A stretch of DNA of 64,000 nucleotides from Acidimicrobiia bacterium (GTDB lineage Bacteria > Actinomycetota > Acidimicrobiia > Spongiisociales > Spongiisociaceae). The DNA is taken from the NCBI GenBank assembly GCA_011523635.1, contig WTGI01000076.1:1-64000 (forward strand). Direction: 5' to 3'. Both the position numbers and the translations under genes were made by a program. Under the pieces are notes generated by a model. That model ran no database searches. It saw only the letters and a program-made list of their open reading frames with translations, and was not told where the DNA came from. Each line of letters opens with the position of its first letter. The stretch's first letter is position 1. This document shows, piece by piece, positions 1-64,000 of the stretch.

Positions 1-10
1 TCCCCGGTTC

Positions 11-155
11 CTCAGGTTCAGGGCGTCATGGGTGGTGCTGTGTGCATCAGGTTCGAGGACCCCACCATTCTCGATGCACAGGGCGTCATGGGTGGTGCGG
101 TGTTCCTCAGGATCAGGGCGTCGTGGGTGGTGCTGTGTTCCTGAGGATCGAGGCG
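11..155. repeat. imperfect short direct repeats upstream of alkD-like gene
   Basis: A unit of roughly 25-35 bases, with core GGGCGTCATGGGTGGTG, occurs three times, at about 19-43, 79-103 and 114-138. The third copy has one change in the core (GTCGTGG). Spacing is 60 then 35 bases, so it is not a regular array. Short flanks of the type CCTCAGG(A/T)TC also recur. The left edge of the window cuts the region, so the repeat may extend further. No function is assigned. Confidence 0.5.
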
Positions 156-172
156 TGCCACAATCCCGTCGC

Positions 173-862
173 ATGGATGAATCCCTAAGGGCAGATCTCA
201 TCGCTCGCCTTGTCGCCGCCGGAGATCCGGACCGGGCGGAGGGCCAGCAGCGATACATGAAGTCGGAACTTCCCTTTCACGGGGTCCGGGTTCCCGAGGT
301 GCGGCGCCTGGCCGGGGCGATAGTCAAAGAACATCCGCTGGCTGATCCCGATGCCTGGGAGGACACGGTGCTCGGGATATGGCGAGCGGCCACCCATCGG
401 GAGCAGCGTTACGGGGCCATAGAACTGGCCTACGCCCGGGCCTACCGAGGGTGGCTGCGGCCCGACCGCCTGGCGATGGTGGACGAGATGATCGTGACCG
501 GCGCCTGGTGGGACTACGTGGATCAACTGGCGGCCAAGCACATGGGCCACCTGCTCGGTACGTATCCGGCTGACATCAGTCCGGTACTGCTCTCGTGGGC
601 GGAGGACGACGACATATGGCGGCGGCGGACCGCAATCCTGGCCCAGCTCCGGTTCAAGGACCGGACCGATCCCGGCCTCCTGTTCGCCGTGATCGAGCCT
701 TCGATCGCCCGCAACGAGTTCTTCCTGCGCAAGGCGATCGGGTGGGCGCTGCGGGAATACTCCAAGACCTGTCCGGACTCGGTGACCCGTTACGTGGACG
801 CCAACCGCCGCCGGCTCTCCCCGCTCAGCAGGCGCGAGGCCATGAGGGCGCTGGCCTCCTAG
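173..862 (+). CDS. DNA alkylation repair protein (AlkD-like)
   Basis: This 229-residue protein belongs to the AlkD/DNA_alkylation_repair family of HEAT-like glycosylases, which excise positively charged N3- and N7-alkylpurines from DNA. The family signature is visible as WWDYVD around residues 112-117; the final Asp matches the catalytic Asp of Bacillus AlkD. Further conserved segments are the WRRRTAILAQLRF stretch and the KAIGWALREYSK stretch near the C-terminus. The ATG at 173 is chosen because it begins the conserved domain. An upstream extension in the same frame would run through the short repeats and is not protein-like. The gene stands alone, and its regulation is not evident. Confidence 0.88.
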   Translation: MDESLRADLIARLVAAGDPDRAEGQQRYMKSELPFHGVRVPEVRRLAGAIVKEHPLADPDAWEDTVLGIWRAATHREQRYGAIELAYARAYRGWLRPDRLAMVDEMIVTGAWWDYVDQLAAKHMGHLLGTYPADISPVLLSWAEDDDIWRRRTAILAQLRFKDRTDPGLLFAVIEPSIARNEFFLRKAIGWALREYSKTCPDSVTRYVDANRRRLSPLSRREAMRALAS

Positions 863-995
863 TGGCCGCTGACCGCTGACCCGACGGAAGTCCGGGGTGG
901 CACATCCACCACCACGCGAGACCTCTTATTACCAACACTTGCAAGATAGACTCCTAGCAACTTCAATTGTGACGAAGGCAACGTGAGGACTCCCG

Positions 996-2186
996 GTGCA
1001 CGAGCCATCTGAAGAGGCATCGCACGACCGCCACGACCACCATGACCACGGTCACGGCCATGATCACGATCACGCACCTGCTCCAGGACACCACGACCAC
1101 CATGACCACGGTCATGACCATGACCACGACCATGACCACGATCACGCGCCGACTCCAGGAGTGTTCTCCAAGTTGAAACACCTTGTCGTGCCTCACTCCC
1201 ACGACCACAGCGAGACGATCCAGTCGGCCGACGAGTCAAGCGAAGAGGGGATACGGGCCGCATGGATCGGGCTGGCCGGCATGATGGCAACCGCGGTGGC
1301 ACAGGTAGTCATCGTTGCTCTGTCGGGTTCTATCGCATTGCTGGCCGACACCATCCACAACCTGGGCCATGCCGCTACCACGATCCCGTTGATCGTGGCG
1401 TTTCGCATGGGCCGCTGGCGAGCTACCAAGCGATACACATACGGCTTCCGGCGAGCCGAGGACCTCGTCGGGCTGTTCATCGGGCTGATCATCCTGGCAA
1501 GCGTGGCGATCATCATCTGGGAGTCGGTAGACGCCCTGATCAACCCGCGCGTGGTGACCAATCTCTGGTGGGTGTTCGCGGCAGGGATCGTTGGCTTTCT
1601 CGGGAACGAGATCGTGGCCGTCTACCGGATCCGCGCTGGTCGACGGATCGGCTCTGCGGCGCTGATTGCTGAAGGCCAGCATGCACGGGCGGATGGCCTG
1701 ACATCGATCGCGGTTGCGATCGGCATGGTCGGGGTCTGGCTCGGCTACCCCCGAGCTGACCCGATCGTGGGATTCCTGATCGCGATCGTGATTCTTGGAA
1801 TCCTCGTATCGTCAATGCGTACCGTGGTGAGGCGGCTGATGGACGGCGTTGATGAGGGGCTGATCGACCGCCTCACCGCCACAGTCAAAGAAACACCCGG
1901 TGTGGTGGCAGTCGACACGGTGCGCGCCAGGTGGTCGGGCCATCGGATGTCGGGGGAAGTCGCAATCCAGATCGACTCAGCGCAGACTGTGCTCCAGGGC
2001 CACCGGATCGCCGAGGAGGTCGAACACGGCGTACTTCATGCCGTGCCCAATATGGACAGCGTTGTCGTCCATTTGCATCCCGCGGTCCCCGCAGACGAAG
2101 CGTCGAGGCTGCATGAGCTCTCGGACCACCACGCCAGTCGCGAGGCCAGGGAGGCGTACAGAGCACGCCAGGCGTCCCAGAGCTAG
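996..2186 (+). CDS. cation diffusion facilitator (CDF) metal exporter, His-rich N-terminus
   Basis: A 396-residue inner-membrane CDF/CzcD-type antiporter that would export zinc, cobalt or a similar divalent ion in exchange for protons. Residues about 9-50 are almost entirely His/Asp/Gly, in two duplicated blocks, and form a cytoplasmic metal-binding tail. Six membrane segments follow, then a C-terminal ferredoxin-like dimerisation domain (about residues 290-375). The second membrane helix reads ADTIHNLGHA, where most relatives have HNxxD. The fifth has the usual HARADG. The GTG start at 996 has a GAGG ribosome site at 985-988. The stop codon overlaps the stop of the convergent metalloprotease in a shared CTAG. 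Specificity cannot be read from sequence. Confidence 0.9.
   Translation: MHEPSEEASHDRHDHHDHGHGHDHDHAPAPGHHDHHDHGHDHDHDHDHDHAPTPGVFSKLKHLVVPHSHDHSETIQSADESSEEGIRAAWIGLAGMMATAVAQVVIVALSGSIALLADTIHNLGHAATTIPLIVAFRMGRWRATKRYTYGFRRAEDLVGLFIGLIILASVAIIIWESVDALINPRVVTNLWWVFAAGIVGFLGNEIVAVYRIRAGRRIGSAALIAEGQHARADGLTSIAVAIGMVGVWLGYPRADPIVGFLIAIVILGILVSSMRTVVRRLMDGVDEGLIDRLTATVKETPGVVAVDTVRARWSGHRMSGEVAIQIDSAQTVLQGHRIAEEVEHGVLHAVPNMDSVVVHLHPAVPADEASRLHELSDHHASREAREAYRARQASQS
1031..1161 (+). repeat. intragenic duplication encoding His/Asp-rich tail
   Basis: Two consecutive copies start at 1031 and 1091 with the identical CCACGACCACCATGACCACG. Each ends in CTCCAGGA after a stretch of CAC/GAC codons; the second copy carries extra Asp-His codons. 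The duplication lies inside the CDF gene and encodes the metal-binding tail. Copy number probably varies between strains by slippage, which is inference. Confidence 0.75.
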
Positions 2187-3124
2187 CCCGCGCGATTAGG
2201 CGGGTCGAAGTCGACCGTGAGGCCCTCGTAGATGCGGTCGTAGTAGCCACCGCCATCCAGATAATCGGGATTCCAAGACTTGGCTCCGGACGCCTCGCGC
2301 CGGTAGACGAAGGGCGACCGGTGCAACCTCTCCCGGTGGAACCGGCCATCGGGACCGGAGGGGATGTCGGTGCCGTCCCCGTACAGCAGGAGACCTCCGT
2401 CGGCGTAGACCTCGTGTTGGGGGTCGATGTCCCGGTACTCGTGGCTGGCGTTGATCAGCTTGTGCCCGAGTTCATGGGCGACGGTCTTCCAGGAGTTGGC
2501 CCTCGACAGGTTGGTGAGGGTGATGACGCCCCGCAGATGGCGCGGGATCGTGTCCCGGTGCGAGTAGCCCGGGAAGGACAGGGCGTTGGTGGCAACGGTC
2601 TTCAACTGCCAGGTACGTTCGTCGATCCGATCATGGAAGGACATAAAGACGTCCTCGAGGACCAGGAGATGGATCCGGCGGTCATGCTCCGGTCCCGTGC
2701 CGATCACGCTCTCGAACACGGCCAGAGCACCGGGCGACAGCCTGGATGGCCGCCTCTGGCGCTCCCTGTAGAGGTTGGCGTAGCGACCACCGGGCAGTTC
2801 CGAGCCCGGCGCCTCGGCATGGAGGACGAGCAGCTCCGGATCGACCGGCCCGGTCCGGACCGAGACGACGGCCAACTGCACGCCGGTCGCACCGAAGATG
2901 CGGCGGGCCTCCGCCACGCCATCGAGCACCATGTCGAGTTCCACCTTCCGCCGGTGGGCCGGTTCCAGGTTGGCCGGGTAGAAGATGTCTATGTCGACGG
3001 TCGCCCGTCCGTCCTCCAGGTCGGCGTTGAAGGACTCCAGGTCGATCGGGACCGGGACCCCCCACTCGGATCGGTCCCCCGTGCCGTCCCCGGTCTGTGT
3101 AAGTTGGCCGCCATGAACGGACAT
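2183..3124 (-). CDS. putative zinc metalloprotease (HExxH)
   Basis: A 313-residue protein of no family I can name with certainty. A zincin motif HELGHKL lies at residues 217-223, preceded by AHELGH-type context and followed by His228, seven residues after the second zinc His. The metzincin pattern would have the third His at position 227, so this is off by one. No signal peptide or membrane segment is visible, so it is probably cytoplasmic or exported by another route. The ATG at 3124 is preferred over one 13 codons upstream because an AGGAGTGAGG ribosome site precedes it. The stop overlaps the CDF stop (CTAG). Substrate is unknown. Confidence 0.6.
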   Translation of the reverse strand: MSVHGGQLTQTGDGTGDRSEWGVPVPIDLESFNADLEDGRATVDIDIFYPANLEPAHRRKVELDMVLDGVAEARRIFGATGVQLAVVSVRTGPVDPELLVLHAEAPGSELPGGRYANLYRERQRRPSRLSPGALAVFESVIGTGPEHDRRIHLLVLEDVFMSFHDRIDERTWQLKTVATNALSFPGYSHRDTIPRHLRGVITLTNLSRANSWKTVAHELGHKLINASHEYRDIDPQHEVYADGGLLLYGDGTDIPSGPDGRFHRERLHRSPFVYRREASGAKSWNPDYLDGGGYYDRIYEGLTVDFDPPNRAG

Positions 3125-3225
3125 GGGTGTCCTCACTCCTGTACGCGAGAGCTGCGGCGCCATCCTACGTCGCGCCCGCTGCGAGTGGGCCGGTTACGAG
3201 AACCCGTCCCCGAGGGGCGGGCGAG

Positions 3226-5307
3226 ATGACCACGGCAACCGCCGTGGAACGCCATGGGCCGTCGCGGGGCACCACCGCCGCCGGTGCGAACCTGCTTGAC
3301 ATCGAGAACCTGGCGGTCCGCTTCGAACTGCCAACGGAGACGATCCGTGCGGTCAGCGGCGTGAGGCTGACGGTCGGTCCGAGCGAGACGTTCGCGCTGG
3401 TCGGGGAGTCCGGGTCCGGCAAGAGCGTATCCATGCTCGCGGTCATGGGCCTGCTTCCGGCGCCTCCCGCCTTCGTGTCGGGGTCCATCCGGCTCGAGGG
3501 TCGCGAGGTCATCGGTATGTCGGCGAGGGAGTTGAGACGTTTCCGCGGCCGGGACGTGGCGATGGTCTTTCAGGAGCCGATGTCCTCGCTGAATCCCGTC
3601 CATCGGGTGGGCCGCCAGATCGGCGAGAGCCTCCGCATACATCGGGGTTTCACCAAGGTCGAGGCTCGGCGACGAGCGATCGAACTCCTCGACCGGGTCG
3701 GCATACCGTCCGCCGCATCGAGGGCGGACGACTACCCGCACGAGTTCTCGGGAGGAATGCGCCAGCGCGCCATGATCGCCATGGCCCTCGCGTGCGAGCC
3801 CAAGTTACTGATCGCCGACGAACCGACCACGGCCCTCGACGTAACCGTCCAGGCCCAGATCGTCGATCTGGTGCGGGAGGTCCAGGACGAGTACCGGCTG
3901 GCGGTCGTGTGGATCACCCATGACCTCGGGGTGGTAGCGGAAATAGCCGATCGGGTGGCGGTCATGTACGCAGGTCGCATAGCCGAGACCGGTCCCGCCC
4001 ACGCGATATACCGATCGACCCGCCATCCGTACACGTCCGGTCTGCTGCGCTCCATCCCCCGGTTGGACCGGCCCGTGACCACCCGCCTGGCCGAGATCCC
4101 GGGTTCGCCCCTGCGCGTGGCCGAGGAACTGACAGGATGCCCGTTCGACGCCAGGTGTCCCCTCGCGGGGGAGGGGTGCAGCGAGACGCTTCCCGAGTTG
4201 GAGGATGTGGGCGCCGACCGCCACGGCTCGGCCTGCATACACCATCACGAGATGAGCGACTCGTCCGACCTGTGGTCGGAGGGATCCGTCACAGCGGAGC
4301 AGGCGATGTCAGGGGAGGGTGGGGACGTGGTCGTCTCCATCCGGGGCCTCCGGGTGCACTTCCCGGTGGTCCGGGGACTGCGCCGGTCCGGCTCGGGGGT
4401 CATACGGGCGGTTGACGGAGTCGACCTGGACGTGCGCCGCGGCCGGACCATCGGTGTGGTCGGGGAGAGCGGTTGCGGCAAGACCACGCTGGGTCGGGCC
4501 CTGGTAGCGCTCGTCCGTCCCACCGAGGGGACGATCGATATCGACGGGAAGCCGATCGACCACCGGAGCGGCAGGCACCGGAGAGTCGTGCAGATGATCT
4601 TCCAGGATCCGTTCTCGGCCATGAACCCGGGTATGCGGGTGGGGGATGTCATCGCCGAGCCGTTGCGCATCCATCGGCTGGGCACGCCCGAAGAGATCAG
4701 GGAACGGGTTGCCGAGCTCCTCACCCAGGTGGGACTCCCTCCCCACGCCGCCCGAAGGCACCCCCACGAGTTCAGCGGCGGGCAGAGGCAGAGGATCGCC
4801 GTGGCCCGCGCCCTGGCCGCCGACCCCGAGGTGATCGTGTGCGACGAGCCGGTGTCGTCCCTGGACGTCTCGGTCCAGGCCCAGGTGGTGAACCTGCTGG
4901 CCGACATACAGGCGGCCACGGGCATGGCGCTCGTTTTCATCGCCCATGACCTGGCGGTGGTGCGTCACGTCTCCCACGAGGTGGCCGTCATGTACCTGGG
5001 CGAGATCGTGGAGCGCGCCCCGAGGGACCAGCTCTACCGGGAGCCGCTCCACCCCTACACCAAGGCACTCCTCGCCGCGGTTCCCGCGCCGGAACCCGGC
5101 GCATTCGACACGGCGACACGCACCCGGCTCGTAGGGGACCTACCCAGCCCGGAGGATCCACCGGCAGGATGCCGCTTCCACACCAGGTGCCCGGTGGCGG
5201 TGGAAGGCCTGTGCTCGACGATCAAACCGGCGCTCACCGAAGCCGCCCCGGGTCGATGGGTGTCCTGCCACCTGGTGAATCCTCCTAAGCAGCAGCAGCA
5301 GCCTTAG
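3226..5307 (+). CDS. dipeptide/oligopeptide ABC transporter, fused double ATP-binding protein
   Basis: A 693-residue fusion of DppD- and DppF-type ATPases, as in GsiA. The first nucleotide-binding domain has Walker A GESGSGKS at about residue 60, signature FSGGMRQR and Walker B LIADEPTTALD. The second has GESGCGKT at about 413, FSGGQRQR and IVCDEPVSSLD. Each half ends in the oligo_HPY region with a Cys-rich segment (CPFDARCPLAG; CRFHTRCPVA). The ATG at 3226 follows GGGGCGGGCGAG. The longer upstream reading overlaps the divergent gene and is not conserved in character. It heads a rightward operon with the binding protein and two permeases and powers peptide-type uptake. Confidence 0.93.
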   Translation: MTTATAVERHGPSRGTTAAGANLLDIENLAVRFELPTETIRAVSGVRLTVGPSETFALVGESGSGKSVSMLAVMGLLPAPPAFVSGSIRLEGREVIGMSARELRRFRGRDVAMVFQEPMSSLNPVHRVGRQIGESLRIHRGFTKVEARRRAIELLDRVGIPSAASRADDYPHEFSGGMRQRAMIAMALACEPKLLIADEPTTALDVTVQAQIVDLVREVQDEYRLAVVWITHDLGVVAEIADRVAVMYAGRIAETGPAHAIYRSTRHPYTSGLLRSIPRLDRPVTTRLAEIPGSPLRVAEELTGCPFDARCPLAGEGCSETLPELEDVGADRHGSACIHHHEMSDSSDLWSEGSVTAEQAMSGEGGDVVVSIRGLRVHFPVVRGLRRSGSGVIRAVDGVDLDVRRGRTIGVVGESGCGKTTLGRALVALVRPTEGTIDIDGKPIDHRSGRHRRVVQMIFQDPFSAMNPGMRVGDVIAEPLRIHRLGTPEEIRERVAELLTQVGLPPHAARRHPHEFSGGQRQRIAVARALAADPEVIVCDEPVSSLDVSVQAQVVNLLADIQAATGMALVFIAHDLAVVRHVSHEVAVMYLGEIVERAPRDQLYREPLHPYTKALLAAVPAPEPGAFDTATRTRLVGDLPSPEDPPAGCRFHTRCPVAVEGLCSTIKPALTEAAPGRWVSCHLVNPPKQQQQP

Positions 5308-5456
5308 GCGCTAGCAGTTTCCAGGCGTCATGCGCGGACAAGGTGCCCTCTGGCCGACCCGACGACCAACCGTTGGGGTACGCTTGGAAGTCTGATGGAA
5401 GCCGGGCCGATGAGTCATTTGTTCGTCCGGCGCGCTTCCCGCGGGGGGAGAAAGGG

Positions 5457-7460
5457 ATGACAACAATGCGAAGGTTTGCATCATCGAAGGCGCTGATTCT
5501 CGTCCTCGTGCTCGGTCTGATGGCGGCGGCGTGTGGCGGCGACGACACGTCCTCGGAGGAAGTGAGCGCGGCGCAGGCACAGGCCGCGGCCGCCCAGTCC
5601 GACGCCGCGGCCGCCCAGTCCGACGCCGCGGCCGCCCAGTCCGCGGCGGAGTCGGCTCAGGCGGAGGCCGAAGCGGCGGCAGCGGCGCTGGCCGAGGCCC
5701 AAGCCGATCTGGAAGCAGCCCAGGCGGCAGCGGCATCAGCGATGGAGGGGGACGAGGCCTCCCAGTCGGCGCTGGCCGACGCGCAGGCAGCCCTCGAGGA
5801 GGCCGAGCAAAGGGCTGCGGCGACAGCCGAGGCCTCCGAGGAGGCGCTGGCCGCCGCGGAGTCCGCTCTCGCAGAGGCCGAGCAGATGCTCGACGAGGCG
5901 ATGATGGAGCAGGAGGCCGCCGCAGGACCGATAACGGTACGGGCGGCGATCACCGGCGACGAGGCAACCCTCAACCCGTACACGTACATCAGCGGCTTCC
6001 CCGGATGGAACCTGCTGATGCTCCAGTACGACTCGCTCATGCAGCTCGACGCCGACGGCATTCCGCAGCCGTGGCTGGCGGACACCGTTTCCGTCAACGC
6101 GGACCTGACCGAGTACTCCTTCACGATGGTCGAGGGCGTCACCTGGCACGACGGCCAGCCCCTGACGGCGCACGACGTGGACTTCAGCGTCGACTACTAC
6201 ATCAACAACGTGGAGGCCAGCCGGTTCGCCCGGGACCTCAGGGGGGTCGAGGACCTCCTGGTGACGGGCGACTACAGCGGGACCTTCGTGCTCGGCAGCC
6301 CGAAGGCCGGCTTCGAACTGGCCGCCCTCGCTGACATTCCGATCATCCCGCGCCATGTGTGGGAAGGAGTCGAAGTGCCGTCCGAGCACGACTTCGGCGC
6401 CACCAACATCGGGACCGGTCCATACAAGCTGGTGGAGTACGTGGAAGGGCAGAGCTACCGCTTCGAGGCCAACCCCGACTACTTCCGGGGCGCACCGGCG
6501 GTGGGAGAGCTGGTGGTCATCGTCTACGCCGACGACGCCGGCGCCCAGGCCGCCATCCGCACCGGTGAGGTCGACGTGATCTTCGAACGCATACCTCCGG
6601 AGCAGATCCCTCTGCTGGACGCCCAGGATCCGCTGGACATCGCCCTGGGACCCGAGTTCACCACCCAGATGATCAATTACGACGCCTCGAAGCGCCCCTT
6701 CGACGACGTGGCGGTCCGCCAGGCCATCAACCTGGCCATGGACCGCCAGGACATCGTCGACACGGTGTTCCTCGGTGCGGCGACGGTGGGGAGCCCGGGC
6801 TGGATACATCCCGAGCATCGGTCCTTCAACCCGTCGATGATCCCGGTGCACGACGTGGCCGCGGCCAACGCTTTGCTCGACGAGGCCGGCTATCTCGACA
6901 GCGACGGCGACGGCGTGCGGGAGTTCGACGGGCAGCCCATGTCGTTCGAGATCATCACCAACGCCCCTGACTCGCTCCGGCTGCGGATAGCCGAGTTGAC
7001 CGTGGAGATGCTGGCCGATATCGGCATCGAGACCTCTGTGGCGGCAGTCGAAACCGGGACGTGGGAGCAAGCCGTGTGGCCGGAGTTCAACGTCAACAAC
7101 GGGCGCAACTACGACATCGCCATGTGGGGCTGGTCGGCGCCCGTGCAGGCGGATCCGCTGCGCCTCCCGCAGCTGGTCGCCAGCATTCCGATGGGCGGGT
7201 TCCTGAACCTGACCGGTTACGCCAGCGCCGAGATGGATGCGCTCTCGGCGGCGCTACCCGTCGAGTCCACCGAGGCGGGGCGCATCGCCATCCTGCTTCG
7301 CATGCAGGAGATAATCGCCGAGGAGCTGCCCTTCGTGTTGCTGCTGTATCCCGACGGGGCATACGTGTACGACTCGAGCGTCTACTCGGCCTGGGAGTTC
7401 ATCGCCGGACAGGGCATCGTCAGCAAGCTGTCTCTGCTGCCGCCGTCCGCGCGCCCATAG
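5457..7460 (+). CDS. peptide/nickel-type ABC substrate-binding lipoprotein with Ala-rich coiled coil
   Basis: A 667-residue SBP_bac_5 protein and the ligand receptor of this operon. A lipoprotein signal ends in MAAAC near residue 23. Residues about 28-160 are an Ala/Glu/Gln-rich predicted coiled coil built from heptad-like AQ/SAAEA units, which ordinary binding proteins lack. The solute-binding domain follows from about residue 160 (ITVRAAITGDEATLNPYT onward). The ATG at 5457 has a strong GGGGGGAG site. The domain would capture a peptide-like ligand outside the membrane and pass it to the permeases downstream. The coiled coil could hold the domain away from the membrane or make oligomers; that is inference. 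Confidence 0.9.
   Translation: MTTMRRFASSKALILVLVLGLMAAACGGDDTSSEEVSAAQAQAAAAQSDAAAAQSDAAAAQSAAESAQAEAEAAAAALAEAQADLEAAQAAAASAMEGDEASQSALADAQAALEEAEQRAAATAEASEEALAAAESALAEAEQMLDEAMMEQEAAAGPITVRAAITGDEATLNPYTYISGFPGWNLLMLQYDSLMQLDADGIPQPWLADTVSVNADLTEYSFTMVEGVTWHDGQPLTAHDVDFSVDYYINNVEASRFARDLRGVEDLLVTGDYSGTFVLGSPKAGFELAALADIPIIPRHVWEGVEVPSEHDFGATNIGTGPYKLVEYVEGQSYRFEANPDYFRGAPAVGELVVIVYADDAGAQAAIRTGEVDVIFERIPPEQIPLLDAQDPLDIALGPEFTTQMINYDASKRPFDDVAVRQAINLAMDRQDIVDTVFLGAATVGSPGWIHPEHRSFNPSMIPVHDVAAANALLDEAGYLDSDGDGVREFDGQPMSFEIITNAPDSLRLRIAELTVEMLADIGIETSVAAVETGTWEQAVWPEFNVNNGRNYDIAMWGWSAPVQADPLRLPQLVASIPMGGFLNLTGYASAEMDALSAALPVESTEAGRIAILLRMQEIIAEELPFVLLLYPDGAYVYDSSVYSAWEFIAGQGIVSKLSLLPPSARP
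5583..5645 (+). repeat. three 21-bp tandem repeats inside binding-protein gene
   Basis: The unit GCCGCGGCCGCCCAGTCCGA(C) occurs at 5583-5603, 5604-5624 and 5625-5645; the last copy differs at its final bases. It encodes the AAAAQSD-type heptads that start the coiled coil. Because the unit is a multiple of three, copy changes keep the frame and would lengthen or shorten the stalk. Confidence 0.85.
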
Positions 7461-7497
7461 GCCGGCGGAGCCGCGTGCGTGGGGGTGAGTTGACGGG

Positions 7498-8472
7498 TTG
7501 AGACGGCGTCTCGACACCCGTCGACTCACCCAGTACGGGGTGGTCGTCTTGGTGGCGGTCACCCTCAACTTCCTGCTGCCCAGGCTCATGCCCGGCAACC
7601 CGCTGGTCCTCATCGCCGGAGTGGATGTCGGCCTGCTGAGCCCTGATGAGCGGGCCGAGATCGTGGCGCGGGTGGGTCTGGACGCACCCCTCTGGAAGCA
7701 GTACCTCCGCTACTGGGGGGACATTCTCACCGGGGACTTCGGGTACTCGTTCCGGTCGAGCCGGCCCATCGTCGACATGATCTGGGATCGGCTCCCGTGG
7801 ACCCTGCTGATCACGGGTTTGTCGCTGATCGTGTCGGCGGTGGCGGGGGTGATCCTGGGGGCGATCTCGGCTTGGCGGAGGGGGACCAAGACCGACCTGG
7901 GCATGCTCTCGGGGATGATCTCGATCGAGTCCCTGCCCTCCTTCTGGCTGGGTATGTTGCTGATTTCGATCTTCGCCGTCCAGTGGGGCCTCCTGCCGTC
8001 GTCTCACGCGGTGACGCCCGCTTCCGGTCTGGTCGGGTGGGCCCACACGTGGGACATCGTCAGCCATGCCATCCTGCCGGTGGTCACCCTGTCGATCCTG
8101 GCGACGCCCGGCGTGTACATGACCATGCGCTATTCGATGCTGGAAACGTTGGGGGAGGACTACATCCGCACCGCGCGTGCCAAGGGCGCCGGCGAGCGGC
8201 GCGTGCTGTTCGGACACGTCGCCCGCAACACGATCGCACCGGTGGTGACGGTGCTCGCCCTCCGGATCGGGTTCGCCTTCGGAGGCACGGTGATTGTCGA
8301 GACGGTGTTCACCTACCCGGGACTGGGACGCCTCGTGTTCGAAGCGGTGTCAGGGCGTGACTATCCGGTGATGCAGGCAGCCTTCCTGGTATTCACCGCG
8401 GCGGTGCTGGTGGCGAACCTGGCAGCCGACCTGCTGTATCCGCTGATCGATCCGAGGACCAGGACCTCATGA
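7498..8472 (+). CDS. peptide-type ABC transporter permease (DppB-like)
   Basis: A 324-residue membrane protein of the DppB/OppB class, with an N-terminal membrane anchor, the long periplasmic segment typical of B-subunits, and five more helices. The EAA-like loop is visible (EDYIRTARAKGAGERRVLFGHVARN). The TTG at 7498 is preceded by GGGGGTGAG and gives the usual N-terminus (RRLTQYGVVVLVAVTLNF). It follows the binding-protein gene by 37 bases, and its stop overlaps the start of the next permease in ATGA. It forms half of the translocation channel. Confidence 0.92.
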   Translation: MRRRLDTRRLTQYGVVVLVAVTLNFLLPRLMPGNPLVLIAGVDVGLLSPDERAEIVARVGLDAPLWKQYLRYWGDILTGDFGYSFRSSRPIVDMIWDRLPWTLLITGLSLIVSAVAGVILGAISAWRRGTKTDLGMLSGMISIESLPSFWLGMLLISIFAVQWGLLPSSHAVTPASGLVGWAHTWDIVSHAILPVVTLSILATPGVYMTMRYSMLETLGEDYIRTARAKGAGERRVLFGHVARNTIAPVVTVLALRIGFAFGGTVIVETVFTYPGLGRLVFEAVSGRDYPVMQAAFLVFTAAVLVANLAADLLYPLIDPRTRTS

Positions 8473-9335
8473 CGGTCGCCGATAGCCGCGAGCGGGCTGC
8501 CCGGCGTACCGCCAGGCGGCGTTCCCGTATCCCCACCTTGTTCGGGCTGACCGGTGGGCTGATCGTGGGGATCCTCGTGTGCGGAGCGGTGTTCGCCCCG
8601 TGGCTGGCGCCCTACGACCCGACCGAGCGGGTGGCCAGACCCTTCCTCTTCCCCAGTTCGGAGCACCTGCTCGGTACGAACGACATAGGCCAGGACCTGC
8701 TCTCAGAGATGATCTTCGGGGCGCGCGTGTCGTTGACGATCGGGATAATCGCGGCCGCCGTCGCCCTCCTGATCGGAACGGCGGTCGGGGTGGTGGCGGG
8801 TTACTACCCGAAGCGTCTGGGCTCGGCCATGATGCGTGGTGTCGACGTGATCCTGATCCTGCCGTTCCTGCCCCTGCTGATCGTGCTGGCCGCCTATCTC
8901 GGACGGAGCCTCCTCAACACGATCCTGGTGATAGGAGTCCTCATCTGGGCCGAGCCGGCCCGGATCATCCGTTCGCAGGTCCTGTCTCTCAGATCGAGGG
9001 AGTACGTGCTGGCGGCCCGCTCGATGGGGGCGCCTGACCGCTGGACCATCCTGCGGCACATAGTCCCCCGTACGGGGTTGCTGGCCACGGGATCGTTTGT
9101 GCGGGCGGTCTCGAACGCAATACTGCTGGAGGCCGCCCTCAGCTTCCTCGGTCTCGGTGACCCGATCCAGAAGAGCTGGGGCTCGACCCTGTTCTGGGCA
9201 CAATCCAGAGGCGCCTTCCTGACTCCGGCCTGGAAGTGGTGGGTGCTGCCGCCCGGACTCCTGATCATGCTGGCCTCGCTCGGCTTCGCCCTGATCGCCT
9301 TCTCCCTGGAGGAACGGATCAACCCGCGGCTGTAG
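8469..9335 (+). CDS. peptide-type ABC transporter permease (DppC-like)
   Basis: A 288-residue partner permease of the DppC/OppC class. It has a cytoplasmic basic N-terminus (RRTARRRSRIP), a first helix, then the conserved APYDPTE...HLLGTNDIGQDLLS segment seen in this family, and five further helices. The coupling loop REYVLAARSMGAPDRWTILRHIVPR is clear. The start overlaps the previous stop by four bases, indicating translational coupling. It is the last gene of the importer operon; about 118 bases separate it from the toxin-antitoxin pair. Confidence 0.93.
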   Translation: MTVADSRERAARRTARRRSRIPTLFGLTGGLIVGILVCGAVFAPWLAPYDPTERVARPFLFPSSEHLLGTNDIGQDLLSEMIFGARVSLTIGIIAAAVALLIGTAVGVVAGYYPKRLGSAMMRGVDVILILPFLPLLIVLAAYLGRSLLNTILVIGVLIWAEPARIIRSQVLSLRSREYVLAARSMGAPDRWTILRHIVPRTGLLATGSFVRAVSNAILLEAALSFLGLGDPIQKSWGSTLFWAQSRGAFLTPAWKWWVLPPGLLIMLASLGFALIAFSLEERINPRL

Positions 9336-9453
9336 CGGCCTGCGACCAGTCGTCGGTGGTCAGCAGGAACCAACGGCGAGTGGCACGCTCGGAACATACT
9401 TCTAACGGCCGCCTGGGGAGGCTACGCTCAGCGAGTTCATGGAGGAGCGAAGG

Positions 9454-10131
9454 ATGATCTCGCTGCTGGCCCGGCCCACCTACAGCCTTTCCGAAGCGGC
9501 GCGGCTGCTTCGAATAACGCCGTCCAAGCTCCGCTGGTGGCTGGAGGGCGCAGTTCGGGGGGAAAAGCGATATCCACCTGTCCTGCGCAGTGAACCCACG
9601 GGCAACTCTCAGGTCTCGTGGGGGGAGTTCATCGAGGCGGCATACCTGCGCGAATACCGTGCCCACCTACCCCTGCAACGGCTCCGTCCCCTGCGGGAGG
9701 TGCTCAGTCGGGAGTTCGACACCCCGTTTCCCTTCGCCACCTCGAGGCCTCTGATAGCAGGCCGGGAGCTTGTTTCCGACATGCAAGCGAGCCTCGGGAT
9801 TCCCGAGGAGTTGTGGATGGTCGTGGGTTCCGGGCAACTGATGCTGAGCGAAGCGGCCCAGACCTTCTGCAGCCGTGTGGAGTTCGATCCGGCAACGGAC
9901 GAAGCCATGCGCTACGTCGTGATGGAAGCGGCGGAGCCTGTGTATGTGAACCCGCGCCTGTCGTTCGGTATCCCGACCGTGAGGGGAATCCGCACCGAGG
10001 TCATAGCTGAGCTGTCTCTCGCCGGTGAGCCGCGCTCAGCGATCATCGATATCTACAGGGCCTACGGGGTCACCGGACAGGACATCGACACGGCAGTCGA
10101 CTTCGAGACGCAGTTTCTCAGAGCTGCGTGA
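9454..10131 (+). CDS. DUF433 family antitoxin-like protein
   Basis: A 225-residue protein. The N-terminus (SLSEAARLLRITPSKLRWWLEG, in part) is a MerR-like helix-turn-helix. The C-terminal 75 residues form a DUF433 domain (PRLSFGIPTVRGIRTEVIAELSLAGE...DIYRAYGVTGQDIDTAVDFE). Such proteins are commonly encoded just before PIN-like toxins and are thought to neutralise them and repress the operon. The ATG at 9454 is chosen over 9439 because GGAGG lies eight bases upstream of it. The next gene starts five bases after the stop, supporting a two-gene toxin-antitoxin unit. Confidence 0.8.
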   Translation: MISLLARPTYSLSEAARLLRITPSKLRWWLEGAVRGEKRYPPVLRSEPTGNSQVSWGEFIEAAYLREYRAHLPLQRLRPLREVLSREFDTPFPFATSRPLIAGRELVSDMQASLGIPEELWMVVGSGQLMLSEAAQTFCSRVEFDPATDEAMRYVVMEAAEPVYVNPRLSFGIPTVRGIRTEVIAELSLAGEPRSAIIDIYRAYGVTGQDIDTAVDFETQFLRAA

Positions 10132-10136
10132 ATTGA

Positions 10137-10565
10137 GTGCCGGATCTGCCCCGACGGGCGCGCCGAGACGGGCCCATCCGATTCTTCTTCGACGAGAGCG
10201 CCCTTGGCATCGGTCAGGTGATGGCCGCGGCCCGCAGTGACTGCGTGTTTCCGGGCCACCCGCGGTCGCCGATTGGAAAGGGCACACACGACGTGGATTG
10301 GGTTCCGGAAGCCTCTTCACGAGGGTGGATCGGCGTGTCGCGTGACAAGAAGATTCGCTCGAGGCCGGCGGAGTGGGCAGTCCTTGCCGCACACCCGCTT
10401 CGCATGCTCGTACTTACCACGGTCGGAAACCTCGACGTGTGGGAACAGTTGCGGGTGTTCGTGGCGCGGTGGGATCGGATCGAGGAACTGTCGACGACCC
10501 CGGCGCCATGGGTGCATGCCGTTACGAAGAATGGACTTCGAGAGATGGAGTACCCGCGGTTGTAG
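10137..10565 (+). CDS. PIN-like domain toxin candidate (VapC45-type)
   Basis: A 142-residue protein matching the PIN-like ribonuclease fold paired with DUF433 antitoxins. Visible features are the first acidic residue in FFFDES, a second Asp in DVDWVPEAS, the ISRD-like stretch GVSRDKKIRSRPAEW, and LTTVGNLDVWEQL near the end. Family members are presumed metal-dependent RNases. Start is a GTG at 10137, five bases after the antitoxin stop, so the two are likely co-transcribed. A hairpin follows the stop. Toxicity is inferred from family and context only. Confidence 0.75.
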   Translation: MPDLPRRARRDGPIRFFFDESALGIGQVMAAARSDCVFPGHPRSPIGKGTHDVDWVPEASSRGWIGVSRDKKIRSRPAEWAVLAAHPLRMLVLTTVGNLDVWEQLRVFVARWDRIEELSTTPAPWVHAVTKNGLREMEYPRL

Positions 10566-10571
10566 TGGGTC

Positions 10572-10596
10572 GGTGGCCAGTGGCTCGCTGGCTACC
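10572..10596 (+). terminator. hairpin after toxin gene
   Basis: GGTGGCCAG at 10572-10580 pairs with CTGGCTACC at 10588-10596: nine base pairs including one G-U, with a 7-base loop. There is no clear U-tract, so it may be a weak or Rho-assisted terminator. Confidence 0.4.
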
Positions 10597-10674
10597 ATCA
10601 ACGCCCGGCGTTCAGGGTGTTTCGGGAGGGCCCGGGCATCCACCTGACAGCTAACCGAAGCATGGGGGTTCGAG

Positions 10675-13185
10675 ATGGAACGAGTCCAAGTAGGCACGCG
10701 CGCGCACCGGCTGGGGCGGGTGCTCATCGTCCTCTCCCTTGTCGCGAGCGTGCTTGCTCTGCCGGGGTCGGGAGCCGTGTTCGGGCAGGAGTCGGCGGAC
10801 TGCGAGGTCACAGACCTCGGGACGCTGGGCGACAACGGGTTGGAGGCGGCCGGGCACTGGACGACCGAGGACTGCGATTCACGGTTCCGCGCCGGTAGCG
10901 ACGCCCGCACCTATAGATTCGAGGTCGCCACAGCAGGTCGGGTCAGGATCGAGCTGACATCCGCCGGGGCGGACCCCTACCTCTACCTGCTTGCCGAGGA
11001 CGGCACCCTGATCACCGGCGACGACGACGGAGGGGCCGGGCTGGACGCCCGCGTCGAGCGAGATCTGGTGCCCGGCGTGTACATGATCGAGGCCACGACG
11101 GTCGGCGGCCGGAGCCGGGGACCTGCGGACTTCGCCGTCTCCGTCAGCTACGTATCCGGTTGCGAGCCGGTGCATCTCGGCACGCTGGAGGCGGGCGCCG
11201 ATCTGACCGCATCCGGATCCTGGACGCTTGACACGTGCGGGTCGCGTTTCGTGGTCGAGCATCCGGCTCACGGTTACACCTTCAACCTCGAGCGGGCCGG
11301 TCGCGTTCGTATTGACCTGATATCGGAGGAGGGCGATCCTGTCCTGTCCTTGGCCTCGGTCTCGGGCGGCATCGTCGGCGCCAACGACGATGGCGGCGAG
11401 AGCCGCAACGCCCGCATCGTCCGATACCTGCAAGCCGGCGTCTATTTCATCGAGGCGACCACCTACCTGGAGCGCGACTACCAACCCCTGCGATCCGATT
11501 TCGACCTAACCGTCCACCTGGTGGACGAGCAGGCGGAACAGGAACGACCCCGGTTGAAGATCGAGGACGTGCGGGTCCCGGCGGAGGTGGTGGCGGGCGA
11601 TCCCTTCCTCGTCCACTACCGCGCCGGGAACCTCGGGGGCGATCTCGCCCCCGGCGGCTACGCCGTTCTGTACCTGGTAGGCCCCAGCGTGTTCAAGCGC
11701 CACAGATCTGTTGCGGGGCATTGGCAAGCCGGAGTCTCGTATCACTCCGGGTCGGATACGGCTAGCCCGGGCAGCACTTCGATCAGCGAATTTGCTCCGT
11801 TCGAGGTCAGTTTCTTCCGGTCCGGCCCCACCTGGGTGTTCGTGGGGGTCGTCACCTACGACCGCGCGGGCAACGAGATCGGATTCCATGGTCAGTGGCA
11901 GAACCTGTTCGTTCTGAGCGGTCCCACGTTCGAAGCCGTAGACGTGCGTGTGGACGGCGCCCGGTACACGGTGGCCGCGGGAGCCGACAGCGACGGGGAG
12001 GTTACGACCGAGGTGAAGTCCGCAACCGACCCTGCCGAAGAGGTTGATGCGGAGGTTCGGCTCAGGGCGATCTATGCGGCGGGGGTGCGAACCCAACTGC
12101 TCGACGGCCTGTTCGAGCGGCCGGGGATAGCGAGGCTGTCGGAGGAGGCGCACCCGAACGCGGTCACGGTCGCGGACCTGTCGACCGACACGCTCCGCGC
12201 GGCCTTCGCAGAGCGATACGCCTCCGTCATCGGGGCATCGGGGATGATCGACTCGCTGGAAGCCGGAGAAGCGCTCAACCCGATCACGATCGAGGAGTCG
12301 GTGCTGCAGGTAGCCGATGCGGCCTCTTCCGAGTTCGCGTGGATGGCGTCCTCGTGGCGCTCGCTCCTGAGGCGGATCGAGAACGGAGCGGCGCTGTCGT
12401 TCGAGGATGCGCTGGAGGCTCACTCCCAGGTCGCCTATGCGGAAAGCGTCGTGGCGGCGGCGGTGACGGCGGGAGGGATCGTCACCGCGGCCCGGACCGC
12501 CGAAGAGGGATGGAAGGATCCCGGCGTCCGGGAGATGATGGCGGAGGCGCGCTGCTACCCGGGCTCGAATGCCCTGCGCGACGCGCTCGAAGCGGCTGAC
12601 ATTGCCGACGTAGGAGGGCTGTTAGCTCTCGACGCCGAGATGCGGGCCCTCCGGCCCATCCATGGACTGTCGGTCGACAGCGCGCTGTGCGGGGTGACGG
12701 CGGCCGGTACAGCGAACCAACGGTTCCTGCGACGCCTGTCGATATCTCACAGCCCCGAGCTTCGAACGATGCTCGGCCTTCACACGCCGTCCGCTCCGGC
12801 GTCGAGTCCGGCTCCCCATCGGCTGCGCATCATCGCCCGGCTGGGCGAGGACGGCAGCTTGGAGCACGGCGTCGAGCTTGCCGGCGGCCGCCAAGTCCTG
12901 CCGCCCGAGCGCTTCCTGCGCGAAGACGTACCGACCGGCCGCTGGCAGGTGAGCGGCGACGTCGAGGTGGCGGGGGGCTCGATCGGGAGGATCCGGGCGC
13001 GCCGCGTCGCCGATGGCCGGACCGAGATGGGGTTCGTCAGCGCCGATGGGGAGACCATCATCCCCGACATTCGCTACTTGCCGACCGACCTGCCGGTGGG
13101 TGTCTGGTTCCGCAGCAGCGAGATCAAGGTACCCGTAGCGACGTCGATGGATCCGGCTCCCTCTACCGAGGAGTCAAAGGAGTAG
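10675..13185 (+). CDS. large secreted protein with two PPC-type domains
   Basis: An 836-residue exported protein. A Sec signal peptide occupies residues 1-39 (hydrophobic LIVLSLVASVLAL, cut near VFGQ). Two domains resembling bacterial pre-peptidase C-terminal (PPC) beta-sandwiches follow at about residues 45-160 and 165-285, each with the GRVRI(E/D)L core and the DDDGG or NDDGG loop. Residues about 295-420 look like a CARDB/Ig-like adhesion module. The rest, rich in Ala/Glu helices and ending in a small beta region, is not recognised. Start is the ATG at 10675. No protease catalytic domain is visible, so the PPC modules may serve adhesion or surface display. Confidence 0.75.
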   Translation: MERVQVGTRAHRLGRVLIVLSLVASVLALPGSGAVFGQESADCEVTDLGTLGDNGLEAAGHWTTEDCDSRFRAGSDARTYRFEVATAGRVRIELTSAGADPYLYLLAEDGTLITGDDDGGAGLDARVERDLVPGVYMIEATTVGGRSRGPADFAVSVSYVSGCEPVHLGTLEAGADLTASGSWTLDTCGSRFVVEHPAHGYTFNLERAGRVRIDLISEEGDPVLSLASVSGGIVGANDDGGESRNARIVRYLQAGVYFIEATTYLERDYQPLRSDFDLTVHLVDEQAEQERPRLKIEDVRVPAEVVAGDPFLVHYRAGNLGGDLAPGGYAVLYLVGPSVFKRHRSVAGHWQAGVSYHSGSDTASPGSTSISEFAPFEVSFFRSGPTWVFVGVVTYDRAGNEIGFHGQWQNLFVLSGPTFEAVDVRVDGARYTVAAGADSDGEVTTEVKSATDPAEEVDAEVRLRAIYAAGVRTQLLDGLFERPGIARLSEEAHPNAVTVADLSTDTLRAAFAERYASVIGASGMIDSLEAGEALNPITIEESVLQVADAASSEFAWMASSWRSLLRRIENGAALSFEDALEAHSQVAYAESVVAAAVTAGGIVTAARTAEEGWKDPGVREMMAEARCYPGSNALRDALEAADIADVGGLLALDAEMRALRPIHGLSVDSALCGVTAAGTANQRFLRRLSISHSPELRTMLGLHTPSAPASSPAPHRLRIIARLGEDGSLEHGVELAGGRQVLPPERFLREDVPTGRWQVSGDVEVAGGSIGRIRARRVADGRTEMGFVSADGETIIPDIRYLPTDLPVGVWFRSSEIKVPVATSMDPAPSTEESKE

Positions 13186-13197
13186 GCGGTCGCCGGT

Positions 13198-13223
13198 CGG
13201 TGGCCACGAGCCCCTGGCCACCG
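13198..13223. terminator. bidirectional terminator between convergent genes
   Basis: CGGTGGCCA at 13198-13206 pairs perfectly with TGGCCACCG at 13215-13223, leaving an 8-base loop. It sits between the convergent PPC-protein gene and cobO, so it could terminate both. Confidence 0.55.
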
Positions 13224-13231
13224 GCCCCTAC

Positions 13232-13798
13232 CTAGAAGTCGATGCCGCGTATTGCGCGTATGCCTTGGTCGTAGGCGTGCTTCACGGGGCGCATCTCCGT
13301 GACGGTGTCGGCGATCTCGATCAGGCCGGCGGGGGCGTCGCGGCCGGTGACGACCACGTTGACCTTGGCGGGCCGGTTGGCGATCGTGGAGACCACCTCC
13401 TCCTCGTCGATCCATCCCCAGTTGATCGGGTAGGTGATCTCATCCAGGACCACAAGGCGGTGCTTGCCTTCCCCGATTCGGATCCTGGCCAGGCGCCAGA
13501 CATCACGGTTCAGTTCCGCGGAGCGGTCGAGATCCTCGCTGTCCCAGGAGAAGCCGTCGCCGCCCACGTCCCAGTCGACGCCGAGCCGGTGGCCCATCTT
13601 CTCCTCGCCCACCTTCCAGTCGCCCGACTTGATGAACTGGACCACGGCGACCTTCCATCCACGCGCCACCGACCGCATCATCATGCCCATGGCGGCGGTG
13701 CTCTTCCCCTTCCCGTCTCCGGTGTTGACGATGACCACCGACGGTGCTCGTCTGGTGTCTGGCCGGCGGGGGTCTTCTTCTCGAGGGGCTTCGCTCAT
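13232..13798 (-). CDS. cobO: cob(I)yrinic acid a,c-diamide adenosyltransferase
   Basis: A 188-residue CobO/BtuR enzyme. It transfers the 5'-deoxyadenosyl group of ATP to Co(I) corrinoids to make the adenosyl form used in de novo synthesis and salvage. The modified P-loop NTGDGKGKST and the segments VAVVQFIKSGDW, VLDEITYPINWGW and TGRDAP are all present, and the length is typical. The start overlaps the btuD stop (ATGA), so it is the last gene of the leftward btuF-btuC-btuD-cobO operon. That operon couples corrinoid uptake directly to adenosylation and should be under the cobalamin riboswitch upstream of btuF. Confidence 0.95.
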   Translation of the reverse strand: MSEAPREEDPRRPDTRRAPSVVIVNTGDGKGKSTAAMGMMMRSVARGWKVAVVQFIKSGDWKVGEEKMGHRLGVDWDVGGDGFSWDSEDLDRSAELNRDVWRLARIRIGEGKHRLVVLDEITYPINWGWIDEEEVVSTIANRPAKVNVVVTGRDAPAGLIEIADTVTEMRPVKHAYDQGIRAIRGIDF

Positions 13799-14574
13799 CT
13801 GGCACCGTTCCTGATCGGGAGGACGGCAACGCCACTGTTGACGCTGACCACCTCTACGTTTGCTTGATAGAACTCTCTTATGTACTCGGCGGTTAGGACC
13901 TGGGTTGCAGGACCGTCAGCGACTACCCGGCCGCCTGCCATGAGCAGGAGGCGATCGGCGAACTGCCCGGCGAGGGTGAGGTCGTGCATGGCGGTGATGA
14001 TCGTCATGGGCCGCTCGTCGCGCAGGTAGCCGATCAACTCCAGGGCGTTCTGTCCCTGCCCGATGTCGAGCGCGCCGGTGGGTTCGTCCAGCAGCAGGAT
14101 GTCGGCCTGCTGGGCGATGGCTCTCGCCAGAACCACCCGGCGGCGCTCCCCCCCGCTGAGCGCGGACATGCTGCGGTCGGCGAACGGTTCGAGGTCGAGC
14201 AGGGCAAGGGCCGAAGCGGCCACGGTCAGGTCGCCGCGGCCCTCGGTACCGAGGTAGGGAAGGTGGGGCGTCCTGCCCAGCAGGACGTATTCGGTCACCG
14301 TCATTCCCGGGGGGATGACCGGCTCCTGGGGAACGAACGCCACGCAGCGGGCGCGGTCGCGGTGGCGGAGTGACGCGGCGTCGACTCCCCGCAGGCGGAT
14401 CGAGCCCGTGTGCTCCACGAGACCGGCGATCGCCTTCAGCAAGGTCGACTTGCCGGCGCCGTTCGGCCCCAGCAGGCCCAGCCACTCTCCGGCGGTCACG
14501 CTGAGGCTCAGTTCCCTCAGCACGGGCGCCCCCGGCGGGTAGGAGACTGAGAGACGGTCGATAACCACGCTCAT
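13795..14574 (-). CDS. btuD: cobalamin/iron-siderophore-type ABC transporter ATPase
   Basis: A 259-residue FepC/BtuD-type ATPase. Walker A is GPNGAGKST, the signature is LSGGERRRV, Walker B is ILLLDEPTGALD, and the H-loop is in TAMHDLTLAG. The ATG at 14574 overlaps the btuC stop (ATGA); a longer frame upstream runs antiparallel through btuC and is rejected. This ATPase class serves B12, heme and siderophore importers alike. The riboswitch and cobO neighbours point to corrinoid. Confidence 0.92.
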   Translation of the reverse strand: MSVVIDRLSVSYPPGAPVLRELSLSVTAGEWLGLLGPNGAGKSTLLKAIAGLVEHTGSIRLRGVDAASLRHRDRARCVAFVPQEPVIPPGMTVTEYVLLGRTPHLPYLGTEGRGDLTVAASALALLDLEPFADRSMSALSGGERRRVVLARAIAQQADILLLDEPTGALDIGQGQNALELIGYLRDERPMTIITAMHDLTLAGQFADRLLLMAGGRVVADGPATQVLTAEYIREFYQANVEVVSVNSGVAVLPIRNGAR

Positions 14575-15614
14575 GCCACGTACCGCCTGCTGGTGCGTAG
14601 AACGACCATGAAGAAGGGCGCTCCGACGAACGCGGTTATCACTCCGATCGGCAGTTCTGCCGGGCTGGCCACGGTACGGGCGGCCAGGTCGGCAAGGATG
14701 AGGAACGCCGCCCCGGCCACCGCCGATATCGGTATCAGGGATCGGTAGCTGACGCCCACGAGCAGCCTGATGGTGTGGGGGATCACGATGCCGACGAAGC
14801 CGATCAGCCCGCTCACCGCGACCGCCGCGGCCGTGGCCAGCGTCGCGAAGACCACCACGGTGGCGCGTACGCGCACGGCCGAGATTCCCAGACTGTCCAC
14901 CTCCTCGTCCCCCACGCTCATGACGTCCAGCAGCCGCCGGTGCAGTACCAGCCCGGCGCCGCATACGGCCGCGTAGGGGATCAGCACCAGCACCTCACGC
15001 CAGCCGGTGGTCGCCAGCAGGCCGAGGATCCACGAGTAGACCTGCCGGATGGTGTCGGCGTTGCGTTGCAGGATGTAGGTCTGGACGGCGGTGAAGAAGG
15101 CGGCCACCGCCACCCCGGCCAGGATGAGCGACACCGCGCTCCGTCCTCCCATGGAGCGGCCCACCGCATAGGTCAGGGCGACAGCGACCGAAGCCCCGAC
15201 GAAGGCGGCGAGCGGGAGCAGTGAGGAGCCGGCGCCCGGGACCATGGCGATCACCACGGTAGCCCCGAGGCCGCCGCCGGCCGCTACCCCGAGCAGGTAG
15301 GGATCCGCCAGCGGATTCCGGAACACCCCCTGGTAGGAAGCTCCGGCGAGCGACAGCAAACCTCCCACGAGACCTCCGAGCACCACCCTCGGGAGTCGGA
15401 TCTCCCAGATGATCGCCTGCTGGATCGAACTGAGCGTCGAGGGCCGGCCCGCCAGCCCGGCGCCGAACAACTCGCCGAGCACCTGTCCGGGGCCTATCCC
15501 GGCGGGCCCCACAGTGATCCCGGCCAGTGCCGCGCCCAGGAGCACCGCCAGCATCGTGGCCAGCCATCCCCACCTGAGGCCGACAGGCTCGAGATCGGTC
15601 GCTGGCCGGCCCAT
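14571..15614 (-). CDS. btuC: cobalamin-type ABC transporter permease (FecCD family)
   Basis: A 347-residue membrane permease of the FecCD/BtuC family with about ten helices. Conserved segments include RLPRVVLGGLVGGLLSLAGA, YQGVFRNPLADPYLLGVA and the C-terminal GVITAFVGAPFFMVVL. The start lies six bases after the btuF stop and the end overlaps btuD. It forms the import channel for the ligand delivered by BtuF. Siderophore transport is possible by family, but the riboswitch favours a corrinoid. Confidence 0.92.
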   Translation of the reverse strand: MGRPATDLEPVGLRWGWLATMLAVLLGAALAGITVGPAGIGPGQVLGELFGAGLAGRPSTLSSIQQAIIWEIRLPRVVLGGLVGGLLSLAGASYQGVFRNPLADPYLLGVAAGGGLGATVVIAMVPGAGSSLLPLAAFVGASVAVALTYAVGRSMGGRSAVSLILAGVAVAAFFTAVQTYILQRNADTIRQVYSWILGLLATTGWREVLVLIPYAAVCGAGLVLHRRLLDVMSVGDEEVDSLGISAVRVRATVVVFATLATAAAVAVSGLIGFVGIVIPHTIRLLVGVSYRSLIPISAVAGAAFLILADLAARTVASPAELPIGVITAFVGAPFFMVVLRTSRRYVA

Positions 15615-15620
15615 CGAAGC

Positions 15621-16712
15621 TCAACCTGCCTCGGACAGGGTCTGGAGGGTCTGCCCGATGAGCCTGACGAATTCGATCAGGCGCGGTCCCCAACGGCTGG
15701 AGATGTCGTCATCGACCTCGAACAGGTACCCGTTGCGGACCGCCTGCAGCTCGTCCCATCCGGGCCGTTCGGCGATGGAATCGGCGTTGGTCCCGCACCA
15801 GACCGCGCAGCCGTAGAAGATGATGTCGGGATCAGCCTCGAGGATGTACTCGGCGGACAGCTGCGGGTAGCCGTACCCGTCGGGATCGGCCGCATCCGCG
15901 ATGTTCTCCAGCCCGAACAGGCCGTAGACGGTGCCGATGAAGGTGCTGGACGTGGCGGAGAAGAAGGTGTCCGAAATCTCGTGGTAGAAGGTGAGGCCGA
16001 GGTCGGGGTCGGCGTACAGGTCGACGAGGCCGGCGATCTCGTCCTGTATCGACGCGACGAGTTCCTCCGCCGCGCCCGCGTATCCCGTCGCCGCCCCCGT
16101 CTGGCGCATCTGGCGGTAGGCGTCGTCAAGGCTCAGCGCAGCTTCGTGAATGAGCACGGGGATGCCCAGGGCTTCGAGGCCGGACGCGATCTCCTCGGGG
16201 TTCCCCGACATCACCACCAGGTCCGGTCCGTAGGCGGCGATCGCTTCGAGGTTGGGGCGGAAACCGCTCAGCTCGGTGACCGGCGCCTCGGGCGGGTAGT
16301 TGGAGAACTCGTCCACCGCGATCACCTGGTCACCGGCCCCCACCGCGAACAGCATCTCGGTGGCGGTGGGCGACAGCGACACGATGGCTACCGGCCGCTC
16401 CGGAATGACGACCCCGGCGACGGTGACCGGGAAGGCGGGCGCTTCGGTGGTCGATGTGGCCGGAGCCACGGTGGTGGTCGTCGTTGGTGCTTCCGTAGTG
16501 GTCGGGGCGGCTGTCGTCGTTGGTTCCGCAGCCGTCGTCGTGGGAGACGCGGTCGTCGTGGCAGCCGTGGTGGTCGATGCCTGGGTAGTGGGACTCGTGG
16601 CCGCCGCCGTCGTCTCAGGCTGGGTGGTCGTGTCCTGGGTGTCACCGCCGCACGCGCCCGCGAAAAGCAGCAGCGCGGCAAGGAGTAGGCGAAGTAGGTG
16701 TTTTCCTCGCAA
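15621..16712 (-). CDS. btuF: cobalamin-binding lipoprotein of ABC transporter
   Basis: A 363-residue periplasmic-binding-like lipoprotein. The start is taken as TTG at 16712, because AGGAGG lies eight bases upstream and it gives a clean lipoprotein signal (RGKHLLRLLLAALLLFAGAC, Cys at residue 21). A longer ATG-initiated reading from 16814 would translate the riboswitch. Residues about 25-90 are a Thr/Ala/Pro-rich linker. The BtuF-type helical-backbone fold follows (SLSPTATEMLFAVGAGDQVIAVDEFS, in part). It is the first gene of the leftward B12 operon. The TTG is partly built from the U-run of a terminator-like hairpin that includes the ribosome site. Confidence 0.9.
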   Translation of the reverse strand: MRGKHLLRLLLAALLLFAGACGGDTQDTTTQPETTAAATSPTTQASTTTAATTTASPTTTAAEPTTTAAPTTTEAPTTTTTVAPATSTTEAPAFPVTVAGVVIPERPVAIVSLSPTATEMLFAVGAGDQVIAVDEFSNYPPEAPVTELSGFRPNLEAIAAYGPDLVVMSGNPEEIASGLEALGIPVLIHEAALSLDDAYRQMRQTGAATGYAGAAEELVASIQDEIAGLVDLYADPDLGLTFYHEISDTFFSATSSTFIGTVYGLFGLENIADAADPDGYGYPQLSAEYILEADPDIIFYGCAVWCGTNADSIAERPGWDELQAVRNGYLFEVDDDISSRWGPRLIEFVRLIGQTLQTLSEAG

Positions 16713-16741
16713 AAAAACATCCTCCTGAATCAGGGAGGATG
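16713..16741 (-). terminator. riboswitch expression platform: terminator hairpin containing the btuF ribosome site
   Basis: On the minus strand CATCCTCC pairs with GGAGGATG (16734-16741 with 16718-16725, 8 bp, 8-base loop) and is followed directly by seven Ts that run into the TTG start. The 3' arm contains the AGGAGG ribosome site. An upstream GGAGGA (about 16789-16794) could pair with the 5' arm as an anti-terminator. Termination and ribosome-site masking are therefore both possible. Confidence 0.65.
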
Positions 16742-16797
16742 AAGAGAGATCGTCCGGTTCCGGGGCAGGAACCTGCACGAGCAACCCTTCCTCCGAG

Positions 16798-16925
16798 AGC
16801 TGATACGTGACCATGGGTCAGGCGTCCTGACTTGTCCTCACCAAAGGGAGGCTTGACAGTTGCGGGACAGCGCCGGACTCGCACCGGACTTCGCTGATCC
16901 CCATGGCACCCGGTTGTCTCCCCGG
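16798..16925 (-). promoter_or_regulatory. cobalamin riboswitch aptamer
   Basis: Read on the minus strand, the conserved elements appear in order: GGTGCC (16905-16910), AGCGAAGTCCGGTGCGAGTC with the following CCGGCGCTG, CCCGCAACTGTCAAGCC (about 16850-16867), and the B12-box AGTCAGGACGCCTGAC (16817-16832). This is the adenosylcobalamin-class aptamer core. It lies about 100 bases before btuF and should repress btuF-btuC-btuD-cobO when cobalamin is plentiful. Outer boundaries are approximate. The divergent cobT operon is not covered by it. Confidence 0.88.
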
Positions 16926-16980
16926 GCCGAGACGTACTATAGCGGTCCGTGTCCGCGGTAGTTCCTAGGAAGTTGTGCCT

Positions 16981-18081
16981 ATGAGCGACTCTCCAGCCCT
17001 TTCCGAGATCCTTGAGCGGATCGGCCCTGCCGATGCCGAGGCCATGCGAGCAGCCGAGGCGAGGCAGATGAGCCTGACCAAGCCTCCCGGCAGCCTGGGT
17101 CGGCTGGAGGATGTCTCGGTGCAGCTTGCCGGGATCTTCGGCGTGGAGCGGCCGGCGATCCGGGGCAGGGCGGTGATAGTCGCGGCCGGCGACCACGGCG
17201 TGGTCGCCCAGGGAGTCACGGGCTACCCGCAGGCGGTGACCGCCCAGATGGTCCGGAACTTCCTGGCGGGCGGGGCGGCAATCAGCGTCATGGCGCGCCT
17301 GGCGGGCGTGCGCCAGATTGTGGTGGATGCGGGGATCGCGGCGGCCGGGATCCCCGACCAGCCCGGACTCCGCAACCTGCGGATCGGGCGCGGAACGGCC
17401 GACATGAGCCGAGGGCCGGCCATGTCCCGAGAGCAGGCGGTCCGCTGCCTCGAGGCCGGCGCGGCCCTGGCTAGGGAGCTGGCGGCGTCGGGGGTGGACC
17501 TGATCGCGACGGGGGATATGGGCATCGGCAACACGACCGCGTCCAGCGCTATCGCTGCCGCCATGACCGGTAGGCCCCCCGCAGAGACAACCGGAGAAGG
17601 CACGGGTCGCAACCCCGAGGAACTGCGCCACAAGGTTGCCGTGGTGGGGAAGGCGCTGGAGGTCAACGCGCCCGACCCGACCGACCCGGTCGGCGTGCTT
17701 GCCAAGGTGGGCGGGTTCGAGATCGGTGTGCTCGCCGGAGTGGTACTGGGGGCGGCTTCCGAGCGGCGGGCGGTCGTGCTCGACGGGTTCATCTCGGGCG
17801 CGGCCGCTCTCATCGCCCACGGCCTGAGCCCGGCGGTCCGCGACTACCTGATCGCCTCCCACCGCTCCGCCGAGAAGGGCCACCGGGCGGTGCTGGCCCA
17901 CATGCAACTCGAACCCCTCCTGGACTTGGGGATGCGCCTCGGGGAGGGGACCGGAGCGGTCCTGTCCATGGGCATCATCGAATCCGCCGCGGCCTGCCTG
18001 GCCGGGATGGCCACGTTCGGAGAAGCAGGTGTCTCGGACCGTCCCACCGAGGGTCCGGTGGCGGAAGAGGCGCGGGGATGA
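16981..18081 (+). CDS. cobT: nicotinate-nucleotide--dimethylbenzimidazole phosphoribosyltransferase
   Basis: A 366-residue CobT that makes alpha-ribazole 5'-phosphate from a benzimidazole and NaMN for the lower axial ligand of B12. Typical segments are MSLTKPPGSLGRLE, VAAGDHGV, TGDMGIGNTT and the GEGTGAVLSMGI region with the catalytic Glu. The ATG at 16981 is chosen over a GTG at 16975 because AGGAAG (16967-16972) is better spaced from it. It heads the rightward operon cobT-cobS-cbiB-cobD-cobQ, divergent from btuF; its stop overlaps the cobS start (ATGA). Confidence 0.95.
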   Translation: MSDSPALSEILERIGPADAEAMRAAEARQMSLTKPPGSLGRLEDVSVQLAGIFGVERPAIRGRAVIVAAGDHGVVAQGVTGYPQAVTAQMVRNFLAGGAAISVMARLAGVRQIVVDAGIAAAGIPDQPGLRNLRIGRGTADMSRGPAMSREQAVRCLEAGAALARELAASGVDLIATGDMGIGNTTASSAIAAAMTGRPPAETTGEGTGRNPEELRHKVAVVGKALEVNAPDPTDPVGVLAKVGGFEIGVLAGVVLGAASERRAVVLDGFISGAAALIAHGLSPAVRDYLIASHRSAEKGHRAVLAHMQLEPLLDLGMRLGEGTGAVLSMGIIESAAACLAGMATFGEAGVSDRPTEGPVAEEARG

Positions 18082-18929
18082 GGGGACTACGAGCCGCCAT
18101 CGGTTTCCTGACGATCTTTCCGGCAGGACGACAGGGCCCTGCGACCGATCTGTCGAGGGCGCCCGCCTGGTTCCCGGTCGTGGGCCTCCTGCTGGGGGTG
18201 TTCGTCGCGGTGGTGGACGTGTTGTTCCGCCTGGCGTATGTGATTCCGTGGATCACGGCGGACGGCGGCGAACTCGAGTTCCTGATGACCGGGTTCCGGG
18301 ACTTTCCGTTCTTCCTAGAGGGAGTGGTGCTCGTAGCCGTCCTGGCGCTGCTGACGCGCGGTCTCCACCTCGACGGCTTGATGGACACGTACGATGCGCT
18401 GGCGGGTGGGCACGACCGGGAGCGGCGGCTGGAGATTCTGAGGGATCCCCACGTCGGTGCCTTCGGGGTCGTCGCGGTCGTCCTCGTCCTGCTCGCCAAA
18501 GTCTCCGCGCTGGCCGCACTCCCAGGGGAGAGCCGTCTCTGGACGATCGTGCTGGTTCCCTGCCTGTCCCGATGGGCGATCCTGGTCGTCATGGACCGGT
18601 TCCCCTACGTGCGTGGCGAGGGCCTCGGTACACCGTTCCTTCGAGGCAATCGTCGGCGTAGCCTGCTGGCCGGTTCGGCTGTAGCCCTGGTAGCGACCAC
18701 AATCCTGACCGGTCCGGTTGGTCTGCTGCTGGTCCTTGCGGCAGGCCTCGTCGCCTGGGCGGTCGGGGCGTGGGCAAAGCGACGTATAGGCGGCGTGACC
18801 GGTGACGTCTACGGCGCCGCCTGCGAGACGAGCGAAGCTGTCGTGCTCGCGCTGGCGGTGGTCCTCACCCAGCGCGATGCGGGGGCGCTCGGTTCACCGC
18901 TTCTCCCTCTCCTCGGCATGTCTGTCTGA
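18078..18929 (+). CDS. cobS: adenosylcobinamide-GDP ribazoletransferase
   Basis: A 283-residue integral membrane CobS that joins adenosylcobinamide-GDP and alpha-ribazole (phosphate) in the last step of B12 assembly. The motif LHLDGLMDTYDALAGG (about residues 94-109) is the conserved metal-binding region. The N-terminus (RAAIGFLTIFPAG) and several hydrophobic helices also fit. It is coupled to cobT by a 4-base overlap and followed by cbiB after ten bases. Confidence 0.94.
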   Translation: MRGLRAAIGFLTIFPAGRQGPATDLSRAPAWFPVVGLLLGVFVAVVDVLFRLAYVIPWITADGGELEFLMTGFRDFPFFLEGVVLVAVLALLTRGLHLDGLMDTYDALAGGHDRERRLEILRDPHVGAFGVVAVVLVLLAKVSALAALPGESRLWTIVLVPCLSRWAILVVMDRFPYVRGEGLGTPFLRGNRRRSLLAGSAVALVATTILTGPVGLLLVLAAGLVAWAVGAWAKRRIGGVTGDVYGAACETSEAVVLALAVVLTQRDAGALGSPLLPLLGMSV

Positions 18930-18939
18930 GCCCGCCGGG

Positions 18940-19896
18940 ATGTGGTCGGGCGACTGGCGTGTCGAGGCGGCGACCCTGCTCGTCGCGCTCCTGGTGGACC
19001 TGGTAACCCGGGAGGCGCCGCCCGCCGTCCACCCGGTGGTCTGGATGGGCAAGCTGATCGCGTGGCTAGAACGACTCTCGCCCGGTCCTGATCACCGGGT
19101 GCCCTCACTGGTTGCCGGAGTCGCGATGGCCGCCCTCGTGCCCGCCGCTTTCGGCGGCGTTGCCTGGCTGGCGACGTCCGCCCTACGCCAGATCGGACTG
19201 ATTGCCTATGTGGTGGCGGGGTCTGTCCTGCTCAGCACCACCTTCGCGGTCAGGGAGCTGGGCCGTGCCGCCGGCAGGACCCGCACGGCCATGGAGTCGG
19301 GGGACGACCCGGGGGCTCGGCAGAGCCTGCGCAGCCTGGTCAGCCGCGATACGCGGGCGCTGGCGCGTCCTCTCGTGGCGATGGCGGCCATCGAGTCCGT
19401 GGCCGAGAACACCACGGACAGTTTCGTTGGACCATGGCTGGCCTTCGCCCTGTTCGGCCTGCCGGGCGCCTTCGCCTATCGCGCTATCAACACCCTGGAC
19501 AGCATGATCGGCTACCGGGGCAGGTACGAGTACCTCGGCAAGGCCGCTGCCAGGCTCGACGATCTTGTCAACCTGATCCCGGCCCGGCTGAGCGCTCTGT
19601 TGATGCTGTTAGCGGGCAGATTGCTCTGCGGGCTTCCGGCCGCCCGGGGCCGGCGGGTCGCCGTTCGGGACCGTAGGTTGACGGCGAGCCCGAACGCGGG
19701 TTGGACGATCGGTGCGGCGGCCGGGCTGCTGGGGGTGGTGCTCGAGAAACCCGGTCACTACCGGATCGGGGATGGGCTGAGGGATCCCGGCCCTTCTGAC
19801 ATCGGCGCCGCCATCCGGCTCGGGTACGCGGTGGCGGCGGTGGCGCTGCCGGTGATGGTTGGCGTGCTCGCCCTCCGCGGATGGGTGTGGGGATAG
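18940..19896 (+). CDS. cbiB: adenosylcobinamide-phosphate synthase
   Basis: A 318-residue membrane protein of the CbiB/CobD(Pseudomonas) family, which attaches aminopropanol phosphate to adenosylcobyric acid. Recognisable parts are HPVVWMGKLIAWLE near residue 32, SRDTRALARPLVAMAAIESVAENTTDSF (shown in part in the protein at about 135-162) and INTLDSMIGYRGRYEYLGKA. The ATG at 18940 begins the conserved N-terminus (RVEAATLLVALLVDLV). It sits between cobS and the CobD-type aminotransferase, which supplies its aminopropanol substrate. Confidence 0.93.
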   Translation: MWSGDWRVEAATLLVALLVDLVTREAPPAVHPVVWMGKLIAWLERLSPGPDHRVPSLVAGVAMAALVPAAFGGVAWLATSALRQIGLIAYVVAGSVLLSTTFAVRELGRAAGRTRTAMESGDDPGARQSLRSLVSRDTRALARPLVAMAAIESVAENTTDSFVGPWLAFALFGLPGAFAYRAINTLDSMIGYRGRYEYLGKAAARLDDLVNLIPARLSALLMLLAGRLLCGLPAARGRRVAVRDRRLTASPNAGWTIGAAAGLLGVVLEKPGHYRIGDGLRDPGPSDIGAAIRLGYAVAAVALPVMVGVLALRGWVWG

Positions 19897-19900
19897 GAGG

Positions 19901-20986
19901 GTGCCGGACTCCCGCCCGGTCCATGGCGGTCTGGACGTCGTCGAGTTGAAGGCTCTCGGTTTGCGTCCCGACGAGGTGGTGGACTTCAGCGCCAGCATCA
20001 ACCCTCTTGGTGTCTCCCCGCGGGTGGCCGATGCTATCCGGAGGGTCGACCTGTCCGCCTACCCGGATCCCGAATGCACCGCACTCCGAAACACCCTGAG
20101 CGCGCATCTCGGGGTTCCACCGGACCGCACTCTGGTGGGAAACGGATCGACGGAATTGATTCACCTGATCGCGAGCGCCCGGCTCCGCCGGGGTGGCCCC
20201 GCTGCCGTCTTCGCCCCGACCTTCGGCGAGTACGAGGCGGCCTGCCGCCTCCACCTGGTCGAGCCCCTTCCCATCCGGGCCGCCCCCGGAAGGGAGTTCC
20301 GCTGGGACATAGCGGAAGTCACGCATCTCCTTGCTGAGCTGCAGCCCAAGCTGGTCTTCATCTGCAACCCCAACAACCCGACCGGAACGTATCTGGAACG
20401 GAACGAGGTCGAGGCCTGTGCCCGGGCGGTGGGTGACAGTGGGCTGCTGGTGCTGGACGAGGCCTACGCGTCCTTCGTGGACGAGCGCTGGGATCCGGCG
20501 CCCCTGCTGGAGGTCGGCAACGTGGCGCTGGTTCGCTCCATGACCAAGCAGCACGGGCTCCCCGGCCTGCGGCTGGGGTACATGGTGGCGCCGGCCCGGA
20601 TGGTGCGGGAAGTGAGGCGTTTCCAGTACACGTGGAGCGTGAACGCGGTCGCCCAGGCGGCCGGCGTTGCCGCGCTGGACGACCCGGACCACGTTGAGAA
20701 GGGCCGACTGGTCGTGAGGGCCGCCCGGGAGTACCTGGTGCGAGAGGTTCGTGGCCTCGGCCTGGCGTGTACGCCCCCGAGTGCCAACTTCCTGCTGGTC
20801 GAGGTCGGAAACGCCACGGCTCTCCGCCTTGAGCTGCTGAGACGCCACCGGGTCTGCGTCCGCGACTGCACGTCGTTCGGTATGCCCGGCCACATCCGGA
20901 TAGGCGTGAGGGGGATGCAGGACAGCCGCCGCCTGATCGATGCCTTGACCGACGTCCTCGGTCGATCGTTGACCTCTGTCCACTGA
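19901..20986 (+). CDS. cobD: threonine-phosphate decarboxylase-like PLP enzyme (CobD type)
   Basis: A 362-residue class I/II aminotransferase-fold protein. In the cobalamin setting such proteins act as L-threonine-O-3-phosphate decarboxylase, giving (R)-1-amino-2-propanol phosphate. The N-terminal HGGLD and DFSASINPLGVSP, the CNPNNPTGTYL segment and the PLP lysine in RSMTKQHGLPGLRLG are seen. The protein is also close to histidinol-phosphate aminotransferase, which is the alternative reading. The start is uncertain: GTG at 19901 keeps the HGG motif, but its GGAGG site directly abuts the codon. Confidence 0.87.
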   Translation: MPDSRPVHGGLDVVELKALGLRPDEVVDFSASINPLGVSPRVADAIRRVDLSAYPDPECTALRNTLSAHLGVPPDRTLVGNGSTELIHLIASARLRRGGPAAVFAPTFGEYEAACRLHLVEPLPIRAAPGREFRWDIAEVTHLLAELQPKLVFICNPNNPTGTYLERNEVEACARAVGDSGLLVLDEAYASFVDERWDPAPLLEVGNVALVRSMTKQHGLPGLRLGYMVAPARMVREVRRFQYTWSVNAVAQAAGVAALDDPDHVEKGRLVVRAAREYLVREVRGLGLACTPPSANFLLVEVGNATALRLELLRRHRVCVRDCTSFGMPGHIRIGVRGMQDSRRLIDALTDVLGRSLTSVH

Positions 20987-21011
20987 CCACCGACAGATAA
21001 CCTGTCCATCC

Positions 21012-22493
21012 ATGCGCGCCATCATGATCCAGGGGACCGCCTCGAGCGCCGGCAAGTCCCTGATCGTGGCAGGGCTCTGCCGTCTTGCCGTCCGGCGGGG
21101 CATGACCGTGTCCCCCTTCAAGCCCCAGAACATGTCCAACAACGCGGCCGCCTGTCCCGGCGGCGGGGAGATCGGCCGCGCCCAGGCCCTACAGGCCCGC
21201 GCCGCGGGGGTCCCGGCGCGCCCGGATCTGAACCCGGTCCTGATCAAGCCGCAGTCCGACCGTACGGCCCAGTTGATCGTCCGCGGGGAGCCGTACGGTC
21301 TCCTCGGACCGGGTGACTACATCGGAGACCGCGGCGGGTTGCTCGACGTGGTCATCGACAGCTTCAACGGGCTGGTCGCCACCCACGACCTCGTCATCGT
21401 GGAGGGTGCGGGGAGCCCGGCCGAGACCAACCTCCGCAACCATGACATCGCCAACATGGGCTTCGCCCGCCGGGCCGGCGTGCCGGTCTGCATCGTCGGC
21501 GACATCGACCGGGGCGGGGTGATCGCCTCGCTCGTGGGTACCCACGCGGTGCTTGACCCGGCCGATGCGGCGATGGTGGCCGGGTTCGTGGTCAACAAGT
21601 TCCGGGGAGCCCGGCGCATTTTCGAACCCGGCGTGGAGCTGATCGAGCGGCGCACCGGCTGGAAGTGCTTCGGTGTGGTGCCCTGGATTGCGGCGGCGGC
21701 CCGGTTGCCCTCGGAGGACGCGGTGGCCCTGCCCGAGTCGGTCGGCGCAGCGGCGCGGTCGTCCGGCGATCCGGGTCCGCTCCGGGTGGCCGTTCCCCTG
21801 CTCGGCCGCATCGCCAACCACGACGACCTCGATCCCCTGCTTTCGGAACCCGGCGTGGAGTGCCTGCTCGTCCGGCCGGGCCGACCGATCCCGAGGGATG
21901 TCGACCTCATCCTGCTGCCGGGCACCAAGTCGACGATCGGCGACCTCGACTTCTGCAGGGAGCAGGGGTGGGACCACGACATAATCGTCCATGCCCGCGG
22001 GGGCGGACGGGTGTTCGGCATCTGCGGCGGTATGCAGATGCTGGGACGGGCGGTACACGACCCCAACGGTGTGGACGGGCCCGCCCGCAGCGTGGCGGGC
22101 TTCGGGCTGCTCGACATCGAGACCACCATGGCGGACACGAAGATCGTCCGGGAGGCTGCGGGCCGGTGCGCTCTGTCCGGTGCGTCCGTCCACGGCTACG
22201 AGATCCACAACGGGCGGGTCACCGGCCCCGATCTCGGCCGGCCCCTGCTGCACATCACCGAAGGCCCCGACGGCGCGCAGAGCCCGAACGGACGGGTCGG
22301 CGGGGTCCATCTCCACGGACTGTTCAACAGCGACGGATACCGGCGGGCCTGGCTGGCTCGCCTCGGAGCATCCGCCGACCCCGACCTCGAGTTTGCGACG
22401 GTGGTGGAGGAAGCCCTCGACGAGGTGGCTTCTGCCCTGGAGGCCGCACTCGACGTAGACGCGCTGTTCGGCGCATCCCTGGTCCCGCGTTAG
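21012..22493 (+). CDS. cobQ: cobyric acid synthase
   Basis: A 493-residue CobQ/CbiP, the glutamine-dependent amidase acting on side chains b, d, e and g of adenosylcobyrinic a,c-diamide. The N-terminal dethiobiotin-synthase-like ATPase domain starts with MIQGTASSAGKS and contains FKPQNMSNNA. The C-terminal class I glutamine amidotransferase domain has the nucleophile Cys in FGICGGMQMLG and ends with GGVHLHGLFNSDG. The length is normal. It ends the rightward cob operon, with only 43 bases before the convergent SLH-domain gene. Confidence 0.96.
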   Translation: MRAIMIQGTASSAGKSLIVAGLCRLAVRRGMTVSPFKPQNMSNNAAACPGGGEIGRAQALQARAAGVPARPDLNPVLIKPQSDRTAQLIVRGEPYGLLGPGDYIGDRGGLLDVVIDSFNGLVATHDLVIVEGAGSPAETNLRNHDIANMGFARRAGVPVCIVGDIDRGGVIASLVGTHAVLDPADAAMVAGFVVNKFRGARRIFEPGVELIERRTGWKCFGVVPWIAAAARLPSEDAVALPESVGAAARSSGDPGPLRVAVPLLGRIANHDDLDPLLSEPGVECLLVRPGRPIPRDVDLILLPGTKSTIGDLDFCREQGWDHDIIVHARGGGRVFGICGGMQMLGRAVHDPNGVDGPARSVAGFGLLDIETTMADTKIVREAAGRCALSGASVHGYEIHNGRVTGPDLGRPLLHITEGPDGAQSPNGRVGGVHLHGLFNSDGYRRAWLARLGASADPDLEFATVVEEALDEVASALEAALDVDALFGASLVPR

Positions 22494-22536
22494 ATCGAGC
22501 GGGTGATTCCGGTCATCTTGAAAAAGGGCCGGCGAT

Positions 22537-22782
22537 CTAGCCCGTAGAGACGTCTGCTGTCTCGGCGCGGTGTAGGAATGTGGCCAGTTGCCCTCGGGTT
22601 GTTTCGCGGTCGGGACAGAACCTGGTTCCGTCCGCGCATCCCTCCGTAATCCCGGACGCCGCGAGCCTGGCCACGTCAGCCGCGTACCAGGCGTCGTCTG
22701 CCACATCGGTAAAGCCGGCGGCGGGCCTGTCGGGCAGGCGGTAGGCGCGGGACAGGAACACCGCTACCTGCGCCCGGGACAC
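22537..22782 (-). pseudogene. 3' part of SLH-domain protein, displaced by a one-base frameshift
   Basis: These 81 codons encode a full S-layer homology repeat (FTDVADDAWYAADVARLAASG) plus the beginning and end of neighbouring ones. They continue the upstream gene (22764-23594) in another frame. If one base is restored near 22819-22823, the junction reads as a regular repeat: GCGDGSGFCPDRTVSRAQVAVF instead of the Ala/Gly-rich out-of-frame tail. It is either a genuine inactivating deletion or an assembly error. Confidence 0.75.
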
Positions 22783-23594
22783 GGTGCGGTCCGGGCAGAA
22801 CCCGCTCCCGTCGCCGCACCGGCGGTCACGTCCAGTTCGGCCAGCCGCTCGATGAACCGGGCGTGGAAGCCGGTCGGGTCCACGTCGTCAAACCGCGATT
22901 GTGTGACCGGCTCAGGATCCTGTCCGTCGAGGACGCGGACCATCCACACCGCCAAGGTCTTGCGGGCTACCGGCGCCGAGGGGCACAACCCCTCCTCGCA
23001 CAGCGTGCCGCCCAGGACCGCTCCCGCATGCAGGTTGGCGACCGGTGTCGCGTAGTAGGCATCGGCCGGCACGTCGCAGAACCTCGCCTCCTGCGAAGGA
23101 TCGCCCGCACCGCCGAAGCCGCCACGCAGACACTCCTGCGGCACGGGGCGCACCACGATCTCGCCGGCGCCACCGACAGGCCTCGATACCCGATCGGAGT
23201 CCTGGACCACGCCTCGGAGGAAATACTCTCCCGCGGCGTCCGGCGCCCGCAACCTGTACCAGAAGGCGACCGACTCTGCCTCGTCGAGGTTCAGCAACAG
23301 GAGCCGGACCGTTCGGTTCGCAACCGTGACCGCCGGCTCCGGCAGGCTCGTATCCACCAGGGTCCAGCCCTCCGGCAACACCTCGCTGACCCTCCCGTAG
23401 CGCCCGAAGCCCCGCACCTCGACGGTCACCACCACCTCACCGCCGGGATCCACCGAAGTCACATCCAGCGCCCGCACCGCGGTGTGTGCGTCCGCGCCCG
23501 CCGGCGCCGGTACCAGGGCCAACGCGACAACCGCCAAGGCGACCGCCGCCGGCCCTCTCCTAGCGATGGGCCTACCCCATGTCCCCGCGGTCAC
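22764..23594 (-). CDS. secreted SLH-domain protein, 5' part (frameshifted)
   Basis: This part encodes 276 residues. A signal peptide (VALAVVALALVPAPAGA) is followed by a domain of about 110 residues resembling a CARDB/DUF11 beta-sandwich (VTSVDPGGEVVVTVEVRGFG onward). From about residue 165 there are S-layer homology repeats with the FCDVPADAYYATPVANL and RFDDVDPTGFHARFIERLAEL cores. SLH repeats anchor proteins to cell-wall polymers. The last 20 residues here are out of frame; the rest of the SLH array continues at 22537-22782. Start is a GTG. Whole, it would be a cell-surface protein of about 350 residues. It lies between cobQ and a small secreted protein on the same strand. Confidence 0.7.
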   Translation of the reverse strand: MTAGTWGRPIARRGPAAVALAVVALALVPAPAGADAHTAVRALDVTSVDPGGEVVVTVEVRGFGRYGRVSEVLPEGWTLVDTSLPEPAVTVANRTVRLLLLNLDEAESVAFWYRLRAPDAAGEYFLRGVVQDSDRVSRPVGGAGEIVVRPVPQECLRGGFGGAGDPSQEARFCDVPADAYYATPVANLHAGAVLGGTLCEEGLCPSAPVARKTLAVWMVRVLDGQDPEPVTQSRFDDVDPTGFHARFIERLAELDVTAGAATGAGSARTAPCPGRR

Positions 23595-23644
23595 GCGACG
23601 CCCGCCGGCGCCTCGCCGGCCGGGTGTTCAACCTTCATCGACCA

Positions 23645-24220
23645 TCAGGGAGCGAGATCCGGGTTCGCTTCCCTCCAATGGGCCGGACGGCAGGGCCATT
23701 CTTGTGGCCATCCGCCCTGAGGACCGAGCACCGGGTTGTTCAGATAATCCGGGTTGGGTCGCCATGCGATCTTCTCGGGATCGTCCCTGTGGACGCCTTG
23801 CTCTAGGAAGTCGCAATAGTCACCGGTGGGCCAGTTGTAGTCCTGCGTCCAGTCACGCGGAGGAGGCGCCTGGACCAAGACCCAGGTATTCGTCCCGATA
23901 TCGCAGAAGTACATCAGGCGCGAGAAGATCATTTCGGGCGTGAGGCCTGGCTGGCGGTTCCCACCGCACGTCTCACGTTGGCCCACCTGGCGAGTGTTGC
24001 CGCTCCATGCCGCCGGCGGCCCGCCGCTCGGTTTGGCGAGTTCCTCTTCGATAGTCCTGATTAGTTCTGCCGAATTTATCCTTCCGCTGAAGTAGTCGGC
24101 TATCGCGTCATAGACGGCTTCCTCGTCATAGGTAGCCTCCTCCTGGGCGTGCGCCACGGTGGCCGGGGCGAGAACCAGGAGCAGGACGAGCACGACATGG
24201 AACCCGATTATGCGTCTCAT
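23645..24220 (-). CDS. small secreted protein of unknown function
   Basis: A 191-residue protein with a clear signal peptide (RRIIGFHVVLVLLLVLAP, cut near AHAQ). The mature part starts with an acidic helix (EEATYDEEAVYDAIADYF), then has a Cys- and Trp-rich region with five Cys. No family is recognised. The ATG at 24220 follows GGGAGG with a 7-base spacer and is preferred to an ATG five codons upstream. It may be co-transcribed with the SLH gene 50 bases downstream, which would fit a surface-associated pair. Confidence 0.65.
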   Translation of the reverse strand: MRRIIGFHVVLVLLLVLAPATVAHAQEEATYDEEAVYDAIADYFSGRINSAELIRTIEEELAKPSGGPPAAWSGNTRQVGQRETCGGNRQPGLTPEMIFSRLMYFCDIGTNTWVLVQAPPPRDWTQDYNWPTGDYCDFLEQGVHRDDPEKIAWRPNPDYLNNPVLGPQGGWPQEWPCRPAHWREANPDLAP

Positions 24221-24460
24221 GACCAGACCTCCCATGGTCGTCGGCGACGACCGGAGTTTGCGGACGTCGCCTCAATCACCGTTACAACAGTAGCGTGAAA
24301 ATCGAGTGCACATCCCGGCTCGTGGGCTGTAGTTCTCTATACAGACTCTGGTGCAGGACCTCGCAGGCCCGCATGCGACCCCGGGGGTGCGCCATGGGCC
24401 GGTCGCGAGGCGGCCTTCGGCGGCAAAGGGTCGGATCGGTGGCAGTCCGTATGACGCACC

Positions 24461-25090
24461 ATGCATAGGTGGTTCCTCGTGCGCCACGGCGAGACGGAGT
24501 GGAACCGGGTGGGGCGGGCGCAGGGCCAGGCCGATCCACCGCTGAACCAGGCGGGCCGGGAGCAGGCGGAGGCGGTGGCGGCCCGGTTGGCATCGGTCGT
24601 CTTCGATGCGGCCTACTCGAGCGACCTGCGCCGGGCGGCGGATACGGCTGCGCCCGTGATGCGCGGCCGGGACACACCGATCGTCTACCGGCAGGACCTG
24701 AGGGAGAAGAGCTTCGGCGAGTGGGAGGGGATGACCTACGAGGAGCTGCGACTCCGGTACCCCGCCATGCTGGAGGAGTTGTTCGACGAGAGGCCGGCAT
24801 TCGCTCCCCCGGGAGGGGAGAGCGACCTGGAGCTGTTCGCCCGGGCATCCGGCGCCGTGGCCCGGATCGCGGCACGGCACGCCGGAACCGATGGGAACAT
24901 CCTGGTGGTTTCCCATGGAGGCACCCTGCGCGCCATGATTGTCTCGATGCTCGGGCTGCCGGTCGAATCGATGTGGAGGATCCGGTTGTCGAACGCCGGG
25001 CTGTCCGTCGTCACGGTGTTCGACGAGGGCGGAGCGACCATCGACCTGCTCAACGACACCAGCCATCTCGGGCCGGGCTTCGATGTCTGA
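24461..25090 (+). CDS. histidine phosphatase, probable alpha-ribazole phosphatase (CobC-like)
   Basis: A 209-residue histidine-phosphatase-superfamily (phosphoglycerate-mutase-like) protein. The catalytic RHG motif is in FLVRHGETEWN near residue 6. The second His lies in LVVSHGGTLRAM, and the SSDLRRAADTA and EKSFGEWEGMTYEEL segments match CobC and related phosphatases. It overlaps cobU by eight bases, and the rest of the B12 pathway lies 2 kb upstream. Dephosphorylation of alpha-ribazole 5'-phosphate is therefore the likely role. A general phosphatase cannot be excluded. Confidence 0.85.
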   Translation: MHRWFLVRHGETEWNRVGRAQGQADPPLNQAGREQAEAVAARLASVVFDAAYSSDLRRAADTAAPVMRGRDTPIVYRQDLREKSFGEWEGMTYEELRLRYPAMLEELFDERPAFAPPGGESDLELFARASGAVARIAARHAGTDGNILVVSHGGTLRAMIVSMLGLPVESMWRIRLSNAGLSVVTVFDEGGATIDLLNDTSHLGPGFDV

Positions 25091-25700
25091 CAATTCGAAC
25101 AGTACGGCCACCCGCCCGCATGAGCTCGTACTCGTCCTCGGCGGGGCTCGTTCCGGAAAGAGCACCATGGCGGAACGCATGGCGCGGGACGGGGAGAGGG
25201 TGCTCTTCATCGCCACCGCCGAAGCCCTGGACGAGGCGATGCAGCGGCGTATCGCCGCTCACCGTCGCCACCGGCCGGAGCACTGGGACACCCTCGAGGA
25301 GCCGATCCACGTCACCCGGGCCGTCCGGCCGCTCGTCGATCGCTACGACACCTTCGTCCTCGACTGCCTGACCCTGTGGGTGAGCAACCTCCTCCTCGAG
25401 GATGAGCAAGCCTCCGATGCCGAGGGCGCGGTCCTCGATGCGGTCGGGCGCCTGCTCGACCTGATAGACGCCGTGCGCGGCAGGTGGATCCTGGTCAGCA
25501 ACGAGGTCGGCCAGGGCATCGTGCCCGCATCACCGCTCGGAAGGGAATACCGGGACGTGCTGGGCCGAGTGAACCAGCTGGTCGCGTCAACGGCGGACAG
25601 GGCCTACCTGATGGTGGCCGGCCTCGCCGTGGAGCTCAAGTCCCTCGCGCGTCAATCATCAGGTCCGGCCCAAGGGGAGTCTGTCCTCGAAGCCGGGTGA
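25083..25700 (+). CDS. cobU: adenosylcobinamide kinase/adenosylcobinamide-phosphate guanylyltransferase
   Basis: A 205-residue bifunctional CobU/CobP that phosphorylates adenosylcobinamide and then transfers GMP to give adenosylcobinamide-GDP. The P-loop GGARSGKS, the AHRRHRPEHWDTLEEP segment, DCLTLWVSNLL and VSNEVGQGIVP are all present. The ATG at 25083 overlaps the stop of the phosphatase gene. The larger frame upstream is a shadow. It supplies CobS with its substrate and allows salvage of incomplete corrinoids. Confidence 0.95.
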   Translation: MSDNSNSTATRPHELVLVLGGARSGKSTMAERMARDGERVLFIATAEALDEAMQRRIAAHRRHRPEHWDTLEEPIHVTRAVRPLVDRYDTFVLDCLTLWVSNLLLEDEQASDAEGAVLDAVGRLLDLIDAVRGRWILVSNEVGQGIVPASPLGREYRDVLGRVNQLVASTADRAYLMVAGLAVELKSLARQSSGPAQGESVLEAG

Positions 25701-25820
25701 AGGGCGGTCGCTTGCATTTAGTGCGGCTGAATTGGCCTGATCCGCGTCGGTGTGGTGGGAACATGAACGATCGGGGCTGGACGCAGACGAACCGATTGCC
25801 TGGCTCTCGGATTGTGAGGG

Positions 25821-26321
25821 ATGGTGTTGGGTAGGCGCTTCCTTCAGGTCATCGTTGTCATGGTTATAGCTCTCTGGATCGGTTCTGGCGGTCTTCAGAC
25901 CGTGGACGGGTTCGTGCCCGGGTTGGCCCCACCTGATGGTTTCCGGGTGCATCCCCCCGGCTTCAGCCCGGGTGCTATGTGGGCGATCGTGTCGGGGATC
26001 GTGGAGGTCGATCTGGATGCCGGCTGCGTCTGGCTGTCAAGTCCGAATGGGAAGCGATACCCGGTGGTATGGCCGGCCGGGACTACGGCGCGGTCGGATC
26101 CCTTCGAGATCAGGATCCGGAAGGGTCATCAAGTGGTGCGGCCCGGCGACTTTGTGGAGGGCGGAGGCGGATACCTTCAGGCCGACTCCGCACCACAACG
26201 CTATGGGCTGGAACCGTTCCCAAACGAGTGCCTCCAGGGGAGAGAGGCGGCGGTGTTCAATGCCGATTCGCCGATCGACGTCACTCCGGGAGTGGGGTTG
26301 GAACTCGTGGAACCGACCTGA
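25821..26321 (+). CDS. hypothetical protein with N-terminal membrane/signal segment
   Basis: A 166-residue protein. Residues about 5-22 (RRFLQVIVVMVIALWIGSGG) form a signal peptide or anchor. The remainder is a small beta-rich domain (IVSGIVEVDLDAGCVWL...KGHQVVRPGDFVEGGGGYL) and no family is recognised. The ATG at 25821 has GTGAGGG upstream. It stands between cobU and the MBL-rhodanese gene with 120 and 189 untranslated bases on either side, so it is probably its own unit. Confidence 0.55.
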   Translation: MVLGRRFLQVIVVMVIALWIGSGGLQTVDGFVPGLAPPDGFRVHPPGFSPGAMWAIVSGIVEVDLDAGCVWLSSPNGKRYPVVWPAGTTARSDPFEIRIRKGHQVVRPGDFVEGGGGYLQADSAPQRYGLEPFPNECLQGREAAVFNADSPIDVTPGVGLELVEPT

Positions 26322-26510
26322 ACGATGGCACTTGGTCGGTTCGATGACCGGACGACTGCCTTCCAGCCTGCCGGACAGGAGTCCCTGGTACCGAGGCAGG
26401 TTGCGGTGGCACTCCCGGGAGGTCGGGCCAAGCACGCCGGGAAGCCATACCGGTGGGTCTCGGATAGGGTGGGGCATACCGAGCGGTACGTCGCGCATCC
26501 GGGGAGGGAT

Positions 26511-27860
26511 ATGCAGATCACGACGTTTCGGACCGACGGATTGGGGGACAGTACCTACCTGCTGACCCATGACGGGGGCGGCGTGGTGGTCGATCCGCAG
26601 CGGGACGTGGGACGGTTCGAGCAAGCCGTCCTTGATGCGGGCATCCGTCTCACCCATGTCCTCGAGACCCACATCCACAACGACTACGTGTCGGGCGGGC
26701 GCGAACTCGCCCGCCGTACCGGCGCCCGGCTCGTGCTGCCGGCGGCCGCGGGCGCTGCCTTCGACCACTTTCCTGCATTCCACAAGGAGGATCTCCCCGG
26801 CGGTCCGGTGGTGATCCGGCCGCTGCATACTCCCGGCCACACGCCCGAGCACGTGAGCTACGTGATCCTGGTCGAGGGGGAGGTCGTGGCGGTGTTCTCG
26901 GGAGGAAGCCTGCTGGTGGGCTCCGCAGGGCGGCCCGACCTGCTCGGCGACGACCGCGCAGAGCAACTCGCCCGGCTCCAGTACCTGTCGGTCCACCGGC
27001 TGGCGGAGCTTCCCGCCGAGACCGGCCTGTATCCCACCCACGGCGAGGGATCGTTCTGCACCGCGTCGGGCGCAGGGCGGACCGTCTCGACCATCGGGAT
27101 GGAGCGGCGGACCAATCCGGTGCTGGCGTACCCGGACGCCGATGCCTTCGTGGCCGGGCAGTTGGCCGGACTCCAACCCTTCCCCTCCTACTACGCCCAC
27201 ATGGGGCCGATCAACCTGATGGGACCCGAACCCCTGCCGAGTCCGGAACTCGACGTCTTGGACCCGTCGGACCTGCCGGACGATGCCAGGCTGGTCGACA
27301 TACGGCCCGGCGGCGCATACGCGGCCGGGCACATTCCGGGCTCGCTGGGGTTGGAGATGAGCGACCAGGTGGCGGTGTGGGCCGGTTGGCTCCTGCCCTT
27401 CGACAACCCGGTGGTCCTGGTGGCCCAGCCCGGCCAGGATGTGGAGGAAGTGGCCCGCCAGTTCGGGCGGATCGGGTTCGACAGCGTGCTGGGGGTGGTG
27501 TACGGAGTCTCCGGCTGGGTGGGCTCCGGCGGCGCTCTGGCGTCGTTCGAGACCAGGACCACGGACGAGTTGGCCGCGGCCATGGCAGCGCGCGACGACC
27601 TCCAGGTGCTGGACGTCCGTTCGCCGGGGGAGTGGGAGGAGTGCCACCTCGAGGGATCCCTCTACCGCTACCTGCCCCACCTCAAGGACGGCCTTCCCGA
27701 AGGCTTGGATCGGTCGAGAGAGGTATGGGTGACCTGCGGGAGCGGCTACCGGGCCCTCGCCGCCTGCGCCTTCCTGGAGGCAGCGGGCCTGCGGGTGGTC
27801 GTGGTGACTCCCGGAGGCGTGCCCGACGTGCTGGAACGGCTCTCCCGAAAGACCGCCTGA
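26511..27860 (+). CDS. MBL-fold/rhodanese protein, persulfide dioxygenase-like
   Basis: A 449-residue protein. A metallo-beta-lactamase domain (residues 1-245) carries ETHIHNDYVSGG, HTPGHTPEHVSY and PTHGEGSFC, the iron-binding pattern of the ETHE1/persulfide-dioxygenase-rhodanese group. Two rhodanese domains follow. The first (about 255-345) lacks the catalytic Cys. The second (about 355-449) has it in VTCGSGYRA. The usual product of such enzymes is sulfite from glutathione or low-molecular-weight persulfide. The ATG at 26511 has GGGGAGGG. Together with the SoeABC-like enzyme 5 kb away and Xsc, it suggests sulfite handling. Confidence 0.85.
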   Translation: MQITTFRTDGLGDSTYLLTHDGGGVVVDPQRDVGRFEQAVLDAGIRLTHVLETHIHNDYVSGGRELARRTGARLVLPAAAGAAFDHFPAFHKEDLPGGPVVIRPLHTPGHTPEHVSYVILVEGEVVAVFSGGSLLVGSAGRPDLLGDDRAEQLARLQYLSVHRLAELPAETGLYPTHGEGSFCTASGAGRTVSTIGMERRTNPVLAYPDADAFVAGQLAGLQPFPSYYAHMGPINLMGPEPLPSPELDVLDPSDLPDDARLVDIRPGGAYAAGHIPGSLGLEMSDQVAVWAGWLLPFDNPVVLVAQPGQDVEEVARQFGRIGFDSVLGVVYGVSGWVGSGGALASFETRTTDELAAAMAARDDLQVLDVRSPGEWEECHLEGSLYRYLPHLKDGLPEGLDRSREVWVTCGSGYRALAACAFLEAAGLRVVVVTPGGVPDVLERLSRKTA

Positions 27861-27890
27861 GGGACCTAAGTCGGGGAGGGCTCCGCGTAG

Positions 27891-28130
27891 GCCGGTGAGG
27901 AGGTTGCCGGGGCGAAGACCCGGACCCTCGCTACGCTGACGACGCCAACGCGTGGACCGCCCCGGCTACAGGAGGCCGGCCACGAGGTGGTGACCTTCCT
28001 TGCCACCGGAGAAGGCGGGCGGACGATGGAGAAGCTGATCGGGCCCATGGGGGTTAGCGCAATGCTCGACCTGACCCCCTTGGAGATAGCCGTCGATCGC
28101 GTAGCCCGGTTCCGGGCTGTGCGCGGGTGA
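27891..28130 (+). pseudogene. C-terminal fragment of Tm-1-like/UPF0261 protein
   Basis: An open frame without a start, following a TAG at 27888-27890, encodes a recognisable piece of the UPF0261 (Tm-1-like ATP-binding) family. It contains TTPT, EAGHEVVTFLATGEGGRTME, KLI, and AMLDLTPLEIAVD, matching the family's GVTTPC...HATGTGGRAME...VLDLTTTE core. The conserved Cys of the TTPC motif is changed and the sequence stops soon after. It is a degraded remnant filling the 328 bases between the MBL gene and the MFS gene. Confidence 0.65.
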
Positions 28131-28188
28131 GACTCCGTCATCGGGCGACCGGGTTGGCGTCGCCGGGCGCCGACCGGCGAACTCGTCG

Positions 28189-29805
28189 ATGATCCGGCGA
28201 CCCGGAGCTCGTGTCGGCGCAGGTGGGAGCGCATCGGGGCTGACGCCGAAGGTGCGAAGAACGTTTATCGCGTTGCTGCTGGCCATGGCCATCGCCTCGA
28301 TGGACTACACGATCGTGTCCACCGCCTTGCCGACCATCGTGGGCGAGATGGGCGCGCTCACGCTGCTTCCCTGGGTGCTGACCGCCAACGTGCTCGCGTC
28401 TACGGTCACGGTTCCGCTCTACGGCAAGCTGTCGGACATCTACGGTCGCCGGAGGCTGATGCAGGTCGCCATCCTCCTGTTCACCTTGGGTTCCTGTGCA
28501 GCAGGCCTCAGCCAGAGCATCGGTCAACTCATCGCTTGCCGGGCTGTCCAGGGAGCCGGATCGGCAGGCCTGATCTCCCTCAGCTACATGATCATCGGCG
28601 ACATGATCCCACCGCGGCAGCGAGGCCGGTACCAGGTGTACATAAGCGCCGTGTTCGCGGTCACCAGCGTCTGCGGACCCTTGCTGGGAGGATTGGCCGT
28701 CGATCACGTCTCGTGGCGTCTCGCGTTCTATCCCAGCGTTCTTCTGGCCATGATCACCTTGACCGTCATCCGCCGGAACCTGGTTGATCCGCCGGCGACC
28801 GGGGGGATCGTGGTGGACTGGTTCGGGGCGGCTCTTCTGGCGGTCGGGCTGGCAGCGGTCATGATGGTCGCGAGCTTGGGGGTTCAGGAGCAAGCGTGGG
28901 ACTCGCCGGTGATCATCGCGACGATGGCCATCGGGGTGCTGGCTCTGGTGTGGTTCGTGAGGCAGGAGGGAAGAGCCCCTTCTCCCATCCTGCCCCTCTT
29001 CCTCTTCCGGAACCGCGAGTTCTCGGCTGTCAACGCGACCAGCTTCATCGCCGGCTTCGGCCTCTTCCTGCCGCTGGCCTACTTCCCCGTCTTCCTGCAG
29101 ATCTCGCTGGCCATGTCAGCGACGAATTCCGGGCTCCTTCTGGTTCCGATGCTCACCGCCTCCCTGGTGGCCAGCCTCGTGTCGGGACGGATGGTGGCGC
29201 GATGGGGTCGCTACCGATCGGTGGTCGTAGCAGGATCGGTGCTCCTCGGGGTGGGACTGGCGCTGCTCAGCACCATGACCGTGTCGACCAGCCCGGTGGC
29301 CGCGGCCGCCTACCTCGTCGTCTTCGGCCTGAGCATGGGAATCCTGATCCCGGTGCTGATCCTGGTCATACAGAACTCGGTCCACCCGCGCGACCTGGGA
29401 GTGGCCACATCGTCGGTGCAGGTGTTCCGCCAACTCGGCGGGAGCACAGGGGTTGCCGTGTTCGGGGCGCTGTTCAACGCCCGTCTCGCAGGACTCCTCG
29501 CCGCCAGGCTGCCGCCGGATTCGCCCGCGTCGGACCTTGACGTCAGCGAACTGGTCGCGAGCCCGGCGGTCGTCGCCACGATGGAGACAGCCGTGCGCGA
29601 TGTCATCCGGGAGGCGGTGGCGCTCAGCTCCGCTCAGATGTTCCGGTTGGCGATTCCGGTGGCGGTCGCGGCGACCATCGCCGGTCTGATGCTGCGAGGG
29701 CTTCCCCTCCGAGACGTTCTCCCTCACGAGCAGCCGGATCCTGCCCGATCTTCGGAAGAGCCGTGGGCCGAGCCGACCCCGGTCTCCCCTGGGGAGCCCT
29801 CCTGA
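28189..29805 (+). CDS. MFS multidrug exporter (DHA2, 14-helix, EmrB/QacA type)
   Basis: A 538-residue drug:H+ antiporter. Motif A between helices 2 and 3 reads GKLSDIYGRRRLM, the first helix has the D1-type SMDYTIVSTALPTI, and motif C is recognisable around GPLLGGLAVDHVSWR. About 14 hydrophobic helices are visible, followed by an acidic, Pro-rich tail of about 30 residues. The ATG at 28189 has no good ribosome site, so the start is uncertain within the first 25 residues. There is no regulator alongside. Substrate is unknown. Confidence 0.88.
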   Translation: MIRRPGARVGAGGSASGLTPKVRRTFIALLLAMAIASMDYTIVSTALPTIVGEMGALTLLPWVLTANVLASTVTVPLYGKLSDIYGRRRLMQVAILLFTLGSCAAGLSQSIGQLIACRAVQGAGSAGLISLSYMIIGDMIPPRQRGRYQVYISAVFAVTSVCGPLLGGLAVDHVSWRLAFYPSVLLAMITLTVIRRNLVDPPATGGIVVDWFGAALLAVGLAAVMMVASLGVQEQAWDSPVIIATMAIGVLALVWFVRQEGRAPSPILPLFLFRNREFSAVNATSFIAGFGLFLPLAYFPVFLQISLAMSATNSGLLLVPMLTASLVASLVSGRMVARWGRYRSVVVAGSVLLGVGLALLSTMTVSTSPVAAAAYLVVFGLSMGILIPVLILVIQNSVHPRDLGVATSSVQVFRQLGGSTGVAVFGALFNARLAGLLAARLPPDSPASDLDVSELVASPAVVATMETAVRDVIREAVALSSAQMFRLAIPVAVAATIAGLMLRGLPLRDVLPHEQPDPARSSEEPWAEPTPVSPGEPS

Positions 29806-29936
29806 TCGGCGGACATCAAGTGATGGCCCCAGAACCCGGAAGGGGGCGCCGACAGCGCTAACCGGCCCTATCCCGGTCATCCGGACGGGTGGAATCGTCG
29901 CCGTGCGAGAAGGTCTGGACGGTCGGGAGCCGACCC

Positions 29937-30746
29937 TTACGGGTTGAGCAGGGCGCCGAGCCGCCGTCCGGCCACCACGAGTCCGACCGATCCGAGCGCG
30001 ATCAGGTAGGCCACGTGTCCCAAGATCCCCAGGTCGAAGGAGCTGAGGGTGAAGGCCCGGATGAGCTCGACCCCGTGATACAGCGGCGAGAGCTGGGTGA
30101 GCGCGCGGAGGGCGGGCGGGTAGACGTCGAGCGGGTAGAAGGTGGCGCTGAACAGGAACATGGGCAGCAGGAACAGCACGACCAGGTCGAAGTCCTGCCA
30201 GCTACGCATGAAGGTGGAGGCCGCCATGCCGACCGCTCCGAAGGCGAAGCCGATCAGGGTCGCCGCCGGTATGGCCAGGATCACCAGCGGTGTGGCCACC
30301 AGGCCCATCGCCGCCATGACCACCACGAATCCGGTCGAGTAGAGGACACCGCGGATCAACGACCAGGTTATCTCCCCGATGGCGATGTCCCACGGGCGGA
30401 GGGGGGTGGCGAGGATGGCGTCGTAGATCTTGCCGTACCGGAGCTTGATGAAGATGTTGATGGTCGACTCCAACACCGCTCCGTTCATGGCCGAGGCCGC
30501 CAGCAAGGCCGGCGCCACGAAGGCCGCGTAGCTGAGGGTGGTACCCCCCGGACCGGCCACCTCTCCGACCAGGCGGCCCATCCCGATCCCGAGCGAGAGC
30601 AGGTAGAAGACAGGCTCGAAGAAGCCCGACACGAGGATCATCCAGGCCCGCCTGTAGACGAGCATGTTGCGCTCGATCAGGCGCTGGGCGCGCAGCCCGA
30701 CCAGCGGAGGCGGCAGGATCCGGAGCGCCAGGGTGCGGGTGGTCAT
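29937..30746 (-). CDS. ABC-2 type exporter permease (NodJ-like), second subunit
   Basis: A 269-residue six-helix ABC-2 membrane protein of the NodJ/DrrB type. Hallmarks are the N-terminal amphipathic segment (IERNMLVYRRAWMILVSGFFEPVFYL) and the C-terminal NPLYH-like LSPLYHGVELIRAFTL motif. Its ATG overlaps the stop of the preceding permease gene. It is the third and last gene of a leftward operon ATPase-permease-permease that exports an unknown lipophilic or carbohydrate-type compound. Confidence 0.88.
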   Translation of the reverse strand: MTTRTLALRILPPPLVGLRAQRLIERNMLVYRRAWMILVSGFFEPVFYLLSLGIGMGRLVGEVAGPGGTTLSYAAFVAPALLAASAMNGAVLESTINIFIKLRYGKIYDAILATPLRPWDIAIGEITWSLIRGVLYSTGFVVVMAAMGLVATPLVILAIPAATLIGFAFGAVGMAASTFMRSWQDFDLVVLFLLPMFLFSATFYPLDVYPPALRALTQLSPLYHGVELIRAFTLSSFDLGILGHVAYLIALGSVGLVVAGRRLGALLNP

Positions 30747-31522
30747 ACGTTCAGCCGCCGGGAGAAGAGGCGGTAGGTCAGGGCCGCCCCCACGGCGAAT
30801 ATCAGGACGAGGTACCCGACGTGTTGCCAGGCCGGAAGGGCCGAGTCATAGCCGAGGGCTACCCGCCGGGCCAGCTCGACCGCGTGCCACAACGGCGTGA
30901 GCGTTGCCACGGACTGAAGCCAACCGGGTAGCTGGGTGATCGGGAAGAAGGTGCCCGAGAAGAGGTACATCGGCGTGATGCCGAAGCGGAAGACGGCGGT
31001 GAGGGCTTCGGTGTTCTCCCGGTTGGCGGTGAAGGCGGTCATCGGCGCGACAGTGGCCAGGCCGATGAGTATCCCGATGGGCGCCAGGGCCAGGGCGGCT
31101 ACCGGCGAGATCGCCCCCAGGGCGGCCGCTACCGCCCCGAAGATCACCGAGACCATCAGCACCCGGAGGCCGGTCCAGATGAAGTGACCCGCGACCAGGC
31201 CGCTGGTGCCGACCGGCGAGGCGACCACCGAGTGGTAGTTGCGGGTCCACTTCATCCCGGCGATGACCTGAAACGATCCTTCGGCCGCTCCGGACTGCAT
31301 GGCGCTGGCGACGAGGAGTCCGGGGGCGAGGAAGGCCACGTAGCTGAGGTCCTCGAAACCGGCGGCGCCCGTTCCACGGTCCACCAGCGATCCGAGGCCC
31401 AGGCCCATCGCCACCAGGAACAGGGCCGGGGTGACGAACGAGGAGAACGCCGACCCCTTCCAGACCCGCCGGTACGCGATGGCGTTCGCCTCGACCACTC
31501 GCAGCGCTCCCGGTACCTGCAT
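30743..31522 (-). CDS. ABC-2 type exporter permease, first subunit
   Basis: A 259-residue paralogue of the downstream permease, with the same six-helix layout (RVWKGSAFSSFVTPALFLVAMGLGLG; TPLWHAVELARRVALG). Two different permeases with one ATPase suggest a heterodimeric channel. The start lies 13 bases after the ATPase stop and the end overlaps the next gene by four bases, so the three are translationally coupled. Confidence 0.88.
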   Translation of the reverse strand: MQVPGALRVVEANAIAYRRVWKGSAFSSFVTPALFLVAMGLGLGSLVDRGTGAAGFEDLSYVAFLAPGLLVASAMQSGAAEGSFQVIAGMKWTRNYHSVVASPVGTSGLVAGHFIWTGLRVLMVSVIFGAVAAALGAISPVAALALAPIGILIGLATVAPMTAFTANRENTEALTAVFRFGITPMYLFSGTFFPITQLPGWLQSVATLTPLWHAVELARRVALGYDSALPAWQHVGYLVLIFAVGAALTYRLFSRRLNV

Positions 31523-31535
31523 CAGCCGGCCCTCG

Positions 31536-32459
31536 TCAGTCGACCAGGGTGCGCCCGGTCAGCTTGAGGAAGACGTCCTCGAGCGTGCTGCGGCGCACCA
31601 GCGCGCTCTCCGGCCGGAGACCGAGCCGGTGTACCTCCCCCAGAGCAGTGTCGGCATCGGAGGTGTAGAGGAGTGCCCGGTCGGCCAGCAACTCGACCCG
31701 ATCGGCCGTCCCCTGGAGCACGGGTCCAGCCGGCTCCAACTCTCCCACAGGGAAGCGCACCTCCAACACCTCGCGGGTTGCGTGGGTCTCGATCAGACCG
31801 CGGGGCGACCCCTCGGCGACGATGCGGCCCCGGTCCATGATCACCAGCCGATCGCACAGCTGCTCGGCCTCGTCCATGTAGTGGGTGGTGATGATCTGGG
31901 TAACCCCGTCCTGCTTGAGCCGGTAGAGGCGATCCCACAACACGTGGCGGGCCTGGGGGTCGAGTCCCGTGGTCGGCTCGTCGAGGAGCAGGAGGTCGGG
32001 ACGGTTGATCAGGCCCCTGGCGATCGTGAGGCGTCGCTTCATCCCGCCCGAGAGCGGATCCACCCGCGAGGTGCGGCGCTCTCCGAGCTGGGCGAAGTCG
32101 ATCAACTCCTCGATCCGAGCCCGGATCTCGCGGCGGGGGATGTCGTAGTACCGGCCGTAGATGTAGAGGTTCTCCTCCACGCTCAATTCCATGTCGAGCG
32201 AGTCGTCCTGGGGCACCACCCCCAGCCGGGACCGGATGTGCCGACCGTCGGTAGCCGGATCGAGACCGAACACGCGCAGCCGTCCGGACGTCACGGGCGA
32301 GACGGCGCCGATCATCCGCATGGTGGAGCTCTTGCCCGCACCGTTGGGACCGAGGAAGCCGAACACCTCCCCGGAGGCGACGGAGAAGCCGATCGCGTCC
32401 ACGGCGGTGAAGTCGCCGAACCGCTTGGTCAGATCGGCGGCTTCTACCAGGGGTCGCAT
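31536..32459 (-). CDS. ABC exporter ATP-binding protein (NodI/DrrA-like)
   Basis: A 307-residue ATPase. Walker A is GPNGAGKSS, the signature is LSGGMKRRLTIARGL, Walker B is LLLDEPTTGLD, followed by TTHYMDEAEQLCDRL. The C-terminal 80 residues are the DrrA/NodI extension (DUF4162-like). It leads the leftward exporter operon. The ATG at 32459 gives the standard start RPLVEAADLTKRFG; the upstream in-frame extension would overlap the divergent Fe-S gene and is not accepted. About 175 bases separate it from that divergent gene, where both promoters must lie. Confidence 0.92.
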   Translation of the reverse strand: MRPLVEAADLTKRFGDFTAVDAIGFSVASGEVFGFLGPNGAGKSSTMRMIGAVSPVTSGRLRVFGLDPATDGRHIRSRLGVVPQDDSLDMELSVEENLYIYGRYYDIPRREIRARIEELIDFAQLGERRTSRVDPLSGGMKRRLTIARGLINRPDLLLLDEPTTGLDPQARHVLWDRLYRLKQDGVTQIITTHYMDEAEQLCDRLVIMDRGRIVAEGSPRGLIETHATREVLEVRFPVGELEPAGPVLQGTADRVELLADRALLYTSDADTALGEVHRLGLRPESALVRRSTLEDVFLKLTGRTLVD

Positions 32460-32635
32460 GGTCGCAGAACGTTACACGCCTTATCCGACTACGTGTCGGT
32501 AAGCATGGGGCGAATCGCGGCCTCAGACGCGTATCGCCCGGGCTGTGTCCCGGCATAGAGCGTCCAGCACTACGAGGCGGATTACCCTTTGCACGGCCGG
32601 GGTTGCGCCCGCGGTCCAGGTTTAGAGGGAGTGCC

Positions 32636-34216
32636 TTGCAGTTCGGCTTCATCATCGACCAGACGGCGTGTATCGGCTGCCACGCCTGCACCGTGGCTTG
32701 CAAGACCGAGCACGATGTCCCGCTGGGAGTGAACCGCACCTGGGTCAAGTACATCGAGAAGGGGACCTGGCCCGACACCACCCGGTCCTTCTCGGTCATG
32801 CGGTGCAACCACTGCACCGACGCCCCCTGCGTGTCGATCTGTCCCACCAATGCCCTTTTCCGGCGGGACGACGGGATAGTCGACTTCGACACCAGCCTTT
32901 GTATCGGGTGCAAGAGCTGCATGCAGGCCTGTCCCTACGACGCCCTCTACATCGATCCCCATGACAACACCGCCCAGAAGTGCAACTACTGCGTGCATCG
33001 GGTGGAAGTCGGGCTCGAGCCGGCCTGCGTGGTGGTGTGTCCAGAGGGAGCGATCATCTCGGGTGACGTAAGCGACCCGACCACGCCCATCTCGCAGATG
33101 GTCCACGCCGAGCGGATGCTCCAGCGGTCCCCGGAGCAGGGCACCGCGCCGAATCTGTGGTACAAGGGCGTCGAGCCGGCGGCGATCGATCCTCTAGGGG
33201 CGGTCGACCCGGGCGACGGGGGTATCTGGAGCGATCCGGCGCCGTCATTCATGACCGTGGACCTGACGCCGACGGCGGGACGCAGCGGCAACGGCGGGCC
33301 GGGGGGCCGCCCGTCCTCGCGCCGCAGCATGGAGGACATCCCCCCTCGCGTCGTCTACAACGCCGACCACCCGATGCCGTGGGGGTGGCGGGTGTCGAGT
33401 TACTTCCTCACCAAGGGCATCTCGGCCGGCATCGTGATGGTCCTGGCGCTCTCGTTGCTGGCGGGCGCGGGCACGGACAGCGCGTTCGCCCGGTGGGGAG
33501 CCCCCCTGATCGCCGGCATCTTCCTGGCCCTGACCGGTGTCCTGCTGATCTGGGACCTCAAGCGACCAGACCGGTTCCACTACCTCCTGACCAAGGGCAA
33601 TCCGGGATCATGGCTGGTCAGGGGCGCCTGGATCCTGGCCGCCCAGGCGGCGATCCTCGGCCTCTGGTTCCTACTCGGGCTGGCCGGCGCCGGCTTCCTC
33701 CCCGTACTCATCTGGGCGGGGGCGGTAGTGGGCGTGGGCGTGGCCGGCTACACCGCCTTCCTGTTCGGCCAGGCCGAGGGCCGGGACCTGTGGCAGAGCC
33801 CGACCCTGCTGTGGCACATGCTGGCCGGGGCTTTCGCGGCGGGTGGCAGCGCCGGGCTGCTGGCCGCGCCGGTGTTCGACCTGGCGCCGGTGGTCCGGCG
33901 GGCGTCCGCCTGGGCCCTGGTGGGGGGCGCGGCGGCGCTGGCTGTCATCGCAGCGGTGGAACTCGTCTCCCGGCACCCCACCCGCAACCATGCCGCCGCC
34001 ATGCACCACCTGACCAGGGGAGTCCATGCGAGGGAGTGGTGGCTCGGGGGCCAGGTGGTCGGGGTGGTCATCCCCCTGGTGCTCGGAGCGGTCTTCCTGG
34101 CCGGTGCGGACGTCCCCCTCTGGGTGGCCGAACTGGGAGGCCTGGCGGCCCTGGTCGGCATCTGGTTCGCCGACGACGCGTTCGTCAGAGCAGGCCAGGC
34201 GGTGCCGCTGTCGTGA
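32636..34216 (+). CDS. fused 4Fe-4S ferredoxin-type electron-transfer subunit and NrfD/PsrC-type membrane subunit
   Basis: A 526-residue fusion. Residues 1-190 form a PsrB/DmsB-like module with four cysteine clusters: CIGCHACTVACK, CNHCTDAPCVSICP, CIGCKSCMQACP and CNYCVHRVEVGLEPACVVVCP (with intervening residues). After a Pro/Gly linker, residues about 245-526 contain around eight hydrophobic helices like NrfD/PsrC/SoeC quinone-binding anchors. The TTG at 32636 follows AGAGGGA and gives the classic N-terminus QFGFIIDQTACIGC. No export signal is present, so the Fe-S part faces the cytoplasm. It is followed after 12 bases by the molybdopterin subunit, making a two-gene, three-module complex. 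Confidence 0.88.
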   Translation: MQFGFIIDQTACIGCHACTVACKTEHDVPLGVNRTWVKYIEKGTWPDTTRSFSVMRCNHCTDAPCVSICPTNALFRRDDGIVDFDTSLCIGCKSCMQACPYDALYIDPHDNTAQKCNYCVHRVEVGLEPACVVVCPEGAIISGDVSDPTTPISQMVHAERMLQRSPEQGTAPNLWYKGVEPAAIDPLGAVDPGDGGIWSDPAPSFMTVDLTPTAGRSGNGGPGGRPSSRRSMEDIPPRVVYNADHPMPWGWRVSSYFLTKGISAGIVMVLALSLLAGAGTDSAFARWGAPLIAGIFLALTGVLLIWDLKRPDRFHYLLTKGNPGSWLVRGAWILAAQAAILGLWFLLGLAGAGFLPVLIWAGAVVGVGVAGYTAFLFGQAEGRDLWQSPTLLWHMLAGAFAAGGSAGLLAAPVFDLAPVVRRASAWALVGGAAALAVIAAVELVSRHPTRNHAAAMHHLTRGVHAREWWLGGQVVGVVIPLVLGAVFLAGADVPLWVAELGGLAALVGIWFADDAFVRAGQAVPLS

Positions 34217-34228
34217 ACGGACGCCGAG

Positions 34229-36973
34229 ATGACCGTGGATAGAAACCGGGCCGGAGCGGACCGCCTGCCACGGCTGGTCCCCGGAACGGGGCTGGTGCCC
34301 TTCCCGCCGGCCGAATCCTGGGACGACTGGGAGGAGTACGACGCCAAGGCCTGGCCCGAGCGGGTCAAGCGGCGCTACCGCCTGGTGCCGACCACCTGCT
34401 TCAACTGCGAGGCGGGGTGCGGGCTGCTGGCCTACGTCGACAAGGACAGCGGCCGGGTGCGCCGCTTCGAGGGCAACCCGGAGCATCCCGGATCGAGGGG
34501 CCGCAACTGCGCCAAGGGACCGGCCACCCTCAACCAGATGTACGACCCGGAGCGGATCCTGCACCCGCTGAGGAGGGTCGGCGCCCGTGGTGGAGGGGAG
34601 TGGGAGCGGGTCTCCTGGGAGGAGGCCCTCGGGGACATCGCGTCGCGGATCCGCACGGCTCTGCTCGAGGACCGCCACGACGAGATCATCTACCACGTGG
34701 GACGGCCCGGCGAGGACGGCTTCATCGACCGCATCCTCCGGTCCTGGGGGGTGGACGGGCACAACAGCCACACCAACATCTGCTCATCGGGCGCCCGTAC
34801 CGGCTACGCCATGTGGATGGGCTACGACCGGCCCTCGGCCGACTTCGCCAACGCCCGCTTCATCCTCCTGCTATCGGCGCAACTCGAGTCCGGGCACTAT
34901 TTCAACCCCCACGCCCAGCGCATCATCGAGGCCCGCCAGGCAGGGGCCCAGGTGGCCACGATCGACCCGCGGCTCTCGAACACCGCCTCGATGTCCGACC
35001 ACTGGCTGTCTCCCTGGCCGGGCACGGAGGCGGCCATGCTGCTGGCCATCGCCGCCCGGCTGATCGAGTGGGACGCTCTCGACCACGAGTTCATGCGCAG
35101 GTGGGTCAACTGGGAGGCCTCGCTGGCCGCCCGGGCGCCGGAGCGGCCCCGCACCTACGAGAGCTTCGTCGAACTGCTGCGCGAGACGTACACGCCCTAC
35201 ACGATCGAGTTCGCGGCCGCCGAGACCGGGGTTGACACCGACCGCATCGAGGCCGTGGCCAGGGGCATCGCCGAAGCCGGGAGCCGTTTCGCCTCGCACA
35301 CGTGGCGGGCCGCCGGGTCGGGGAACCTCGGGGGCTGGCAGGTGGCGCGCTGCCTCTTCTTCCTGCACGTCCTCACGGGATCGGTCGGTACCGAGGGGGG
35401 CACCTCGCCCAGCGCGTGGGACAAGTTCAAGCCCGACCACTGGAACATGCCACCCCCGGCCAACCGCTGGAACGAGCTGATCTGGCCGGCCGAGTTCCCG
35501 CTCAGCCACTACGAGCTGAGCTACCTCCTGCCCCACTTCCTCAAGGAGGGAAGGGGACGGCTCGAGGTCTACTTCACCCGCGTGTACAACCCCGTCTGGA
35601 CCAATCCCGACGGCTTCACCTGGCTCGAGGCCCTCATGGACGAGGACCAGGTCGGTCTCCACGTAGCGCTCAGCCCGACCTGGTCGGAGACGGCCTGGTT
35701 CGCCGACTACGTGCTGCCGATGGGGGTCGGCGCCGAGCGTCACGACACCCACTCCTACGAAACCCACGCGGCCCGGTGGCTCGGTTTCCGCCAGCCCGTA
35801 TTGCGGGTGGCCGGGGAGCGGGCCGGACAGCAGTACGAGCGGACCTACGAGGCCAACCCCGGAGAGGTGTGGGAGGAGAACGAGTTCTGGATCGACCTGT
35901 CCTGGCGGATCGACCCGGACGGATCGCTCGGGGTGAGGCAGTGGTACGAGTCGCCGACCGACCCGTCCCGCCCGGTCAGCGTCGACGAGTACTACGGCTG
36001 GATGTTCGACAACTCGGTGCCCGGACTCCCCGAACATGCGGGACGGGAGGGGCTCACCCCCCTCGAGTACATGCGCAAGTACGGAGCCTTCGAGATCGAC
36101 CGCGAGCGCTACCTGTTGAACGAGGAGGCCGTGGGCGCCGATCAGCCCGGGGTGGAGGTCGACGGGGAGCGAAGGAGCGGTTTCACCTCCCCCTCCCGCC
36201 TCCTCGAATGGCACTCCGAAACGCTGGAATCGTGGAACTGGGGAGAGGCCTCGATACCCACCTACCTCAGGTCCCACGTGTACTGGCGCGATCTCGACCT
36301 GGAGGGCGACGAGCGCATCCTGCTCCCGATATTCCGGCTGCCCACCCTCATCCACACCCGGTCCGGCAACGCCAAGTACCTGTACGAGATCAGCCACGGC
36401 CATCCGCTGTGGATGAACTCCATCGACGCCGACCAACTCGGGTTCGAAACCGGGGACCTGGTGCGCATAACCACCGACATCGGCTACTTCGTGATGCGGG
36501 CCTGGCGCACCGAGGGGATCAGACCGGGCGTGGTGGCCGCATCCCATCACATGGGGCGATGGCGTCTCGACGCCAAAATGGGCAACGAACGGTGGTCCTC
36601 GGCACTCGTCGACATCCGGCGCAACGACGACGGTTGGCTGCTGAGGCACAAGACCGGCATCGAGCCGTTCCGGTCGGAGGATCCCGACAGCGAGCGGATC
36701 TGGTGGCGGGACCCCGGCGTACACCAGAACCTGGCGTTCCCGGTCCACCCGGATCCCGTGTCCGGCATGCACGCCTGGCACCAGCGGGTCCGGCTCGGCC
36801 CGGCTGCTCCGGATGATCGCTACGGGGATGTCTTCGTGGACACCGAGAGATCCCATGAGATCTATGGCGAGTGGATGGCCCGGACCCGTCCCGGACCCGG
36901 GCCCGGCGGGCTGCGCAGGCCCCGCTGGCTCACGAGGCCGCTTCCTCCGGTTCCAGCCGCGTACGAGGCCTGA
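34229..36973 (+). CDS. molybdopterin oxidoreductase catalytic subunit (SoeA/PsrA/PhsA-like)
   Basis: A 914-residue DMSO-reductase-family enzyme. The [4Fe-4S] ligands are Cys57, Cys60, Cys64 and Cys94 (TTCFNCEAGCG...GRNCAKGP). A candidate Mo ligand is Cys185 in TNICSSGAR. The molybdopterin-dinucleotide-binding domain is at the end (FRLPTLIHTRSGNAKYL; DLVRITTDIG). There is no Tat signal, so the enzyme should be cytoplasmic, as in SoeABC sulfite dehydrogenase and unlike periplasmic PsrA/PhsA. Sulfite oxidation is attractive given Xsc and the persulfide dioxygenase nearby. Polysulfide, thiosulfate, tetrathionate or other substrates remain possible. No maturation chaperone gene is seen. Confidence 0.82.
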   Translation: MTVDRNRAGADRLPRLVPGTGLVPFPPAESWDDWEEYDAKAWPERVKRRYRLVPTTCFNCEAGCGLLAYVDKDSGRVRRFEGNPEHPGSRGRNCAKGPATLNQMYDPERILHPLRRVGARGGGEWERVSWEEALGDIASRIRTALLEDRHDEIIYHVGRPGEDGFIDRILRSWGVDGHNSHTNICSSGARTGYAMWMGYDRPSADFANARFILLLSAQLESGHYFNPHAQRIIEARQAGAQVATIDPRLSNTASMSDHWLSPWPGTEAAMLLAIAARLIEWDALDHEFMRRWVNWEASLAARAPERPRTYESFVELLRETYTPYTIEFAAAETGVDTDRIEAVARGIAEAGSRFASHTWRAAGSGNLGGWQVARCLFFLHVLTGSVGTEGGTSPSAWDKFKPDHWNMPPPANRWNELIWPAEFPLSHYELSYLLPHFLKEGRGRLEVYFTRVYNPVWTNPDGFTWLEALMDEDQVGLHVALSPTWSETAWFADYVLPMGVGAERHDTHSYETHAARWLGFRQPVLRVAGERAGQQYERTYEANPGEVWEENEFWIDLSWRIDPDGSLGVRQWYESPTDPSRPVSVDEYYGWMFDNSVPGLPEHAGREGLTPLEYMRKYGAFEIDRERYLLNEEAVGADQPGVEVDGERRSGFTSPSRLLEWHSETLESWNWGEASIPTYLRSHVYWRDLDLEGDERILLPIFRLPTLIHTRSGNAKYLYEISHGHPLWMNSIDADQLGFETGDLVRITTDIGYFVMRAWRTEGIRPGVVAASHHMGRWRLDAKMGNERWSSALVDIRRNDDGWLLRHKTGIEPFRSEDPDSERIWWRDPGVHQNLAFPVHPDPVSGMHAWHQRVRLGPAAPDDRYGDVFVDTERSHEIYGEWMARTRPGPGPGGLRRPRWLTRPLPPVPAAYEA

Positions 36974-37014
36974 CGGAGACCTACCGGGCGTGAAGATCCT
37001 GGGGTGATCTGACG

Positions 37015-37704
37015 GTGGACTTCGGCAGGTTCGAGTGGCTGAGCTTCGACTGTTACGGGACTCTGGTCGACTGGGAGTCCGGCATATACGCGGCGGTCGG
37101 CGACGTGCTGGAGTCCCACGGAATACGAAGATCCAGGGCCGAGATCCTGGCTCTGTACGCGGATCTGGAGCCCCGGGCGCAGGATTCGCAGACGTTTCTG
37201 GAGTATCGCCGCGTCCTGCGCAACGTGATGGCGATGATCGCAGCGGAACTGGGCTTCCGGTGCGCGGGGTCAGAAATGGACGCGCTAGCGGACTCCTTGC
37301 CGGGTTGGCCGGTGTTCGCCGATGTTCAGAACGCCCTGGAGGCCTTGAAGGCGCACTACAGGCTCGCGGTGATCTCCAACGTGGACGACGACCTCTTCGA
37401 AGGCACGTCTCGGGCGCTGGATGCGGACTTTGACGTGGTGGTGACCGCTCAGCAGGCTCGCAGCTACAAGCCCAGCCTCACCAACTTCGAGCTAGCTGCA
37501 GCCCGCATGGCGGTCGGCAAACGGGCGTGGCTGCACGTGGCCGAAAGCCTCTTCCACGACATCGGGCCGGCAAACCAGCTGGGCATCTCGTCGGTAAGGG
37601 TCAACCGTGCCGGCCAGGGAGGCGCGACGCGGCGAACCGATGCCATCGCCGATCTCGTCGTCCCCGACCTAGCGGCCCTCGCCGCGGCAGCGATTCCGGT
37701 GTAG
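37015..37704 (+). CDS. HAD hydrolase, haloacid dehalogenase type II-like
   Basis: A 229-residue haloacid dehalogenase-like hydrolase. Motif I is SFDCYGTLVDW with the nucleophilic Asp at residue 12, motif II is AVISNVDDD, motif III Lys is in ARSYKPS, and motif IV is in AESLFHDIGPA. The helical cap domain lies between motifs I and II. Members annotated as 2-haloacid dehalogenases look like this, but most HAD proteins of this type are phosphatases. Start is a GTG at 37015, 41 bases after the molybdoenzyme gene, so it may share its transcript. Confidence 0.85.
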   Translation: MDFGRFEWLSFDCYGTLVDWESGIYAAVGDVLESHGIRRSRAEILALYADLEPRAQDSQTFLEYRRVLRNVMAMIAAELGFRCAGSEMDALADSLPGWPVFADVQNALEALKAHYRLAVISNVDDDLFEGTSRALDADFDVVVTAQQARSYKPSLTNFELAAARMAVGKRAWLHVAESLFHDIGPANQLGISSVRVNRAGQGGATRRTDAIADLVVPDLAALAAAAIPV

Positions 37705-37727
37705 CCGGCGCGTATCTCGGCAGACCG

Positions 37728-38324
37728 CTACCGGCGGTCGGTCTCTCGCCGCACCCTGTCCCGCCGACGGCGCGCCCAGGACAGCGCCACGCTGGAGACC
37801 ACCGCCATGAGGGCTGCCAGGAAGTTGAACAGGATGTCCTCGGGATCGAAGACGCGGCTGGGCAGGAACCACTGGATACATTCGTCGATCGTCCCGACTA
37901 CGGACGCCGCCGCAATCGCCCACAGAGCGGGCATCGGGACGCGGCGGCCCTGGCCGGCCCGCTCCTTCAGCGCTTCATGGATGAAGACCGCCACCACGCC
38001 GTACTCGATGAGATGGGTGCGTTCCTCCGGGAGCGCCATCCGGAACATCACCATGAAGTACACGGCCGCGATACCCAGCGCGATGCCTATCTCTGCGGCC
38101 CCCGGCCGCGTCCTCAGCCCCAGGGCCAGAACGGTCACGCCGACGAGGACCATGCCGGCGACGAAGGCTGCCACGAGTATGCCCTCGTCTCGCAGGACTC
38201 CCGCCAGCGTCCGCGCCAGGCCGAGGGTCGAATAGATCGCCACCACAACCGCCAGCGTCCAGGCCCAGAGCCGCCGTTCCCGATCCGAGGCGAACAGGGA
38301 GGAGGACTCCTTACCGGATGCCAT
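37728..38324 (-). CDS. VanZ-like membrane protein
   Basis: A 198-residue protein with about five hydrophobic helices and the VanZ-family core ERTHLIEYGVVAVFIHEAL and DECIQWFLPSRVFDPEDILFNFLAAL. VanZ-like proteins are of poorly known function; VanZ itself lowers teicoplanin susceptibility. The ATG at 38324 has GGAGGAG just upstream, inside the end of sucD, which it overlaps by 14 bases. It is probably the third gene of the sucC-sucD operon, although a functional tie is not evident. Confidence 0.78.
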   Translation of the reverse strand: MASGKESSSLFASDRERRLWAWTLAVVVAIYSTLGLARTLAGVLRDEGILVAAFVAGMVLVGVTVLALGLRTRPGAAEIGIALGIAAVYFMVMFRMALPEERTHLIEYGVVAVFIHEALKERAGQGRRVPMPALWAIAAASVVGTIDECIQWFLPSRVFDPEDILFNFLAALMAVVSSVALSWARRRRDRVRRETDRR

Positions 38325-39195
38325 CGCTCTCCTCCATCGAAGCCAGGGCGGGTCCGATGCCTGACGGGGTGTCCAGCACGACCGCGCCCGCTCCCTCCAG
38401 CGCCTGCCGTTTGGATGCGTACGACCCCCGATCTCCCTGGAAGATCGCTCCGGCGTGTCCCATCCTCCGGTCCGGGGGAGAGGCCCGCCCGGCGACGAAG
38501 GCCACGACCGGCTTGCTCATCTCCAGCACATACCCGGCGGCATCCTCCTCCATGTCGCCGCCGATCTCGCCGATCAGGACCACGGCCTCGGTGCGATCGT
38601 CCCGCTCCAGGACCTCTAGGGCGGCGCGCGTGCGGGTACCGAGCACCGGGTCGCCCCCGATCCCGATGAATGCGGACTGGCCGAGCCCGGCCCGGACGAT
38701 GTTCAGGCAGGCCAGGGTGCCGAGACTCCCGCTGCGCGAGACCACCCCGACCCGGCCGGGGCGGAAGATCGAGGGGTCGAAGGCGGGCATGAAACCGACG
38801 GAGCTCTCACCCGGCGTCACCAGACCGGCCGTGTTGGGGCCCACCATTTCCGTTCCGGCCTCGCGGGCGGCGGCGATCACGTGCATGGCGTCCTGTACCG
38901 GGACGTGCTCGGTGAGGATCACCAGCTTGGGCACACCGGCGGCCACCGCGTCGAGCGCCGCCGGCTTGACACTCATAGGGGGAACGAACAGCACCGACAC
39001 GTCGGGCGGAGCGCCTTCCGCCGCCTCCCGCACGCTGCCGAACACCGGGACGCCGCAGTGGATGATCCCTGCTTTGCGGGGACTGACCCCGGCAGTGATC
39101 CGGGTGCCGCACTCCTGCATGCGGGCGGTCCAGTAGGTGGCTTGGCGGCCGGTGATCCCCTGGACCATGACCCGCTCGTGGCCACGGACGATCAT
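38311..39195 (-). CDS. succinate--CoA ligase-type alpha subunit (SucD-like)
   Basis: A 294-residue CoA-binding/ligase subunit. The N-terminal Rossmann CoA-binding domain (VQGITGRQATYWTARMQECG) and the phosphohistidine loop DRRMGHAGAIFQGDRGS are intact. The ATG at 39195 overlaps the stop of the beta-subunit gene (ATGA). The family includes succinyl-CoA synthetase, malate--CoA ligase and the ADP-forming sulfoacetate--CoA ligases (SauCD/SqwKL). An acylating aldehyde dehydrogenase lies 2 kb away, so a sulfonate substrate is a reasonable alternative to the citric acid cycle role. Sequence alone does not decide. Confidence 0.88.
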   Translation of the reverse strand: MIVRGHERVMVQGITGRQATYWTARMQECGTRITAGVSPRKAGIIHCGVPVFGSVREAAEGAPPDVSVLFVPPMSVKPAALDAVAAGVPKLVILTEHVPVQDAMHVIAAAREAGTEMVGPNTAGLVTPGESSVGFMPAFDPSIFRPGRVGVVSRSGSLGTLACLNIVRAGLGQSAFIGIGGDPVLGTRTRAALEVLERDDRTEAVVLIGEIGGDMEEDAAGYVLEMSKPVVAFVAGRASPPDRRMGHAGAIFQGDRGSYASKRQALEGAGAVVLDTPSGIGPALASMEESDGIR

Positions 39196-40328
39196 GCGGC
39201 ATCCTGTTGCGCCGCACGGACGGCGGCGGTGATCGCCTGGTCCATGGTCGGGTACGGTTCGAGGCCCAATCGCTCCTCCAGCATCCTCCGGGCCTCCGCC
39301 GCCCCGGTGCCGTCGATGGTGAAGAAGGCAGGGACATCCGGCTGTAGTTCCGTCCACGCCTCGGTCAACCCGTCCACCATCACGTCGGTCCGGGCGAAGG
39401 CCCCACAGAAGTTGACCACCAGGGAGCGCAGTCCCGGCTGCGCGAGCACGATTTCCAGCGCGGGGCGCGCCTTGGTGTAGGCGTCGCCGCCGATCTCGAG
39501 GAAGTTGGCGGGCCGGCCCCCCAGGTGGACGATCACGTCCATGGTGGTCATCGTGAGGCCGGCGCCGTTGGCGAGCACGCCCACCTCCCCGCCGAGCTCG
39601 ACGAACTGGAGGCCGAGTTCCCGGGCGGCCCGTTCCAGCTCGGTGAGCGGCTCCGGTGCGGCGACGGCGGCAAGCGACTGCCGGCGGGCAGCGGCGGCGC
39701 CGTCTATCACGAGCTTGCAGTCCAGCGCTACCACCCCGCCGGCATCCGTGAGGGCCAGCGGGTTGATCTCGAGGAGTTGGGCGTCGGAGTCCCGGTGTAG
39801 GCGGGCCATCCGTAGGAGGGCATCGGCAACCGCCGGAGCGGCCGCGTCCACTCCGGCCCTCGCCACGAGCCTCCGGGCGGCCTCCGGGCGGAGGCCCGTT
39901 CTAGGGTCGAGGTCGAGCGTCCGGATCGACCCGGGGTCGGTGCGGGCCGTTTCCTCTATGTCCACCCCGCCACGCTCGGAGAGCACCACCCGCCGCGCCG
40001 GGCCGGCGGGATGGTTGAGGACCGCGGCGTAGAGCTCCTGGGCGACCGGTACCCGTTCCTCGACCAGGACTCCGGTTACACGGTGTCGGCTGATGCGACT
40101 TCCCAGGAGGCTCCGGGCCACCGCGTGCGCCTCGGCCGGGGTGCTGGCGGGCTGGACGCCACCCGACTTTCCCCGGCCTCCCGCCGGTATCTGCGCCTTG
40201 ACCATCACCGGCCCGAGGCGAGCGGCGGCCCGGGCCGCTCCTTGCGGCGAGTCGGCGACGATCCCCGCGGGAACCGGTATGCCTGCGTCCTCCAGCAAGG
40301 CCTTGGCCGCGTGCTCCGGGATGTTCAT
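39192..40328 (-). CDS. succinate--CoA ligase-type beta subunit (SucC-like)
   Basis: A 378-residue ATP-grasp subunit of an ADP/GDP-forming acyl-CoA ligase. It starts with NIPEHAAKALLEDAGIPVP, has the VKAQIPAGGRGKSGGV nucleotide loop, the LLEINPLAL metal site and the ANFLEIGGDA segment. The ATG at 40328 is used because the family begins there; the frame extends upstream without conserved character. It leads the leftward sucC-sucD-vanZ unit and diverges from the PP2C gene across 75 bases. Confidence 0.9.
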   Translation of the reverse strand: MNIPEHAAKALLEDAGIPVPAGIVADSPQGAARAAARLGPVMVKAQIPAGGRGKSGGVQPASTPAEAHAVARSLLGSRISRHRVTGVLVEERVPVAQELYAAVLNHPAGPARRVVLSERGGVDIEETARTDPGSIRTLDLDPRTGLRPEAARRLVARAGVDAAAPAVADALLRMARLHRDSDAQLLEINPLALTDAGGVVALDCKLVIDGAAAARRQSLAAVAAPEPLTELERAARELGLQFVELGGEVGVLANGAGLTMTTMDVIVHLGGRPANFLEIGGDAYTKARPALEIVLAQPGLRSLVVNFCGAFARTDVMVDGLTEAWTELQPDVPAFFTIDGTGAAEARRMLEERLGLEPYPTMDQAITAAVRAAQQDAA

Positions 40329-40403
40329 GCCAGGTGGAATCCTACGCCGGTTCCAGCACTCCGCCGCCTGGTGGCTGGGGCGCCTGTGCACGTGTGATCT
40401 GGC

Positions 40404-41237
40404 ATGATGTCATCCATGCCGCATCCAGAGCCCACCGAGCTTGATCGTTCGCCGCAGGGATGGTCGGTCGCTGCGGTGACCGACGCCGGACCGCGCGAGA
40501 GGAACGAGGACAGCATGTTCACGGCGGTGTCGGACGACGGCTCGTGGGTGATCGCGGTGGCCGACGGGCTCGGGGGCCACGCCCGCGGGGACGAGGCGTC
40601 GCAGGCGGCGGTCAGCGGCCTTCCTGAGCGGATCGGCAGCGCGGCGGACATGGCTGTGGCGTTCGCCGAAGCCAACGAGCGCGTGCTCGCGCTATCGACA
40701 TCCTTGCAGCAGAAGGGCTATCGGGTGCGACCCTGGAGTATCCCGATGAGCACCCTGTGCGTGGCGGCGTGGACACCCGTGGGCGGTCTGCGGATCGGGT
40801 GGATGGGCGATACGATGCCTTTTGCTGTGTGGTCCGGACCGGACGGCTACGCGGGATCGTGCTGCGGCTCTCCCCAAAGAGATCCCTACGGGCTCATCAC
40901 GGCTTGCCTGGGTCAGCCGCCCGAGGACGAGGCCCAAGACGCCGGGCTGGTGGAGGTGGAGATGGTCGACGGGTTCGAGGACTCCGAGTTGCCAGATGTT
41001 GTGATCATCGCCAGCGACGGCGTCTGGGAGCCGCTTGCGGCCAGGGGCGGTATGGAGTGGCTGTGGGACGACTCTCTGGCCGGCATCGGGTCGGCCTGTG
41101 ACCCTGAAGCGGTTGACGCCGCCGGGATCGCCGAGGGCATCCTCGCGAAGGCTCGCGATCTCGGCTTCAACGACAACGCCACCGTCGCGGTCGCCCACTG
41201 GCGCCGCCCCCCCCGAACGGTGACGCCCGGCCCGTAA
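40404..41237 (+). CDS. PP2C-type serine/threonine protein phosphatase
   Basis: A 277-residue PPM phosphatase. Metal-binding motifs are visible: RNEDS near residue 33, VADGLGGHARGDEAS near 52, a GD in GWMGDTM, IASDGVWE near 195 and FNDNATVAVA near the end. There is no membrane segment or extra domain. Three in-frame ATGs occur within the first five codons (40404, 40407, 40416), so the exact start is open. Its targets are unknown; the gene is followed by the aldehyde dehydrogenase after 47 bases. Confidence 0.88.
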   Translation: MMSSMPHPEPTELDRSPQGWSVAAVTDAGPRERNEDSMFTAVSDDGSWVIAVADGLGGHARGDEASQAAVSGLPERIGSAADMAVAFAEANERVLALSTSLQQKGYRVRPWSIPMSTLCVAAWTPVGGLRIGWMGDTMPFAVWSGPDGYAGSCCGSPQRDPYGLITACLGQPPEDEAQDAGLVEVEMVDGFEDSELPDVVIIASDGVWEPLAARGGMEWLWDDSLAGIGSACDPEAVDAAGIAEGILAKARDLGFNDNATVAVAHWRRPPRTVTPGP

Positions 41238-41284
41238 CCGTTGGGACGATCGCTCCGGGCGCCGAAGACTCGGCGGGCGAGATC

Positions 41285-42661
41285 GTGAGCGCGGTGGTGG
41301 GCCGAGCGCGGTCGGCGATGACCAAGTTCGCCGCCTCGGACCAGGAGCGGGTGGACGAGGTGGTGACGGCCCTGGCCTGGTCGCTCTACAAGCCCGAGCA
41401 CGCCCGGGAGCTGGCGGAGTTGGCGGTCCGGACCACCGGCCTCGGGAACGTCGCGGACAAGGTCGTCAAGAACCGCCGCAAGACATTCGGCACCCTTCGA
41501 GACCTGAGCCGAGCCAGGACGGTGGGGCTGATCGAGGAGGATCCCTCCCGAGGCCTGATGATCTACGCCAAGCCGGTCGGGGTAGTCGCCGCGGTCACGC
41601 CGTCGACCAATCCGGCTGCCACCCCTGTGAACAAGGCGATGATGGCGGTGAAGGGCCGCAATGCGGTCGTCATCGCGCCCTCGCCGCTCGCCTACGTCAC
41701 CACCTCCCGGGCCGTGGAGCTCATGCGGGCGGCGCTGGAGGAGGTGGACGCACCGCGCGATCTGGTCCAGGTCCTTCCGGAGCCGGTCACCCGACGGTCC
41801 ACCACCGCATTGATGGAGGCCTGTGATCTGTCCGTGGTCACCGGGTCGCAGAACAACGTGCGCGGCGCCTACCGGAGCGGCAAACCGGCGATCGGGGTGG
41901 GCGCCGGCAACGTGCCCGTGATCATCGACAGCACGGCTGACCTCGGGCAGGCCGCCGCGGGCATCGTGGCCTCGAAGACCTTTGACAACGCCACCTCGTG
42001 CTCCTCGGAGAACTCGCTCGTGATCGTCGACGACGTGTACGACCGGGCGCTGGACGAGCTTCGCAAGGCCGGGGCATACGTGGTCAGTGAGCGGGAGAAG
42101 GGTGCGGTCCGGGACGCTCTGTGGGTGGACGGGAAGCTGAACCGGGAGATGATCGCCCGGGATGCCGACGTCATCGCCCGTCGCGCCGGGTTGGGGGGCC
42201 AGGCGGGCCGGGCCCGGTTGTTCCTGGTCGAGGACGAGCTACCCGCCAGTGCCGCCTCCTTCGCCGACGAGAAGCTCTCGCTGGTGCTCACCGTCTACCG
42301 AGCGGCCGGGATCCGGGAGGCTGTCGAGACGGTCCGGGCCGTTCTGGAGGTCAGGGGGCGGGGCCACTCCTGCGGCATCTACACGGCTTCGATGGAAAAC
42401 GCCCGCCTTCTCGCCACGGAGTTGGACGTGGTCCGGGTGCTCGTCAACCAGGCCCACGCCATCGGGAACGGGGGCAGCTTCACCAACGGGCTTCCCTTCA
42501 CCCTGACCATGGGCTGCGGAACCTGGGCGGGAAACAGCATCAGCGAGAACCTCAACTACCGCCACTTCATCAACCTGACCCACCTGTCGACCACCATCCC
42601 GGAGGACCGACCCACCGAGGAGGCCCTGTTCGGCGACCACTGGCGCCGCCACGGAGAATGA
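41285..42661 (+). CDS. CoA-acylating aldehyde dehydrogenase, candidate sulfoacetaldehyde dehydrogenase (SauS/SqwD-like)
   Basis: A 458-residue aldehyde dehydrogenase of the acylating branch (as in AdhE N-terminal, EutE, SauS). The catalytic Cys is residue 239 in ATSCSSENS, and the CoA/NAD segments GVVAAVTPSTNPAATP and GVGAGNVPVIID are typical. The C-terminus GTWAGNSISENLNYRHFINLTHLS resembles, from memory, acylating sulfoacetaldehyde dehydrogenases. The start is a GTG preceded by GGGCGAG; an ATG 11 codons later is possible. With the SucCD-type ligase just upstream on the other strand and xsc 11 kb away, sulfoacetyl-CoA/sulfoacetaldehyde interconversion is my best guess, not proven. Confidence 0.72.
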   Translation: MSAVVGRARSAMTKFAASDQERVDEVVTALAWSLYKPEHARELAELAVRTTGLGNVADKVVKNRRKTFGTLRDLSRARTVGLIEEDPSRGLMIYAKPVGVVAAVTPSTNPAATPVNKAMMAVKGRNAVVIAPSPLAYVTTSRAVELMRAALEEVDAPRDLVQVLPEPVTRRSTTALMEACDLSVVTGSQNNVRGAYRSGKPAIGVGAGNVPVIIDSTADLGQAAAGIVASKTFDNATSCSSENSLVIVDDVYDRALDELRKAGAYVVSEREKGAVRDALWVDGKLNREMIARDADVIARRAGLGGQAGRARLFLVEDELPASAASFADEKLSLVLTVYRAAGIREAVETVRAVLEVRGRGHSCGIYTASMENARLLATELDVVRVLVNQAHAIGNGGSFTNGLPFTLTMGCGTWAGNSISENLNYRHFINLTHLSTTIPEDRPTEEALFGDHWRRHGE

Positions 42662-42814
42662 GCAACTCCAACTGAGCCCTCGGGGACCGCCAAACCCCGG
42701 CCGGGGCGCCTCCTGGCTTTATCATGAAACGTACTCAGCGGGGCCGAGAGACCGCAGGAGATCCGTCCGGCCGGACGGGAGCAACGTTGGTGGGTACCAC
42801 GAGGAGGGCAGGCG

Positions 42815-44551
42815 ATGGCGGCCGTCGAACGCGAGAACCGGAACGTGCGCTACGAACCGGAGGAGATCCCGCCTCGCCTCGTAACGGCCGGGGCCGGTCT
42901 GCAGGCCGCCACGATAATCGTCGCGCCGATCGTCCTCACCGTCGTGATCGTCGCCAGGGTGGCCGAGCAGCCGGAGTCCTACATCTCCTGGGCCGTGTTC
43001 GCGGCGCTGATCGTAAGCGGAGTGACCACCGTGCTTCAGGCCCTGAAGTGGGGGCGCATAGGCGCCGGGTACGTGCTCGTCATGGGAACCTCAGGAGCGT
43101 TCATCGCCGTATGCGTAGCGGCGCTGGTGGAGGGCGGGCCGTCCATGATGGCCAGCCTGATCGTGATCTCGTCGCTCTTCCAGTTCCTGATGGCGGCCCG
43201 GCTCTCGCTGCTGCGTCGCATATTCACCCCGGTCGTCTCGGGAACCGTGATCATGCTCATCACGGCCACGGTCATGCCGGTCGTGTTCGATTCGCTGACG
43301 GACGTACCCGAGGGGATATCGTCGGCCGCGGCCCCTATTGCCGTTGCCGCGACCCTGGCTACGGTCGCCGGACTGGTGTTGCGGGCCCCGTCGGCGTTGC
43401 GGCTGTGGTCACCGGTCATCGGCATCGCGGTGGGTTGCGCGGTGGCGGCCCCGTTCGGACTGTATGACCTGGGGCCCGTGCTGGATGCCCCCTGGGTGGG
43501 TGTGCCCTCGGGCGGGTGGCCAGGGCTGGAGCTCACTCCCGGCCCCGAGTTCTGGGCGCTGCTCCCCGCCTTCGTGGTCGTGACCCTGGTGGGTGCGATA
43601 GAGACCCTAGGTGACGGGGTGGCGATCCAGCGGGTCTCCCGGCGCCGCCAGCAGGCAACCGACTTCCGGGTGGTGCAGGGAGCACTGAACGCCGACGGCA
43701 CGGGCAACCTGCTCTCGGGCCTGGCGGGAACCCTTCCCAACACGACCTACTCGTCAAGCATCTCGCTAGCCGAGGTCACGGGCATCGCGGCGCGGAGGGT
43801 CGGCGCTGTGATCGGCGTCATCTTCGTTGCGGTGGCGTTCCTGCCCAAGGCGACGGCGCTCCTGATCGGCATCCCGGCGCCGGTGGCGGCCGCGTACATC
43901 TCCGTCCTCCTCGCTCTGCTGTTCATCCAGGGCGTGAAGATCGTCCTCCAGGACGGCCTCGACCATCGCAAGGCCGTGATCGCGGGACTGGCGTTCTGGA
44001 TCGGCGTGGGCTTCCAGAACCAGGTGATCTACCCCGATCTGCTGGGACAGGGGTTCTTGGGGGTGTTGCTCGGAAACGGCATGACGTCAGGCGCGATCGT
44101 CGCCATTCTCATGACGTCCTTCATGGAGCTGACCGGCCCACGGCGGATGCGGTTGGAGATCGGTCTCGACTTGGAAACGCTGCCGAAGCTCGGAGACTTC
44201 CTGCGCAGGTTTGCCACCAAGGTCGGGTGGGACTCCGACTCGGCGGAGAGGCTGGTCCTGGTCGGCGAGGAGACCCTGTCCAGCCTGGAAACGGCACAGG
44301 ACCAGGCCGAGGGGGACCGCCGCCTGGTGGTGGCCGCCCGTTCCCGCGCCGAGGGGGCGGAGTTGGAGTTCGTGTGCGCCTCGGACAGGGAGAACCTGGA
44401 GGACCGCCTGTCCTACCTGGCCGACGCACCCGAGATAGCCGATGTCCGCGAGATCTCCTTCCGCCTGCTCGAGCACTACTCGTCGTCAGTCCGCCACCAG
44501 AAGTACCACGGAGTGGATGTCGTCACCGTGACCGTGGACGCCCCCCGCTAG
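42815..44551 (+). CDS. NCS2 (xanthine/uracil) family permease with C-terminal kinase-like domain
   Basis: A 578-residue transporter. Residues about 20-440 contain 12-14 helices with the nucleobase:cation symporter-2 pattern (VTLVGAIETLGDGVAIQRVSRR; NGLAGTLPNT-like SGLAGTLPNTTYSSSISLAE). The C-terminal 135 residues are soluble and resemble a degenerate HATPase/anti-sigma fold (AERLVLVGEETLSSLE; SFRLLEHYSSSVRHQKYHG). An extra domain of this sort is not part of classical NCS2 carriers. The ATG at 42815 has GAGGAGGG. The carrier could import purines, uracil or another anion. Context with the sulfur genes is suggestive only. Confidence 0.8.
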   Translation: MAAVERENRNVRYEPEEIPPRLVTAGAGLQAATIIVAPIVLTVVIVARVAEQPESYISWAVFAALIVSGVTTVLQALKWGRIGAGYVLVMGTSGAFIAVCVAALVEGGPSMMASLIVISSLFQFLMAARLSLLRRIFTPVVSGTVIMLITATVMPVVFDSLTDVPEGISSAAAPIAVAATLATVAGLVLRAPSALRLWSPVIGIAVGCAVAAPFGLYDLGPVLDAPWVGVPSGGWPGLELTPGPEFWALLPAFVVVTLVGAIETLGDGVAIQRVSRRRQQATDFRVVQGALNADGTGNLLSGLAGTLPNTTYSSSISLAEVTGIAARRVGAVIGVIFVAVAFLPKATALLIGIPAPVAAAYISVLLALLFIQGVKIVLQDGLDHRKAVIAGLAFWIGVGFQNQVIYPDLLGQGFLGVLLGNGMTSGAIVAILMTSFMELTGPRRMRLEIGLDLETLPKLGDFLRRFATKVGWDSDSAERLVLVGEETLSSLETAQDQAEGDRRLVVAARSRAEGAELEFVCASDRENLEDRLSYLADAPEIADVREISFRLLEHYSSSVRHQKYHGVDVVTVTVDAPR

Positions 44552-44609
44552 ACCACCCGCGGGAAGGCACCGCGTACAAGGCGCGAGTTGCCGAAAAGAG
44601 GAGCAGAAC

Positions 44610-44846
44610 GTGACCATCACAGTTTCTCGGGAAGAAGTCGTCAGGATGCTCGAAAGGGCTGCCAACGATGTCGGACTCGTATTGCGCGACTTCTACGAGT
44701 TCGGCAAGACCGACCGCCTGGACGACCCCTGGCTGCGGGACCTTTGGCTCATCTGGGGCGACACCCTCACCGAAGAGGACCTTGGTGGAAGTTGTGTGGA
44801 GGGCACCACCATCAACCGGAGCAGTGGGCATGACATGCGCCACTAG
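44610..44846 (+). CDS. small hypothetical protein
   Basis: A 78-residue acidic protein (EVVRMLERAANDVGLVLRDF; DPWLRDLWLIWGDTLTEEDL), probably helical and soluble. The GTG at 44610 has a GAGGAG ribosome site seven bases upstream, which supports translation. It stops at 44846, just before the RNase HII gene, and the two may be one transcript. No family is recognised. Confidence 0.5.
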   Translation: MTITVSREEVVRMLERAANDVGLVLRDFYEFGKTDRLDDPWLRDLWLIWGDTLTEEDLGGSCVEGTTINRSSGHDMRH

Positions 44847-44867
44847 TTGGTGGCCTATGCTCGCCAG

Positions 44868-45656
44868 GTGACCGGACCTACTCCGCTCCGAACGAAGCGT
44901 AGGCCCTCCCTGAAGTGGGAAAGTGGCCTATGGGACATGGGTCACGCAGTGGTTGCAGGAGTTGACGAAGCCGGATGGGGAGCATTGGCCGGACCGGTGT
45001 CGGTCGGAGCCGCAATCCTCCCCAAGGAGCAGCCTCCCTTTCCCCTGAGAGACTCCAAGGCCCTCAAGAAGAAGCGGCGTGAAGCTCTTTTCGAGCAGGT
45101 GATTGAGTGGTGCACCCACTGGGCAGTAGGCCACGCCACCCACGAGGAGTGTGATCGGTTGGGTGCATCGGAGGCCCGGACGCTGGCATCTCATCGAGCA
45201 CTCGGGGCCTTGGGCGTCGTACCCTTCGTTCTCGTGGACGGCGGCCAGGATTTCGTGGGTAGTGATACGTATGAGACAAAATGTGTGCCGAAGGGCGACA
45301 CGGTCTCGGTTTTCATTGCCGCAGCGGCCGTCCTCGCCAAGGTTGTAAGGGATCGGATCATGCGCGACCTGTCTGGCCATTACGCCGGTTACGACCTCGA
45401 GGTCAATAAGGGTTACTACGGTCACAATGAGCGCCACAAGGACGCTTTACTCGCCCTAGGCCCATCGGGCGTACACCGGGGCAGCGCGGAGTTAAGGAAG
45501 TTAAAAGTGAAGTTGAGGGACCTCCCGCTAACCGGCAATTCCCATCACGTCCGGTCCGAGGTAGCGAAGGTTCCGTCGGAATTCGCCGATTATTCCCAGC
45601 TAAGTGAGTGGGTGGATTCGAATAGTGTCACTCGGTCCTCGATGCTGACGGGGTGA
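44868..45656 (+). CDS. ribonuclease HII-like protein (divergent)
   Basis: A 262-residue RNase HII-type protein that would nick the RNA strand at ribonucleotides in DNA. The catalytic Asp-Glu pair is in VAGVDEAGWG (residues 33-34). A further acidic residue lies in LVDGGQD, and the helix SVFIAAAAVLAKVVRDRIMRDL and the GYYGHNERHKDALLALGPS...HRGS motif are conserved. The near-invariant Arg of the DEAGRG loop is Trp here. A C-terminal tail of about 45 residues is extra. The local base composition is less GC-rich than the neighbours, hinting at acquisition. The start is uncertain: GTG at 44868 is used, with TTG 44847 and ATG 44937 also in frame. Confidence 0.75.
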   Translation: MTGPTPLRTKRRPSLKWESGLWDMGHAVVAGVDEAGWGALAGPVSVGAAILPKEQPPFPLRDSKALKKKRREALFEQVIEWCTHWAVGHATHEECDRLGASEARTLASHRALGALGVVPFVLVDGGQDFVGSDTYETKCVPKGDTVSVFIAAAAVLAKVVRDRIMRDLSGHYAGYDLEVNKGYYGHNERHKDALLALGPSGVHRGSAELRKLKVKLRDLPLTGNSHHVRSEVAKVPSEFADYSQLSEWVDSNSVTRSSMLTG

Positions 45657-45697
45657 TCACCTGCGGGCGACCTTAGGGCCGACGTTCCGAATAGTTG

Positions 45698-47362
45698 TCA
45701 GACCACGGCGAGTGGGGCCATCGCTTCGATGTCGGTTACGACATCGATGACGACCGGGCGTCCTGCCGCCAGAGCCCGTTCCAGGGCGGGGCCGATCTGG
45801 TCCCGCTGCTCCACCCGGATGCCCATTGCCCCCATCCCCTCGGCGAGTCGGGCGAAGTCCACGTGGGTGAAGGTCCACAGGCGGCGTCCCTCCGGGGTCT
45901 GCTCTCCTCCGTAGGCGCGGTCGAACCCGCGGGCGGACTGGTTGCCCGAGGAGTTGTTGTTGACCACTGTCACGGTGTTGATGCCCCACCGGACGGCGGT
46001 CTCGATCTCGGCGATGTGGTACCAGAGCCCGGCGTCGCCGGTAAAGCAGACCACGGGGCGGTCCGGGGCGGCGCACTTGGCGCCCAGCGCGGCGGGGAAC
46101 GCCCAGCCGAGGTGTCCGGCGCTGCGGAGGTACCGCTGGTAAGGGCTCCGGGTGTCGAACATGCCGCCCATCCACATTCCGGCGTGGCCGGTGTCGACCA
46201 CGACGCAGGCATCGTCGGGCACGAGATCCGTCAACTCCGCGCAGAGCCGCTCCGGGCGGATCGGCGCCGCATCCGAGCGAAGGCGCCCTAGGTGTTGCCG
46301 GCGCCACGCATCCAATTCATCGCGGACGGCGACGAGCCACTCCTGCCGGTTCGCACGGGCTGGGCCGGCTCCTTCGAGGATGGCGGTGAGAGCTTCCCTG
46401 GCATCGGCGTTGATAGCAATCCGTAGTGGGTAGTTGCGGCCCAGCATTTCCGGGTCGATGTCGATCTGGATGGCAGGAACCCCGGGTTTCGGGACCCGCC
46501 AGAAGTGGGTCGTCATGCTGCCGGTACTCGACCCCACGAAACACACCAGGTCGGCCTGGTTGACGACCCGGTTGGCGGCGCTTCGCGAGTAGGTACCCAC
46601 CACCCCGACGCACAGGGGGTGGCGTCCGGGGATCGTGTCCTTCGCGTTGAGGGAGGTCACCACGGGGATGGAGAGCCGTTCCGCAACAGCCACCAGTTCG
46701 CCTGCGGCCCGGGAGGCCCGTACGCCACCGCCCGCCACCAGCACCGGCCGCTCGGCGCGCTCGAGCAAGTCGATCGCGGCCGCCACGGCATGCGGGTCGG
46801 GGAGGGGTCGCACCGGAGGCACCGAGGCGAATCGTGGCTCGACGGAGGGGTCGAGGTTTCCCTCCCCGAGGTCGACCTGGCCCTCGTTGCCGACGAACTG
46901 GAGGTGTGCCGGCCCGGGACGGCCGGACACCGCCGAGCGGAATGCCCGGCGAACCAGATCGGGAATCCGCTCCACAGAGTCAACCTCAGCGCTGAACGTG
47001 GTGACGTTGACGAAGGCGGGCAGGTCGTCCACCTCCTGGTAGACACCCTTGCCGGCCGCTACCGGATCGCGTCCCCCGGTGAGCGCGATAACCGGGGAAT
47101 TGGCCAGGTGGGCGTCGCGGAGGCCGGCGGCCAGATTGAGCGCTCCCACCGCCTGGGCCATGCATACCCCGGGCCGGCCCGCCATCCTGGCGTACCCGTC
47201 GGCCATGTACGCGGCCGGCTTCTCCCCGTGGGTGTGGATGCGCCGCACGCCGAACCGCTCCAGTTCCGCAAGCGTTCGCCGGAGGACGGCCGGCACCATG
47301 AAGACATGGGTCACCCCGTACCCGTCGAGCATCTGTGCCAGCGCCCGAGCCCCCGTCATCAT
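45698..47362 (-). CDS. thiamine-pyrophosphate enzyme (acetolactate synthase-like)
   Basis: A 554-residue TPP-dependent enzyme of the acetolactate synthase/benzoylformate decarboxylase group. The N-terminal PYR domain has the catalytic Glu47 in HTHGEKPAAYMADGY, the central domain binds nucleotide, and the C-terminal PP domain has GDAGLWYHIAEIETAVRWG...VVNNN for TPP and magnesium. Substrate is not evident: no regulatory small subunit is near, so valine/isoleucine synthesis is unlikely. A 2-oxoacid or sulfonate carboligase or decarboxylase is possible. The ATG at 47362 begins the conserved region; no ribosome site is clear. It converges on the RNase HII gene. Confidence 0.8.
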   Translation of the reverse strand: MMTGARALAQMLDGYGVTHVFMVPAVLRRTLAELERFGVRRIHTHGEKPAAYMADGYARMAGRPGVCMAQAVGALNLAAGLRDAHLANSPVIALTGGRDPVAAGKGVYQEVDDLPAFVNVTTFSAEVDSVERIPDLVRRAFRSAVSGRPGPAHLQFVGNEGQVDLGEGNLDPSVEPRFASVPPVRPLPDPHAVAAAIDLLERAERPVLVAGGGVRASRAAGELVAVAERLSIPVVTSLNAKDTIPGRHPLCVGVVGTYSRSAANRVVNQADLVCFVGSSTGSMTTHFWRVPKPGVPAIQIDIDPEMLGRNYPLRIAINADAREALTAILEGAGPARANRQEWLVAVRDELDAWRRQHLGRLRSDAAPIRPERLCAELTDLVPDDACVVVDTGHAGMWMGGMFDTRSPYQRYLRSAGHLGWAFPAALGAKCAAPDRPVVCFTGDAGLWYHIAEIETAVRWGINTVTVVNNNSSGNQSARGFDRAYGGEQTPEGRRLWTFTHVDFARLAEGMGAMGIRVEQRDQIGPALERALAAGRPVVIDVVTDIEAMAPLAVV

Positions 47363-47552
47363 GCTGGGCACGTTAACGGTTGTGTCGTTCCGGGTGTGCG
47401 TCCGCCATTCACCCGCGCCCACCCGCCGATGTGGCCACAGGTCCGGGCTAGTCCTGCCTGACCCGGACCAGAGGGCCAAGACCGCCGATTTATTGGCACA
47501 TGGAGCGCCGTTAAGTGGCATATGGGATTGGCCGGGATCTGCGGAGGCTCCC

Positions 47553-47807
47553 AAACTCCACCTCTCCGATCCCTCCCTGACGGTGGCCGCACTCGATACG
47601 GGAGTGGCTGCCCTCTGGCGGGAACTGCGGTTCGCTGGTCAACTCTTCGAGCCCATGGTCACCCGTGACCTTCAGGTGGACCATGAAGCCATCACCGCGA
47701 CGGAGCTTCGCCCGACGTGGAGCCGGGAATCTTCGCAACCCTACGATTTTGAAAGCGTGGCTTTCAAAAAACGCTCAGAATTGAAAGCGTGGCTTTCAAA
47801 ATCGTAG
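47553..47807 (+). pseudogene. 3' remnant of AAA ATPase with DUF4143-type C-terminus
   Basis: An internal frame encodes KLHLSDPSLTVAALDTGVAAL followed by LWRELRFAGQLFEPMVTRDLQV. This matches the region of DUF4143 ATPases just before their nuclease-like end (DPSLA...LFESMVVRDLRV). The AAA module is absent and the frame then runs into the palindromic repeats and stops at 47807. It is a decayed relic in the 620-base stretch between the TPP enzyme and the TAP-like gene. The 47363-47552 part shows nothing else recognisable. Confidence 0.55.
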
Positions 47808-47811
47808 GTTG
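47736..47811. repeat. nested inverted and direct repeats at end of ATPase relic
   Basis: The sequence TTGAAAGC-GTG-GCTTTCAA occurs twice, at 47749-47767 and 47781-47799. Each copy is a perfect hairpin; the first stem extends to 10 bp (TTTTGAAAGC). The pair is enclosed by outer arms CAACC(C)TACGATT (from 47736) and AATCGTAGGTTG (to 47811), so the whole 76 bases also fold on themselves. It is AT-rich against a GC-rich background. It may be a small palindromic mobile repeat or a recombination scar. Confidence 0.8.
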
Positions 47812-47982
47812 TGTGGCGGGTGCTCGATCCTGAGTCGCCGGAACTCATGACAATCCCGACGTCGATACTCGCCTGGCTCCTTGATACTTGACCTGGAGAT
47901 CTGAGGCCGGACGGATCGTCCGTAAGCCCGGCTCACGGATAGGATTCGCCGATCACCGGACCACTCCGCGGGGGGCTGCACA

Positions 47983-49782
47983 ATGTCTTGGGATACTTCG
48001 CGACCGGGCGGTAGTGGTAGGGGCGTCGCCCGCAGTCATCAGTGCCGCATCCGGATAACGGTCATGGTGCTCGCATTGCTGGCGGCGGCCTGCTCGCCAC
48101 AGGACGACGCTGCCGGTGGGGAGGCCGGTGAAGCGGCTACCACGACCGTTGCCTCCACAGTAAGCGAGCCGGTTACCACTGCGTCTGCTTCCACCCTTAG
48201 CGAGCCGGCTACCACCACGTCCACCGCGCCCAGCGGGACGGTGACGACCGGTGCTGATCCGAGCGTGACGACCACCGTTACCACCGCGGCGGGCGCGGAC
48301 CGCAGCGACGATCCGGACGATGAGGACGCGGCAGATCCGGTCGACGAGACCGGCGCCGTGGATGGCGCGGACGGGAGCCCTGCGGCCCCCGAGCGCACCG
48401 TGCGGTGGATCGAATGTGAGTTCGTGGGAATCGAGTGCGGTGTCGTGACGGTGCCACTCGACTATCGCGACCCGGGTGCGGGAGAGTTGGCCCTCACGAT
48501 CGCCGTGCACCGCGCCACCGATCCGGACCGGCGCATCGGCTACCTGGTGGTGAATCCCGGAGGACCGGGCGCCAGTGGCGTCGACATGGCTGCGTGGGCG
48601 CTGGACGGCCCCGGTGTGGTCTTCACCGCACCGGTGCTCGAACGGTTCGACATCTTGGGCTTCGACCCCCGAGGCGTCGGGCGCTCGGAGCCTCCCTTCG
48701 TGTGCGGCGAGCCCGGGGCGCAGCTCGCGCTGCTCTCGCAGGTGGAACTCCCGTTCGACGCCCCCGAGGAGTTCGCTGCGGCCGAGGAGGCGGCGCTGCT
48801 CTGCGTAGAGTCGATGGGCGCCGCGGCCGGCCTCTTGCATAGCGAGTACGTGGCCCGCGATATGGACGAGATCCGCAAGGCACTCGGAGCGGAGCAGATC
48901 AGCTACTTCGGCGTGTCATACGGCGCCGCCCTCGGCGTGTGGTACGCCACATTGTTCCCCGAGTCGGTGCGAGCCATGGTGGTCGACGGCGCGGACAACC
49001 CGGTCGACGACGTCAGCACGGTGGAGGCGCGCGTCGCCAACGTGATCGACGAGCTCCGCCAGTTCGAGGTGCTGCTGGGCGAGGCCCTTGACGCGTGCGA
49101 TCAGCCCGAGTGCCCGATGTACAACGACGGCGACCCGCGGGGGTATTTCAAGGAGAACGTCGGCGCGCTTGAGGCGGTGGCCGAGGCCACGGGAGGGAAT
49201 CCGTTAGCGGGAGCACTGGCGATCATCACGCCGCTATACAGCGAGGAAGCCTGGCCCTACCTGTGGATAGGCTACGCGTTGCTCGTCGAGGAAGACGATC
49301 CATCCCTCCTCGCCGAGTTCGCCCGGTTCCAACTCGGGGACAGCCACGGCGGGACCACCTTCGTGGAGCACGTCAACTGCCTCGACTCCTGGCTGCTGCA
49401 CCCGCAACTGGATCGCCACGTGCGGCTGTCCGACGAGACGGCGATGGAAGAGGCGGTGCGCCGGGAACTGCCGCTCCTGGCCCACCTCGAGTTCACGGCG
49501 CCGGGCACGTGCGCGTTCTACGACCTTCTCGACCGGCCCTCGTTCGGCGGGGCGCTCGACGGCGGCGATGTGCCCATCGTGGTCATCGGCAACCCCAAGG
49601 ATCCCGCCACGCCGCTCAGCGAATCACGCGAGCTGGTGGAAGATACGCTGTCGAACGGCTACCTGCTCGAGGCCGAGCACTTCGCGCACGGGGTGTATCC
49701 CAGCAACGAGTGCGCCAACGAGATCATCCACCGGGCCTTGATCGACCTTGTTCTTCCCGAGGAACGCACCACGATCTGCTGA
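47983..49782 (+). CDS. alpha/beta hydrolase lipoprotein (TAP-like peptidase family)
   Basis: A 599-residue exported hydrolase. A lipoprotein signal ends VMVLALLAAAC near residue 37. A Thr/Ser/Ala-rich linker runs to about residue 130. The tripeptidyl-aminopeptidase-like alpha/beta hydrolase domain has the oxyanion segment VVNPGGPGASG and the nucleophile Ser312 in FGVSYGAA. A C-terminal TAP-like domain carries the likely catalytic Asp (GNPKDPATPLSESREL) and His (EAEHFAHGVYPSNEC). Family members cleave short peptides or act as esterases outside the cell. The ATG at 47983 is the first in frame. It converges on the PhyH gene. Confidence 0.87.
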   Translation: MSWDTSRPGGSGRGVARSHQCRIRITVMVLALLAAACSPQDDAAGGEAGEAATTTVASTVSEPVTTASASTLSEPATTTSTAPSGTVTTGADPSVTTTVTTAAGADRSDDPDDEDAADPVDETGAVDGADGSPAAPERTVRWIECEFVGIECGVVTVPLDYRDPGAGELALTIAVHRATDPDRRIGYLVVNPGGPGASGVDMAAWALDGPGVVFTAPVLERFDILGFDPRGVGRSEPPFVCGEPGAQLALLSQVELPFDAPEEFAAAEEAALLCVESMGAAAGLLHSEYVARDMDEIRKALGAEQISYFGVSYGAALGVWYATLFPESVRAMVVDGADNPVDDVSTVEARVANVIDELRQFEVLLGEALDACDQPECPMYNDGDPRGYFKENVGALEAVAEATGGNPLAGALAIITPLYSEEAWPYLWIGYALLVEEDDPSLLAEFARFQLGDSHGGTTFVEHVNCLDSWLLHPQLDRHVRLSDETAMEEAVRRELPLLAHLEFTAPGTCAFYDLLDRPSFGGALDGGDVPIVVIGNPKDPATPLSESRELVEDTLSNGYLLEAEHFAHGVYPSNECANEIIHRALIDLVLPEERTTIC

Positions 49783-49818
49783 TCGGCCGGGGGGAGGAGC
49801 CCCGATACCCGGGACGGG

Positions 49819-50808
49819 TCAGGCACAGATGGGCTGGCGGGCGTTCGCCTCCCATCGTGCGTTCAGGTTCATGGGGGTCACGCCGCCGGCGATCCGGTCC
49901 CGGGCGTCCCACCAAAGGTTCGCCCATTCTTCGGGGTCGGTGACCACCGACTCGGGGTGGGCGCGGCTGCGGGCGACGAATCCGGGGAACACGGAGCGGC
50001 CGGTGGGTTGGCCGATCGGCTGGTAGCGGAGGTCGAAGCTCCACCGAATGTCGTCGCTGTGGTTGTCCAGGGAACCGTGTTCGGTCAGCTTGTTCAGCAG
50101 GATCGCGCCTCCGGCCGGCACCTCCATGGTAATGACCCGTCCGTCGTCGATGATCGACTCGGGAATGTAGATCTCGGCGGGGAAGATCTTGCCCGGACAG
50201 TGAAGGGTCATCTCCTCGCGATGGCTGCCGCGCTCCACGATCAGGCACCCGTTCTCGAGGGTGGCATCCGTCACGGCGAGCCAAATGGTCAGCATGTCGG
50301 TTTCGTCGGCCTCGGTATCGATGACCGCCGAGTCCTGGTGCCACAGGGTGGCGGCGATGTTGGCGTCGAGCGCCGCCTCCGGCAGATGGCGGACGGGCGG
50401 TTTGATCCGGGTGTGCTGCACCGGGTTGGAGTAGATCTCCGGTCCTATCACCGACTCCACGATGTCGAGCAGGCGCGGGTTGGTGAGCAGGCGGAACGCC
50501 TCCGGCCCGGCGTTCATGGTGTGGCTGTGGTCGAGGTCCTCGAGCAGAGGGAGGGAGATGTCGAGGTGCTGGTAGAGGTCGTACATGTCGTCGAGCTGCT
50601 GCATCGCCTCGATGTAGCACTCCGAGAAGGTGGTTCCGGTGAGCGGCCGCAGTTTTCCTTCCAGGGCCAGGTCGGCTGAGACCCGATCGACGATCTTCCG
50701 GTACTCGGCCTCGATCGCGGCCAGGTCGTCCCCGGTGAGTACGTCCTCGACGATCAGGTAACCGTCCTCCTGGAACCGGTCCAGCTGGTCCACCGTGAGC
50801 CCGGCCAT
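49819..50808 (-). CDS. phytanoyl-CoA dioxygenase (PhyH) family protein
   Basis: A 329-residue Fe(II)/2-oxoglutarate-dependent oxygenase of the PhyH family. The iron ligands are likely His157 and Asp159 (LWHQDSAV) and His244 (LTEHGSLDN), with a 2-oxoglutarate-binding Arg near residue 256 or 271. The ATG at 50808 is preceded by GGAGGTGAGAGG, a strong site; an upstream in-frame extension lacks one. The family hydroxylates very diverse small molecules, so the substrate cannot be named. It stands alone between convergent and same-strand neighbours. Confidence 0.87.
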   Translation of the reverse strand: MAGLTVDQLDRFQEDGYLIVEDVLTGDDLAAIEAEYRKIVDRVSADLALEGKLRPLTGTTFSECYIEAMQQLDDMYDLYQHLDISLPLLEDLDHSHTMNAGPEAFRLLTNPRLLDIVESVIGPEIYSNPVQHTRIKPPVRHLPEAALDANIAATLWHQDSAVIDTEADETDMLTIWLAVTDATLENGCLIVERGSHREEMTLHCPGKIFPAEIYIPESIIDDGRVITMEVPAGGAILLNKLTEHGSLDNHSDDIRWSFDLRYQPIGQPTGRSVFPGFVARSRAHPESVVTDPEEWANLWWDARDRIAGGVTPMNLNARWEANARQPICA

Positions 50809-51056
50809 CCTCTCACCTCCTACGTGCCGGTGAGGCGTAACTCTACATCCGCGCGTGCACATAGGGAGTGCACGATCGTCGATAAGTGGCGGCGCCGGGA
50901 CCGCAACGGCCCCGAGCGGGTGGTCGCCGCGGGAGCGGACAGGATTCCATCTATCGAACCCTGTTCCGTCAGGTGGGTTCGCGAACCGGCGCCCGGCATC
51001 CGACCGGGCATCGCCACACGGTGAACCCGGCAGGGCTTCTATCTCGGGCAGTCGTC

Positions 51057-53426
51057 CTAGGGCTTGGCGAGGTGGTAACCGACGCCGGACTGTGTGAAGA
51101 TGTATGAGGGATTCCTCGCGTCATCTCCGAGCTTCTGGCGCACGTTCTTGATGAACGAGCGGAGTAGGCGCTGATCGGCCGGGTGGTCTTCGCTCCATAC
51201 ACTCCGCAGGAGCTGGTCGTGGGTCAGTACCCGTCCGGGGTGTCTGGAGAGTTCGAAGAGCAGCTTGTACTCGGTCGGCGTGAGGCGCACCGGTTTGCCC
51301 GACATGGTCACGGCGCGCTCGAAGTGGTTGATGACGAGGTCGCCGTATGTATAGGGCTCCATCCCGCCGTGCGGGTGGGCGGACGCGTGTCGCAACGCTG
51401 CTCCGACACGGGCCACCAGTTCCGCCGGCGAGAAGGGTTTGACAACGTAGTCCGCCGCGCCCAACTCGAATGCCTTGGCGATGTCCTGGCCGCGCCCACG
51501 GCCCGACAGGACGATGACCGGGGCGTGCGAATCGGTACGAACTCTTGCCAGGAAATCGAACCCGGCGACCCCGGGCATGACCAGATTCAGCAGTACGAGT
51601 TGTGGTCTCTCCGACTCCAGCATTTCGCTCGCCTCGCTCACGTCGCCGGTCACCAGCGGCGTGTAGCCGGCCTCGGCGAGCGTGTTGCGGACGTAGCGCA
51701 GTATCTGGGGATCATCGTCCACCACCAGGATCCGGTCGCTCTCCCGGGGCGCATGCTCGGGACCCGTGGATCCGTCGATGTCGTCGGGCAGAGGGCTGGT
51801 GGACTCGTCAACGGTCGGGATCGTGAAGAGGAACCGCGTTCCATGCCCTTCCCCATCGCTCTCCGCCCAGATACGGCCTCCATGGGCCTCCACGATGCCC
51901 CGGCAGATGGCGAGGCCCAGGCCGTGGCCGCCAACCCGGTGGTCTCCTCCGGCGTCTACCCGGGAGAACTTCGTGAACAAGCGAGGCAGGTGCTCGCTGG
52001 CGATACCGGAGCCTTCGTCGGATACCGCTATCACGGCTTGGGCGTCATGTAGCCAGGCTGTCACCCGGATGGGAGACCAGTCCCTGGAGTACTTCGACGC
52101 GTTGGAGAACAAGTTGTGCAGCACCTGGACGATCCGCTTGCCGTCCGCTGGGACACGCGGCAGGCCCGGTGTCACATCCACCTCGATACTGTTGCGGTAG
52201 CCGCTGCTCAGGAACAAGTTCCTAGCCTGGTGGATCACGGCTGCGACGTCGGTAGGTTCGGTGACGACGGACAGGGTTCCCGCCTCTATGCGGCTCAGGT
52301 CCAGCAGGTTGTTGATCAGGCCCCGCATGTGGTCGGCCTGTTCCTCGATGATGTGGAAGAACTGGCGGGTCTCGGCAGGGTCGAGCGGCGATGAGGCAGC
52401 AAGCACGGTGGCGGCGGAGCCCTTGATCGACGTCAGCGGCGTCCTCAACTCGTGGCTGACCATCCCGAGGAAGTCGGTACGTAGGCGCTCCAGTTCCTCG
52501 AGGGGTGTGATGTCCTGGATCGTGACCACGACAGCGATCAACTCTTCCTCCTCGGAAAGGACGGGAGTGGTGTTGACAAGCGTGGTCACCTGGTCGCCGG
52601 ATGCAGGGCAGATCACCAGTTCCTCTGCGTAAACGGCTTCGCCGGTTCGGGCAGCACGTTCATAGGGAACCTCGCCGGCCGGTAGCACCGTACCGTCCAT
52701 GCACCGGAACTGGACCCGCTCAAGAGCCCGTGCGCAGTCAGATCGGTCTCCGGATGCGCAGCCGATGATGCGCCGTGCCTCGTGGTTGATCTTGACCACT
52801 TCCCGCGTGACGGCGTCGATGACCAGCACCCCGACGGGGGATGTATTCACAAGGGCCTCGAGATCGGCTTTGGCTCTCTGCTCGTCGCCGTACCGGCGGG
52901 CGTTGGTTATAGACGTTGCCGCTTGCGCGGCGAACATTTTCACGGTCTCCTCGTCCTCGGAAGTGAACTCCCCGCCGTCCTCCTTCTCGGCTATGTATAT
53001 GTTGCCCACGTGCCTGTCCCGAGTGCGGATCTGCATGCCCAGAAAGGTCCTTAACTTGATGGGAAGATCAGTGAATCCGGCCGCGGCGGCGTAGGCAGGA
53101 AAATCCCCGGTCCGGAGTGGTTCGCGTAGTCCCTTGAGGTATTCGACCAGGGCCGGCCCGGAATCGTAAGCGAGCAACCGGCCGGTCTCCTCTTCGCTCC
53201 AACCGGACAACAGCGCGTCCTGAAGCTCGCCCTCCTCGCTGTACGTGGTAAGTATCGTGTAACGAGCGCTTGTCAGCGACCGGGCGCCGTCTACCACCTG
53301 CTGGAGGACGGTCTCGAGGTCCAGATCCTCGCTGATCCGCAGGATCGCCTCGGTCAGCCGGGAGATACGGGTCCGCAGCGTCTCGTTCTCGGCCCGAAGC
53401 CGGTCGCCTTCGCTCAAACGGGTCAC
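51057..53426 (-). CDS. hybrid sensor kinase fused to OmpR-type response regulator, receiver Asp replaced by Asn
   Basis: A 789-residue one-chain two-component system. A coiled-coil start is followed by a GAF domain (about 25-180), a PAS domain (about 190-310), HisKA with the phospho-accepting His in MVSHELRTPL, and HATPase with N, G1 (DEGSGI) and G2 (GGHGLGLAI) boxes. A receiver starts near 564 and a winged-helix OmpR DNA-binding domain occupies about 690-789 (LTPTEYKLLFELSRHPGRVLT). The receiver keeps the acidic pair DDD (570-572) and Lys663, but the phospho-acceptor position 614 is Asn (LVLLNLVMPG; AAT codon at 51585-51587). Start is a GTG. It diverges from xsc across 660 bases and may control that cluster; this is inference. 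Confidence 0.88.
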   Translation of the reverse strand: MTRLSEGDRLRAENETLRTRISRLTEAILRISEDLDLETVLQQVVDGARSLTSARYTILTTYSEEGELQDALLSGWSEEETGRLLAYDSGPALVEYLKGLREPLRTGDFPAYAAAAGFTDLPIKLRTFLGMQIRTRDRHVGNIYIAEKEDGGEFTSEDEETVKMFAAQAATSITNARRYGDEQRAKADLEALVNTSPVGVLVIDAVTREVVKINHEARRIIGCASGDRSDCARALERVQFRCMDGTVLPAGEVPYERAARTGEAVYAEELVICPASGDQVTTLVNTTPVLSEEEELIAVVVTIQDITPLEELERLRTDFLGMVSHELRTPLTSIKGSAATVLAASSPLDPAETRQFFHIIEEQADHMRGLINNLLDLSRIEAGTLSVVTEPTDVAAVIHQARNLFLSSGYRNSIEVDVTPGLPRVPADGKRIVQVLHNLFSNASKYSRDWSPIRVTAWLHDAQAVIAVSDEGSGIASEHLPRLFTKFSRVDAGGDHRVGGHGLGLAICRGIVEAHGGRIWAESDGEGHGTRFLFTIPTVDESTSPLPDDIDGSTGPEHAPRESDRILVVDDDPQILRYVRNTLAEAGYTPLVTGDVSEASEMLESERPQLVLLNLVMPGVAGFDFLARVRTDSHAPVIVLSGRGRGQDIAKAFELGAADYVVKPFSPAELVARVGAALRHASAHPHGGMEPYTYGDLVINHFERAVTMSGKPVRLTPTEYKLLFELSRHPGRVLTHDQLLRSVWSEDHPADQRLLRSFIKNVRQKLGDDARNPSYIFTQSGVGYHLAKP

Positions 53427-54088
53427 GTGGCCACCGCGAGAGTCGCGCCGCGGGACTGTTCACGGTGCCTACAACGTTCCACAACCGGCCGCGCCGCTGC
53501 CCGCCTTCTTTTCACCATACCTTCATATTCATTGTTCGCTCTGTGTGCCCGCTTCTCCACGTGCCGCCGAGGCCCTCACGGTTCCGCACCGGGAGTTCCT
53601 GGTTGGTGGCGCCAGGTAGCCCCCGTCCGGCCGCTGCGATCGCCGGCTGGGGCCGGCCGGGGGGCCTAACGCGAGGGGCATGGAGCTTTCGAACCCTTGG
53701 CTCCCGCCCGGACCGACGCTCCACTACTCATTGTATTGGTAGGAAACCGCTTGAAATACGAAGTGAATCGATCCTCACATACGCGCGGTGATAGTGAACA
53801 GGTACTCACCACACATTCACCGCCGCCGAGGGCGCCCGGCTCCTGGTGGCATGGGGCCGCCAATCGCGCCCATGCCGTCACGGGACCAGACCGGCGGTCC
53901 GCGTCAGACGGTCAGCGAGCCGGCGGGGCCTGCTCGTTCCGGACTCCATGGCTCCGGTCGGGAGTGCCTATCACTATGGGTGGAGTACCCTTCTGGGGCC
54001 GGGAAGCGCGAGGAGTCTCCTTGGCGTCTCGTGCCGGGTAACAGGAGCACCGGTGCGCCACCTGGCTTCGTACGGAGGAGGAAAGAAG
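53427..54088. other. 662-base intergenic region between divergent sensor gene and xsc
   Basis: No convincing gene is seen; short frames here lack ribosome sites and family character. Two AT-richer patches stand out: 53508-53532 (about 80-100 bases upstream of the sensor start on the minus strand) and 53728-53815 (upstream of xsc, containing TTGAAA at 53751-53756). They are the likely promoter/operator areas. The xsc leader is about 270 bases long if transcription starts in the second patch, and contains GC-rich potential stems, but I recognise no known riboswitch. Confidence 0.4.
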
Positions 54089-55801
54089 ATGGTCCGGATG
54101 ACCGCTAGCGAGGCCTTTGTCGAGACCCTCGCCGCCCAGGGAGTGACCGACGTATTCGGCATCGTCGGGTCGGCCTTCATGGAAGCCCTCGACATCTTCG
54201 AGCCGGCCGGGATCAGGTTCTGGCCGGTGGCCCACGAGCAGAACGCAGCGCACATGGCTGATGGTTACAGCCGGGTCTCGAACCGGCACGGAGTCTGCAT
54301 CGGCCAGAACGGTCCGGGCATCACCAACTTCGTCACGGCCATCGCCGCCGCATACTGGGCCCACTCGCCCGTAGTCGCCATAACACCGCAGGCCGGCTCC
54401 ATGGGGGAGGGACTGGGGGGCTTCCAGGAGACGGACCAGATGCCGATCTTCTCGAAGATCACCAAGTACCAGGTCGAGGTCAAGCGCTTCGAGCGGATCG
54501 CGGAGCTTTCGCATCGGGCCTTCACGCTGGCGATGGCGGAGCGGGGCCCGGTGCAGATCAACATCCCGCGTGACTTCTTCTACGGGGAAGCCGACTACGA
54601 CATCAGGGACCCCCTCGTGATCGAGCGCTCCTCGGGCGGATCGGCCGGGTTGGCCGCCGCGACGCGACTGCTGGCCGAGGCCCGCTTCCCGGTGTTGATG
54701 GTGGGAGGGGGCGTCGTGATGGGCGGCGGGCAGGCACAAGCCGTGGGCCTGGCCGAGTTGTTGGGCGCGCCCGCGATCTGCTCGTACCTCCACAACGACG
54801 CCTTCCCCGCCGGGCACGACCTGGCCTGCGGGCCGATCGGCTACCAGGGCTCCAAGGCGGCGATGCGCATCGTGTCCCAGGCCGACGTGGTGGTGGCGCT
54901 GGGCTCCCGCTTGGGACCCTTCGGGACGCTGCCCCAGTACGGCATCGAATACTGGCCGGAGGACGCCCGGATCATCCAGGTCGATACAGACCACCGGTCC
55001 TTGGGTCTGGTCAAGCCGGCCGAGGTGGCGATCCACGGCGACGCCGGGGCCGTGGCCGCCGAGTTGACGCGGAGGCTGGCGGGTGCGGATCTGGCGTGCG
55101 CGGCTACCCGCGACGACCGGATGGCTCGGATCCGGGCCGAGAAGGAAGCCTGGCGGCGGGAACTGGATTCGCTCTCATCCTCACGGGATGTTCCCATCGA
55201 GCCCCGCACCGCGCTGCGGGAGCTTGAACTCGCCATGCCGGCCAACTCGATGGTCACCACCGACATCGGGAATATCTGCTCGGTGGCCAACTCGTACCTG
55301 AGTTTCGACCGTCCCAACAGCATGTTCGCGGCAATGATGTTCGGCAACTGCGGCTACGCCTTCCCCACCGCGATGGGGGCGAAGGTGGCCGCCCCGGAGC
55401 GACCTGCCATCGCCTATGTGGGGGACGGCGCCTGGGGGATGAGCCTGGCGGAGGTCATGACCTGCGTGCGAGAGAACATCCCGGTGGTGGCCTGCGTGTT
55501 CAACAACGGGCAGTGGGGCGCGGAGAAGCGCAACCAGATCGACTTCTACGACGACCGCTACGTGGCCACCATGCTCGAGAACCCGAGCTTCGCGGCCATC
55601 GCCCGCGCCATGGGGGCCGAGGGCGAAGTCGTCGATAAGCCTGGGGAGGTCGGGGACGCGTTGCGAGCGGCTGTCGAGTCGGGGCGGCCCACCGTGCTCG
55701 AGATACAGGTGAGCCAGGAGCTGGGCGAGCCCTTCCGTCGGGACGCTCTGCAGAAGCCGGTCCGCCTGCTGGAGAAGTACGCCAAGTACAGCAGCGAGTA
55801 G
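54089..55801 (+). CDS. xsc: sulfoacetaldehyde acetyltransferase
   Basis: A 570-residue TPP enzyme that converts sulfoacetaldehyde and phosphate to acetyl phosphate and sulfite, the C-S bond-breaking step of taurine, isethionate and sulfoacetate degradation. Xsc-specific stretches are present: the Glu50 region AHEQNAAHMADGYSR, QNGPGITNFVTAI, HNDAFPAGHDL...GPIGYQGSKAAM, NNGQWGAEKRNQIDFYDDRYV and, near the end, QELGEPFRRDALQKPV. The ATG at 54089 follows GGAGGAGG; the longer upstream frame is not accepted. It heads a same-strand string with a C45 amidase and a PotABCD-type importer. No phosphate acetyltransferase or taurine aminotransferase gene is in view. Confidence 0.92.
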   Translation: MVRMTASEAFVETLAAQGVTDVFGIVGSAFMEALDIFEPAGIRFWPVAHEQNAAHMADGYSRVSNRHGVCIGQNGPGITNFVTAIAAAYWAHSPVVAITPQAGSMGEGLGGFQETDQMPIFSKITKYQVEVKRFERIAELSHRAFTLAMAERGPVQINIPRDFFYGEADYDIRDPLVIERSSGGSAGLAAATRLLAEARFPVLMVGGGVVMGGGQAQAVGLAELLGAPAICSYLHNDAFPAGHDLACGPIGYQGSKAAMRIVSQADVVVALGSRLGPFGTLPQYGIEYWPEDARIIQVDTDHRSLGLVKPAEVAIHGDAGAVAAELTRRLAGADLACAATRDDRMARIRAEKEAWRRELDSLSSSRDVPIEPRTALRELELAMPANSMVTTDIGNICSVANSYLSFDRPNSMFAAMMFGNCGYAFPTAMGAKVAAPERPAIAYVGDGAWGMSLAEVMTCVRENIPVVACVFNNGQWGAEKRNQIDFYDDRYVATMLENPSFAAIARAMGAEGEVVDKPGEVGDALRAAVESGRPTVLEIQVSQELGEPFRRDALQKPVRLLEKYAKYSSE

Positions 55802-55953
55802 GCAAGAGGCATCTCGATCCGGCCCCCGCCGTGGGCCGGACCCGCCGGTCTGCCCCGATCTGGCCAAGCGCCGTCTCTCGGGGCTATGGGAGCCGGTCCG
55901 AGCACGAGGGCGTTCATGCAGTCGCGCAGTTCGGACCATTACGCTTGGGACAG

Positions 55954-57039
55954 ATGCGACGGCCTCCTATTCGCATGCTGGATGTGGGCGGGATTCCTGC
56001 CGAGATGGGTCATGTCCATGGCAGTACCTATGCGGCAGAGATCCGGGAGTACACCGAGGAGCGGATCGGGCTGGTGATGTCCGGCCTGTGGACCGGGGCG
56101 CCGCTTACCAGGGGGACGGTCCTCGACCTCGCCGAGGCCTGCCTCGAGGCCCACAGGCGCCAGTCCGCCGTGCTGTACGAGGAGATGTCGGCCATGGCCG
56201 GTGCCGCCGGGATCAGCTTGGCCGAGGCGGTGGTGGTGGGTGGCTTTACGGACTTCGTGGACACGGTGCGGGCGCACCTCGGTGGGGGCGTCCCTGCCCC
56301 CCGACTGGTGGAGGATGACTGCACGGCGTTCATCGTGCCGGATCACCGGGCGGCGGGCGCCGGATTCCTCGGGCAGACCTGGGATATGCACGCCTCGGCC
56401 ACCGACCACGTGATCCTCATGCGCACCAGACCTGACGACGGGCCGCGGGCGCTCATCTTCACCACCGTGGGGTGCCTCGGCCAGATCGGTATGAACGAGC
56501 ACGGGGTGTGCGTAGGCATCACCAACCTGACCGCCTCCGACGGGCAGATCGGGGTGACGTGGCCGACCGTGGTCCGCCATGCTCTTCTCGCCGAAACCGC
56601 CGCCGATGCCCGGGACGTGATCCTGGACGCGGACCTGGGGGGAGGACACAACTACCTGGTCTTCGACTCGGAGGGGACGGGCTTCAGTATCGAGGCGATG
56701 CCCAGTGCCAGACCTGTGACAACCCTGTCCTCCGAGACGCTGGTCCGCACCAACCACACGCTCGAGGAGGCCACCCGAGCAGTCGAGACGGAGCGGCCAG
56801 CTGATCTCCAGGACAGCTCGCATCGGCGGCGGTCGGCCGCCATCGACCACCTCGACCGGGCCGACCTCGACCTGGAAGACCTGATGGACCTCACCCGGCA
56901 CGGGGTGTGCCAGGTGCCCGCGCCTCCCTATGAGGTGGAGACTTCCGGGGCTACGGTCATGCGACCCAGGACCAGGGACTTCTGGGCGGTATGGGGCCTC
57001 CCCAGCATGAACGACTACGTACCCGTCGAGTTCCTCTGA
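55954..57039 (+). CDS. C45-family Ntn-hydrolase (acyl-CoA:6-APA acyltransferase-like amidase)
   Basis: A 361-residue protein of the peptidase C45/isopenicillin-N acyltransferase family. Such enzymes are made as proenzymes that cleave themselves so that a Cys becomes the N-terminal nucleophile. Here that is Cys123 in LVEDDCTAFIV. Supporting segments are GQTWDMHASATDHVIL, GQIGMNEHGVCVGITNL and VRTNHTL. Members hydrolyse N-acyl or beta-alanyl amides. Placed between xsc and an importer (potA follows after 16 bases), a plausible job is releasing an aminosulfonate such as taurine from an N-acyl conjugate, but polyamine amides are equally compatible with the transporter. The ATG at 55954 has a weak GGGA site. 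Confidence 0.82.
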   Translation: MRRPPIRMLDVGGIPAEMGHVHGSTYAAEIREYTEERIGLVMSGLWTGAPLTRGTVLDLAEACLEAHRRQSAVLYEEMSAMAGAAGISLAEAVVVGGFTDFVDTVRAHLGGGVPAPRLVEDDCTAFIVPDHRAAGAGFLGQTWDMHASATDHVILMRTRPDDGPRALIFTTVGCLGQIGMNEHGVCVGITNLTASDGQIGVTWPTVVRHALLAETAADARDVILDADLGGGHNYLVFDSEGTGFSIEAMPSARPVTTLSSETLVRTNHTLEEATRAVETERPADLQDSSHRRRSAAIDHLDRADLDLEDLMDLTRHGVCQVPAPPYEVETSGATVMRPRTRDFWAVWGLPSMNDYVPVEFL

Positions 57040-57055
57040 CCACGGAAGGGCCGGC

Positions 57056-58126
57056 ATGCCATCAGCTGTTCCAGCCGTAGGGCTCCATCAGATCACCAAG
57101 CGCTTCGGTGACGTCATCGCCGTGGACAGCGTCGATCTCGAGATCGCCGACGGCGAGTTCTTCGCCCTGCTCGGTCCTTCCGGATGCGGGAAGACCACCA
57201 CGCTCCGCCTGATCGCGGGGCTCGAGTTCCCCACCACGGGCCGCCTCCGGATCTTCGGCGATGAGGTGGGCACCCTGCCCCCCAACCGGCGTCCTGTCAA
57301 TACCGTCTTCCAGAACTACGCCCTCTTCCCCCACATGACCGCCGAGGAGAACGTGGCGTTCGGGTTGCGGATGCGCAAGATATCCAAGGCCGAGATCGAA
57401 CCACGCGTCCGTGACGCCATCGCCCTGGTCCACATGGAGGGGATGGAGCAACGCCGCCCCGACCAGCTTTCGGGCGGCCAGCAGCAAAGGGTGGCGTTGG
57501 CCAGGGCGCTGGTCAACAGTCCCAAGGTACTGCTCCTCGACGAGCCCCTCGGAGCTCTCGACCTCAAGCTGCGCGAAGCCATGCAGCTCGAGCTCAAGGC
57601 TCTCCAGCGCGAGGTGGGGATCACGTTCGTGTTCGTCACCCATGACCAGGGGGAGGCCCTGGCGATGAGCGACCGGATCGGGGTGATGGACGGGGGCCGG
57701 CTTCTCCAGGTCGGCACGCCCGAGGAGATCTATGCCCGGCCCACCAACCGCTTCGTGGCCGACTTCATCGGGCATGCCAACCTGCTGGACGGGATGGTGA
57801 CCGGACCGGATCAGGTCACCCTCACCAACGGCGTCACCATCGCCGCCACCTCGGGCGTCCCACCGGGCGGCCGGGTGGCGGTCAGCCTGCGTCCGGAGCA
57901 GGCCTTCCTGCACCACCGGGACGGGGCGCCCGAGCACCACACCTCCGTGGACGGCCAGGTGGAGCAGGTCACCTACCTGGGTAACGCGCTGATCTACCGG
58001 GTGTCCTTCCAGTGGATGCACATCGACGTCCGGGAGGAGAACCGGCCCGGCGGGGCCTCGCTCGGCGCGGGTGACGAGGTGACCGTGTCCTGGGAGCCAT
58101 CCTCGGTAGCGGTGGTACAGGACTAG
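57056..58126 (+). CDS. spermidine/putrescine-type ABC transporter ATPase (PotA-like)
   Basis: A 356-residue ATPase. Walker A is GPSGCGKTTTLRLIAGLE, the Q-loop is VFQNYALFPHMTAEENVAFG, the signature is LSGGQQQRVALARAL and Walker B is LLLDEPLGALD. A C-terminal TOBE domain (about 280-356) is present. This is the polyamine/opine/iron/thiamine class of importers. It follows the amidase closely and is followed by two permeases and a binding protein in the order A-B-C-D. Specificity is given by the binding protein, not this subunit. Confidence 0.9.
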   Translation: MPSAVPAVGLHQITKRFGDVIAVDSVDLEIADGEFFALLGPSGCGKTTTLRLIAGLEFPTTGRLRIFGDEVGTLPPNRRPVNTVFQNYALFPHMTAEENVAFGLRMRKISKAEIEPRVRDAIALVHMEGMEQRRPDQLSGGQQQRVALARALVNSPKVLLLDEPLGALDLKLREAMQLELKALQREVGITFVFVTHDQGEALAMSDRIGVMDGGRLLQVGTPEEIYARPTNRFVADFIGHANLLDGMVTGPDQVTLTNGVTIAATSGVPPGGRVAVSLRPEQAFLHHRDGAPEHHTSVDGQVEQVTYLGNALIYRVSFQWMHIDVREENRPGGASLGAGDEVTVSWEPSSVAVVQD

Positions 58127-58130
58127 CGGA

Positions 58131-59063
58131 GTGACCCTGACCGCCGCCCCGCCGCCCTCCGGCTCCGGACCGGGAGGCGCCGGCGCGGCGTTGCTGGAGG
58201 CCACTCCCGAGTTCGAGCGGGCGGCTGCGCGAGCCGATTCGAGGCGAGGGTTCCTGCTGTCGCTTCCCGCCTATGTCTACCTCCTATTGTTCTTCGCCGT
58301 CCCGTTCGGGATAGTGGTGGTCTACTCGCTGGCCACCCGCAACACGATCGGGGGGACCGATCTGGCCGGCTGGAACCTCGACTCCTACCGCCGCCTGGCC
58401 GAGCCGATCGTCCGCGACATCCTGGTCCGGTCGCTCTGGATCGCGGTGCTCACCACCCTCATCTGCCTGGTGGTGGCCTATCCCTTCTCCTATTTCATAG
58501 CCACCCGGAAACCCATGATCCGCAACATCCTGCTGGTGTTCGTGATGATCCCGTTCTGGACCAACTTCCTGGTGCGCAACTACGCGTGGCGGGTGATCCT
58601 TGGGTCGGACGGCCCCTTCGCCGCCGTCACCGAGGCGCTCGGCGTTGGACGGCAGGAAATACTCTTCACCCACTCGGCGGTGATCCTGGGGCTGGTGTAC
58701 GGGTACCTGCCCTTCATGGTCCTGCCTCTCTACGCAGCCATCGAGCGGATCGACGGGAGCCTTATCGAAGCCGGCCGGGACCTGTACGCGTCCGGGGCCC
58801 AGACCTTCCGGCGGGTGCTGCTGCCGCTGTCGATGCCCGGGGTGCTGGCCGGTTCGATCCTGGTGTTCGTGCCCAGCCTGGGCGCCTACGTCACCCCCCA
58901 GATCCTGGGAGGCGGCAAGTCCACCATGCTGGGGTCCTACATCGTGGTGCAGTTCCTGACCGCTCGTAACTGGCCACTGGGGGCCTCCCTGTCCTTCGTG
59001 CTGATGACCGTGATGCTGACCGCCACGCTGATCTACTTCCGGGCGGGAGGGCGGAACCTGTGA
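58131..59063 (+). CDS. spermidine/putrescine-type ABC permease (PotB-like)
   Basis: A 310-residue six-helix permease. The N-terminus has a Pro/Gly-rich cytoplasmic tail, then the first helix (SLPAYVYLLLFFAVPFGIVVVYSL). The coupling loop LIEAGRDLYASGAQTFRRVLLPLSMPGVLAGSI (in part) is the EAA motif. The GTG at 58131 lies four bases after potA. It pairs with the following PotC-like subunit. Confidence 0.9.
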   Translation: MTLTAAPPPSGSGPGGAGAALLEATPEFERAAARADSRRGFLLSLPAYVYLLLFFAVPFGIVVVYSLATRNTIGGTDLAGWNLDSYRRLAEPIVRDILVRSLWIAVLTTLICLVVAYPFSYFIATRKPMIRNILLVFVMIPFWTNFLVRNYAWRVILGSDGPFAAVTEALGVGRQEILFTHSAVILGLVYGYLPFMVLPLYAAIERIDGSLIEAGRDLYASGAQTFRRVLLPLSMPGVLAGSILVFVPSLGAYVTPQILGGGKSTMLGSYIVVQFLTARNWPLGASLSFVLMTVMLTATLIYFRAGGRNL

Positions 59064-59079
59064 ACCGGCGGGAGCGGCC

Positions 59080-59961
59080 ATGATCGGCCGGACGGCCCGG
59101 CCCGGCAGCGTGACCGCGTGGGCATTGTCGGGAACGGCCTGGCTGGTCTATGCCTTCTTCTACGCCCCGATCGTCCTGCTGGTGCTGTTCTCGTTCAGCG
59201 ACGACCGCAACGTCGGGCGGTGGGGCGGCTTCACCCTGTCCTGGTACGAGCAGTTCATCGACCATTCCCAGCTCCAGAACAGCCTGTGGGTGTCCATCCG
59301 GGTGGCCCTGCTGTCCACCGTGATCTCGGTGGTGCTGGGGACGCTGGCCGCGCTGGCTCTCGAGCGGTTCCGGTTCCGAGGGCAGCGGGTGTTCGACGCC
59401 CTCCTCTACCTGCCGATCATCATCCCCGACGTCACGATGGCGGTGATGATGCTGCTGTTCTTCTCCGAAGGCATCCGCATCGCCGAGCTGCTGTTCGGGT
59501 TCGACCTCACCAAGGGATTCACCACCATCACCATCAGCCACATCGCCTTCAACATCAGCTTCGTGTCGGTGGTGGTGCGAGCCCGGCTGTCGGGCATGAA
59601 CGAGCAGCTGGAGGAAGCAGCCCTGGACCTCTACGCCAACCGGTGGCGCAGCTTCCGCTACGTCACCCTGCCGCAGATCGCGCCCGGCATTGCCGGCGGC
59701 GCGCTTCTCGCCCTCACTCTGTCGCTCGACGATGTGGTGGTCACCCAGTTCGCCTCGGGCCCGGGTTCCACCACCTTGCCCGTGTTCGTATTCGGCATGA
59801 TCCGTCGCGGCGTCACCCCGCTCATCAACGCCGTCTCGGTCATCATGCTCGCGGCGTCGATCGTACTGGTGATCCTGTCGCTTGCCACCCAACGCCTGCG
59901 GACCGGAGAGACGGGCCGGAGCCTGGGAGCGCGCCTGCGAGGGCGATCCGACCCGCACTAG
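59080..59961 (+). CDS. spermidine/putrescine-type ABC permease (PotC-like)
   Basis: A 293-residue six-helix permease with the PotC hallmarks FYAPIVLLVLFSFSDDRN, the FTLSWYEQF segment and the EAA loop EEAALDLYANRWRSFRYVTLPQIAPGI (in part). The ATG at 59080 has GGAG upstream and lies 16 bases after the PotB-like gene. It completes the membrane channel of the importer. Confidence 0.92.
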   Translation: MIGRTARPGSVTAWALSGTAWLVYAFFYAPIVLLVLFSFSDDRNVGRWGGFTLSWYEQFIDHSQLQNSLWVSIRVALLSTVISVVLGTLAALALERFRFRGQRVFDALLYLPIIIPDVTMAVMMLLFFSEGIRIAELLFGFDLTKGFTTITISHIAFNISFVSVVVRARLSGMNEQLEEAALDLYANRWRSFRYVTLPQIAPGIAGGALLALTLSLDDVVVTQFASGPGSTTLPVFVFGMIRRGVTPLINAVSVIMLAASIVLVILSLATQRLRTGETGRSLGARLRGRSDPH

Positions 59962-60103
59962 AGGTGCGGAAACACGTTCCGGGCCACCTTGCCCCCGGAG
60001 CGCCGATACAATCTGCCCGAGCCGTCTCTACGCGGCCGCCATTCGGAAGGCGAGCCGGGGGCGGGCTTCGAAGTCACGAGCGAGAACACAGAAAGAGGTT
60101 GCA

Positions 60104-61213
60104 ATGAGACCTATCCCGATGCGTCGCGTGCTCGCGGTGCTGGTGGCCATGACGCTCCTGGCGGCCGCCTGCGCGGAAGACGGCGGAGAATCCGCTGCCG
60201 CCGCGGATTGCGAAGTGGGCCAGACGGATGGTGACCTGAACCTGTACAACTGGGCCGAGTACATCGATCCGGACCTGGTGGACGCCTTCGCGGCCGAGCA
60301 CGGCGTCGCGATGACCGTGGATGTCTACGACTCCAACGAGGCCATGCAGCCGATCATCTCCGCGGGCAACTCGGGATACGACCTGATCGTTCCCTCCGAC
60401 TACATGGTCGCCATCCTGATCGCCGGCGAGGACATCCAGCCTCTCAACAAGGACGCCATACCCAATATCGCCAACATCTCGCCGGACTTCAGCGATCTGG
60501 TGTACGACCCCGCCGGCGACTACTCGGTGCCATACCAGTGGGGAACCACGGGTCTGGCGGTCGACACCGCGGTGGTTGGAACCGACTTCCCGAGGTCCTG
60601 GTCGATCGTCTTCGACCCGAGCTTCGCGGATCAGTACGCAGGCCGGATCTCGCTGCTGAACGACCCGCGGGAGACCCTGGGCGCGGCGCTGAAGTACCTC
60701 GGATACTCGCTCAACACCACCGACACCGGTGAGCTGGAGGAGGCCAAGCAGCTGGTCGCCGAGGCACGGGGCCGGGTGGCGGCCTTCGACACGGATCAGG
60801 CCGACGAGCTGCTCACGACCGGCGAGACGGCGATAGCCCACGGCTACTCGGGTGACATGTTCACGCAGTTCCTGGAGACCGATGACCCGTCCCGATACGT
60901 GTACTTCGTGCCGGAGGAGGGCGGGACGCGTTGGATCGACAACATGGCGATCCCGCATGACGCCCCCAACCCCTGCACGGCCCACACCTTCATCAACTGG
61001 ATTCTCGATGCAGAGAACGGCGCGGCCCTGTCCAACTACAACTACTACTCCACCCCCAACGCGGCGGCCCTTGACGGCCTGGAGCAGGAGTTGCTGGACT
61101 TCGTGGCCGACCCCGCGGTGATCCCGGGCGGGGTGGGTTCGCTGGAGGAGATCCAGGACACCGGCGACTTCGAGATCAACTACACCGACGCATTCATCGA
61201 GGCGGTGGGCTAG
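60104..61213 (+). CDS. spermidine/putrescine-type ABC substrate-binding lipoprotein (PotD-like)
   Basis: A 369-residue binding lipoprotein. The signal ends TLLAAAC near residue 23. The mature protein starts with the PotD-type LNLYNWAEYIDPDLVDAF and has SGYDLIVPSDYMV, YSVPYQWGTTGLAVD and AHTFINWILDAENGA. The fold binds polyamines in PotD/PotF, but relatives bind other cationic or zwitterionic compounds. The ATG at 60104 follows AAAGAGG. A gap of 142 bases after potC could hold a separate promoter or an attenuator. Its stop overlaps the convergent queG stop in CTAG. Confidence 0.9.
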   Translation: MRPIPMRRVLAVLVAMTLLAAACAEDGGESAAAADCEVGQTDGDLNLYNWAEYIDPDLVDAFAAEHGVAMTVDVYDSNEAMQPIISAGNSGYDLIVPSDYMVAILIAGEDIQPLNKDAIPNIANISPDFSDLVYDPAGDYSVPYQWGTTGLAVDTAVVGTDFPRSWSIVFDPSFADQYAGRISLLNDPRETLGAALKYLGYSLNTTDTGELEEAKQLVAEARGRVAAFDTDQADELLTTGETAIAHGYSGDMFTQFLETDDPSRYVYFVPEEGGTRWIDNMAIPHDAPNPCTAHTFINWILDAENGAALSNYNYYSTPNAAALDGLEQELLDFVADPAVIPGGVGSLEEIQDTGDFEINYTDAFIEAVG

Positions 61214-62343
61214 GGCGCGGTCGCGACGGGTTCACGAACGGGTACCCGGCGGTCAAGTTCGTCCCGGACCAGCGGGTCCTCACGGCCCCGTAGAGCGGCA
61301 AGGCCCAACCCGAGGCGTCGGGCGCACCAGACGGCGTGGGCGCGCACCAGCGGGTCGGGATGGGCCAGGGCCTGGCTGACCGCGGAACGGACCCGGGGCT
61401 GGGATGGATCCCCGACATTGCCCAGCGCCACCAGGGCGTTGCGCCGCAGGTAACGGGGCTGGCGCCGCGGGATGTACCAGCGTCCGAAGCGGGCCATGAG
61501 GTCCTCGTCGGAGGCGTCGAGCAGATCGACCAGGGATACCCAGGCCTCGTTGGGTCTCTTTGCCCCCGGGCTGTCGAGGCGGACGCGGACCCGGTTGGGA
61601 GGGCACACCTCGGCGCAATCGTCGCAGCCGTAGATCCGATCCCCCAGCGCTACCCGGAACTCGGGACGGAACACCCCGGACTCCTGGACCAGCCAGGCCA
61701 GGCAGCGGCGGGCGTCGACCACCCCGGGAGCGACTATGGCGCCGGTGGGACATCCGTCGAGGCACTGGCGGCACGTCCCGCAGCCGTCAGCCATCGGCGC
61801 CGGATCGGTGTCGCACAGAGGGGCGTCGGTCACCACCGCGCCCAGCACCACCAGGCTCCCGGCTCCCGGCACGAGGATGTTGGAGCTCTTCCCCCACCAG
61901 CCGATGGCGGCCCGGTAGGCGGCCGCCCGGTCGACCAGGCCGTTCTCGTCGGCCACCACCACCGCCCGGTGGCCCACGGCGCGGAGCGCCTCCGCCACGT
62001 GATCGAGAGCTGACCGGAGAGCCGCGTAGTGATCCTCCCTGGCGTAGGCCGCCACCCGTCCGTAGGGGAGACCGTCGTCCGGGTGGTCCGGCTCGCCGCG
62101 CCAGAAGTCGAGGGCGCCCACCACCAGGGAGGCGGCGCCCGGCAGGATGCGCGACGGATCGGTAGAGCGCTCCGGATTGCGGTAGGTGAACTGCATCCCG
62201 CCATGCAGGCCGTCCTCCTTGCGCTCCCGCAGGGTTTCGGCCATTTCCGTGAAGGGCTCCGCCCGGCATACTCCCACCGCAGCCAGCCCGGCCCGCCGGC
62301 CGATGTCGAGAATTGCGTCCACCTGGATTTGCGAAGCAGCCAT
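61210..62343 (-). CDS. queG: epoxyqueuosine reductase-like protein
   Basis: A 377-residue QueG-family protein. QueG is a cobalamin-dependent reductase that carries out the last step of queuosine formation in tRNA anticodons. Visible are the active-site region (ENGLVDRAAAYRAAIGWWGKSS), two 4Fe-4S motifs (CGTCRQCLDGCPTGAI and CDDCAEVCPPNR) and a C-terminal HEAT-like region (RRNALVALGNVGDPSQP). Its B12 requirement fits the cobalamin genes of the window. The ATG at 62343 is used; a GTG four codons upstream is possible. No other queuosine gene is seen here. Confidence 0.86.
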   Translation of the reverse strand: MAASQIQVDAILDIGRRAGLAAVGVCRAEPFTEMAETLRERKEDGLHGGMQFTYRNPERSTDPSRILPGAASLVVGALDFWRGEPDHPDDGLPYGRVAAYAREDHYAALRSALDHVAEALRAVGHRAVVVADENGLVDRAAAYRAAIGWWGKSSNILVPGAGSLVVLGAVVTDAPLCDTDPAPMADGCGTCRQCLDGCPTGAIVAPGVVDARRCLAWLVQESGVFRPEFRVALGDRIYGCDDCAEVCPPNRVRVRLDSPGAKRPNEAWVSLVDLLDASDEDLMARFGRWYIPRRQPRYLRRNALVALGNVGDPSQPRVRSAVSQALAHPDPLVRAHAVWCARRLGLGLAALRGREDPLVRDELDRRVPVREPVATAP

Positions 62344-62716
62344 CGGCGACTTCACCCGGTGGCAGGATCTGGCTCAGCAATCCCCGCCGGAGGGAAGTGC
62401 GGATGGGGGTTCGGAGCGCTTCCACTCATGTCACACTGTCCGGGTGATCGGGGGCGCGGCCCATCCCCGAACAAGTGGTCCGGTAACGTCGTCATGACGT
62501 ACTGCTCTCCATCGAGGATCAGATTCCCCTGTTCCAAGAGTCAAGACAATAACCCGAGCGACGGGCGCCCGTCCGGTTCCCTGGGGTGATGACTCGTCAG
62601 CTTCAGCGCCGGAGCAGCCTGTGGGCGAGGCACCCAAGGCGGGTGGAACGTCGCGTGTAGGGGTAGTCCTCCGGACGCAGCACTGTTACCATCTAACCAA
62701 TGTTGCGGTAAACGGC
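62344..62716. other. intergenic region without recognisable gene
   Basis: These 373 bases separate queG from the tRNA on the same strand. Small frames exist on both strands but none has a ribosome site, domain or conserved character. The queG promoter and the 3' trailer of the tRNA must lie here. Confidence 0.4.
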
Positions 62717-62808
62717 GGCGGGCAGCGGAGTCGAACCGCAACCAGGAGGCACTCCTCCCGGCTCCGAGTTTCTCAGGCCCGGTCCTGTACCCACAGGCAA
62801 TACCCGCC
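62717..62808 (-). tRNA. type II tRNA with 8/4 acceptor/T-stem (allo-tRNA-like), probable anticodon GAG
   Basis: Reading the minus strand, a 92-nt cloverleaf forms. The acceptor is GGCGGGTA with TGCCCGCC (8 bp). The D arm is CCTGT-GGGT-ACAGG with a 4-base loop. The anticodon arm spans 62782-62764 with loop CTGAGAA, so the anticodon is GAG at 62774-62772; the closing pair is a C-A mismatch. The variable arm CCGGGAGG/CCTCCTGG (62761-62742) has 8 bp including one G-U. The T arm is GCGG-TTCGACT-CCGC (4 bp). The next base gives discriminator G; CCA is not encoded (CCG). A 7/5 reading leaves a T-T mismatch and no U8. A strict 5-bp anticodon stem would leave a 9-base loop holding UGA. The long variable arm and G73 suggest charging by seryl-tRNA synthetase. 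Confidence 0.72.
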
Positions 62809-62819
62809 AGTTCGGGGTG

Positions 62820-62849
62820 ACGGGCGACGGCCATCCGGCTGTCGCCCGT
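62820..62849. terminator. strong hairpin between DAO gene and tRNA
   Basis: ACGGGCGAC (62820-62828) pairs perfectly with GTCGCCCGT (62841-62849), and an inner GCC/GGC pair tightens the loop. It lies 11 bases upstream of the tRNA 5' end and 69 bases after the flavoprotein stop. No U-tract follows on the minus strand; on the plus strand TTCTCCT follows. It could end the flavoprotein transcript or mark the tRNA precursor for processing. Confidence 0.5.
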
Positions 62850-62918
62850 TCTCCTATGGGGCATCGTTACGCTCGTGGGTGCGACTGACAACCCCCTCGG
62901 TGGAGGGGATCACCGGCC

Positions 62919-64000
62919 TCAGCGGCGGAGCAGTCCGTAGGCCAGGCGGCCGAGGCGGGAGGAGCGTCCGGTGCCGAACTCGAAGCGGTCGGCCCAGCCC
63001 ATCACGGTCCGGGTGCCCCGGATTCCCAGCCAGCGCAGGGGCTCGGGCTCCCAGGGACGCGACTCGATCCCGACCCAGGCGAGCTCGGCCAGTTCGGAAT
63101 CGGTGCCGGTGATCAGATCGGCCAGGGTGCGGCCGGCCAGGTTGGAAGGCGCCACCCCCTCACCGACGTAGCCGCCGGCCGCACCCAATCCGGTCCGGGA
63201 GTCGTAGCGCACCGCCGGGACCCAGTTGCGGGGCGCCGCCAGCACGCCGCCCCATTCGTGGGTGATGGCCGCATCGCCGAGCGCCGGGAAGATCTCCACC
63301 AACACCCGCCGGATGAGGTCGTGGGAGCGCCGGTCCCGCTCCGTGGCCGGATCGATCCGGGAGCCGTACAGGTAAGGGACCGCCCTCCCCCCGAAGGCGA
63401 TCCGGTTGTCGGCGGTCCGCTGCCCGTAGATGACCGCGTAGCGATCGTCGGCGAACGTAGGCCGCGTATCGAGCCCGATCTGGGCAAGGGTCGAGGCGTC
63501 CAGCGGCTCGGTGGCGATCATCAGCGAGTAGAGCGGCACCAGGGTCCGTCGCTCTCCGGCAAGGTCGCGGGTGTAAGCCTCGGTGGCCCGGATCACCACC
63601 GGAGCGCTGACCCGTCCGCCGGTGGTGGCGACCGATCCGTCCCGGATCGCGGTGGCGGCGGTCTGCTCGACGATCCCGACCCCGCGCCGCTCCACCACGT
63701 CGGCCAAACCCCTTACCAGCCGGGCCGGATCGAGCGCCGCGCAGGGCGCGTAGAAGATGCCACCGTGGAGGTCGGTGGGCCGGGCGAAGCGCCGCACCTC
63801 CTCCGGCTCCAGCAGGCGGATGATGTCCGCGCCGATGCCTCCGGCGCGGTTGCTCTCGATCTCGGCCGCCTGGCGCCCTGCCTGGGCGCGGCTGCGGGCG
63901 AACCGGATCACGCCGCCCTTGGCGAACCCGCACTCGATGGCCTCGGTTGCCGCCACCCGCCCGATCTCGTCGACCGAGCCGTGCACGTACTCCATGAGGC
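62919..64000 (-). CDS. FAD-dependent oxidoreductase (DAO family), 5' end beyond window
   Basis: At least 358 codons are present and the frame is open to the window edge. The N-terminal FAD-binding GxGxxG region is missing because it lies outside. What remains is typical of the DAO/gamma-glutamylputrescine oxidoreductase group: AIECGFAKGGVIRFARSRAQ, the GGIFYAPCAALDPARLVRGLA segment, VVIRATEAYTRDLAG and a C-terminal GGYVGEGVAPSNLAGRTLADLI. Such enzymes oxidise amines or amino acids. Near a PotABCD-type importer and xsc, it might oxidise a polyamine derivative or an aminosulfonate (taurine dehydrogenase also has a DAO-type subunit). Neither can be chosen from sequence. Confidence 0.82.
   Translation of the reverse strand, partial: LMEYVHGSVDEIGRVAATEAIECGFAKGGVIRFARSRAQAGRQAAEIESNRAGGIGADIIRLLEPEEVRRFARPTDLHGGIFYAPCAALDPARLVRGLADVVERRGVGIVEQTAATAIRDGSVATTGGRVSAPVVIRATEAYTRDLAGERRTLVPLYSLMIATEPLDASTLAQIGLDTRPTFADDRYAVIYGQRTADNRIAFGGRAVPYLYGSRIDPATERDRRSHDLIRRVLVEIFPALGDAAITHEWGGVLAAPRNWVPAVRYDSRTGLGAAGGYVGEGVAPSNLAGRTLADLITGTDSELAELAWVGIESRPWEPEPLRWLGIRGTRTVMGWADRFEFGTGRSSRLGRLAYGLLRR

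Follow-up and report, generated by a model that had tools for sequence, protein, structure and literature searches.

A serine-type 8/4 allo-tRNA gene with a conserved 5' hairpin at dispersed loci in a genus of Acidimicrobiia

An 8/4 cloverleaf compared with known tRNA classes

The identity elements recognized by SerRS are a long variable arm and G73, and selC* tRNA-Cys carries the cysteine identity base U73 in an 8/4-type cloverleaf. Serine-type 8/4 allo-tRNAs (Mukai et al., 2017, as relayed in the review PMC7609411) have, in that relayed account, an 8-bp acceptor stem, a 4-bp T stem, a long variable arm, G73 with serine elements and a non-serine anticodon, all in common with the gene described here; polycistronic copies and pseudogenes are also reported. 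In E. coli, CUC and UUA codons received serine from two allo-tRNAs of Silvibacterium bohemicum, one 8/4 and one 9/3 (PMC7609411); the GAG anticodon of the present gene would read CUC, the codon tested with one of them. PMC7609411 further reports a transposon-related frame overlapped by an allo-tRNA pseudogene, along with a proposed link to transposable elements, and names Clostridia, Proteobacteria and Acidobacteria as host groups. The present host lies outside those groups: it is an Acidimicrobiia MAG (3.15 Mb, 91 contigs, ~97% complete) from a bacterial group that is apparently sponge-associated, as read off the isolate names of related Acidimicrobiia MAG records. A fixed 5' hairpin with an upstream box, dispersed loci and empty sites in sister species also distinguish it from the allo-tRNAs of the review; in its lineage, in the conservation of hairpin and box and in its empty sites the gene goes further than the account in PMC7609411.

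In the window (the whole 64-kb stretch of DNA analysed), the sole tRNA called by ARAGORN is a tRNA-Leu(gag) at 62714–62808 on the minus strand. The call falls where the first-pass annotation had placed a candidate allo-tRNA, at 62717–62808; location and minus strand stand, but the mature gene starts at 62716, since a start at 62717 leaves out G73. The Rfam tRNA-Sec model proposed there as a check (RF01852) does match at 62717–62808 (minus strand, E = 3.7e-5), although its 38.6 bits fall under the gathering score of 47. The gene is absent from the matches of the general tRNA model RF00005, and scores 108 bits with a covariance model of the genus family built here. The minus strand folds to a full cloverleaf of -50.5 kcal/mol (z = -3.2), an energy equalled by none of 200 shuffles, with the following parts:

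62716–62808, minus strand: allo-tRNA gene, 93 nt with G73, anticodon GAG, CCA not encoded (ARAGORN, Rfam tRNA-Sec, own covariance model)
62801–62808, minus strand: 8-bp acceptor stem, 5' strand GGCGGGUA, pairing with 62717–62724
62784–62797, minus strand: D arm, 5-bp stem CCUGU/ACAGG and 4-base loop GGGU, GG conserved
62764–62782, minus strand: anticodon arm, 6-bp stem with closing pair C-A, 7-base loop CUGAGAA
62772–62774, minus strand: anticodon GAG (sequence and genus alignment)
62740–62763, minus strand: long variable arm, 9–10 bp (fold)
62725–62739, minus strand: T arm, 4-bp stem GCGG/CCGC and loop UUCGACU
62717–62724, minus strand: 8-bp acceptor stem, 3' strand UGCCCGCC (fold and alignment)
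62716, minus strand: discriminator G73, serine/Sec type (sequence; all host tRNA-Leu have A73)

Copies were sought by DNA and covariance searches in ten genomes of the genus (G000–G009, the host being G000). Seven carry allo-tRNA copies and three have none; hairpin and allo-tRNA occur together at four loci, termed A (the window site), B, C and E. In the alignment of these copies helix pairing holds in 97% of cells, against 31–51% for slid helices, and two stems covary: the acceptor pair C3-G becomes U-A in the locus C copies, and a C-G pair of the T stem becomes U-A. The 8-bp acceptor and 4-bp T stem of the first-pass annotation are therefore upheld by fold, alignment and compensatory changes, and so are its 4-base D loop, which the fold sets on a 5-bp stem, and its serine-type G73. 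It had also given the variable arm 8 bp; the arm is indeed long, but the window copy folds with 9–10 pairs. The anticodon GAG in a 7-base loop agrees with the ARAGORN call and with the loop-closing pair, which is C-A in the window copy and C-G in the locus B paralogues of G003 and G005; given these two C-G pairs, a 9-base loop containing UGA, once suggested as an alternative, is unlikely. The C-A pair may weaken decoding. Among the seven intact genus copies aligned, U33, A35 and A37 are invariant while positions 34, 36 and 38 vary, and the D-loop GG and T-loop TTCGA are invariant throughout the genus family. The window feature is confirmed as a genuine, evolutionarily conserved tRNA gene, far beyond chance, and is by structure a serine-type 8/4 allo-tRNA, with a 12-bp branch (8 + 4), a long variable arm with G73, and a non-serine anticodon whose ordinary isoacceptor is encoded elsewhere.

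The ordinary tRNA set of the host is complete, with five tRNA-Leu genes (one of them a 7/5 GAG gene), four tRNA-Ser genes and the others. According to the first-pass annotation, the missense idea would fall if no standard tRNA-Leu(GAG) existed and this gene served as one; the standard gene is present (G000:C37:15835–15918), the window gene does not serve in its place, and a role as sole CUC decoder is rejected. The two genes have the anticodon and a class II variable arm in common (53–55 identical positions over 96–106 columns), but the leucine gene is a separate, normal one with A73 and a 7/5 cloverleaf. The ARAGORN label would fit an ordinary tRNA-Leu(GAG) or its pseudogene, a reading already contradicted by G73 in place of A73, the 8/4 cloverleaf, the normal gene and the compensatory changes, and one to which we attach hardly any weight. 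With the host tRNA-Ser genes the window gene shares G73, the long variable arm and, in three of the four, G1-C72 and G2-C71 (59–64 identical positions over ~100 aligned columns); they differ from it in their 7/5 acceptor and T stems, ordinary large D loop and serine anticodons. G73 also excludes a selC* tRNA-Cys.

A true tRNA-Sec is found in all ten genus genomes at ~77 bits each, the host's lying at G000:C75:11198–11288 with an anticodon read as UCA. Like bacterial tRNA-Sec (RF01852), the window gene has an acceptor of 8 bp, a long variable arm and G73, and its D arm with a loop of 4 bases is Sec-like, but it has a 4-bp T stem and so an 8/4 rather than an 8/5 (13-bp) branch, reads GAG and not UCA, and scores below the Rfam cut-off beside a separate true tRNA-Sec; membership of that class is excluded. 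It might instead be a second selenocysteine tRNA acting on a sense codon, its serine converted by SelA, as the 5-bp, 4-base-loop D arm, the best Rfam match and the presence of a true tRNA-Sec in the host could suggest; the 12-bp acceptor and T helix and the low score speak against this, selenocysteine would do harm at leucine codons as common as these, and we consider the idea scarcely credible. The window gene is neither the cell's leucine tRNA nor its selenocysteine tRNA. One SerRS was detected in nine of the ten genus genomes and none was found in the tenth, which is 84% complete; a second, dedicated SerRS was not found in the genus genomes. Because the ordinary tRNA set, tRNA-Sec and SerRS are complete in the host, the allo-tRNA is an extra gene.

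The 5' hairpin and upstream box

The first-pass annotation contained neither the 13-bp hairpin 5' of the tRNA nor the paralogous loci and empty sites. The surroundings of the gene are as follows:

62919–63995, minus strand: FAD-dependent oxidoreductase (DAO), upstream neighbour (Pfam PF01266, E = 3e-39); the gene extends past the listed ORF
62874–62885, minus strand: shared upstream box GTCGCACCCACG, found before loci A, B and C
62817–62852, minus strand: conserved 5' hairpin, core stem 62820–62849 of 13 positions with one mismatch and a loop of 4, ~11 nt 5' of the tRNA
62600–62652, minus strand: 53-bp, 79% copy of the DAO gene end (62916–62968), a tandem-duplication trace in the inserted segment
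61210–62355, minus strand: QueG-like epoxyqueuosine reductase, downstream neighbour (Pfam Fer4_16, weak QueG_DUF1730), directly after DAO in element-free genomes

The hairpin is the longest short-loop stem within the non-coding DNA of the window, and a hairpin precedes every genus copy by ~11 nt at all four loci. Both sides of a pair have changed at 6 of 16 positions, where shuffles expect 3.6 and 13 of 500 shuffles reach six, and 76% of alignment cells pair against 30–52% in slid versions; the aligned copies indicate that pairing is maintained through compensatory changes. At locus A it is the best-conserved segment, with a mean between-species identity of 97.1%, followed by the tRNA (92.9%), the leader (87.5%) and the DAO coding end (83.9%); 3' of the tRNA identity is 78% at first and ~50% past +160. 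Between G000 and G005, whose three neighbouring genes are 92.7% identical, the unit region shows no difference over 121 bases where simple arithmetic from the neighbouring-gene rate expects ~9. Hairpin and tRNA thus appear to be under purifying selection.

Homology among loci A, B and C is limited to the region from ~-39/-47 to +94/+112 and a separate ~21-nt box at -105 to -67, so that the conserved order is upstream box, 5' hairpin and allo-tRNA, and the paralogues align nowhere else. Across the whole window the core sequence GTCGCACCCACG of the box is matched perfectly once. When up to one mismatch is allowed, the genome holds four instances of the extended box, of which two belong to allo-tRNA loci; the window copy departs from the extended pattern at two positions. 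The box is probably a promoter or regulator site. No sigma-70-type promoter was found.

Several readings of the hairpin were set aside. As a terminator of the upstream gene it is rejected generally: the upstream neighbour at locus C is divergent, no T-run follows the hairpin, and the hairpin keeps its sequence and its distance from the tRNA across loci. A riboswitch-like leader for a downstream gene is likewise rejected generally, loci B and E having no co-directional downstream gene. Nor, as far as long perfect stems go, is it common to all host tRNA genes: before the ordinary ones perfect stems measure 3–7 bp; upstream perfect stems of at least 9 bp occur at locus A in G000, at loci C and E, and in a relative in G049, and some locus A and B copies have short ones. 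The folding energy of the 60 upstream bases alone does not separate allo-tRNAs from ordinary tRNA genes.

That relative came from a wider search of ~400 genomes of the class and ~400 of the phylum, in which the best 10 or 31 candidates per genome were scored, so that weak relatives were possibly missed. Among the scored candidates it is the only one from the same order (G049:C57:69492–69576, minus strand), a weak 38-bit match in another family: an 8/4 tRNA-like gene with a poor anticodon arm and a very strong hairpin directly upstream. One family in another class of the phylum yielded, again among scored candidates, two 8/4 allo-tRNA-like genes (L116 1501–1592 and L117 1501–1589) with no obvious hairpin and, as read from the sequence, apparently without U33. 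A second tandem copy, truncated at its 5' end, lies at L117 1813–1895. Three other matches were set aside, L118 as a tRNA-Sec and L119 and L120 as ordinary tRNAs.

These features bear on whether the RNA decodes at all. Hairpin and tRNA-like body might form one structured RNA whose anticodon plays no part on the ribosome; it could, for example, sense charged tRNA, donate serine to a non-ribosomal reaction or bind a protein. Such a role is a serious rival, though on balance an unlikely one. The hairpin is conserved above the tRNA with its pairing kept, anticodon positions 34 and 36 vary where the stems hardly do, the distant 8/4 relatives apparently lack U33, and the units at B and E resemble free RNA genes, as neither is followed by a co-directional gene. 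Yet U33, A35 and A37 never vary in the genus family, which is what a decoding loop would show, the tertiary-contact positions of the D and T loops are kept, and known allo-tRNAs decode in E. coli (PMC7609411). We regard with somewhat greater doubt the proposal that hairpin and tRNA-like body make up a novel type of small-RNA gene, one that has multiplied from site to site in the genus and acts outside ordinary decoding.

Gain, loss and decay of the loci

At locus A the anticodon is GAG in G000, G005 and the decaying copy of G008, and CAG in G001, G006, G007 and the altered copy of G003. Locus B, which follows a gene that we take to encode a MocR-type regulator, has CAC in G001, G003 and G005 and a truncated copy in G000. 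Locus C (GAG; G000 and G005) lies between a presumed MFS transporter gene and a lipoprotein-like gene, and locus E is a diverged copy in G001 only, its anticodon read as CAG. The anticodon thus differs between orthologues at locus A as well as between paralogues, while the tRNA body stays.

Occupied and empty sites in relatives are clear for loci A and C, and for B in G006. In G002, G004 and G009 the DAO stop adjoins the queG start, whereas in the other seven genomes several hundred bases including the unit lie between the two genes. Locus C is empty in G001, G003, G006 and G008; locus B is absent from G006, with both flanks kept. In species with an occupied site the queG N-terminus differs (window 62300–62355, minus strand), and the insertion sits at the old queG start. 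The queG match of G005 (L137, G005:C19:37414–38544) contains one in-frame TAG, which may be a sequencing error or mark a disrupted gene. Convergent with queG in the window is a plus-strand transporter operon (57056–61213; an ATPase, two permeases and a solute-binding protein) resembling a polyamine uptake system, its gene names assigned by eye except for the Pfam-matched binding protein.

On a tree of three flanking genes, locus A reads as gained ahead of the seven-species clade, B as the next gain, and C (in G000 and G005) and E (in G001) as later ones; B reads as lost in G006 and G007, and A as decaying in G008 and G003. Degenerate tandem copies of the hairpin and the allo-tRNA 5' half were seen ~300 bases 3' of the gene at locus A (L111 ~1501–1576 and L108 ~1501–1576, from copies G005:C19:37122 and G007:C70:4321).

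Given this history, the box, hairpin and tRNA could be a selfish or hitch-hiking unit that spreads, mostly decays and brings its host no steady benefit. The gains at A, B, C and E and the loss or decay in G008, G003, G006 and G007 are in keeping with it, as are the tandem half copies and the published transposon-overlapping pseudogene with its proposed transposable-element link (PMC7609411). Purifying selection on hairpin and tRNA argues the other way; inspection by eye showed no sign of a transposase, of terminal repeats or of a clear target-site duplication, and phages, plasmids and viral contigs held no match to the unit. We rate it as quite improbable.

Possible function and meaning

The reading that we favour, tentatively and at a little less than even confidence, is that of an accessory missense tRNA, charged with serine and reading CUC/CUU at a low or conditional level. 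Transcription of this stand-alone RNA gene would begin at or near the strong hairpin and run on into the 8/4 allo-tRNA, which would be released by RNase P and receive its CCA. Serine charging is plausible from G73, the long variable arm and G1-C72/G2-C71; the host SerRS could recognize the first two together with the 12-bp acceptor and T helix. The charged allo-tRNA would then compete with the normal tRNA-Leu(GAG), serine entering at CUC/CUU leucine codons, and its level or stability would probably be set by the hairpin and upstream box.

Missense decoding by an accessory tRNA is supported by the cloverleaf and its covariation, the invariant U33 and A37, the invariant D-loop GG and T-loop TTCGA, selection on the unit, the full tRNA set, the single SerRS and the precedent of the Silvibacterium allo-tRNAs. 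It is weakened because the anticodon drifts (GAG/CAG at one locus, CAC at a sister locus), copies decay and the target codons are very frequent: in the window CUC, CUG and GUG rank with the most used codons, at 34.5, 48.6 and 44.7 per 1000, so that an efficient missense tRNA should be harmful. As strong missense decoding should be costly, either low or conditional expression or a non-decoding role must hold. Also counted against it are the decayed copies in G008 and G003, the truncated locus B of G000, the three genus genomes that have no copy, the C-A pair at the anticodon loop and the failure to find a sigma-70-type promoter.

Missense decoding, if real, would mean that leucine-to-serine ambiguity is tolerated or used by these bacteria; if instead the hairpin and tRNA act as one RNA, some allo-tRNAs would be modules of such an RNA and not suppressor tRNAs. 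For the role of allo-tRNAs in their native hosts this genus offers a natural experiment: each copy is present in some sister species and missing from others, orthologues differ in anticodon, some copies have decayed, and the 5' hairpin is conserved.
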